The notes under the pieces were generated by a model. That model made no database searches. It saw only the letters and a list, made by a program, of their open reading frames with translations, and was not told the origin of the DNA. A stretch of 35,838 bases of DNA from Frankiaceae bacterium. GTDB taxonomy: Bacteria; Actinomycetota; Actinomycetes; JAFAQI01. The stretch covers positions 1-35,838 of the forward strand of contig JAVEEG010000061.1 in NCBI GenBank assembly GCA_030840585.1, read 5' to 3'. Made by a program: the position numbers and the translations under genes. Below are positions 1 through 35,838 of the stretch, in pieces. The stretch's first letter is position 1. Each line of letters begins with the position of its first letter.

Positions 1-111
1 ACCGAGGAGTTCGCGGTGATGATCGACACCTTCCGGCCGCTGCTGATCGGCGAGGCCGCTACTGCGTGTGAGGACACCGGTTACGCCTGGACGTGGGCAA
101 GCCCGCGGTGA
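1..111 (+). CDS. C-terminal fragment of an unidentified CDS (starts outside the window)
   Basis: Frame 1 reads TEEFAVMIDTFRPLLIGEAATACEDTGYAWTWASPR then TGA at 109-111; no family recognised. Confidence 0.4.
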   Translation, partial: TEEFAVMIDTFRPLLIGEAATACEDTGYAWTWASPR

Positions 112-218
112 AAGTTGCTCCATTTGGCCGAACACAGATCGTGGTCCCTTAGTCACAATTAGTGACGTCGGCGCCAACCGGTGCTGATGGGACGCGAAGA
201 TCCGGACAGCCCTCACCG

Positions 219-238
219 GCCGCCTCGCAAGAGGTGGC
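219..238 (+). other. 8-bp stem capped by a GCAA (GNRA) tetraloop in the leader of the LPXTG gene
   Basis: gccgcctc-gcaa-gaggtggc; flanked by ccggac (202-207) and gtccgg (264-269), which could close a larger domain. Confidence 0.35.
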
Positions 239-357
239 GCGGAGACAATCGGTCGCCTAGGCCGTCCGGGGAGCGAGTGGCGAGACCGCCCCTGCCCCTG
301 AGGGTTGTTGTGGCCGGTCCGCCGTGTCACGGAGCCCGCTCGGACGGGAGATTTTCC

Positions 358-1359
358 GTGGCAACACACGCATTTGCACGCCGGCTCGGCGTCGTGACGT
401 CGTCGACCGTCCTCGCGATCGCCGCACTCGGCGGCGTCGCCTCGGCTTCACCCGGCAACGGCAACGGCGCCGCCAACGGCGCCGCCAACGGGGCCGGCAA
501 CGGCAACGGTGCGGCCCAGTCGGCCGCGCACGCCAACGCCAATTCGGGCAAGGTGAACGCCGCCGACTCGAGCGCCAGTGGCGCGGCCGGCTCGCACTCG
601 ACGGACGGCACGGCCGGCACCTCGGGCGACCCGAGCCAGCCGCAGCCGGTCTCGACCGCCGACGCGAACACCGGTGGCGCGAACGGCCAGTGTCCGGGCG
701 GCCCGTACTGCTCGACCCGTGACGGCAGCCCGTCCGGCAACGGCAACGGCGGCGGCAAGGCGACCGGCAAGCCGTGCGCCGGCTGCGTCGGCAAGGCCGA
801 CAACAAGAACCCGAAGGGCCAGATGCCCGGCGGCAGCGACCACAACGCCGGCTACGAGTGCGACCGCAACCACGGCATCGGCCGTAGCAACCCGGCGCAC
901 ACCGGCTGCACCACGCCGACGACCGTGACGACCTGCCCGTCGGGCCAGGTCATGGTGGCCGGCACCTGCACGACGCCGGCGACGGACACGACCTGCCCCT
1001 CGGGTCAGGTCATGGTGGCCGGCACCTGCACCACGCCGGGGACCGACACAACCTGCCCGTCGGGTCAGGTCATGGTGGCCGGCACCTGCACCACGCCTGG
1101 GACCGAGAACACCTGCCCGGCGGGCGAGGAGATGGCGAACGGGGCCTGCGTTCTAGGCACCAGCTTCACCCGTCACCCCGCCGTCCACGTACCGGCGACC
1201 GTCCTGGGGGAACGGGTCGTCCGTGCGGCGCAGGTCAGCGCGTCCGCGACGTCACTGCCGTTCACCGGCGTACCGACGGGTGAGCTCCTGCTCCTCGCCG
1301 CTGCCGCGCTGACGGCCGGCGGCGCGCTGACCGTCGCCGGTCGCCGCCGGCTCGGGTAG
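358..1359 (+). CDS. Secreted cell-wall-anchored surface protein, LPXTG type, with Gly/Asn-rich region and Cys-containing tandem repeats
   Basis: GTG start in frame at 358 (VATHAFARRLGVV...); signal-like N-terminus; repeated TTCPSGQVMVAGTCTTPGTD; C-terminal LPFTG + hydrophobic stretch + RRRLG. Confidence 0.85.
   Translation: MATHAFARRLGVVTSSTVLAIAALGGVASASPGNGNGAANGAANGAGNGNGAAQSAAHANANSGKVNAADSSASGAAGSHSTDGTAGTSGDPSQPQPVSTADANTGGANGQCPGGPYCSTRDGSPSGNGNGGGKATGKPCAGCVGKADNKNPKGQMPGGSDHNAGYECDRNHGIGRSNPAHTGCTTPTTVTTCPSGQVMVAGTCTTPATDTTCPSGQVMVAGTCTTPGTDTTCPSGQVMVAGTCTTPGTENTCPAGEEMANGACVLGTSFTRHPAVHVPATVLGERVVRAAQVSASATSLPFTGVPTGELLLLAAAALTAGGALTVAGRRRLG
931..1130 (+). repeat. In-frame 60-bp tandem repeat, three near-identical copies plus a diverged fourth
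   Basis: Periodicity of exactly 60 nt (931-990, 991-1050, 1051-1110); encodes TCPSGQVMVAGTCTTPxTDT. Confidence 0.9.
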
Positions 1360-1390
1360 GCAGCGAGCACAGCCAGCACCACCTCCTCCC

Positions 1391-1441
1391 AAGCGTGCGC
1401 GCCCCTGGTTGCTATACCGACCGGGGGCGCGCACGCTTCTT
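1391..1441 (+). terminator. Strong hairpin terminator after the LPXTG gene
   Basis: Perfect 15-bp arms aagcgtgcgcgcccc (1391-1405) and ggggcgcgcacgctt (1424-1438) followed by cttcgtt. Confidence 0.8.
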
Positions 1442-1519
1442 CGTTACGCGCCGGGGCGCGGTGTTCGTCGGATTCGCCGTACCGTTCTGATCGCTGCGGG
1501 CGCGTGACAGGATGCTCGC

Positions 1520-2773
<1,254 letters not shown>

Positions 2774-2860
2774 GCCGTTTCTTGCGCCGAACTGTCGCCT
2801 CGGCGTGCCAGAATGACACCGGTGTAAGTTTGGCGCGGCAGGCGTGATTCAGCCGGGGAG

Positions 2861-3160
2861 ATGGCAATGGAGCACCTAGCGGCACTGCCCGGCGGGCAGC
2901 CGGTCACCGGTGAGCTGACCGAGCGCGACCGGGCGATCCTGGCGTTCGAGCGGCAGTGGTGGAAGTACGCCGGCGCCAAGGAGCAGTCCATCCGCGAGCA
3001 GTTCGACATGTCCGCGACCCGCTACTACCAGGTTCTCAACGCGCTGCTCGACCGGCCGGAGGCGCTCGCCGCCGACCCGATGCTGGTCAAGCGGCTGCGC
3101 CGGCTGCGGACCGCACGCCAGCGGGCCCGCTCGGCCCGCCGCCTCGGCATCGAGGTGTGA
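2861..3160 (+). CDS. DUF3263 family protein
   Basis: LTERDRAILAFERQWWKYAGAKEQSIREQFDMSATRYYQVLNALLDRPEAL. Confidence 0.88.
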   Translation: MAMEHLAALPGGQPVTGELTERDRAILAFERQWWKYAGAKEQSIREQFDMSATRYYQVLNALLDRPEALAADPMLVKRLRRLRTARQRARSARRLGIEV

Positions 3161-3780
3161 CCTCCCCGCCCTCGCGGCCAGACGGCGTCCGCCCGTCTCG
3201 ACACCGCGCGGGTGAGCCAGCCTCGGCGACGCTACGACGACTGCTGCCGCCACTCGGCGCCGTGGGTTCCGTCGTCGTCGTGGTCGTGCTGCTGCTGTTC
3301 CTGAACAGTCGATCGGCGCCGCCCGGCGCAGGCCCGGCCATCGAGGTGCCGCGCTCGCCGACACCGGGTGCATCGGTCTCAGCCACCGCGACCCCAACCC
3401 CGGCGCCGGCGGCGAGCCCGACGGCGACCCCCGCGCCGACCCAACCGCCGCCGACCGCGCCGGCCCCGCCGGTCAGCGAGCCACCGGCGACGACCCAGCC
3501 CGTTGTGGCCAAGGCCCCGGTGACCGTGCTGAACAACTCCCGCCGTAACGGGCTCGGCCACGAGGTCGCGGCCGAGCTACAGGCGAAGGGCTGGCCGATC
3601 GCGAAGATCGGCAACTACCGCGGCCGGATCGCGGTCACCACCGTCTACTACGCCGCCGGGCAGCAGGCTCAGGCGCGCGAGCTGGCCCGGGAGTTTCCGC
3701 AGATCCAGCGGATCGAGCCGCGGTTCGCCGGCCTGCCGGGCAGCGGCCTGACCCTCGTCGTCACCCGCGACTGGCGCTGA
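3157..3780 (+). CDS. LytR C-terminal domain membrane protein
   Basis: GTG at 3157 overlaps the upstream TGA (GTGA); TM segment VVVVVVLLLFL; Pro-rich linker; VTVLNNSRRNGLGHEVAAELQAKGWPI. Confidence 0.85.
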   Translation: MTSPPSRPDGVRPSRHRAGEPASATLRRLLPPLGAVGSVVVVVVLLLFLNSRSAPPGAGPAIEVPRSPTPGASVSATATPTPAPAASPTATPAPTQPPPTAPAPPVSEPPATTQPVVAKAPVTVLNNSRRNGLGHEVAAELQAKGWPIAKIGNYRGRIAVTTVYYAAGQQAQARELAREFPQIQRIEPRFAGLPGSGLTLVVTRDWR

Positions 3781-3784
3781 CCCG

Positions 3785-4594
3785 GTGCTGCCCGATCCGC
3801 GCACCGCGGCTGGCCGGCTCGGCCTCGCCGCCGTCCTCGCCGACCCCGCCCGGGCCGCCATTGCAATCGACTACGACGGAACCCTCGCCCCGATCGTCTC
3901 GCGGCCGGAGGACGCCCGTCCGGCAGCGGGTGCGATCGAGGCGCTCACCGCGTTGGCGCTCGCCGTCGGTCGGTGCGCCGTGGTCAGCGGTCGCGGCGCG
4001 CAGGACGCGGTCGCGCTCGGCGGGCTCGACGCGGTGCCGGGGCTGCTGGTCGTCGGCCACTACGGCCTGGAGTCATGGTTCGGCGGGCAGCTCGACTCGC
4101 CGCCGCCGGAGCCGGGAGTCGACGCCGCCCGGCAGCGGGTCGCCGAGCTGGTTCGCGCAGCACCCGAGGGCGTGCACCTCGAAGACAAGCGGCATTCGCT
4201 GGTCGTGCACACCCGGCCGGCTGCCGACCCGGCGGCGGCGCTCACGGCGCTCACCGAGCCGTTGCAGTTGATCGCCCGCGCGTGCGGGCTCGAGGTCGTA
4301 CCGGGCCGGATGGTGCTCGAGCTGCGGCCGCCCGGCATCGACAAGGGCCTCGCGGTGGGCCGGCTCGCCGAGGGCTGGGGCGCGGTCGGTTACATCGGCG
4401 ACGACCTCGGCGACCTGCCCGCGTACGACGCGGTCGAGCAGTTGCGGGCGGACGGCGTACCCGGCTTCACCGCGGCGAGTGTGTCCGGTGCGGACACGCC
4501 GCCGGAGCTGGCCGAGCGGGCCGATCTCGTACTCGCCGGACCGGCCGCGGTAGTGGCGTTCCTGCGCGCGCTCGCGGAAACCATCGGCGCCTAA
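3785..4594 (+). CDS. otsB: Trehalose-phosphatase
   Basis: HAD motif IAIDYDGTLAPIVSRPEDA, GIDKGLAV, YIGDDLGDLPAY. Confidence 0.93.
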   Translation: MLPDPRTAAGRLGLAAVLADPARAAIAIDYDGTLAPIVSRPEDARPAAGAIEALTALALAVGRCAVVSGRGAQDAVALGGLDAVPGLLVVGHYGLESWFGGQLDSPPPEPGVDAARQRVAELVRAAPEGVHLEDKRHSLVVHTRPAADPAAALTALTEPLQLIARACGLEVVPGRMVLELRPPGIDKGLAVGRLAEGWGAVGYIGDDLGDLPAYDAVEQLRADGVPGFTAASVSGADTPPELAERADLVLAGPAAVVAFLRALAETIGA

Positions 4595-4603
4595 GGTCGT
4601 GGT

Positions 4604-5149
4604 ATGGGCAAGGTGTTCGACGGGATCGACGACGCGCTGGCGGCGTGGATCCGTACCCAACCGGTGTGGTTCGTCGCGACCGCGCCGCTCGCCGCTGACG
4701 GCCGGGTCAACGTGTCGCCGCGCGGGCTGGACTCGCTGTCGATCCTCGGACCGCATCGAATCGCGTGGGTCGACTTCACCGGCAGCGGCGTCGAGACGAT
4801 CGCGCACCTGCGCGAGAACGGCCGGATCAGCGTGATGTTCTGCAGCTTCGACAAGCGGCCGCGGGTGGTCCGATTGCACGGCACCGGCCGCGTCGTACCG
4901 CCCGGCGAGCCGGAGTACGACGACGTCGTCGCGCGCCACGCGCCGCATCCCAGCACCCGCGCGGTCGTGGTCGTCGAGGTCACTCGGGTGAGTGACTCCT
5001 GCGGGTACGGCGTGCCGGTGATGGACTTCGTGGGCGAGCGTGACCTGTTGCGGCTCGGTGCGGAGAAGCGTGGCCCGGACGGGCTGGCCGACTACCGGGC
5101 GAAGCACAACGCGCACAGCATCGACGGTCTGCCGGGCCTGCCGACGTAA
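4604..5149 (+). CDS. Pyridoxamine 5'-phosphate oxidase family protein
   Basis: WFVATAPLAADGRVNVSPRGLDSLSILGPHRIAWVDFTGSGVETIAHLRENGRISVMF. Confidence 0.85.
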   Translation: MGKVFDGIDDALAAWIRTQPVWFVATAPLAADGRVNVSPRGLDSLSILGPHRIAWVDFTGSGVETIAHLRENGRISVMFCSFDKRPRVVRLHGTGRVVPPGEPEYDDVVARHAPHPSTRAVVVVEVTRVSDSCGYGVPVMDFVGERDLLRLGAEKRGPDGLADYRAKHNAHSIDGLPGLPT

Positions 5150-5204
5150 CGCAGCGTGCCCGCCGCGAAGCTGTTCTCTCCCGCACCTAACCCGCTCCGA
5201 TGCT

Positions 5205-5257
5205 GACTCAACCCACCACGGGCTTGAGTCCAACCACTCTCGGGTTGACTCAACCCG
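5205..5257. repeat. Pair of nested inverted repeats between convergent genes (possible bidirectional terminator)
   Basis: gactcaaccc...gggcttgagtc (5205-5230) and cgggttga-c-tcaacccg (5241-5257); tgactcaaccc occurs twice. Confidence 0.6.
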
Positions 5258-5333
5258 CTGGGTGCTTAGGCGCGCAACAAGACCCAGTGCCGGCGGGCAC
5301 GCTGAGTCACGGTTACGCGGAGAAGCAGCAGAG

Positions 5334-6767
5334 TCAGTCGAGCGCTGCCAGCTGGGCGGCGAACCATGCTGTCGGCGGCAAGGCGGTTGCCGCCCGGGCG
5401 AGCCGTTCGCTGCGGCGTCGACGTTCGGCGGGATCCATCAGCAGCGCCTCGTGCATCGCCCGCGCAGTACCCGACACGTCGAACGGGTTGACCGTCAACG
5501 CATCCGCGCCGAACTCGTCGGCCGCGCCGGCCTCGCGCGACAGCACCAGCGCGACCCCATTTTCGGACAGCACCGGCCCTTCCTTCGCGACCAGATTCAT
5601 CCCGTCCCGCAACGGATTCACGACCAACACTTCGGCCAGTTGCAACGCCGCGAGCGATCGCGCGTAGTCGTCGTTAACTTCGAGCAACAGCGGCGACCAT
5701 CCGTTGCCGGCGAACTCGTCGTCGATCTCGCGCGCGAGCCGCTGCACCTCCGCGGTGTACGCGCGGTAGTCCGGCAGGTCGTGCCGCGACGGGTATGCGA
5801 ACACGACATGCATGACGTTGCCGCGATGTTCGGGATGTGTTCGCAACAGTTCGCGGTACGCCGCCAGCCCGCGGACGATGTTCTTCGACAGCTCGGTCCG
5901 GTCGACCCGCACGATCACTCGCCGATCGCCGATCCGCTGGCGCAACGCGTCCCGGCGTAACCCGACGTCCGGCCGAGAGACCCGCTCGCGCAACTCCTCG
6001 GCGTCGACGCCGAGTGGATGCACGCGTACCGACGTCGACCGGTTGCCGAGATGCACATTGCCGCCGCCGGCATCGGCACCGAGCAGCCGCACGCAACACC
6101 GCACGAACGCCTCGGCCCACCGCGGCGACAGGAAGCCGACACTGTCCGCGCCGAGCATCCCGGTGAGGATCGCGGCCGCGATGTCGTCCGGCAGCAACGA
6201 GAAGTACGACGGCTCCGCCCACGGCGTGTGGGTGAAGTGGCCGATTCGCAGGTCGGGCCGCAGCTCGCGCACCATCCGCGGCACCAGCATCAGGTGGTAG
6301 TCCTGCACCAACACCTTCGCGCCGTCGGCCGCCTCTTCGGCGAGTGCGGCCGCGAACGCGCGGTTGTAGTCGACGTACGCCTGCCAGTAGCGCGCCCACC
6401 GCGCGTCGAACACCGGCGTGCGCGGGGTGTCGAACAACGTGTGGTTGACGTACCAGATCGTCGAGTTCGCGACCGCGTTGTATGCGCTGCGGAACGTCGA
6501 CTCGTCAATGGGCAGCATCCGTACGGCGGCGCCGCCGGTGTCGTGACCGGCCAGGTCGAGCCGGCCGCCGGGTGCCGCCGCCGCGGCCAATCGGTCGGCG
6601 TCGGACAGCGCCGCGCACACCCACACCGACAGGCCGTCGCGGGCCGCGGTCGAGACGCCGGACACCAGACCGCCGCCGCCGCGGGACAACGTCAGCCCGC
6701 CGTCGTCGCCGAGCCGGAAGCTCACCGGCCCGCGATTGGAGGCAACGAGTACGTCGGCGCGCGGCAC
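5334..6767 (-). CDS. otsA: Alpha,alpha-trehalose-phosphate synthase (GT20)
   Basis: VLVASNRGPVSF, VLVQDYHLMLVPRMVRELRPDLRIGHFTHTPWAEPSYFSLLP, VNPLRDGMNLVAKEG. Confidence 0.93.
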   Translation of the reverse strand: MPRADVLVASNRGPVSFRLGDDGGLTLSRGGGGLVSGVSTAARDGLSVWVCAALSDADRLAAAAAPGGRLDLAGHDTGGAAVRMLPIDESTFRSAYNAVANSTIWYVNHTLFDTPRTPVFDARWARYWQAYVDYNRAFAAALAEEAADGAKVLVQDYHLMLVPRMVRELRPDLRIGHFTHTPWAEPSYFSLLPDDIAAAILTGMLGADSVGFLSPRWAEAFVRCCVRLLGADAGGGNVHLGNRSTSVRVHPLGVDAEELRERVSRPDVGLRRDALRQRIGDRRVIVRVDRTELSKNIVRGLAAYRELLRTHPEHRGNVMHVVFAYPSRHDLPDYRAYTAEVQRLAREIDDEFAGNGWSPLLLEVNDDYARSLAALQLAEVLVVNPLRDGMNLVAKEGPVLSENGVALVLSREAGAADEFGADALTVNPFDVSGTARAMHEALLMDPAERRRRSERLARAATALPPTAWFAAQLAALD

Positions 6768-6802
6768 GCCGGGGAGCGTACCGGCGACCGCCGTACGGCA
6801 CA

Positions 6803-7747
6803 GTGGTCGTCGTGGCCGACGAGAAGGACAGCGCCTTCACCGTCATCGTTGCGATCTTCGCCAACCTCGGCATCGCGATCGCGAAAGGGATTGCCGGCGC
6901 GCTGTCCGGCTCGGCGGCGATGATCTCGGAGGCGGCGCACTCGGTCGCGGACACGATGAACGAAGTGCTGCTGCTGGTCGCGGTCCGGCGCAGCGACCGG
7001 CCGGCCGACGCCCGGCATCCGTTCGGCTACGGCCGCGAGCGCTACTTCTGGACGTTGCTCGCCGCGGTCGGGATCTTCGTCGGCGGCGGCGTTTTCTCGG
7101 TGCTACAAGGCGTGAACGAACTACGCGGCGGCGAGGGTGAGGGCGGCCACTTCCGGCTGTCCTACATCGTCCTTGCGGTGTCGTTCGGGCTCGAGTTGGT
7201 GTCGTGGTTGCAGGCTCGGTCGCAGCTGCGCAGTGACGCCGCGCGCACCGGGCGGAAGATGCGCGACCAGTTGTGGGCGACGACGGATCCCGCGGCGACG
7301 ACGGTGTTCTTCGAGGACACCGCGGCGCTGGCCGGTCTCGTCATCGCCGGCATCGGTGTGGCGCTGCACGAGGCGACGCACGACTCGATGTGGGACGGCC
7401 TCGCGTCGATCGCGATCGGTGTCCTGCTGGCCGTCGTTGCCGTTGCACTTGGACGGGAGAACCGCAGCCTCATCGTCGGTGAGGCTGCCGACCCGCGGCT
7501 ACAAGAAGGCGTGCGCGATCTGCTGGTTGCCCATCCGGAAGTCGACGCGGTCGACGAGCTGCTGACGATGGTGATCGGCCGCGGCGAGGTCTTGGTCGCT
7601 GCGCGGATCGATCTCGACGACGACATCACCGCCGGGCAGGTCGAGGCATTGGCCCGGCGGATGGAACGCGAGATCATCGCCGAACATCCGTTCGTCCGGC
7701 ACTTCTTCCTCGACGTCACCGCGGACTCGGGTACCCCGCAACCGTGA
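6803..7747 (+). CDS. Cation diffusion facilitator family transporter
   Basis: VADEKDSAFTVIVAIFANLGIAIAKGIAGALSGSAAMISEAAHSVADTMNEVLLLVAVRRSDRPADARHPFGYGRERYFW; start could be 6803 or 6812. Confidence 0.88.
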   Translation: MVVVADEKDSAFTVIVAIFANLGIAIAKGIAGALSGSAAMISEAAHSVADTMNEVLLLVAVRRSDRPADARHPFGYGRERYFWTLLAAVGIFVGGGVFSVLQGVNELRGGEGEGGHFRLSYIVLAVSFGLELVSWLQARSQLRSDAARTGRKMRDQLWATTDPAATTVFFEDTAALAGLVIAGIGVALHEATHDSMWDGLASIAIGVLLAVVAVALGRENRSLIVGEAADPRLQEGVRDLLVAHPEVDAVDELLTMVIGRGEVLVAARIDLDDDITAGQVEALARRMEREIIAEHPFVRHFFLDVTADSGTPQP

Positions 7748-8645
7748 CGATCGGCGGCCTCTCGTGCTCGGTCATGTCCGTCGTCACCAGCCGGTAGCCG
7801 GATCCGTCGCGGACGAACTGGGTGAGGTTCACCGGCGGCGGTACGGCGGCGCCGAGCCGAGCCTGCGCGACTTGCAAAATCTCGACCGCCATCTGCCCGA
7901 GCTTGTGCAGATCCGAGTTGCGGTGCTTGCGCCTCGACAGGTCGACCTGCGCCATCGCATCAAGGCCGGCGCGCTGATAAGTGTCCACCAGCAATCCGAA
8001 CTCGACGCCGTAGCCGCAGGGAAACGGCAACTGTTCCAGCAGCGAACGGCGGGCGGCGTACTCGCCACCGAGTGGCTGCACGAACCCGCTCAACGCTGGC
8101 CAGTGCAACGCGAGCAACGGTCGCGCGACCAGTTCGGTGACCCGGCCGCCGCCGGTCGGCAATTCGACTTCGCCGGTCCGCAACGCGCGGTCGTACGTCG
8201 CCTTCACGAACTGCACGTCGGGGTCGCAGAGCAGCGGGCCAATGAGGCCGGTGACGAAACTGGGTGAGAAGTCGCGCAGGTCGCTGTCGATGAAACAGAC
8301 GACGTCGCCGGACGTTGCGGCGAGCGATCGCCACAGCACTTCGCCCTTGCCCAGGCGCGGCGGCAAGTGCGACAGCACGTCTTCCCGCCGGACAACGCGC
8401 GCACCCGCGGCCGCAGCGACCGCGATCGTGTCGTCGGTGGAACCGGAGTCCATGACGACGACCTCGTCGACGACCGGCAGCGGCCGGATGCGTTGCACGA
8501 TCCGGCCGACCGTGGCCGCTTCGTTCAGTGCCGGCAGTACGACGCTGACCGTCGTGCCGCCTTTCGCGGCGAGCAACCGCGAGACCGGCCAGTCCCGCGC
8601 ATGCGAGGTACGGCGGGAAAACCACGTGTGCGCCGCCGGATCCAT
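7716..8645 (-). CDS. gpgS: Glucosyl-3-phosphoglycerate synthase
   Basis: VSVVLPALNEAATVG, VVVMDSGSTDDT, GKGEVLWRSLAATSGDVVCFIDSDLRDF, QFVKATYDR; ATG at 8645. Confidence 0.88.
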   Translation of the reverse strand: MDPAAHTWFSRRTSHARDWPVSRLLAAKGGTTVSVVLPALNEAATVGRIVQRIRPLPVVDEVVVMDSGSTDDTIAVAAAAGARVVRREDVLSHLPPRLGKGEVLWRSLAATSGDVVCFIDSDLRDFSPSFVTGLIGPLLCDPDVQFVKATYDRALRTGEVELPTGGGRVTELVARPLLALHWPALSGFVQPLGGEYAARRSLLEQLPFPCGYGVEFGLLVDTYQRAGLDAMAQVDLSRRKHRNSDLHKLGQMAVEILQVAQARLGAAVPPPVNLTQFVRDGSGYRLVTTDMTEHERPPIVTVAGYPSPR

Positions 8646-8678
8646 GTGTGCGACACTTGCACACGCAACACGCACGAC

Positions 8679-8782
8679 CTCATCAAGAGGGGCAGAGGGA
8701 CCGGCCCGTCGAAGCCCCGGCAACCATCCTCGTGACTGGTGCCAACTCCGGCCCGCAGGCAACCGCATGCGGGAAAGATGAG
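8679..8782 (+). promoter_or_regulatory. SAM riboswitch (S-box / SAM-I-like)
   Basis: P1 ctcatc (8679-8684) pairs with gatgag (8777-8782); core ctcatcaagaggggcagagggaccggcccg.cgaagccccggcaacc...ggtgccaactcc. Confidence 0.92.
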
Positions 8783-8802
8783 CGAGGAAAGGCATTTTCG
8801 CC

Positions 8803-10047
8803 GTGACGACTCTGCTCGACCGCACCTCCTTCGGCGCCGCCGCCAATCTCGTCTGCCGCGAATGCGGCGCGACGTACGCACTCGGGCCCGGCAACGCCTG
8901 CGAGCAATGCTTCGGCCCGCTCGAGATCGGTTACGACGACAGCCGGCTCGCGCAGGTGACCCGTGACTCGATCGAAGCCGGGCCGCGGACGATGTGGCGT
9001 TACGGCGGGCTGCTGCCGGTCTCGCCGGTCGTCGATCTGCAGGTGGGCTGCACCCGGCTGGTGCGCGCGGACAACCTCGCCCGCGAGCTCGGGATGAACT
9101 CGTTGTGGGTCAAGGACGACAGCGGCAACCCGACGCACTCGTTCAAGGATCGGGTTGTCGCCGTGGCCGCGTCGGCCGCACGAACACTGGGATTTTCGGT
9201 GCTGTCCTGCGCGTCGACAGGCAACCTCGCGAACGCGGTCGCGGCCGCCGCGGCCCGCGCCGGGATGCGCTCGGTCGTGTTCATCCCGCACGACCTCGAA
9301 GCCGGCAAGGTCGTGACGACCGCGGTCTACGGCGGCACCCTCGTCGCGGTCGAGGGCAACTACGACGACGTCAACCGGTTGTGCGCGGAAGTGTCCGGTG
9401 AGCAAGACGATTGGGCGTTCGTCAACGTCAACGTCCGCCCGTTCTACGCCGAGGGATCGAAGACGGTCGGCTACGAGATCGCCGAGCAACTCGGCTGGCG
9501 ATTGCCGTCGCAGGTGGTCGTCCCGGTTGCCTCGGGTGCACTGCTGACGAAGGTCGACAAGGCGTGGCGTGAGTTCTCGTCACTCGGTCTCGTCGAGCCG
9601 TCGCCGTACCGCGTCTTCGGTGCGCAGGCGACCGGTTGCTCGCCGGTGTCGGCGGCGTTCAAGGCCGGCCACGACGTCGTCGCGCCGGTCCGGCCGTCGA
9701 CGATCGCGAAGTCGCTGGCGATCGGCAATCCGGCCGACGGCATCTACGCACTCGACGTCGTGCGGCGTACCGGCGGTGCGATCGCCGACGTCAGTGACGA
9801 CCAGATTGTCGAGGGCATCCGGCTGCTCGCGCGGACCGAAGGCATCTTCGCCGAGACCGCTGGCGGCGTGACCGTGGCGACATTGCGCGCGCTGCTCGCG
9901 AGCGGTCAACTCGACCCGGCCGAAGAGACGGTGATCCTCAACACTGGCGACGGGTTGAAGACGCTGGACGCGGTGGCGCCGGTCGCGAAGCCGACCGCGA
10001 CGATCGCGCCGTCACTGGCTGCGTTCCGGGCTGCGGGGGTGGCGTAG
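8803..10047 (+). CDS. thrC: Threonine synthase-like PLP enzyme (probable role in methionine/homocysteine synthesis given its context)
   Basis: N-terminal zinc-ribbon-like CRECGATYALGPGNACEQC; PLP lysine region DDSGNPTHSFKDRVV; SCASTGNLANAVAAAAARAG. Confidence 0.85.
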   Translation: MTTLLDRTSFGAAANLVCRECGATYALGPGNACEQCFGPLEIGYDDSRLAQVTRDSIEAGPRTMWRYGGLLPVSPVVDLQVGCTRLVRADNLARELGMNSLWVKDDSGNPTHSFKDRVVAVAASAARTLGFSVLSCASTGNLANAVAAAAARAGMRSVVFIPHDLEAGKVVTTAVYGGTLVAVEGNYDDVNRLCAEVSGEQDDWAFVNVNVRPFYAEGSKTVGYEIAEQLGWRLPSQVVVPVASGALLTKVDKAWREFSSLGLVEPSPYRVFGAQATGCSPVSAAFKAGHDVVAPVRPSTIAKSLAIGNPADGIYALDVVRRTGGAIADVSDDQIVEGIRLLARTEGIFAETAGGVTVATLRALLASGQLDPAEETVILNTGDGLKTLDAVAPVAKPTATIAPSLAAFRAAGVA

Positions 10048-10326
10048 GTGGCGGTCACGGTGCGGGTGCCGACGATCCTGCGGTCGTACACCGGTGGTGC
10101 GTCGGAGGTCTCGGTCGACGGTGCGCAGACGCTGATCGAGTTGCTCGACAAGCTCGACGCGAACTACCCGGGCATCCGCGCGCGGGTGCTCGACGATGAC
10201 GGCAAGTTGCGGCGGTTCGTCAACCTCTACGTCGGTGACGAGGACGTGCGGTTCGCCGGGGGACTGCAGACCCCGACCCCCGACGGCTCGATGGTGTCGA
10301 TCATCCCGGCGGTCGCTGGCGGCTAG
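10048..10326 (+). CDS. MoaD/ThiS family sulfur carrier protein (CysO-like)
   Basis: 92 aa; VTVRVPTILRSYTGGASEVSVDGAQTLIELLDKL...DGSMVSIIPAVAGG with C-terminal GG; directly abuts the thrC-like gene. Confidence 0.88.
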   Translation: MAVTVRVPTILRSYTGGASEVSVDGAQTLIELLDKLDANYPGIRARVLDDDGKLRRFVNLYVGDEDVRFAGGLQTPTPDGSMVSIIPAVAGG

Positions 10327-10835
10327 TGGATGACGCGGCCGTAGACGACGCTCGTCGTGTAGATGCGCTGCAGCTTCACGACCGTGCCGGTGTGCGGCGC
10401 GACGTACCAGTAGCCGTGGCCGGCGTAGATGCCGACGTGGGTGATCGAGCTGCCGTACTTCACGAAGACGAGGTCACCGACCCGCAGCGACGTGATCCGC
10501 ACGTGCATCGACGCGGCGTACTGCGCCGCCGCGCTGCGGGGTAGCCGCTCGCCGAGTGCGGCGCGGTAGACGTACTGCACCAGACCGGAGCAGTCGAACG
10601 CGCTCGGGCCGGCCGCGCCGTAGCGGTACGGCTTGCCGAGCTGGTGCTGTACCGCGTACATCACCTGGTTGACCTTGTAGTTCCACGAGCCGGCGGGCGC
10701 GTAGGAGTTGTACGTGATCATGGCGGCGGACGCGCTCGGCGGCGCGACCACGGCGCCGGTCGTAAGCAGGCCAGCGCTCATGGCGGCGGTGAGGGTGGCG
10801 GCGCGCAGGCGGGCGCGAACGGACGTACGGATCAT
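10323..10835 (-). CDS. Secreted NlpC/P60 family cell-wall hydrolase
   Basis: Signal peptide MIRTSVRARLRAATLTAAMSAGLLTTGAV; GKPYRYGAAGPSAFDCSGLVQYVYRAALG, LRVGDLVFVKYGSSITHVGIYAGHG. Confidence 0.9.
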   Translation of the reverse strand: MIRTSVRARLRAATLTAAMSAGLLTTGAVVAPPSASAAMITYNSYAPAGSWNYKVNQVMYAVQHQLGKPYRYGAAGPSAFDCSGLVQYVYRAALGERLPRSAAAQYAASMHVRITSLRVGDLVFVKYGSSITHVGIYAGHGYWYVAPHTGTVVKLQRIYTTSVVYGRVIH

Positions 10836-10850
10836 GGGTGTCGTCTCCGA

Positions 10851-11013
10851 CGCCTGCCGGGTTAGCTGTCGGGTTCGGGCGGAAGATTGGCCCGGCCACG
10901 CAATGCGTGGCTTCACCCCAAGGAGCACCAGCGGCGCTCCGGTGTTGTTGGTTCCCCGGTCCCGTCCCAGGGTCGTGGCGCGCGCTGCCGGGACGGGCTC
11001 GGCGAGGCAGGCG
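10851..11013 (-). promoter_or_regulatory. ydaO/yuaA-type (c-di-AMP) riboswitch
   Basis: Minus strand reads ...accggggaaccaacaac...ttggggtgaagccacgcattgcgtggccgggc...cgcccgaacccgacagctaacccggcaggcg; P1 cgcctgcc/ggcaggcg. Confidence 0.88.
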
Positions 11014-11121
11014 CGGCCGCGCGGGTGCGGCGAACCCGACGCTACGCGGGCCGATCCGGACAGCGCTGGCGAATTCGGAAAGGTGAGCCCAAACTGACCG
11101 CCCGGCCCGCCCCACTCCGAG

Positions 11122-11148
11122 CTTGCACTCGGAACGGCCGAGTGCTAA
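11122..11148 (+). promoter_or_regulatory. CIRCE element (HrcA operator)
   Basis: cttgcactc-N9-gagtgctaa, matching TTAGCACTC-N9-GAGTGCTAA. Confidence 0.9.
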
Positions 11149-11156
11149 CAATGTGC

Positions 11157-12933
<1,777 letters not shown>

Positions 12934-12940
12934 TCCGCTG

Positions 12941-12983
12941 TACGACGGGGCCCCGGCGGAACACCCGCCGGGGCCCTCGTCGT
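12941..12983 (+). terminator. Hairpin terminator after groEL
   Basis: acgacggggccccggcgg-aacac-ccgccggggccctcgtcgt. Confidence 0.85.
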
Positions 12984-12986
12984 GTT

Positions 12987-13041
12987 GAGTGAGACGTTGT
13001 CGGGCCGAAGCGGCCGGAAATTGCCCAACAACGTCTCACTC
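12987..13041. repeat. 14-bp perfect inverted repeat with structured loop
   Basis: gagtgagacgttgt (12987-13000) and acaacgtctcactc (13028-13041); loop contains gggc/gccc and ggcc-gaagc-ggcc. Confidence 0.8.
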
Positions 13042-13083
13042 GACGGAGAGAGGGGTGCGGGCCGCGGCGGCGAACCTGCGGGT

Positions 13084-14595
13084 ATGCGTCGACAACTTCT
13101 TGCCGCGTGCCTCGCGCTCACTGTCGCGCCCGCATTGCCGCATGCCGCCGCGTCGTCCGGCGACTGCCTCTCGGTCGTGCACGGGGTCAACATCGTCACG
13201 TCGACGGTGCCGCAGCTCGACGCGGCGCTGGCGAAGCACCGGATCACCAGCCGGCAGCTGACCCTCGGCTACCTCGCCCGGATCAAGGCGTTCGACCACG
13301 GCGGGGTGAAGGTCAACGCGATCCGCGCGTTCACCAAGGACGCGCTCGCCCAGGCCGACGCGAGCGACCGGCGCCGCAAGCAGCACAAGCTGCTCGGCCC
13401 GCTCGACGGCATCCCGGTGATCCTCAAGGACAACATCGGCACCCGGGACGCGCCGACCACGGCCGGCTCGATCGCGTTCGCCGGCAACATCCCGAAGCAC
13501 GAGGCGACGATCGTCGCCAAGCTGCGCAAGGCCGGCGCGGTCATCCTCGCGAAGACCAACCTCAGCGAGTTCGCCAACTGGGTCGACCTGTCCATGCCCA
13601 ACGGCTACTCGTCGCTGGGCGGGCAGGTCGTCGCGCCGTACACCGAGGGCGACCCGAGCGGGTCGAGCAGCGGGTCGGGCGTCGCGGCGACGATGGCGTT
13701 CGCGGCGGTGACGATCGGCACCGAGACGTCCGGCAGCATCCTGTCGCCGAGCGACGTCAACAGCGACGTCGGCGTCAAGCCGACCCTCGGTCTGGCCAGC
13801 ACCACCGGGATCATCCCGCTGGCGCCCTCGTTCGACGTGCCCGGCCCGATCGTGCGCAACGTCACGGATGCTGCGGCGGTGCTCGGTGTCATCGCGACCA
13901 AGCGGGCGAACTACCTCGGCGCGCTGAAGCCCGGCGCGCTCAAGGGCGTACGCCTCGGCATCCCGAGCGCCGACAACCGGCCGTCGGGCGCGCGCGGTGC
14001 GCTGTTCGACCGCGCCATCGCCGACCTCAAGAAGGCGGGCGCGACGATCGTCGAGACCGACGTGGTGAGCAACGGCGGCATCGCGTCGCTGTCCGAGCTC
14101 GGGCTCATCCCGAACGAGTTCAAGTGGAGCCTCAACGAGTACCTCGCCAACGAGGCCAGGCCGAAGACCGGCGTGAAGACGCTCGCCGACATCGTCGCGT
14201 ACAACGACCTGCACAAGGACAAGGTGAAGTACGGGCAGAACCTGCTGATCGCGTCCAACGCGTCGCCCGGCGTCGGCGCGATCGCGGCGCCGGCCGCGCT
14301 GCCGGTCCGTACCCAGGCGCAGGCGGTCATCGACGGCGCGCTCGCGAAGGACGACCTCGACGCGATCCTCGACCTCGGCGCCACCAACGCCAACGTCGGC
14401 GCGGCGGCCGGCTACCCGACCGTCATCGTGCCGGCGGGCTACGTCACCGACACCGTGCCGACCGGGCTCGCGTTCACGGGCACCGCGTTCTCCGAGGCGA
14501 AGCTGCTCGGCTACGCGTACGCGTACGAGCAGGCGTCGCGCCGCCGCGTACCGCCGACGGTCATCAACCCGGACCTGTACCCGAAGAGCTGCTGA
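13084..14595 (+). CDS. Secreted amidase (amidase signature family)
   Basis: Signal peptide MRRQLLAACLALTVAPALPHAAASS; GIPVILKDNIGTRDAPTTAGS; DPSGSSSGSGVAATMAFAAVTIGTETSGSI. Confidence 0.92.
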   Translation: MRRQLLAACLALTVAPALPHAAASSGDCLSVVHGVNIVTSTVPQLDAALAKHRITSRQLTLGYLARIKAFDHGGVKVNAIRAFTKDALAQADASDRRRKQHKLLGPLDGIPVILKDNIGTRDAPTTAGSIAFAGNIPKHEATIVAKLRKAGAVILAKTNLSEFANWVDLSMPNGYSSLGGQVVAPYTEGDPSGSSSGSGVAATMAFAAVTIGTETSGSILSPSDVNSDVGVKPTLGLASTTGIIPLAPSFDVPGPIVRNVTDAAAVLGVIATKRANYLGALKPGALKGVRLGIPSADNRPSGARGALFDRAIADLKKAGATIVETDVVSNGGIASLSELGLIPNEFKWSLNEYLANEARPKTGVKTLADIVAYNDLHKDKVKYGQNLLIASNASPGVGAIAAPAALPVRTQAQAVIDGALAKDDLDAILDLGATNANVGAAAGYPTVIVPAGYVTDTVPTGLAFTGTAFSEAKLLGYAYAYEQASRRRVPPTVINPDLYPKSC

Positions 14596-14601
14596 CCGCG
14601 C

Positions 14602-15111
14602 CTAGCCCTTCGCCAGCGCGTGCAGCTTGGTGACGGTGTTCCAGTTGCGTGCGGTCGCGGTGACGCCGAGCACCTTCTCCCAGCTCGGCAGCCGCGATCC
14701 CGCGATGCCGTGGGGCAGGCGCAGGTAGACGACCCGGTCGCCGAACGCGAACTCGGCCGGCGCGTACTCCGCCGGGTCGAGGTCCGCCTTCGGCTGCCCG
14801 GACAGGAAGACCGCGTGCAGCCCCTTGTCACCGGTGAAGGGGTTGCCCGCCACGACCTTGCCGAGGTCGGAGGCGCTGCGCGCCAGCACTTTCACGGGTA
14901 GGCGCAGGTCGTTCGCGAGTGCCTTCTCGACCGCGCGTTCGACGGTCGCGGCGCTGCGCGCGGGCGCGGTGAAGACCGCGTTGCCGGCGACCTGGAGCGT
15001 GCGTACGTCGCCGTAGCCGAGCCCTTCGAGCAGCGCGCGCAGGTCGGCCATCGCGATCCGGTTGGTGGGGCCGAGGTTCACCGCGCGCAGCAGCGCGACG
15101 TGCGTGGTCAT
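14602..15111 (-). CDS. DUF1697 family protein
   Basis: MTTHVALLRAVNLGPTNRIAMADLRALLEGLGYGDVRTLQVAGNAVF. Confidence 0.88.
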   Translation of the reverse strand: MTTHVALLRAVNLGPTNRIAMADLRALLEGLGYGDVRTLQVAGNAVFTAPARSAATVERAVEKALANDLRLPVKVLARSASDLGKVVAGNPFTGDKGLHAVFLSGQPKADLDPAEYAPAEFAFGDRVVYLRLPHGIAGSRLPSWEKVLGVTATARNWNTVTKLHALAKG

Positions 15112-15150
15112 GGCCCGCATGATCGCGCGCCCGCCGCCGCTCCGGACAGA

Positions 15151-15165
15151 TGACAATGATTGTCG
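15151..15165 (+). promoter_or_regulatory. Probable Zur box
   Basis: TGACAATGATTGTCG with perfect gacaat-g-attgtc dyad, 20 bp upstream of the znuA start, in an operon that encodes a Fur-family regulator. Confidence 0.8.
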
Positions 15166-15184
15166 TTTCTGTCACCATGCCCAA

Positions 15185-16051
15185 GTGCCGCGTACGCCGC
15201 TCGCTCTCGCCGCCGCCGTGACGGCGGTCGCACTCGGCGCGGCCGTCTCGACGAGCGGCTGCGCGGCGGCCCGCCCGCGCAAGCCAGGGACGCTGCGGGT
15301 GGAGGCGGCGTTCTACCCGCTCGCGTTCCTCGTGGAGCGGATCGGCGGCGCCGCCGTCGACGTCCACGACCTGACGCCGAGCGGTGCCGAGCCGCACGAC
15401 CTGGAGCTGAAGGCAAGCCAGGTCGGCGCCGTACGTGATGCCGATCTCGTCGTCTACCTCAAGGGTTTCCAGCCCGCGCTCGACGCCGCCGTCGGCCGGG
15501 ACAACGCGCTCGACCTGACGACCGTGGTGCCGTTCCAGGACGGCGACCCGCACGTGTGGCTCGACCCGGTCCTGATGACCGCGCTGGCCGACGCGGTCAC
15601 CGCGCGGCTGGCTGCGCTGGTGCCCGCGCAGGCGACCGCGATCGAGGGCCGCGGCCGCGCGCTGGACGCGAACCTGCACGCCGTCGACCGCGAGTACCGC
15701 ACCCGGCTGAAGTCGTGCGCGCGGCGCGACATCGTCACCAGCCACGCGGCGTTCGGCTACCTCGCCCGCCGGTACGGCCTCACCCAGGTCGGCATCGCCG
15801 GCCTCAGCCCCGACCAGGAGCCGACCGCGAAGCGGCTCGCCGAGGTCGCCCGCATCGTCCGCGAGCGGCACGTCACGACGGTGTTCTTCGAGACGCTCGT
15901 GTCGCCGCGGCTCGCCGAGACGGTCGCGCGGGAGAGCGGCGCGCGGACCGCGGTCCTGCACCCGGCGGAGAGCGACACGGGCGCGGGCGACTACCTCGCC
16001 ATGATGTCCGCGAACCTCGGCGCGCTCGCCGCCGCGCTGGGGTGCACGTGA
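15185..16051 (+). CDS. znuA: Zinc ABC transporter substrate-binding lipoprotein
   Basis: Lipobox-like STSGC; VEAAFYPLAFLVERIGG, PSGAEPHDLELKASQV, HVWLDPVLM, VTSHAAFGYLARRYGL. Confidence 0.92.
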   Translation: MPRTPLALAAAVTAVALGAAVSTSGCAAARPRKPGTLRVEAAFYPLAFLVERIGGAAVDVHDLTPSGAEPHDLELKASQVGAVRDADLVVYLKGFQPALDAAVGRDNALDLTTVVPFQDGDPHVWLDPVLMTALADAVTARLAALVPAQATAIEGRGRALDANLHAVDREYRTRLKSCARRDIVTSHAAFGYLARRYGLTQVGIAGLSPDQEPTAKRLAEVARIVRERHVTTVFFETLVSPRLAETVARESGARTAVLHPAESDTGAGDYLAMMSANLGALAAALGCT

Positions 16052-16797
16052 CGGCCGCGCTGTACGCCGACCGGGTGCGGGTGACGTTCGGCACCGCGGT
16101 CGCGGTCGACGACGTGACGCTGTCCGTCGGCGCGGGCGAGTTCGTGGCGCTGCTGGGCGCCAACGGTTCCGGCAAGACGACGCTGGTCCGCGCGCTGCTC
16201 GGCCTGCAACCCGTGAGCGGCGGCGAGGTGCGGGTTTTCGGTACGCCGCTGGCGGAGTTCCGCGAGTGGCCGCGGGTCGGCTTCGTGCCGCAGCACCCGC
16301 CGGTGCAGGCGGCGATGCCCGCGTCGGTACGCGAGGTCGTCGCGTCGGGACGCGTCGGGCGGCTTGGCTGGCTGCGCCGTACGTCGGCCGCCGACCGCGC
16401 CGTCTGCGCCGCCGCGCTCGACGCGGTCGGGCTCGCCGATCGCGCGCGCGATCCGGTGGCGACGCTGTCCGGCGGCCAGCAGCAGCGCGTGCTGATCGCG
16501 CGCGCGCTGGCCGGCGAGCCGGACGTGCTCGTCCTGGACGAGCCGACGGCCGGTGTCGACCGGGAGAACCAGGCCGCGCTCGCCGGGACGCTGCGGCTGC
16601 TCAAGGACCGCGGCCACGCGATGCTGCTCGTCACGCACCACCTCGGCCCGCTCGCCGACCTGGTCGACCGCACCGTCGTGCTCGACGGCGGGCGGGTGGC
16701 GTATGACGGTCCGGTGCCGCCGGGCGGGATGGCGTCCGACGACGACCACCACCACCCGCTGCCGCCGCGCGGCGAGCGGCTGTGGGAGTCGCGATGA
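16048..16797 (+). CDS. znuC: Zinc ABC transporter ATP-binding protein
   Basis: Walker A GANGSGKTT; LSGGQQQR; VLVLDEPTAG; GTGA overlap with znuA. Confidence 0.93.
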   Translation: MTAALYADRVRVTFGTAVAVDDVTLSVGAGEFVALLGANGSGKTTLVRALLGLQPVSGGEVRVFGTPLAEFREWPRVGFVPQHPPVQAAMPASVREVVASGRVGRLGWLRRTSAADRAVCAAALDAVGLADRARDPVATLSGGQQQRVLIARALAGEPDVLVLDEPTAGVDRENQAALAGTLRLLKDRGHAMLLVTHHLGPLADLVDRTVVLDGGRVAYDGPVPPGGMASDDDHHHPLPPRGERLWESR

Positions 16798-17597
16798 GCC
16801 TGCTGGCGCTGGACTTCATGCGCCGCGCGCTGATCGCCGCGGTGCTCGTCGGGCTCACCGCGCCGGCGATCGGCGTGTACCTCGTGCAGCGCCGGCTCGC
16901 GCTGCTCGGCGACGGCATCGGCCACGTGACGCTGGCCGGTGTCGCGGCCGGCTTCCTGTTCGGTACGGCGCCGCTCGCGACCGCACTCGTCGCCGCGGTG
17001 CTCGCCGCCGTAGCGATCGAGCTGCTGCGCTCGCGCGGCGGGGCGAGCGGTGACGTCGCGCTGGCCGCGCTGTTCTACGGCGGCATCGCGACCGGCGTAC
17101 TGCTGATCGGCCTGGCGCCCAGGGCTTCCGGGGTGAACCTGCTCGCGTACCTGTTCGGCTCGGTCACCACCGTCAGCACCGGTGACCTGTGGCTGATCAG
17201 CGGCCTCGCGGTCGTGGTGCTCGCGGTGCTGACGGTCGCGGCGCGGCAGCTGTTCGCGGTGACGTACGACGAGGACCTCGCCCGCATCGCCGGGCTGCCG
17301 GTCACCGCGCTGAACCTGCTCGTCGCGGTGACGGCGGCGTTCACGGTCGCGCTGGCGATGCGGGTCGTCGGCGTGCTGCTCGTGTCCGCGCTGATGGTGC
17401 TGCCGGTCGCTGCCGCGCAACAGGTCGCGCGCAGCTTCCGCGGCGCGATCGGCTGGAGCGTCGGCATCGGCGTGACCGTCGCGATCGTCGGGCTCGTCGC
17501 GGCGTACTACCTCGACGTCGCACCCGGCGCGACCATCGTCCTGTCCGCGCTCGTCGTGTTCGTGGCCGGTGTCGCCGTACGCCGGCTGCGTACCTGA
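16794..17597 (+). CDS. znuB: Zinc ABC transporter permease
   Basis: MSLLALDFMRRALIAAVLVGLTAPAIGVYLVQRRLALLGDGIGHVTLAGVA; multi-TM; overlaps znuC by 4 bp. Confidence 0.92.
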   Translation: MSLLALDFMRRALIAAVLVGLTAPAIGVYLVQRRLALLGDGIGHVTLAGVAAGFLFGTAPLATALVAAVLAAVAIELLRSRGGASGDVALAALFYGGIATGVLLIGLAPRASGVNLLAYLFGSVTTVSTGDLWLISGLAVVVLAVLTVAARQLFAVTYDEDLARIAGLPVTALNLLVAVTAAFTVALAMRVVGVLLVSALMVLPVAAAQQVARSFRGAIGWSVGIGVTVAIVGLVAAYYLDVAPGATIVLSALVVFVAGVAVRRLRT

Positions 17598-17610
17598 GAG
17601 GACGCTTCTG

Positions 17611-18024
17611 ATGCCGCGAGACCTCGACCGTCCGGCGCCGCCGCGCGCGACCCGGCAGCGCGCCGCCATCGCCGCCGCGTTGGGCGACGCGGGCGGGTTC
17701 TTGAGCGCGCAGGCGCTGCACGAGCGGCTGCGCGCCGCCGGCGACCGGGTCGGCCTGACCACCGTCTACCGCACCCTGCAAGCGCTCGCCGACGCCGGCG
17801 AGGTCGACGTGCTTCGTACCGCCGACGGCGAGGCGCTGTACCGGCAGTGCGCGTCGGCGGTGCACCACCACCATCTGGTCTGCCGCCGTTGCGGCCGCGC
17901 GGTCGAGGTCGAGGGCCCGGACATCGAGGCGTGGGCCACCGCGACCGCGCGCCGCTACCGCTTCACCGACGTCAACCACGTAGCCGAGATCTTCGGCACC
18001 TGCGCGGCCTGCCGGGCCGCCTGA
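17611..18024 (+). CDS. zur: Fur family transcriptional regulator, probable Zur
   Basis: TRQRAAIAAALGDAGGFLSAQALHERLRAAGDRVGLTTVYRTLQALADAGEV; HHHHLVCRRCG; CAACRAA; last gene of the znu operon. Confidence 0.9.
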   Translation: MPRDLDRPAPPRATRQRAAIAAALGDAGGFLSAQALHERLRAAGDRVGLTTVYRTLQALADAGEVDVLRTADGEALYRQCASAVHHHHLVCRRCGRAVEVEGPDIEAWATATARRYRFTDVNHVAEIFGTCAACRAA

Positions 18025-18025
18025 G

Positions 18026-18337
18026 CTACGGCGCCACGGCCTCGCTGACCTGGAGCGAGCCGCCGCGGCCGACGAACGGGTGCGTACGTACCAGCTCGAC
18101 CGCCGCGTCGATGCTGTCCGCTTCGAGGATCGAGTACCCGCCGGCCGGACCGCTCGCCGGGCCCTCCGCCGTACCGGCCGGAGACACCGTCCGCGCGGCG
18201 CCGAGCGGCGCGCCCGGGTCGACGAGTGCCGGACCGGCCGAGGCGACCCACGCGCCGAATGCCTGCATCGCCTGCTGCCTGGCCTCGGCGCCCTCTGGCA
18301 TGCCGCCGCCGTGGTACGTGACGAGGTATCGAGTCAT
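18026..18337 (-). CDS. YCII-related domain protein
   Basis: MTRYLVTYHGGGMPEG...AFGAWVASAGPALVDPGAPL...GGYSILEADSIDAAVELVRTHPF. Confidence 0.85.
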   Translation of the reverse strand: MTRYLVTYHGGGMPEGAEARQQAMQAFGAWVASAGPALVDPGAPLGAARTVSPAGTAEGPASGPAGGYSILEADSIDAAVELVRTHPFVGRGGSLQVSEAVAP

Positions 18338-18373
18338 GCGGGCCAGTCTGCGTACCCGGGCGACCGCGGTCTA

Positions 18374-18409
18374 TGTCCGTACGGACAATTCACTTGTCCG
18401 TTCGTCCAG
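18374..18409 (+). promoter_or_regulatory. Palindromic operator-like site upstream of the araC-type gene
   Basis: Perfect TGTCCGTACGGACA palindrome (18374-18387) plus TGTCCGTTCGTCCA about 21 bp downstream. Confidence 0.6.
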
Positions 18410-18423
18410 CGTAGGTTGCGCGC

Positions 18424-19389
18424 GTGGAGACGCGCACGCCGCCGGACGACGCGCTGAGCGAGCTGCTGCGGGCGGTCAACGTACGCAGCACCGTCTTCTG
18501 CGTGTCCGACCTCGGCGCGCCGTGGGGGTTCCGCGTCGCCGACTCGCCGGTCGCGAAGTTTCACCTCGTCCTCGACGGTGCGGCGCTGCTCACCGTCGAC
18601 GGCGAGCCGGAGCCGGTGACGGTGCTGCCCGGCGACCTCGTCGTCCTCGCGCACGGCACGGGCCACGTCATGCAGGACCGGGCCGGCTCGCGCGTCCGCG
18701 GCCTGGACCGGATCCTCGCGACGCACCCGGTCGACGACGCGGCGCGGATGACGTACGGCGGCCGCGGGCCGCGCACGTCGCTGCTGTGCGGCGGTTTCGC
18801 GACCGGGCTGCTGCCGCCCGACCTGGGCGGCCTGCTGCCGCGTTCGTTCGTCGTCGACGGTGCGACGACGGCCATCGCGCACTGGATCGACCCGATGTAC
18901 GCCCTGCTGCGCGGTCGCCGCGCCGACGGCGCGCCCGGTGCGGCCGCCGTGTTCGCGAAGATCGCCGACGTCTTCCTCACCGATGCGCTGCGGCACTTCC
19001 TGGCGGGCAGCGAGGGCGTGCTCGCGCAGGCGCGGCTCGCGGCCGACGATCCCCCGATCGCGGCAGCCGTACGTACCCTGCGGGCGCGCGCCGAGGAGCC
19101 GTGGACCGTCGCTTCGCTGGCGCGGCACACCGGCATGTCGCGGGCCGCGTTCGCGTCGCGGTTCCGCGAGGTCGTCGGCGAGCCGCCGATGGCGTACGTC
19201 GCGCGGCTGCGCCTCAGCCGCGGCGCCGGGTTGCTCGCGACGAGCCGCCGGTCGGTGGCCCAGGTCGCGCGGACGGTCGGCTACGCCAACGAGGCGTCGT
19301 TCGCGAAGGCGTTCAAGCGCGCGTACGGCCAGTCGCCTGGCGCGTTCCGTACCGCGTCCGCCAGTGCGCGGGCCGCGAACCCCCGTTGA
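18424..19389 (+). CDS. AraC family transcriptional regulator with N-terminal cupin domain
   Basis: PWTVASLARHTGMSRAAFASRFREVVGEPPMAYVARLRLSRGAGLL...VGYANEASFAKAFKRAYGQSPGAFR. Confidence 0.9.
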   Translation: METRTPPDDALSELLRAVNVRSTVFCVSDLGAPWGFRVADSPVAKFHLVLDGAALLTVDGEPEPVTVLPGDLVVLAHGTGHVMQDRAGSRVRGLDRILATHPVDDAARMTYGGRGPRTSLLCGGFATGLLPPDLGGLLPRSFVVDGATTAIAHWIDPMYALLRGRRADGAPGAAAVFAKIADVFLTDALRHFLAGSEGVLAQARLAADDPPIAAAVRTLRARAEEPWTVASLARHTGMSRAAFASRFREVVGEPPMAYVARLRLSRGAGLLATSRRSVAQVARTVGYANEASFAKAFKRAYGQSPGAFRTASASARAANPR

Positions 19390-19441
19390 CGCGCGCCGCC
19401 CCGCATCGCACGATGCGCTGCCCGTGACCAAGGAGCGGCGT

Positions 19442-19999
19442 ATGCGCCCAGCCAGCCGGATCGTCGGAGTCGTCGCAGGTGCGGTGCTTGCGCTGGCGGC
19501 GTTGCCCGCCGGCGTAGCCGCCGCGGTGGACCCGTGCGCGAACAACGTGGCCGGCGTCGTCTCCTACGACGTGAGCACGTCGCCGACCATCCACGTCTGC
19601 CTTCAGGTGGGGCAGCTCGACGTGGCGGCGGACCTGTACACCGTGCAGTCCGGGATCGCCCCGCCGGGAGACCACTACTACTTCTGGCTCTGCTACGGGC
19701 CGCAGCCGTTCCCTTACTGCGTCGACGGCTTCGGGGATCGCACGTCGAGTGCGTCGGTCTCGCCGCTGGGCATCGACACCGATGGGTTCGACATCGCGTG
19801 CCTGTTGCTGCCGACCGACTTCTACTGCTTCAGCGTCGACGGCAGCCTGAAGATCTCGACCGAGCGGATGGGCGCGGGCGGCGCACTCGTGATCTCCGGT
19901 GTGATCGCCGCGTGCGTGTCGTCGCCGTCCCTCGGAATCTTCTGCGAGGTCCCGTTCTGGAACACGGTGACGATCCCGCTGCCGCCGCCGATCATCTGA
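19442..19999 (+). CDS. Secreted protein of unknown function, Cys-containing
   Basis: Signal peptide MRPASRIVGVVAGAVLALAALPAGVAAAVDPC. Confidence 0.75.
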   Translation: MRPASRIVGVVAGAVLALAALPAGVAAAVDPCANNVAGVVSYDVSTSPTIHVCLQVGQLDVAADLYTVQSGIAPPGDHYYFWLCYGPQPFPYCVDGFGDRTSSASVSPLGIDTDGFDIACLLLPTDFYCFSVDGSLKISTERMGAGGALVISGVIAACVSSPSLGIFCEVPFWNTVTIPLPPPII

Positions 20000-20080
20000 T
20001 CCGACGGCTGGGGCCCCCCGCTGCGTAGTTCCGGTAGGTGGTCGTGTCAGCGACCGCCGCCCCTACGCGAAAGGACCGAC

Positions 20081-20704
20081 ATGAGGCTTCCCTATACCCG
20101 TGGCCGGGCGGTGCTGCTCGGCATCACCGCCGCCGCCATCGCGGTGAGCGCCACCGCCGGACCCGGCTACGCCGGCGAGCAGCAGGCGCGCTACGACGGC
20201 GCCGGTACGCAGGTGATCCGGGTCGGCGGCGTGACGCTCGTCGACGAAGGCTCGATGACGTGCAGCGCGTCGACCGGTGCCGGCACCGGCGGCTCGTGCC
20301 TGCGCTTCGACCCGACGAACCCGGCCCCCGCGGTGCTCGTGCAGGACGCCAGCTTCGGTACGCACGTGGCGTTCCAGGCCTGCCTCGACAACAACGGCGA
20401 CAGCGTCTGCACCTCGCCGGACCAGGGCCCCTGCGCCGACGACATCGTGTTCAGCCACGCCGACGGCGGCGGCTTCTTCAACCCGCTCGCGGTCCGGCAG
20501 GGGTTCCGTCCCGGCTGCCCGGGCGGGCCGTTCCCCGGCTACATCATCTTCACCTGCCGCGGCACGCACGTGGACGGGACCGCCCACACGCACGACGTGA
20601 CGACCGGTACGACGACGCTCGTCGCGGGCGGGACCGGCACCGGCAACTTCTGCGGCGGCACTCAGCAGAGGCAGTCGCGGAAGACGTACACGATCAACCC
20701 GTAG
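20081..20704 (+). CDS. Secreted protein of unknown function, Cys-containing
   Basis: Signal peptide MRLPYTRGRAVLLGITAAAIAVSATAGPGYAGEQQ; multiple Cys in the mature region. Confidence 0.75.
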   Translation: MRLPYTRGRAVLLGITAAAIAVSATAGPGYAGEQQARYDGAGTQVIRVGGVTLVDEGSMTCSASTGAGTGGSCLRFDPTNPAPAVLVQDASFGTHVAFQACLDNNGDSVCTSPDQGPCADDIVFSHADGGGFFNPLAVRQGFRPGCPGGPFPGYIIFTCRGTHVDGTAHTHDVTTGTTTLVAGGTGTGNFCGGTQQRQSRKTYTINP

Positions 20705-20712
20705 GTACGCCG

Positions 20713-20753
20713 CCGGTGCGGGCCGCGCGCATGTTCGCCGCGGCCCGTACCGG
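20713..20753. terminator. Bidirectional terminator-like hairpin between convergent genes
   Basis: ccggtgcgggccgcg ... cgcggcccgtaccgg: 15-bp stem with one G-U. Confidence 0.75.
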
Positions 20754-20757
20754 GACG

Positions 20758-22374
20758 TCAGATCTGCTCGTACAGCAACGGATTGTTCGGCCGGCGCGGG
20801 GTGAGCGGGCCGCCGGCGCTGACGCCGGCGTACGCCGAGCCGAGCACCACGTCGACGACGCCGGTGGACAGTCGCGCGACGACGTGCACGGCGTTCACCT
20901 CGAGCTCCAGCGACGTCGTACCGTCGCCGCCGGTGAGCTGCTCGAACAGCGTGATGCTGCCCAGGCTGCCGGGCAGCGGGATCACCACAGGCCCGGCCGG
21001 CTGGCCGACCAGCACGGGGATGCCGTCAACGAGCAGGCTGCCGATCGAGCCGCCCGAGGGGTCGGCGCTGAACGGTCCGGCCGCGCCGCCGCTCGACCCG
21101 ATGCGCGCGCGGGCGCTGACCGCGGACCCGGAGATCGTCACCGGCGGGCTGGTGGGCAGGGTCAGCGTGAACGAGCCGAGCTGCGCGCTCGCCGACGCGG
21201 TGCCCGCGAACGGCGTGTCCACCGTCGCGGTGTCGGTGCCGCCCGCGTAGACCTCGCCGAGACCGGAGGGCAGCACGAGGTGCTGCACGGTGTTCGTCGC
21301 GGTGCCGACGCTCGTGCGCGCATCGGCGAGCGTCCGTACCTGCGCGATCGTCGTGCCGGCCCGCAGCGTCGCATCGAGTACGTACGCGTCGGCCCGCCCG
21401 CCGGGCGGCACGACCTCGCCGCCGCCCGCCGACTGGCCACCGAGGCCGCAGCTGCCGGCCGGGATCTCGAACGCCACCGCGCGTCGCGGCTCCGCCGCCT
21501 CCATCGACCAGAGCACGTCCTTTGGCGCGAACGTGACCGGGTCGCAGGCGAGCCCCTCGTCGCGGTGCGTGGGGTCGGCCGCGATGTACGTGCTGAAGCT
21601 GGCCGGGTTCGCCGACGAGTTCCCGACCCGGTTGCGGGTGAACACCGTGTTGCAGCCGTCGGCGCCCTCGTAGAAGACGTCGGCGCCGACCGCGATCCCG
21701 CTGTTGCCGCACGGGCCGTCGAGGTACGGCACCGACGCGACGAGCGGGAACGTGCCGCCATACTGGTAGCGGTCGATCACCGTCGACTGGTCCTCGCTGA
21801 CGTAGATCGAGTCGTCGGCGGCGTCGTAGGCGATGCCGTCGTCGAGCACGCCCGTCGCGTTGTGCACGGTGGCGCGGAACTTGACCGCGACCTGGTTCAT
21901 GATCGGGTCGCGGGGGACCCGTACCGGCAGTGTCACCGGCAGCGCCGGCGTCAGCGGGATGAACCGCACGTCGCCGGAGACGCTCGCGTAGTCCCAGCCG
22001 GCCCAGAGGCCGCCGTGGACGTTGTCGTACGCGAGCGAGCCGAGCCCGCCCGCGATCCGGTACGACCCGGTGACCGCGCCGGTGAGCGGGTCGGCACGGT
22101 AGAGGTCGGGCAGCGATCCCGGCGGCGAGATGCAGGAGTACCAGAGGCTGGAGCCGTCGAACGCGATGCCGAGGCCCGCGCCGCCCGGTGCCATCGGCGA
22201 GGCCGGGCACGGCGTGTCGAACGACGTCTCGTACACGACGTCCCCGGTCGTCGCGCGGGCGGGCGCGGCGCCGAGGACGCCGGGCACTGTCGTGCACAGC
22301 GAGCCGGCGAGCAGGGCCGTGAGGGTCGACCAGCCGAGGCGGCGGGGGCGGACGCGGCGGTAGGGACGGCGCAT
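20758..22374 (-). CDS. Secreted protein with N-terminal beta-propeller-like region and choice-of-anchor-like C-terminal domain
   Basis: Signal peptide; repeated GIAFDG/LAYDNVHGGLW/GIAYDAADDSIYVS motifs; C-terminus GDGTTSLELEVNAVHVVAR...DVVLGSAYAGVS. Confidence 0.75.
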   Translation of the reverse strand: MRRPYRRVRPRRLGWSTLTALLAGSLCTTVPGVLGAAPARATTGDVVYETSFDTPCPASPMAPGGAGLGIAFDGSSLWYSCISPPGSLPDLYRADPLTGAVTGSYRIAGGLGSLAYDNVHGGLWAGWDYASVSGDVRFIPLTPALPVTLPVRVPRDPIMNQVAVKFRATVHNATGVLDDGIAYDAADDSIYVSEDQSTVIDRYQYGGTFPLVASVPYLDGPCGNSGIAVGADVFYEGADGCNTVFTRNRVGNSSANPASFSTYIAADPTHRDEGLACDPVTFAPKDVLWSMEAAEPRRAVAFEIPAGSCGLGGQSAGGGEVVPPGGRADAYVLDATLRAGTTIAQVRTLADARTSVGTATNTVQHLVLPSGLGEVYAGGTDTATVDTPFAGTASASAQLGSFTLTLPTSPPVTISGSAVSARARIGSSGGAAGPFSADPSGGSIGSLLVDGIPVLVGQPAGPVVIPLPGSLGSITLFEQLTGGDGTTSLELEVNAVHVVARLSTGVVDVVLGSAYAGVSAGGPLTPRRPNNPLLYEQI

Positions 22375-22615
22375 CGCGGGGCTCCTGGATGTGCGCGGGG
22401 ACAGGACGGTGACTGTAGAGACATCGCCCGATTTGTCCAGTCCGCGTGCGAGCCGTCCTCGTTGTGGCAGCGCGTGACCGACTTCGCGCTACCTCTCGGA
22501 CGCGGCGATGCCCTGATCGCCGCAACGTCGGATGATCGTGATCTCCTGATACCTAGAGCCGGTGCTTCGCGGCGATCGGTGGGCACGAACGGGCGACGAT
22601 GAACGGGGGTTATCG

Positions 22616-23590
22616 ATGAGCAGGCGCGATCGCACGTGGGGCTACTGGACCGAGCAGAAGCTGGGCATGCTGGCCGAGTACCTACCCGCGTTCACGACGG
22701 CTTCGCAGCGAGCCAGGACGACTCTGTATCTGGACCTATTCGCGGGTGATGTCGCCAACACGAGCCGGGTCACGGGTCAGGAGATCGACGGCTCGCCGAG
22801 GGTCGCGCTCAACGCGACTCCGCCGCTCTCGGTAGTTCGCCTCTTCGAACTGCCGGGGCAGGCCGAGCGGCTGGAAGCTCAATTGCGTGCCGAGTACCCA
22901 GGTCGCGACCTCAGGGTCTACGCCGGGGACTGCAACCAGACGATCGACCAGGCGCTCGCTGATCTCACCCAGTACAACTGGGCGCCGACGTTCGCGCTAG
23001 TCGATCAATACGCGGCAGAGATCAGATGGGACACGCTCGCCAAGCTCGCGGCTTTCAAGCGCTTGGGCAAGCCGAAGGCAGAGCTCTGGCTGCTCTTCGC
23101 AGCCTCGATGCTGCCGCGGGGTCTCGGCGGTGACGACCTCGACGCGATCGCGGCGTTCGCCGACCGCATTACAGAGATGTACGGGACTCGAGACTGGCGG
23201 GAGGCGTACGAGGCGCGGGTCCGGGGGCTTCTCAGCGGACGCGGACTCCGGGACGAGTTGGCCAACCTGATGCGGTGGCGGATCGAGAACGATCTCGGTT
23301 ACCGCGTCACGCACGCGTTCGAGATGAAGAACACCCGAGGGATGCCGCTGTACTCGATGATCTTCGCGACGGACCACGACGCGGGCAACAAGATCATGCG
23401 TCACATCTATGGCCGGGCCGCCGAGCGGCAGCCGCAGATGCGCGCGGAGGCCGTCGCAAGGATTCAAGCCGATCGCGAGGCGCGCGAAGGGACGCTGGTG
23501 CTGTTCGATCCGCTCGTCCCACAAGTGAAGCCGATGGACCTCTACGTCCACGTCCCACCGAACGAGCCGTATCGGTTGCCGAAGGGGTAG
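22616..23590 (+). CDS. tcmP: Three-Cys-motif partner protein TcmP
   Basis: WGYWTEQKLGMLAEYLPAFT...TTLYLDLFAGD...GSPRVAL...; neighbour of a DUF5131/Gp37-Gp68 gene. Confidence 0.8.
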   Translation: MSRRDRTWGYWTEQKLGMLAEYLPAFTTASQRARTTLYLDLFAGDVANTSRVTGQEIDGSPRVALNATPPLSVVRLFELPGQAERLEAQLRAEYPGRDLRVYAGDCNQTIDQALADLTQYNWAPTFALVDQYAAEIRWDTLAKLAAFKRLGKPKAELWLLFAASMLPRGLGGDDLDAIAAFADRITEMYGTRDWREAYEARVRGLLSGRGLRDELANLMRWRIENDLGYRVTHAFEMKNTRGMPLYSMIFATDHDAGNKIMRHIYGRAAERQPQMRAEAVARIQADREAREGTLVLFDPLVPQVKPMDLYVHVPPNEPYRLPKG

Positions 23591-23593
23591 GGA

Positions 23594-24346
23594 TCAAACG
23601 GCGACGAGTGCTCGGTCCGGCATCTCGTCGTACGTCTGGCCATCCAGCGTGCGACCGCCGGCCTTCGGCGTGCGCCCGCCCCACTGCTTGAAGAAGAACG
23701 GCACATCGGCGGCGCGGCACGTGTCCCTGATGACCGTCACCCACGCAGGGTCCATCGGGCGATGTCTCGGGCCGGACTCGCCACCGGCGATGACCCACCC
23801 GATTCCCTTTAGGTCGAGGTCATCGAGCGGACCGAGCAGCGGCTCGCACGAGAGGAAGCGGACCGCAGCCGGAACGTGCCGGAGGTCGTCGATGCGGCTC
23901 ATCGCGGCGGCGTTCTCCACCGAGACACCGAGCCAGAGGTTCGACGGCCAGTCCAGCTGCTCCGCGACCAGGCGCACACGCCTAGACCGCTTCGTGAGCA
24001 GTTGGTACGTGTGATGCGGGGTGCTTGCCATGACGGCGAACACGTCGCGGACGAACGCGATCGGCACCTTGGCGTGGAACAGGTCGCTCATCGAGTTCAC
24101 GAACACGAGCCGCGGCTGGCGCCACGAGTACGGCACCGCGAGAGCGTCCGCGTGGGTCGTGAGGCCGAACCCCGGTCCGCTCGTCCGCGGGTCGCCGTCG
24201 TTCTGGTACTTCGCGGCACCCATCGCCTTGAGCCGCTTGGCGAGGGTCAGCGCGTAGCAGTTGTCACATCCGGCCGACACGCGGTCGCATCCGGTGGTCG
24301 GGTTCCAGGTCGCTTCGGTCCACTCGATGCTGCTGCCGTCCGCCAC
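23594..24346 (-). CDS. DUF5131 (phage Gp37/Gp68) family three-Cys-motif protein
   Basis: SIEWTEATWNPTTGCDRVSAGCDNCYA; VFVNSMSDLFH; PHHTYQLLTKRSRR; NLWLGVSVEN; WVIAGGESGP. Confidence 0.88.
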   Translation of the reverse strand: MADGSSIEWTEATWNPTTGCDRVSAGCDNCYALTLAKRLKAMGAAKYQNDGDPRTSGPGFGLTTHADALAVPYSWRQPRLVFVNSMSDLFHAKVPIAFVRDVFAVMASTPHHTYQLLTKRSRRVRLVAEQLDWPSNLWLGVSVENAAAMSRIDDLRHVPAAVRFLSCEPLLGPLDDLDLKGIGWVIAGGESGPRHRPMDPAWVTVIRDTCRAADVPFFFKQWGGRTPKAGGRTLDGQTYDEMPDRALVAV

Positions 24347-24591
24347 CGTGGCACCTCCGACTCGACTCCGCCTGCTCGCTGACCTCCGTGACTTCGACCG
24401 CTATCGGCGCACTCGGCACGCCGCTCGACCGTGCGTCTAGCCCGAGTCTCGCAGGCTACGGGCTGCCTGTGACAAGTTTCGGCCGAGCCCGTGCCCGCCA
24501 ACCTCACGCTCGCGGTCTGCTGGCAGACGAGTCCGGGCACCCGCGCGGCACCCTGGACAAAGCCTCTGACCTGGGTTATGGGCAGAAGCGT

Positions 24592-24681
24592 TGGCGGTGG
24601 AGGTGGGATTTGAACCCACGGACGGCTTGCACCGTCACACGCTTTCGAGGCGTGCGCGCTCGGCCACTACGCGACTCCACC
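24592..24681 (-). tRNA. tRNA-Ser(CGA), CCA encoded
   Basis: Minus strand GGTGGAGTCGCGTAGTGGCCGAGCGCGCACGCCTCGAAAGCGTGTGACGGTGCAAGCCGTCCGTGGGTTCAAATCCCACCTCCACCGCCA; anticodon loop CTCGAAA; variable arm present. Confidence 0.95.
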
Positions 24682-24699
24682 GCGGGGGAGCGTACCGGT

Positions 24700-25188
24700 T
24701 CAGCCGGGCAGCCCGCGATGCGGACCGAAGAACGACCGCAGCAACGTCGCCGACTCCTCGGCCAGGACGCCGCCGACCACAGCCGGCCGGTGGTTGAGCC
24801 GCGGGTCCCGTACGACGTCCCACAGCGACCCCACGGCGCCGGCCTTCGGGTCGACCGCGCCATAGATCAGCCGCGCCACGCGGGACAGCACGACCGCGCC
24901 CGCGCACATGGTGCACGGCTCCAGGGTCACGAACAGCGAGCAGTCGGTCAGCCGCCACGACCCGACGACGACAGCGGCCTCGCGCAGGGCCAGCACCTCG
25001 GCGTGGGCGGTCGGGTCGCCGCGGACCTCGCGTTCGTTGTGCGCCCGGCCCAGCACCTCGCCCGACGCTGAGACCACCACCGCGCCGATCGGTACGTCAC
25101 CGTGGTCGAGGGCGAGCCGGGCCTCGGCCAGCGCGGCCCGCATGGCGTCGACGTCGGCCTGGCGGACGCCGTACGACGCGGACGTCAC
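24700..25188 (-). CDS. tadA: tRNA adenosine(34) deaminase
   Basis: GDVPIGAVVV, DPTAHAEVLALREA, FVTLEPCTMCAGAVVLSRVARLIYGA. Confidence 0.93.
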   Translation of the reverse strand: MTSASYGVRQADVDAMRAALAEARLALDHGDVPIGAVVVSASGEVLGRAHNEREVRGDPTAHAEVLALREAAVVVGSWRLTDCSLFVTLEPCTMCAGAVVLSRVARLIYGAVDPKAGAVGSLWDVVRDPRLNHRPAVVGGVLAEESATLLRSFFGPHRGLPG

Positions 25189-25193
25189 CCGGG

Positions 25194-25682
25194 TCAGCCC
25201 CCGCGGATCTCGTCGATGGCGTCGCCGCAGCCGGCCGCCTCGCAGATCGCGGTGACGATGTCGGCGGGCAGCATGCCCTCGGTCGCGCAGAGGTCGATGA
25301 GCTTCTTCGCGGGGACGCCGAAGGAGGCGACGATCTCGGCGTCGCCGGCGACCTCGGCGTCGGGACGTACGCCGTCGTCATCGTCGTCGTCGGTGTCGGC
25401 GTCCTCGGGCGGCGCGACGTCCTCCATGACCAGGGAGGCGAGGGCCGAGGAACCCACTGCGCGGTCGTCGGAGATGAACGTCCGCGGGTCGGCGTCGCCG
25501 TCGATGCGCACGATGGCGAGGTACTCGTCGTCCTCCTCCAGGAAGAACAGCGCGGTGCCGCCGTCGGCGACGTCGCGGAGCAGCTCCACGAGCGAGTCGA
25601 GGTCCTCGACCCCGTCCATGTCGACCTCGCGGCTGCTCCAGCCGTCGTCCGACCGGGCAAGGGCTACGGCGAAGTACGGCAC
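25194..25682 (-). CDS. tRNA adenosine deaminase-associated protein
   Basis: MPYFAVALARSDDGWSSREVDMDGVEDLDSLVELLRDVADGGTALFFLEEDDEYLAIVRIDGDADPRTFISDDR; adjacent to tadA. Confidence 0.85.
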   Translation of the reverse strand: MPYFAVALARSDDGWSSREVDMDGVEDLDSLVELLRDVADGGTALFFLEEDDEYLAIVRIDGDADPRTFISDDRAVGSSALASLVMEDVAPPEDADTDDDDDDGVRPDAEVAGDAEIVASFGVPAKKLIDLCATEGMLPADIVTAICEAAGCGDAIDEIRGG

Positions 25683-25762
25683 GGGGGTCTCCGTAGGGGA
25701 AAGGTACGAGGCGACCGATCGTAGAGAAAGCGGTCAGGCCCGGACAACCGCGGTCGGCCGGG

Positions 25763-26236
25763 TCAGTGGAAGACGGGCTCGACGACGCGCTCGTACGCGT
25801 CCGCGAAACCGAGCCGACGGGCCAGCAGCAGCAGGGTCTCGTCGGCGTACGCGTCGAGGTCGGACAGCAGCGCGCCGAGCTCCATCTCGTCCAGGCCGAG
25901 GTCGCCGAAGATGCCGAGATCGCCGGCGGGCCAGACGTCTTCGAGGTCGTCGTCGCCGGGACGTTCCAGGCCGAGGTAGTCGACGACCTCGGCGGCGAGG
26001 TCCCACGCGACGGCGGCGGTGACGTCGGAGAGCAGCACCCGGGTGTCCTGGCCGGTGACGCGGACGGCGACGAAGAACTCGTCGGCGACGTTGACGAAGC
26101 CGATGACGCCGCCGTCGCCCACCTGCTGGCGCAGCGCGGCGAGCAGGCCCTGGAAGTCCTCGACGAGACGTTCCGGGAGCAGGGACGCCTCCCAGAGCCC
26201 CTCCACGCGCGACACCACGACGGCGAAGTCGGCCAC
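25763..26236 (-). CDS. tRNA adenosine deaminase-associated-like protein (second paralog)
   Basis: VADFAVVVSRVEGLWEASLLPERLVEDFQGLLAALRQQVGDGGVIGFVNVADEFFVAVRVTGQDTRVLLSDVTAA; same layout as the preceding gene. Confidence 0.75.
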   Translation of the reverse strand: MADFAVVVSRVEGLWEASLLPERLVEDFQGLLAALRQQVGDGGVIGFVNVADEFFVAVRVTGQDTRVLLSDVTAAVAWDLAAEVVDYLGLERPGDDDLEDVWPAGDLGIFGDLGLDEMELGALLSDLDAYADETLLLLARRLGFADAYERVVEPVFH

Positions 26237-26380
26237 GGCTGTCCTCCTCGCCCTGATCGTGTCAGACCGGGCGCGGGCTTGCGACGCCGACCGCGAGGTT
26301 TGCGCCTGGACCGGGCGGGGAGCAGCCGACAGGTACGCACATGCCCGGCATGTCCGGGCGCCCGACCAGAGGGAGCACGG

Positions 26381-26878
26381 ATGCGGCTCACCCGTACGGC
26401 GGCCATCGCGGGGCTGGCGGTCGTCGCCGCGCTTGCCGGTACGGTCGCGCACGCCGGTGCCGCCGTCGACCGGGCCACCGGTGGCGGCCAGATCCTGCTG
26501 AGCAGCAGCGGTCACGGTCCGGGCGACACGATCGCGTTCACGGCGCAGCAGGACGCCGGCGGCGCCAAGGGCAGGGTCAACGTGATCGACCGGGTGCAGG
26601 ACACCACTGGCCAGGGCGTGCACTTCCGCGGCACCGTCGAGTGCGTCGTCGCGCAGGGCAACACCGCGAAGATCGCGGGCCACGGCGTCAACGACGACGG
26701 CACCACGACCGGCTTCACGCTCGTCGTCGTTGACAACGGCGAGGCGCGGCGGCCGGCGACGACACCATCGCGCTCCAGTACACCGACGACCCGACCTGCG
26801 ACCGGCAGGACGGCGACCAGGACAGCGAGACCGACCTGGCCCGGGGCAACGCGCAGGTCTACGACGGCCAGTAACTGA
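26381..26878 (+). CDS. Secreted protein with apparent frameshift near its 3' end
   Basis: Signal peptide MRLTRTAAIAGLAVVAALAGTVAHAGA; ATGGGQILLSSSG...TIAFTAQQ; after about 26740 a different frame reads GDDTIALQYTDDPTCDRQDGDQDSETDLARGNAQVYDGQ ending TAA at 26872-26874. Confidence 0.6.
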   Translation: MRLTRTAAIAGLAVVAALAGTVAHAGAAVDRATGGGQILLSSSGHGPGDTIAFTAQQDAGGAKGRVNVIDRVQDTTGQGVHFRGTVECVVAQGNTAKIAGHGVNDDGTTTGFTLVVVDNGEARRPATTPSRSSTPTTRPATGRTATRTARPTWPGATRRSTTASN

Positions 26879-26887
26879 CGAGACTCG

Positions 26888-26918
26888 CGAGGCCCGGCGC
26901 CCCGAGCGCCGGGCCTCG
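26888..26918. terminator. Bidirectional terminator-like hairpin
   Basis: cgaggcccggcgc-cccga-gcgccgggcctcg between convergent genes. Confidence 0.85.
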
Positions 26919-26924
26919 CGTGCT

Positions 26925-27626
26925 CTACCCGACGTCCTTGATGACCAGCGTGACGCTCGCGGTCTCCGGGTTGTCCGTGTCCTCGTAGTCGGCGCCCTGC
27001 TGCGCGTCGCCGCAGCGGTGCGCGACGGCGGTGGCCGTGACGGTGTACGTCCCCTTCGGCCACTCGTGGATCTCCTCGCCGTGCTCCATCGGGTTCGGCC
27101 GCCCGAGGTCGGCGCAGGAGTGCTGCGGGAGGTTCGGGTTGGTGTCGGTCGTCCCGTCGCCCTGGTCGACGACGAGGCTGCGGAAGACCCGGCTGCCCGT
27201 GTAGGACATGGTCACGCCGTACGCGTCGTTGGCCGCGCCCGCCCACCGGCACACCTGGATCTTCAGCGTGATCGCGCCGGTGGTCTTCGTCGCGCTGCGG
27301 CAGTACTTGGCCTCGTACCAGTCGGCGGAGTACGGCGAAGGCCCGCCGCTCGTCGCGGGCGGCGGCGGCCGGGTGGTGACGACAGGCCGCGGTGACGAGG
27401 TGGGCGACGCGGTCGGCGTCGGCGACGGCGACGGGAGGTCCGACGGGGTCAGCGACGGCAGCGGCGACTCGGGTGGCAGCGAGACCGGGAGCGAGGGCCC
27501 CGGCTCGGCGGCCGGGCGCGCGGGTGACGACGACAGCGCGGCTCGCGCCACGGGTATCGCCACGATCAGCGCGACCGTCGCGGCCCCCACTGTCCACGGC
27601 ACCCAGCGACGTGCGGTCCCCTCCAT
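26925..27626 (-). CDS. Membrane-anchored/secreted protein with Pro/Ser/Thr linker, unknown function
   Basis: N-terminal TM VPWTVGAATVALIVAIPVARAAL, then SPSPTPTASPTSSPRPV and a globular domain with several Cys. Confidence 0.75.
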   Translation of the reverse strand: MEGTARRWVPWTVGAATVALIVAIPVARAALSSSPARPAAEPGPSLPVSLPPESPLPSLTPSDLPSPSPTPTASPTSSPRPVVTTRPPPPATSGGPSPYSADWYEAKYCRSATKTTGAITLKIQVCRWAGAANDAYGVTMSYTGSRVFRSLVVDQGDGTTDTNPNLPQHSCADLGRPNPMEHGEEIHEWPKGTYTVTATAVAHRCGDAQQGADYEDTDNPETASVTLVIKDVG

Positions 27627-27666
27627 CGGACGAGGGTGACACGGAACCGCCTGGGCCGCAGGCGTT

Positions 27667-28626
27667 TCAGCGAGGTGCGACTTCCTCGGGGTCGGGCGCG
27701 GGCACCGGCGACCCCGGCGCGCCGGCCTGCCCGCGCAGCGACTGCGCGGCGCTGATGCCCGCTACGGCACCCTCGGCGGCGGCGACCTGGATGAGCTGCA
27801 TGCCTGGCGTGACGTCGCCGCAGGCGTAGAGGCCGGGCACGCGGGTCTCGTTGTTGGCGTCGACCAGCACGCAGCCCTCGTCGCTCGTCTCGGCGCCGAG
27901 CGTCGCGGCGAGCGAGTTGCGCGGCTGGTGCGCGACGGAGAAGAACGCCGCCTCGCACGGCAGCTCGCCGAGCCCGCGCAGCACGACGCAGCGCAGCGCG
28001 CCGCGCGGACCGACGAACCGCTCGGCGACGTCCTCGACGACGCGGATGCCGTACGCCGCGAGCCTGGCCCGCTGCTCGTCGTCGCCGGGGAAGCGCCGCC
28101 CGTCGGTGACGACGACGACCGACGCGGCCCAGTCCAGCAGCGTGACGGCGAACGCCGCGACGTACGCGGTCCAGCCGAGGACGACGACGTTGGCGCCCTG
28201 CGCCTCGTAGCCGTCACACGAAGGGCAGTGGAAGACGCTCGCGCCGTAGTGGTCGAAGAATCCGTCTACGTCAGGGAAAGCGTCCTCGACGCCGGTCGCG
28301 AGGACGAGCCGCAGGCCCGCCTGCTCGGCGCCGTCGACGGTCACGACGAACCGCGCCCGATCGATGTGCGCGGCGGTGGCGCGACCCGCCAGCCGCGTGA
28401 CGTACGGGTACGCCGCGAGCTGCTCGCCGGCGATCGCGAGCAGGTCGGCGGGCGCGAGCGGGTCGCGGGAGAGGTAGCCGTGCGAGTGGTCGACCCAGCG
28501 GTTGCGCTGCTCGCCTGCGTCGACGAGCAGGGTGCGCCGCCGGTACCGGGCCAGCCAGGTCGCGGCCGCGAGCCCGGCCGGGCCGCCGCCGACGACGATC
28601 GCGTCGTACGGCGCGGGGATCGTCAT
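27667..28626 (-). CDS. NAD(P)/FAD-dependent oxidoreductase, thioredoxin reductase-like
   Basis: DAIVVGGGPAGLAAATWLARYRRRTLLVD; CPSCDGYE; VPGLYACGDVTPG; ATGA overlap with recQ. Confidence 0.9.
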   Translation of the reverse strand: MTIPAPYDAIVVGGGPAGLAAATWLARYRRRTLLVDAGEQRNRWVDHSHGYLSRDPLAPADLLAIAGEQLAAYPYVTRLAGRATAAHIDRARFVVTVDGAEQAGLRLVLATGVEDAFPDVDGFFDHYGASVFHCPSCDGYEAQGANVVVLGWTAYVAAFAVTLLDWAASVVVVTDGRRFPGDDEQRARLAAYGIRVVEDVAERFVGPRGALRCVVLRGLGELPCEAAFFSVAHQPRNSLAATLGAETSDEGCVLVDANNETRVPGLYACGDVTPGMQLIQVAAAEGAVAGISAAQSLRGQAGAPGSPVPAPDPEEVAPR

Positions 28627-30242
28627 CCGGCGTCGAGCAGCCCGCGCTCGACGACCGCGGGCACGGACAGCGTCTTGTAGCCGACGGTGTCGAACAGCAC
28701 GACGACCTTGTCCTCCTCGTAGCGCAGGATCTGCCCTGGACCCCACTCGGCGTGCGCGACGCGGGCGTTGACCGGGTACGGGCCCTCGGCGACGGTGACC
28801 TCGACGCCTGCGGTGCAGCGGTCGCAGTGGCCGCACGAGTCGTCGGTCTGCTCGCCGAAGTACGACAGCAGCAGCCGGCCGCGGCAGCCCTGGCTCTCGG
28901 CGTACGCACGGATCATGTCGACCCGCGACTGGTCGACGGTACGGCGCTGCTCGGCCTCCTGCTGCGCGGCGACCACGACGTCCTCGACGGACGGCCGGTC
29001 GGGCAGCAGCTCGAGCGAGCCGGTCGGGTCGACCCGGACGAAGCCGCCGTGGGTGAGCTGCCCGAGGATCGCGGACAGCCGCGACGGCGCGATCTTCGCG
29101 ACCCGGCGCAGCTCGCGCAGGTCGACCGGACCGTCGGACACGGCCTCCAGCAGCCGCGCGACCCGGGTCAGCGGGACGACCGCGACGGCGCCCGCGGCGA
29201 AGAAGCGGCGCAGCCCGAGGTCCTCCTGCCGGTAGAACAGCACCGCCTCGGAACGCAGGCCGTCGCGGCCCGCGCGGCCGACCTCCTGGTAGTACGAGTC
29301 GAGCGAGTCGGGGACGTCGTAGTGCAGCACGAACCGTACGTTCGGCTTGTCGATGCCCATGCCGAACGCGGTCGTCGCGATGACGACGTCGAGCCGGTCG
29401 TCGACGAACGCGTCCTGTACGCGGCGGCGCTCGGCCGCCTTGAGACCCGCGTGGTAGCAGCCGGCGTTGAGGCCGATCTCGTCGATGGCGGCGGTGAGCT
29501 CCTCGGCGCGCTTGCGGGTGGCGGCGTAGACGATGCCGGGCTTGAGCTCGCCGGCCGCGCGCAGCACCAGCGCCTCGCGCTTCGCCTCCTCGTTGGTGAA
29601 CGTCTCGACGTCGAGCCAGATGTTCGGGCGGTCGAAGCCGCGTACGACGACGGCCGGGTCGCGCATGCCGAGCCGGGCGACGAGCTCCTCGCGCACCGGC
29701 GGCGACGCGGTCGCGGTGAGGGCTAGCACGTTCGGATGGCCGAGTGCCTCGATGACGCCGCCGAGGCGCAGGTAGTCGGGGCGGAAGTCGTGTCCCCACG
29801 CGCTGACGCAGTGCGCCTCGTCGACGACGAACAGCGTGGGCTTCGCGGCGGCGAGGTCGCGGACCACCTCGGGCGTGGCGAGCTGCTCGGGCGCGACGAA
29901 GAGGAACTTCACCTCGCCGGAGATCAGCCCTTCGAACGCCGCCCGCCGCGCGGTGATCCCGACGTGCGAGTTGGCCGCGGCGACACCCGCGACGCCGAGC
30001 TCGCTGATCGCCGCGACCTGGTTGCGCTGCAACGCGATCAGCGGCGACACGATGACGGTCGGGCCGTCGCGGAGCAGCCCGGCGATCTGGTAGATCGCCG
30101 ACTTGCCGGACCCGGTCGGCAGCACCGCGAGGGTGTCGCGGCCGGCGATCAGCGCGTCGATCGCGCTGCGCTGCCCCGGGCGCAGGCCGTCGAAGCCGAA
30201 GACCTCGCGGGCGAGGCGGTCGACGTCGGCGGTGGCGGGCAT
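28623..30242 (-). CDS. recQ: RecQ family ATP-dependent DNA helicase
   Basis: FGFDGLRPGQRSAIDALIAGRDTLAVLPTGSGKSAIYQ; VVDEAHCVSAWGHDFRPDYLRLG; ATTAFGMGIDKPNVRFVLHYDVPDSLDSYYQEVGRAGRDG; CGHCDRC zinc motif. Confidence 0.95.
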   Translation of the reverse strand: MPATADVDRLAREVFGFDGLRPGQRSAIDALIAGRDTLAVLPTGSGKSAIYQIAGLLRDGPTVIVSPLIALQRNQVAAISELGVAGVAAANSHVGITARRAAFEGLISGEVKFLFVAPEQLATPEVVRDLAAAKPTLFVVDEAHCVSAWGHDFRPDYLRLGGVIEALGHPNVLALTATASPPVREELVARLGMRDPAVVVRGFDRPNIWLDVETFTNEEAKREALVLRAAGELKPGIVYAATRKRAEELTAAIDEIGLNAGCYHAGLKAAERRRVQDAFVDDRLDVVIATTAFGMGIDKPNVRFVLHYDVPDSLDSYYQEVGRAGRDGLRSEAVLFYRQEDLGLRRFFAAGAVAVVPLTRVARLLEAVSDGPVDLRELRRVAKIAPSRLSAILGQLTHGGFVRVDPTGSLELLPDRPSVEDVVVAAQQEAEQRRTVDQSRVDMIRAYAESQGCRGRLLLSYFGEQTDDSCGHCDRCTAGVEVTVAEGPYPVNARVAHAEWGPGQILRYEEDKVVVLFDTVGYKTLSVPAVVERGLLDAG

Positions 30243-30323
30243 GCTGCGGCACAGCCTTTCCAGGCGAAGGGGTGGTGCGACGGCGGGCGGTGTTGCCGGG
30301 CACTTACCCAGGCGGGCGCCCGC

Positions 30324-30722
30324 TCACGCAGGCAGCTCGAACCACACCGTCTTGCCGGTCGGGCACGGATCGACGCCCCACTGCGCGGCGAGGGACTTGA
30401 CCAGGTTGATGCCGCGTCCAGTGAGCCGTGACTCGTGGTTGCTGCGCTCGGTCGGCGGGCGCGGCACCTCGTCGGCGACGGCGACGCGGACGGCGTGGTC
30501 GGTCACGTCGACGTGCAGCCGCATCGGCGTACGCGCGTGCACGACGACGTTGGTGACCAGCTCGCTCGTCAGCAGCACCGCGACGTCGGCGGTCTCGTCG
30601 GGTACGTGGCTGCGTACCCGCTCGTCGACGAAGTCCCGAGCGGCCTTCGCGGCCTTGGGCTCGGGTACCAGGTCGATCGAGTCATGCACGTCTTTCGGCG
30701 TTTCCGCTTTCCGGGGTCTCAT
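30324..30722 (-). CDS. RsbW-like ATP-binding protein (HATPase_c, anti-sigma type)
   Basis: VAVLLTSELVTNVVVHARTPMRLHVDVTDHAVRVAVADE...RLTGRGINLVKSLAAQWGVDPCPTGKTVWFEL. Confidence 0.88.
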   Translation of the reverse strand: MRPRKAETPKDVHDSIDLVPEPKAAKAARDFVDERVRSHVPDETADVAVLLTSELVTNVVVHARTPMRLHVDVTDHAVRVAVADEVPRPPTERSNHESRLTGRGINLVKSLAAQWGVDPCPTGKTVWFELPA

Positions 30723-30942
30723 ACGGGGCGTTCTGTGGTGTCACCCGTTGGCAGCGCTGTCTGTCGCGACGGTTAGACGGGTCGCCGCGCGTCGTGGGCA
30801 TGACGGGGGCATGGCCGTACGACGCGTCAGGCGGACCATCCGCCACTCGGGCGAGGGGTTCAACCTGCTCGCCGACGTGAACGCCGTCATCGCTACGGGC
30901 GGTGGCTCCGCCTCCGCCCGCGACCGAACGAGAGGTGTGCAG

Positions 30943-31164
30943 ATGGCCGAGAACCAGACCAGGGAAGAGCTCGACACCGAGCTGACCGAGGAAGAGCTCG
31001 ACCAGCAGTCCGGTGAGGAGCTGCCCGACCGCGAGGCGATGTCGCTCATCAACGCGAACCTCGCCGCTCCGGTCAACGCCGCCGTCGCGCTCAACGTCCT
31101 CAGCGACGGGTCCACGGCGTACGCGAACGCGCAGCAGGACGCCACGATCATCCAGTCGACCTGA
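30943..31164 (+). CDS. Small acidic precursor-like peptide 1 (73 aa; alternative in-frame ATG at 30811 gives 117 aa)
   Basis: MAENQTREELDTELTEEELDQQSGEELPDREAMSLINANLAAPVNAAVALNVLSDGSTAYANAQQDATIIQST; paralogous to the next two ORFs. Confidence 0.85.
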   Translation: MAENQTREELDTELTEEELDQQSGEELPDREAMSLINANLAAPVNAAVALNVLSDGSTAYANAQQDATIIQST

Positions 31165-31175
31165 GGGAGCCTCAG

Positions 31176-31421
31176 ATGGCCAAGGACACGACGAAGGACC
31201 AGACCGACCAGTCGATCGACATCACCGACGAGGAGCTCGACCGGGAGACCGGCGAGGAGCTGCCCGACCGCGAGGCGATGTCGCTCGTCAACGCGAACCT
31301 GGCGATCCCGGTGAACGCCGCCGTCGCCGCGAACGTGCTGTCCGACGGCTCGATCGCGTACGCCGACGCGACGCAGGCGCCGAACATCGACCAGTCGATG
31401 CTGGGAGGCACCGGTGGCTGA
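31176..31421 (+). CDS. Small acidic precursor-like peptide 2 (81 aa)
   Basis: MAKDTTKDQTDQSIDITDEELDRETGEELPDREAMSLVNANLAIPVNAAVAANVLSDGSIAYADATQAPNIDQSMLGGTGG. Confidence 0.87.
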   Translation: MAKDTTKDQTDQSIDITDEELDRETGEELPDREAMSLVNANLAIPVNAAVAANVLSDGSIAYADATQAPNIDQSMLGGTGG

Positions 31422-31641
31422 CAAGACCACGGACGACGTGACGATCGAGCAGGTCGGCCTGACCGACGAGGACATCGACCGCGAGGCCGGCGAGGAGCTG
31501 CCGGACCGCGAGGCGATGTCGCTGCTCAACCTCAACGTCGCGGCCCCGATCAACGCGGCCGTCGCGGCGAACGTCCTCTCGGACAACTCGGTGGCGTACG
31601 CCAACGCCGAGCAGTCCGCGACGATCATCCAGTCGACCTAG
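31414..31641 (+). CDS. Small acidic precursor-like peptide 3 (75 aa)
   Basis: MADKTTDDVTIEQVGLTDEDIDREAGEELPDREAMSLLNLNVAAPINAAVAANVLSDNSVAYANAEQSATIIQST; overlaps peptide 2 by 8 bp. Confidence 0.87.
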   Translation: MADKTTDDVTIEQVGLTDEDIDREAGEELPDREAMSLLNLNVAAPINAAVAANVLSDNSVAYANAEQSATIIQST

Positions 31642-31648
31642 GTCGCAG

Positions 31649-33382
31649 ATGGTCCTCGATGCCCGCCCGGAGACGGCGGCGCGCCCTGCCGCGCCGCCGT
31701 CGTCGGTACGCCCTGACGGACGCCCCGAGCCAGCGGGCGCACGAGCGCCCCGGCTGGCCCGCGGCGTGGAGCTGCTCGGCGAGTACGAGGGCTCCGGCTA
31801 CAAGGAGGCGCCGTACCTCGCCCGCCGCGGCGACGGCCAGACGATCCAGCTGAGCCGGCTGCTGTACGCGGTCGCCGAGTCCTGCGACGGGCAGCGCTCG
31901 TACGACGACGTCGCCGCGGAGGCGAGCCGCCGCTTCGGCAAGCGGCTGTCGGCGCGCAACGCGCGGACCATCGTCGAGGACAAGCTGACCCCGCTCGGCG
32001 TCGTCGTGAACAACGACGGCTCCGAGCCGGTGCTGTCCAAGCCCGACTCGCTGCTCGCGCTGCGGCTGCGCAAGAGCGTGATCCCGCCGCGGCTGGTCCG
32101 CGCGCTGACGACGGTGTTCTACCCGCTGTTCCTCCCGCCGGTCGTCATCGCGGCGCTGGCCGGGCTCGGGGTGTTCGACTGGTGGCTGTTCGTCCACCAC
32201 GGTGTCGCGCAGGGCATCCGCGCCACCGTGCTGCACCCCGGACTGTTCCTCGTCATGTTCGTCGCGGTCGTCGTCTCGGCGTTCCTGCACGAGTGCGGCC
32301 ACGCGACGGGTCTGCGCTACGGCGGCGGCGAGCCGGGCACGATGGGCGCGGGCGTCTACCTGGCGTTCCCGGCGTTCTACACCGACGTCACCGACGCGTA
32401 CCGGCTCGGCAAGGGCGGCCGGCTGCGTACCGACCTCGGCGGCGTCTACTTCAACGCGCTGTTCATGCTGGGTACGGCCGGCATCTACGCGGTCACGCGG
32501 TTCGAGCCGCTGCTGTTCCTGATCCTGGTGCAGCACATCGAGATCGCGCACCAGTTCCTGCCGTTCCTGCGCCTCGACGGCTACTACATCGTCGCGGACG
32601 CGGTCGGCGTGCCCGACCTGTTCACCCGCATCGGGCCGATCCTGCGCAGCGCGCTGCCGGGCCGTAAGGGCGACCCGCGGGTGACCGCGCTGAAGCCGTG
32701 GGTGCGGCTGTTCGTCACGACCTGGGTGCTCGTCGTGGTGCCGTTCCTGATGTTCAACCTGACGCTGCTGCTCGTGCACCTCCCGCGGCTGCTGGCGACC
32801 GGCGCGCAGTCGATGCACAAGCAGTGGGGTACGACGACGGCCGCGTTCGGCGACGGCCGCTGGCTCGTCGGCACCGGCGGTGTCGTGCAGTCGCTCGCGC
32901 TGCTGCTGCCGTTCGCCGGCATCGTCTACACGCTGTTCCGGCTCGGCACCCGCATCGGCCGCCGGTCCTGGGCGTGGTCCGCGGACAGCCCGGTGAAGCG
33001 GGCCATCGTCGTCCTCGCCGGCGTCGGCATGCTCGCGCTGCTCGGCCGCGCCTGGCTGCCCGGCCGGCACTACACGCCGATCCGTCCTGGCGAGCGCGGC
33101 ACGCTGACCGACTACGTCGCGGCCTCGACGACGGTGATCGGGCACGACGACGTCGCGCCCGCGTTCGTGCCGTCCGGTGTCGGCCCGGCAGGCGCCGCGA
33201 ACCCCGCCGCCCCAGCCGGTACGTCGACCGACACGACGACCGGTACGACACCGGTCGACCCGTCGCTGTCGCCCACGCCCTCGCCGTCCGCGGCGACCGG
33301 CCTGACGAGCGAGTCGCCCGCGCCGAGCGAGTCGCCGACGCCGGAGGCGTCGCTGTCGCCGACCGCGACGGTGGCGCCATGA
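31649..33382 (+). CDS. Membrane M50-type (site-2-protease-like) zinc metalloprotease with N-terminal PqqD-like domain and P/S/T-rich tail
   Basis: PqqD-like LSRLLYAVAESCDGQRSYDDVAAEASRRFGKRLSARNARTIVEDKLTPLGVV; zinc motif FLHECGHATGLRYGGG; LDGYYIVADAVGVPDL; multiple TM segments. Confidence 0.85.
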   Translation: MVLDARPETAARPAAPPSSVRPDGRPEPAGARAPRLARGVELLGEYEGSGYKEAPYLARRGDGQTIQLSRLLYAVAESCDGQRSYDDVAAEASRRFGKRLSARNARTIVEDKLTPLGVVVNNDGSEPVLSKPDSLLALRLRKSVIPPRLVRALTTVFYPLFLPPVVIAALAGLGVFDWWLFVHHGVAQGIRATVLHPGLFLVMFVAVVVSAFLHECGHATGLRYGGGEPGTMGAGVYLAFPAFYTDVTDAYRLGKGGRLRTDLGGVYFNALFMLGTAGIYAVTRFEPLLFLILVQHIEIAHQFLPFLRLDGYYIVADAVGVPDLFTRIGPILRSALPGRKGDPRVTALKPWVRLFVTTWVLVVVPFLMFNLTLLLVHLPRLLATGAQSMHKQWGTTTAAFGDGRWLVGTGGVVQSLALLLPFAGIVYTLFRLGTRIGRRSWAWSADSPVKRAIVVLAGVGMLALLGRAWLPGRHYTPIRPGERGTLTDYVAASTTVIGHDDVAPAFVPSGVGPAGAANPAAPAGTSTDTTTGTTPVDPSLSPTPSPSAATGLTSESPAPSESPTPEASLSPTATVAP

Positions 33383-34092
33383 GGCGGCTGACCGCGCTGC
33401 TGCTCGTACCGCTCGCCGCGGTGGGCCTGGTCGGCGTCGCGACGCCCGCGTACGCCGGCGGCGGCGACACCACCGCGGTCGCGATCAACACCAAGGACGG
33501 GTTCGACCTGTTCCGGCTCGCGTTCCAGATCAAGCGGGCGACAGGCGACGTCGTCGACAACGGCAACGCCGCGGTCGCGTACGCCTCGTGCACCGAGTGC
33601 CAGACCATCGCGCTGTCGATCCAGATCGTGCTGATCTCCGGCTACGACTCGTCCACGGTCTCGCCGGAGAACGTCGCGATCGCCATCAACGAGAACTGCA
33701 CGTTGTGCGACACGCTGGCGTCGGCGTACCAGTTCGTGCTGACCGCCGAGGGCAACCTGCACTTCACCGCCGCGGGCAACCAGCGGCTCGCCGAGATCCG
33801 GCGGCAGCTGCTGGCGCTGCGTAAGAGCGGGCTCACCGCCGCCGAGATCCAGGCCAAGGTCGACGCGCTGATGACCGAGCTCGCCGACATCCTCTCGACC
33901 GAGCTGGTGCCGGCCGGCAACAGCGGTGCGAACGCCGCGCCGAGCGGGTCGCCGAGCGCGGCACCCGCGACCGCGTCGCCGACCGGCGCAACGAGCGACG
34001 CGCCGACCGCGCAGCCGCTCGACACGTCCTCGCCGTCCGAGAGCCCGAGCGACTCGCCGTCGACCGACCCGTCCGCTACGGCGTCGCCGTGA
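33379..34092 (+). CDS. Secreted protein with two CxxC motifs and Ser/Thr/Pro-rich tail
   Basis: Signal peptide MRRLTALLLVPLAAVGLVGVATPAYAGGG; CTEC and CTLC; 4-bp overlap with the M50 gene. Confidence 0.8.
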   Translation: MRRLTALLLVPLAAVGLVGVATPAYAGGGDTTAVAINTKDGFDLFRLAFQIKRATGDVVDNGNAAVAYASCTECQTIALSIQIVLISGYDSSTVSPENVAIAINENCTLCDTLASAYQFVLTAEGNLHFTAAGNQRLAEIRRQLLALRKSGLTAAEIQAKVDALMTELADILSTELVPAGNSGANAAPSGSPSAAPATASPTGATSDAPTAQPLDTSSPSESPSDSPSTDPSATASP

Positions 34093-34868
34093 GGCGCGCG
34101 CTCTGCGCGCTCTGCGCGGTGCTGGCGCTGGTCGCGTGCGGCTCGTCGTCCGGGTCGCCGGCCGCGAAAGCGCTGCGGGACACGGCAAAGCGGCTCGACG
34201 ACGTACGCAGCGCGACGATGGACCTGAAGATGACCGCGTCGTCGCCGTCGGCGAAGGACGGCGTTGGGTTCTCGCTGAGCGGGCCGTTCGCGCTGCCGGA
34301 CAAGCAGGGGCTGCCGGTCGCCGACATGAAGGTGACCGAGCTGCGCGGGTCGGCGACGTCGACGGTGTCGTTCGTGTCGACGGGGCAGGCGGCGTACGTC
34401 GTCCGCGGCAGTCGCGTCACCGCGCTGCCGGCCACGTCGGTCGGCGTCGGCGGCAAGGGCGGCGGGCTCGGCACGCTGCGGATCGACTCCTGGCTGCGCT
34501 CGCCGAGTCTCGCGGCGGGCGAGACGGTCGACGGTGTCGAGACCGACCACATCAGCGCGGGGCTCGACGTGGCGACGGCGTTCGACGACCTCGGCCGGCT
34601 CGGCGAGAAGCTCGGCGTCGCGACGCTGGCCGGGCTGCGGCCGCTCGACGCCGAGGCGAAGGCGCGGCTGGCGAAGTCGGCGGCGAGCTCCCACATCGAG
34701 GTGTGGAGCGGGCGCAAGGACCACCTGCTGCGCAAGCTGGTGCTGACGGTGACGCTGACCGCGGACGTGCCGCCGTCGCTGCGCTCGCTGGTGCCGGTGA
34801 CGCTGGCGCTGTCGATGTCGCTCGCCGACGTCAACCAGCCGGTGCACGTCTCGCCGCCGCAGACGTAG
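34089..34868 (+). CDS. LppX/LprG-like lipoprotein
   Basis: Lipobox LVACGSSSG; AKRLDDVRSATMDLKMTASSPS...; GTGA overlap with the upstream gene. Confidence 0.75.
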   Translation: MRRALCALCAVLALVACGSSSGSPAAKALRDTAKRLDDVRSATMDLKMTASSPSAKDGVGFSLSGPFALPDKQGLPVADMKVTELRGSATSTVSFVSTGQAAYVVRGSRVTALPATSVGVGGKGGGLGTLRIDSWLRSPSLAAGETVDGVETDHISAGLDVATAFDDLGRLGEKLGVATLAGLRPLDAEAKARLAKSAASSHIEVWSGRKDHLLRKLVLTVTLTADVPPSLRSLVPVTLALSMSLADVNQPVHVSPPQT

Positions 34869-34877
34869 CCTCGGGTC

Positions 34878-35838
34878 ATGGCCGAGACCCTCATCGACGG
34901 TACGTGGCTCGCCTCCGGCAGCGCAGGGACGCGCGAGGTCCGGTCGCCGTACGACGGCAGCGTCGCGGGCGTCGTACCGGACTGTGGCCCGCCCGAGGTG
35001 GACCGCGCGATGGCCGCGGCGGTCGCGGCGCTGGCCCGCGACGACTTCCCGCGGCCCGACCGCATCAAGGTCCTCGAAGAGGCGTCGCGGGCGCTGGCCG
35101 GCCGGGTCGAGGAGTTCGCCAGGACGATCGCGGTCGAGGCGGCCAAGCCGATCAAGACGGCGCGGGTCGAGGCGCAGCGCGCGGTCGACACGTTCGCGGC
35201 CGCGGCGGCCGAGACGCGGATGCTCGCGGGCGAGATGGTCCCGCTCGACGCGGTGCCGGCGGGCGCGGGGCGGGTGGCGTTCACGCTGCGGGTGCCGGTC
35301 GGCGTGGTGGCGGCGATCGCGCCGTTCAACTTCCCGCTGAACCTGGTCGCGCACAAGCTCGCGCCGGCCATCGCGGCGGGCTGCCCGGTGGTGCTGAAGC
35401 CCGCGACGCAGACGCCGTTGTCGGCACTGCTGCTGGTGAAGCTGCTGGACGACCTCGGCGTGCCGCGCGGCTGGCTCAACGTGGTCACCGGCGGCGGCTC
35501 GACGGTCGGCGAGGCACTGGTGACGCACCCGGACGTCGCGTACGTGTCGTTCACCGGCAGCCCCGAGGTCGGCTGGGCGATGGTGGCGAAGGCGCCGCGG
35601 GCGAAGGTGCGGCTGGAGCTCGGCTCGAACTCGCCGCTCATCGTCGCGGGCGACGGCGACTGGCGTACCGCGGCGGAGAAGACGGCGGTCGCGGCGTTCA
35701 GCCACGCCGGGCAGTCGTGCATCTCGACCCAGCGCGTGTACGTCGCGGCGGAGGTCGCCGACGACTTCCTCGGCGTGTTGCTGCCGCTGGTCGAGGCGCT
35801 GCGGGTCGGCGACCCGCTGGACGAGGCGACCGACGTGT
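34878..35838 (+). CDS. Aldehyde dehydrogenase family protein (3' end beyond the window)
   Basis: MAETLIDGTWLASGSAGTREVRSPYDGSVAG; IAPFNFPLNLVAHKLAPAIAAGCPVVLKPA; FTGSPEVG; LELGSNSPLIV; GQSCISTQRVYV. Confidence 0.93.
   Translation, partial: MAETLIDGTWLASGSAGTREVRSPYDGSVAGVVPDCGPPEVDRAMAAAVAALARDDFPRPDRIKVLEEASRALAGRVEEFARTIAVEAAKPIKTARVEAQRAVDTFAAAAAETRMLAGEMVPLDAVPAGAGRVAFTLRVPVGVVAAIAPFNFPLNLVAHKLAPAIAAGCPVVLKPATQTPLSALLLVKLLDDLGVPRGWLNVVTGGGSTVGEALVTHPDVAYVSFTGSPEVGWAMVAKAPRAKVRLELGSNSPLIVAGDGDWRTAAEKTAVAAFSHAGQSCISTQRVYVAAEVADDFLGVLLPLVEALRVGDPLDEATDV

Follow-up and report, generated by a model that had tools for sequence, protein, structure and literature searches.

Background

To our knowledge, RRE-type recognition elements have been described almost exclusively in pathways that produce modified small peptides. 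Among the closest described systems are the daptides, which have the RRE-peptidase MpaP and precursors in sets (PMC10036551), and the epipeptides, whose protease EpeP has been proposed both to cut and to export the peptide (PMC10885120). We analysed a run of six genes in a window of 35,838 nucleotides, the whole stretch of DNA under study, which is contig G000:C202 of a 3.56 Mb assembly.

Organization of the locus

The six open reading frames of the initial annotation were confirmed as one tightly packed run on the plus strand, from 30943 to 34868 (Table 1); position 30811, where that annotation began the region, lies 5' of the pep1 start codon. The three overlapping junctions that it reported are 8 nt long between pep2 and pep3, and 4 nt long both between the M50 and CxxC genes and between the CxxC and lipoprotein genes. 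Its description of three small acidic peptides with an invariant block was also accurate, since each of the three carries GEELPDREAMSL without a single change and matches the long C-terminal pattern letter for letter. Two of the three peptides end in Ser-Thr and the third in Gly-Gly, and their relatives end in other residues.

Table 1. Features of the six-gene run in the window.
Feature	Position	Strand	Evidence and remarks
Precursor peptide 1 (pep1), 73 aa, ATG start	30943-31164	+	Leader motif GEELPDREAMSL at 31012-31047; homologous precursors in 76/80 related loci
Precursor peptide 2 (pep2), 81 aa	31176-31421	+	Leader motif at 31251-31286
Precursor peptide 3 (pep3), 75 aa, GTG start	31414-31641	+	Leader motif at 31489-31524
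RRE-M50 intramembrane metalloprotease, 577 aa	31649-33382	+	NF041824 daptide_HExxH match below cut-off; conserved across system loci
PqqD/RRE-like domain of the protease, ~residues 41-113	31769-31987	+	Profile-profile PqqD match; topology of L116 AlphaFold2 model
HECGH zinc motif, residues 214-218	32288-32302	+	Near-invariant in aligned relatives
DGY motif with third ligand candidate D310	32576-32584	+	D invariant in 72 aligned relatives
Secreted two-CxxC protein, 237 aa	33379-34092	+	Sec signal; CTEC 33589-33600; CTLC 33697-33708; Ser/Thr/Pro tail
Lipoprotein, 259 aa	34089-34868	+	Weak SCO4651-family similarity

The RRE-M50 protease

The protease matched the NCBIfam model of the daptide protease (NF041824, daptide_HExxH) with 96 bits and an E value of 2e-27, far under the 300-bit cut-off, and that of the epipeptide protease (NF058609) with 38 bits, far under the cut-off of 225 bits. 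A direct search with the Pfam M50 family did not reach the window protein. The marks of M50 membership, an HExxH motif, a distal Asp and multiple membrane helices, are all present: the first H, the E and the D are invariant in 72 aligned relatives, the second H is found in 71 of the 72, and HExGH...DGY is present in 95 of 98 ORFs. On sequence, the protease is a distant relative of MpaP.

The proposal that the N-terminus of this protein is PqqD/RRE-like is supported by a profile comparison against PqqD domains collected from other genomes, in which hhalign gave a score of 29.4, while a null of 200 column shuffles gave 10.4 +/- 2.2 with a maximum of 17.6; a beta-beta-beta-alpha-alpha-alpha order is predicted. 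The AlphaFold2 model of L116, an RRE-M50-CxxC fusion from Actinokineospora (mean pLDDT 81), places three strands followed by three helices at residues 14-86, which is the order of an RRE, with pLDDT 87-98 for the blocks. The direct search of the genome with PF05402, the Pfam PqqD family, was negative and left the window protein undetected, and Foldseek of the whole protease model found no significant match to an RRE or to anything else, its weak structural match being to SpoIVFB (prob 0.47, E 1.5); the missing PF05402 and RRE matches are also counted against the best explanation given below. Since both searches were negative, the N-terminal domain is taken as PqqD/RRE-like on three grounds, namely the profile comparison, the topology and the homology to the daptide RRE-peptidase.

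Distribution and architectures

Relatives of the protease were found in at least 561 stretches of GTDB genomes, with one genome per species, and the detailed locus counts refer to the best 80 of these. Precursors are present in 76 of the 80 loci and the CxxC domain in 75; where one of them is missing, the protease mostly lies at the end of a contig. The genome of the window contains a second copy of the system (locus L028, on G000:C358), made up of three further peptides, an M50 gene and a divergent CxxC gene. Co-occurrence of the peptides with the M50 gene had been set beforehand as a test of the proposed peptide system, and both the precursor count and the second copy bear it out. When 297 genomes of the class were sampled, the precursor was present in 24, the CxxC protein in 31 and both together in 23 (Fisher p = 1.5e-26); 20 genomes have them within 3.1 kb of each other on one contig. 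This second genomic set, with co-occurrence at that level together with co-location, indicates that the system is not due to chance. A chance or non-coding artefact is likewise ruled out by the conservation across genomes, with support from the substitution pattern of the cores (pS 0.51 against pN 0.16, from pairs pre-selected for core identity and thus supportive only); pairwise dN/dS against L030 gave usable values for pep1, pep2 and M50, and implausible ones, probably from wrong frames, for pep3 and the CxxC gene.

The carriers belong to the Actinomycetota (Mycolicibacterium, Arthrobacter, Nocardioides, Streptomyces and others), and Chloroflexota MAGs carry the system as well. The cluster is widespread in soil actinobacteria, apparently without a name: no Pfam or NCBIfam family and, among the open-licence literature, no paper describing the system was found, and a description in a subscription journal is possible. 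Loci of this kind may already be picked up, with no name attached, by mining tools based on RREs.

The loci fall into several architectures. Type A, that of the window, has one to four short peptides, the M50 protease and a separate CxxC protein. In type B, which accounts for 54 of the 80 loci, M50 and CxxC are fused, and immediately 5' of the fusion gene one long precursor (about 210-490 aa), whose core motif comes in two modules, takes the place of the short peptides; Arthrobacter oryzae DSM 25586 (L081) has one such locus. Type C has one or two peptides with LLPxREALGK-like leaders and was seen in five genomes of one large-genome genus and on a plasmid of Streptomyces sp. NBC_00557. Type D has the protease fused to a MinD/ParA ATPase, and a CxxC protein with three C-x-x-C repeats. 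In type E, LPERTTL-type leaders precede SPxSNN-rich or GGNGGDGG-rich products, and no CxxC protein was recognised in these loci. The leader is kept across the subtypes, and the product varies, being longer, of the SPxSNN type or of the GGNGGDGG type. A quick protease tree was built, in which the outgroups have long branches. In it, types B, C and D each make up one side of a branch, and the true daptide proteases stand apart from them all; the closest row to the window protease from a named genome is that of a Frankiaceae MAG (L045), which makes the host an actinobacterium.

Precursors

The acidic N-terminus had been proposed as a leader, and in the subtypes seen it does end in a conserved LPx[RK]E-like motif. 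Among 72 distinct short peptides, chosen by the looser pattern LPx[RK], the leader LP[DE]R is invariant and the core residues N, A, P, N, A, A, N, S, A, A, A, Q and Q are nearly so, giving the outline N.A.P.N.A.A.N..S..S..A.A.Q. The fixed residues of the core fall largely at every second position, an alternation spaced as in extended beta-strands. Neither the precursors nor the CxxC protein could be placed in a family above cut-off with Pfam, NCBIfam or PADLOC, PDB sequence searches gave nothing convincing, and a BasB match was dismissed (15 bits against 230). The model of a long precursor shows a short leader helix followed by nearly all strand, at low confidence (pLDDT 59). Its sole match in the PDB, the amyloid FapC, is not significant (E 1.9) and carries no weight as evidence, and the Pfam hits of the long precursors, followed up to E 10, included neither curlin nor another amyloid family; the model confidence, the FapC value and the missing curlin match are all counted against the best explanation.

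The precursors have no transmembrane or signal segment (maximum KD19 1.47, under the usual transmembrane threshold) and therefore need a dedicated route. M50 enzymes usually cut membrane-spanning segments, and the lack of any in the precursors is also counted against the best explanation.

The initial annotation placed an Asn/Ala-rich core at the C-terminus. The core stands, but not as a small, variable bioactive peptide: it is almost invariant, belongs to proteins of about 210-490 aa in most relatives and has its motif in common with the CxxC protein. The same points weigh on the main rival explanation, a RiPP-like bacteriocin or signal whose leader is removed by the RRE-M50 protease to leave an active core, with the CxxC protein and the lipoprotein giving immunity or reception by imitating the peptide. 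This explanation draws on the relationship of the protease to the daptide and epipeptide proteases, and on short peptides that come in sets of one to four, like daptide precursors (PMC10036551). However, the core is nearly invariant from Actinomycetota to Chloroflexota MAGs, and the commonest form is the long protein, and we consider the explanation unlikely.

The CxxC protein

A secreted protein with two CxxC motifs is present as had been described. In an alignment of 29 rows its domain has 13 invariant columns, including four Cys. Repeat 2 aligns to the peptide core as P.N.A.A.N..[SC]..[SC]...A.A.Q, so that the core has S-x-x-S where the CxxC protein has C-x-x-C. The core profile matched the CxxC profile at repeat 2 with a score of 30.2 (maximum 17.3 in 300 shuffles), and repeat 2 by itself scored 23.4 against the core (shuffled maximum 16.7). 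Repeats 1 and 2 resemble each other (28.8 against 18.5); repeat 1 alone did not match the core profile, and this too is counted against the best explanation. The likeness at the sequence level suggests common ancestry, or a common assembly interface, of product and partner. Because of the common motif we regard the CxxC protein as a product-like partner and not as an accessory, and the fusion of partner and protease in most relatives supports a joint function.

The four invariant Cys in two C-x-x-C pairs, and the three pairs in type D loci, could also speak for an exported system for handling metals or redox, with the CxxC protein as its functional unit and the Asn/Ala peptides as scaffold or cargo of that protein. 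The precursors of the window and of type B contain no cysteine, and the common motif has Ser at those places in the core; we consider such a system very unlikely.

Lipoprotein and gene neighbourhood

The lipoprotein recurs in ten further loci, every one of them of the short-peptide type, including near-identical copies in L045 and L136, and its gene is directly 3' of the CxxC gene in L046 and L057. The carriers include distant Acidimicrobiaceae and Thermoleophilaceae MAGs; this presence in distant loci rules out a syntenic bystander and makes the lipoprotein an optional member.

The absence of tailoring enzymes, pointed out from the window, extends to the relatives. In a scan of 100 neighbouring proteins from 16 loci, for which the 25 commonest of 117 families were listed, each Pfam family was limited to three proteins at most; a RiPP tailoring enzyme, or any other partner, is thus not a constant neighbour. 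This also speaks against a RiPP-like bioactive peptide, and gives no backing to modification of the core by an enzyme of the neighbourhood, although enzymes encoded elsewhere might act on it.

An anti-sigma-type HATPase gene lies divergent and upstream of the window operon, and speaks for a regulatory circuit based on regulated intramembrane proteolysis, in which the M50 enzyme cuts the small acidic proteins and frees either a signal or a regulator of the anti-sigma kind, as does the fact that M50 site-2 proteases commonly act in such circuits. By homology, however, the HATPase gene was found only in L030 among 17 relatives examined, the precursors have no transmembrane segment, and the paired secreted CxxC protein and the repeat-type long precursors fit a circuit poorly. 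We consider this explanation very unlikely.

Proposed mechanism and significance

We give an even chance to the best explanation as a whole, a self-contained system for leader-guided maturation and export of a beta-strand-rich repetitive polypeptide. In its favour we count the operon with its second genomic copy, the co-occurrence, the M50-CxxC fusions, the RRE evidence, the conserved active site, the lack of transmembrane and signal segments in the precursors, the near-invariant core with its likeness to CxxC repeat 2, the leader kept across subtypes and the absence of a recurrent neighbouring family among the genes scanned. Judged from sequence, recognition of the leader by the RRE and cleavage by the M50 site are very probably the first steps. 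In the cytosol, the N-terminal RRE/PqqD-like domain of the protease would bind the acidic leader that carries the LPx[RK]E motif. Going by the enzyme family, the M50 site (HExxH and DG) would cut at the leader or directly behind it, and the product would cross the membrane, perhaps through the protease itself. Outside, the Ala/Asn/Gln polypeptide may pack as extended beta-strands and assemble into a surface fibre or matrix. The secreted CxxC protein would be a co-subunit, nucleator or anchor, by analogy with CsgB beside CsgA; in most relatives this partner is built into the protease as a presumed exterior domain, and the lipoprotein would be an optional accessory. Assembly of the product with the CxxC partner into such a fibre or matrix is our preferred reading, held at slightly under an even chance. 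Only tentatively do we propose a new kind of secretion system: an RRE joined to an intramembrane protease would steer proteins about 70 to 490 residues long out of the cell, and there, together with a homologous C-x-x-C partner, these proteins would polymerise into an actinobacterial surface structure that resembles a functional amyloid.

The earlier reading of the locus thus holds for the co-occurrence, the RRE, the leader and the lack of a recurrent tailoring family, and changes in the roles of the core and of the CxxC protein. These data suggest that antibiotic-style leader processing is used by bacteria to build something at the cell surface. If a surface structure is indeed built, Gram-positive bacteria would have a new route of export and assembly, one that can be tested in culturable strains. 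Some non-antibiotic systems may also be listed as natural-product clusters by RRE-based mining.

Comparison with known systems

Like SpoIVFB-like M50/site-2 proteases, the protease has HExxH and DG motifs and a multi-helix membrane core; unlike them, it has an additional RRE-like domain, and most relatives also have a CxxC domain fused to the protease. The epipeptide systems (YydH/LiaK/EpeP) are similar in the M50 core, but the window operon has no radical-SAM epimerase. Daptides (MpaP; NF041824) likewise combine an RRE fused to an M50-type intramembrane protease with several tandem precursors that carry a leader motif. Membership in the daptide class is ruled out by the NF041824 score (96 bits against the 300-bit cut-off), by the separate tree branch, by the lack of the decarboxylase, aminotransferase and methyltransferase (MpaB/C/D/M) in the window operon, and by the C-terminus, which is an invariant Thr in daptide cores and Ser-Thr here in only two of the three window peptides; the leader motifs also differ (LPx[RK]E here, ELExMEAP in daptides). 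The ribosomal precursor with leader and recognition element that defines a RiPP is nonetheless present, with a conserved leader motif, an RRE by profile and model topology, and predicted binding.

Curli-type CsgA/CsgB and FapC show alternating conserved residues with Gln/Asn, and a major repeat protein with a related partner. The resemblance is one of working principle only: in contrast to curli and FapC, the precursors are of the leader type without a Sec signal, the host is Gram-positive and no curlin profile matches, which rules out curlin membership. Since the defining features of each were tested and do not apply, we file the system under neither daptides nor curli. Here, RRE logic is found together with conserved repetitive proteins of up to about 490 aa and a secreted partner that shares their motif, with no recurrent tailoring enzyme.

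Other features of the window

Rfam searches identified three riboswitches elsewhere in the window. The c-di-GMP-II-GAG aptamer (53 bits) lies 5' of, or within, the ORF for a secreted Cys-repeat protein that has an LPFTG-like sorting signal at its C-terminal end, and the SAM riboswitch precedes a threonine synthase-like ORF. By eye, we also take one protein to be like the three-Cys-motif partner proteins (TcmP) and its opposite-strand neighbor to be presumably of the phage Gp37/Gp68 (DUF5131) type.

Features of the window and related protease loci (L numbers)
Location	Positions	Strand	Feature
Window	181-300		c-di-GMP-II-GAG aptamer
Window	181-1359		Region with the aptamer and the secreted Cys-repeat protein ORF
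Window	8677-8784		SAM riboswitch
Window	10844-10980	minus	c-di-AMP (ydaO) riboswitch
Window	22562-24346		Presumed TcmP-like/DUF5131-like pair
L043	6611-8899		RRE-M50 fused to MinD/ParA ATPase
L133	6837-9209		RRE-M50 fused to MinD/ParA ATPase
L134	6486-8891		RRE-M50 fused to MinD/ParA ATPase
L117	6369-6878		LPERTTL-leader branch
L197-L199			LPERTTL-leader branch
L201			LPERTTL-leader branch

Related systems and separation from daptides

The CxxC protein of the MinD/ParA-fusion loci carries three C-x-x-C repeats. In the products of the LPERTTL-leader branch, an LPERTTL-like leader precedes GGNGGDGG or SPxSNN repeats; a CxxC protein was not recognised in members of this branch. One and the same genome, G014 (contigs 10 and 11), encodes the RRE-M50/precursor system alongside a true daptide protease, which scores 406 bits, and this co-occurrence shows that the RRE-M50/precursor and daptide systems are distinct.
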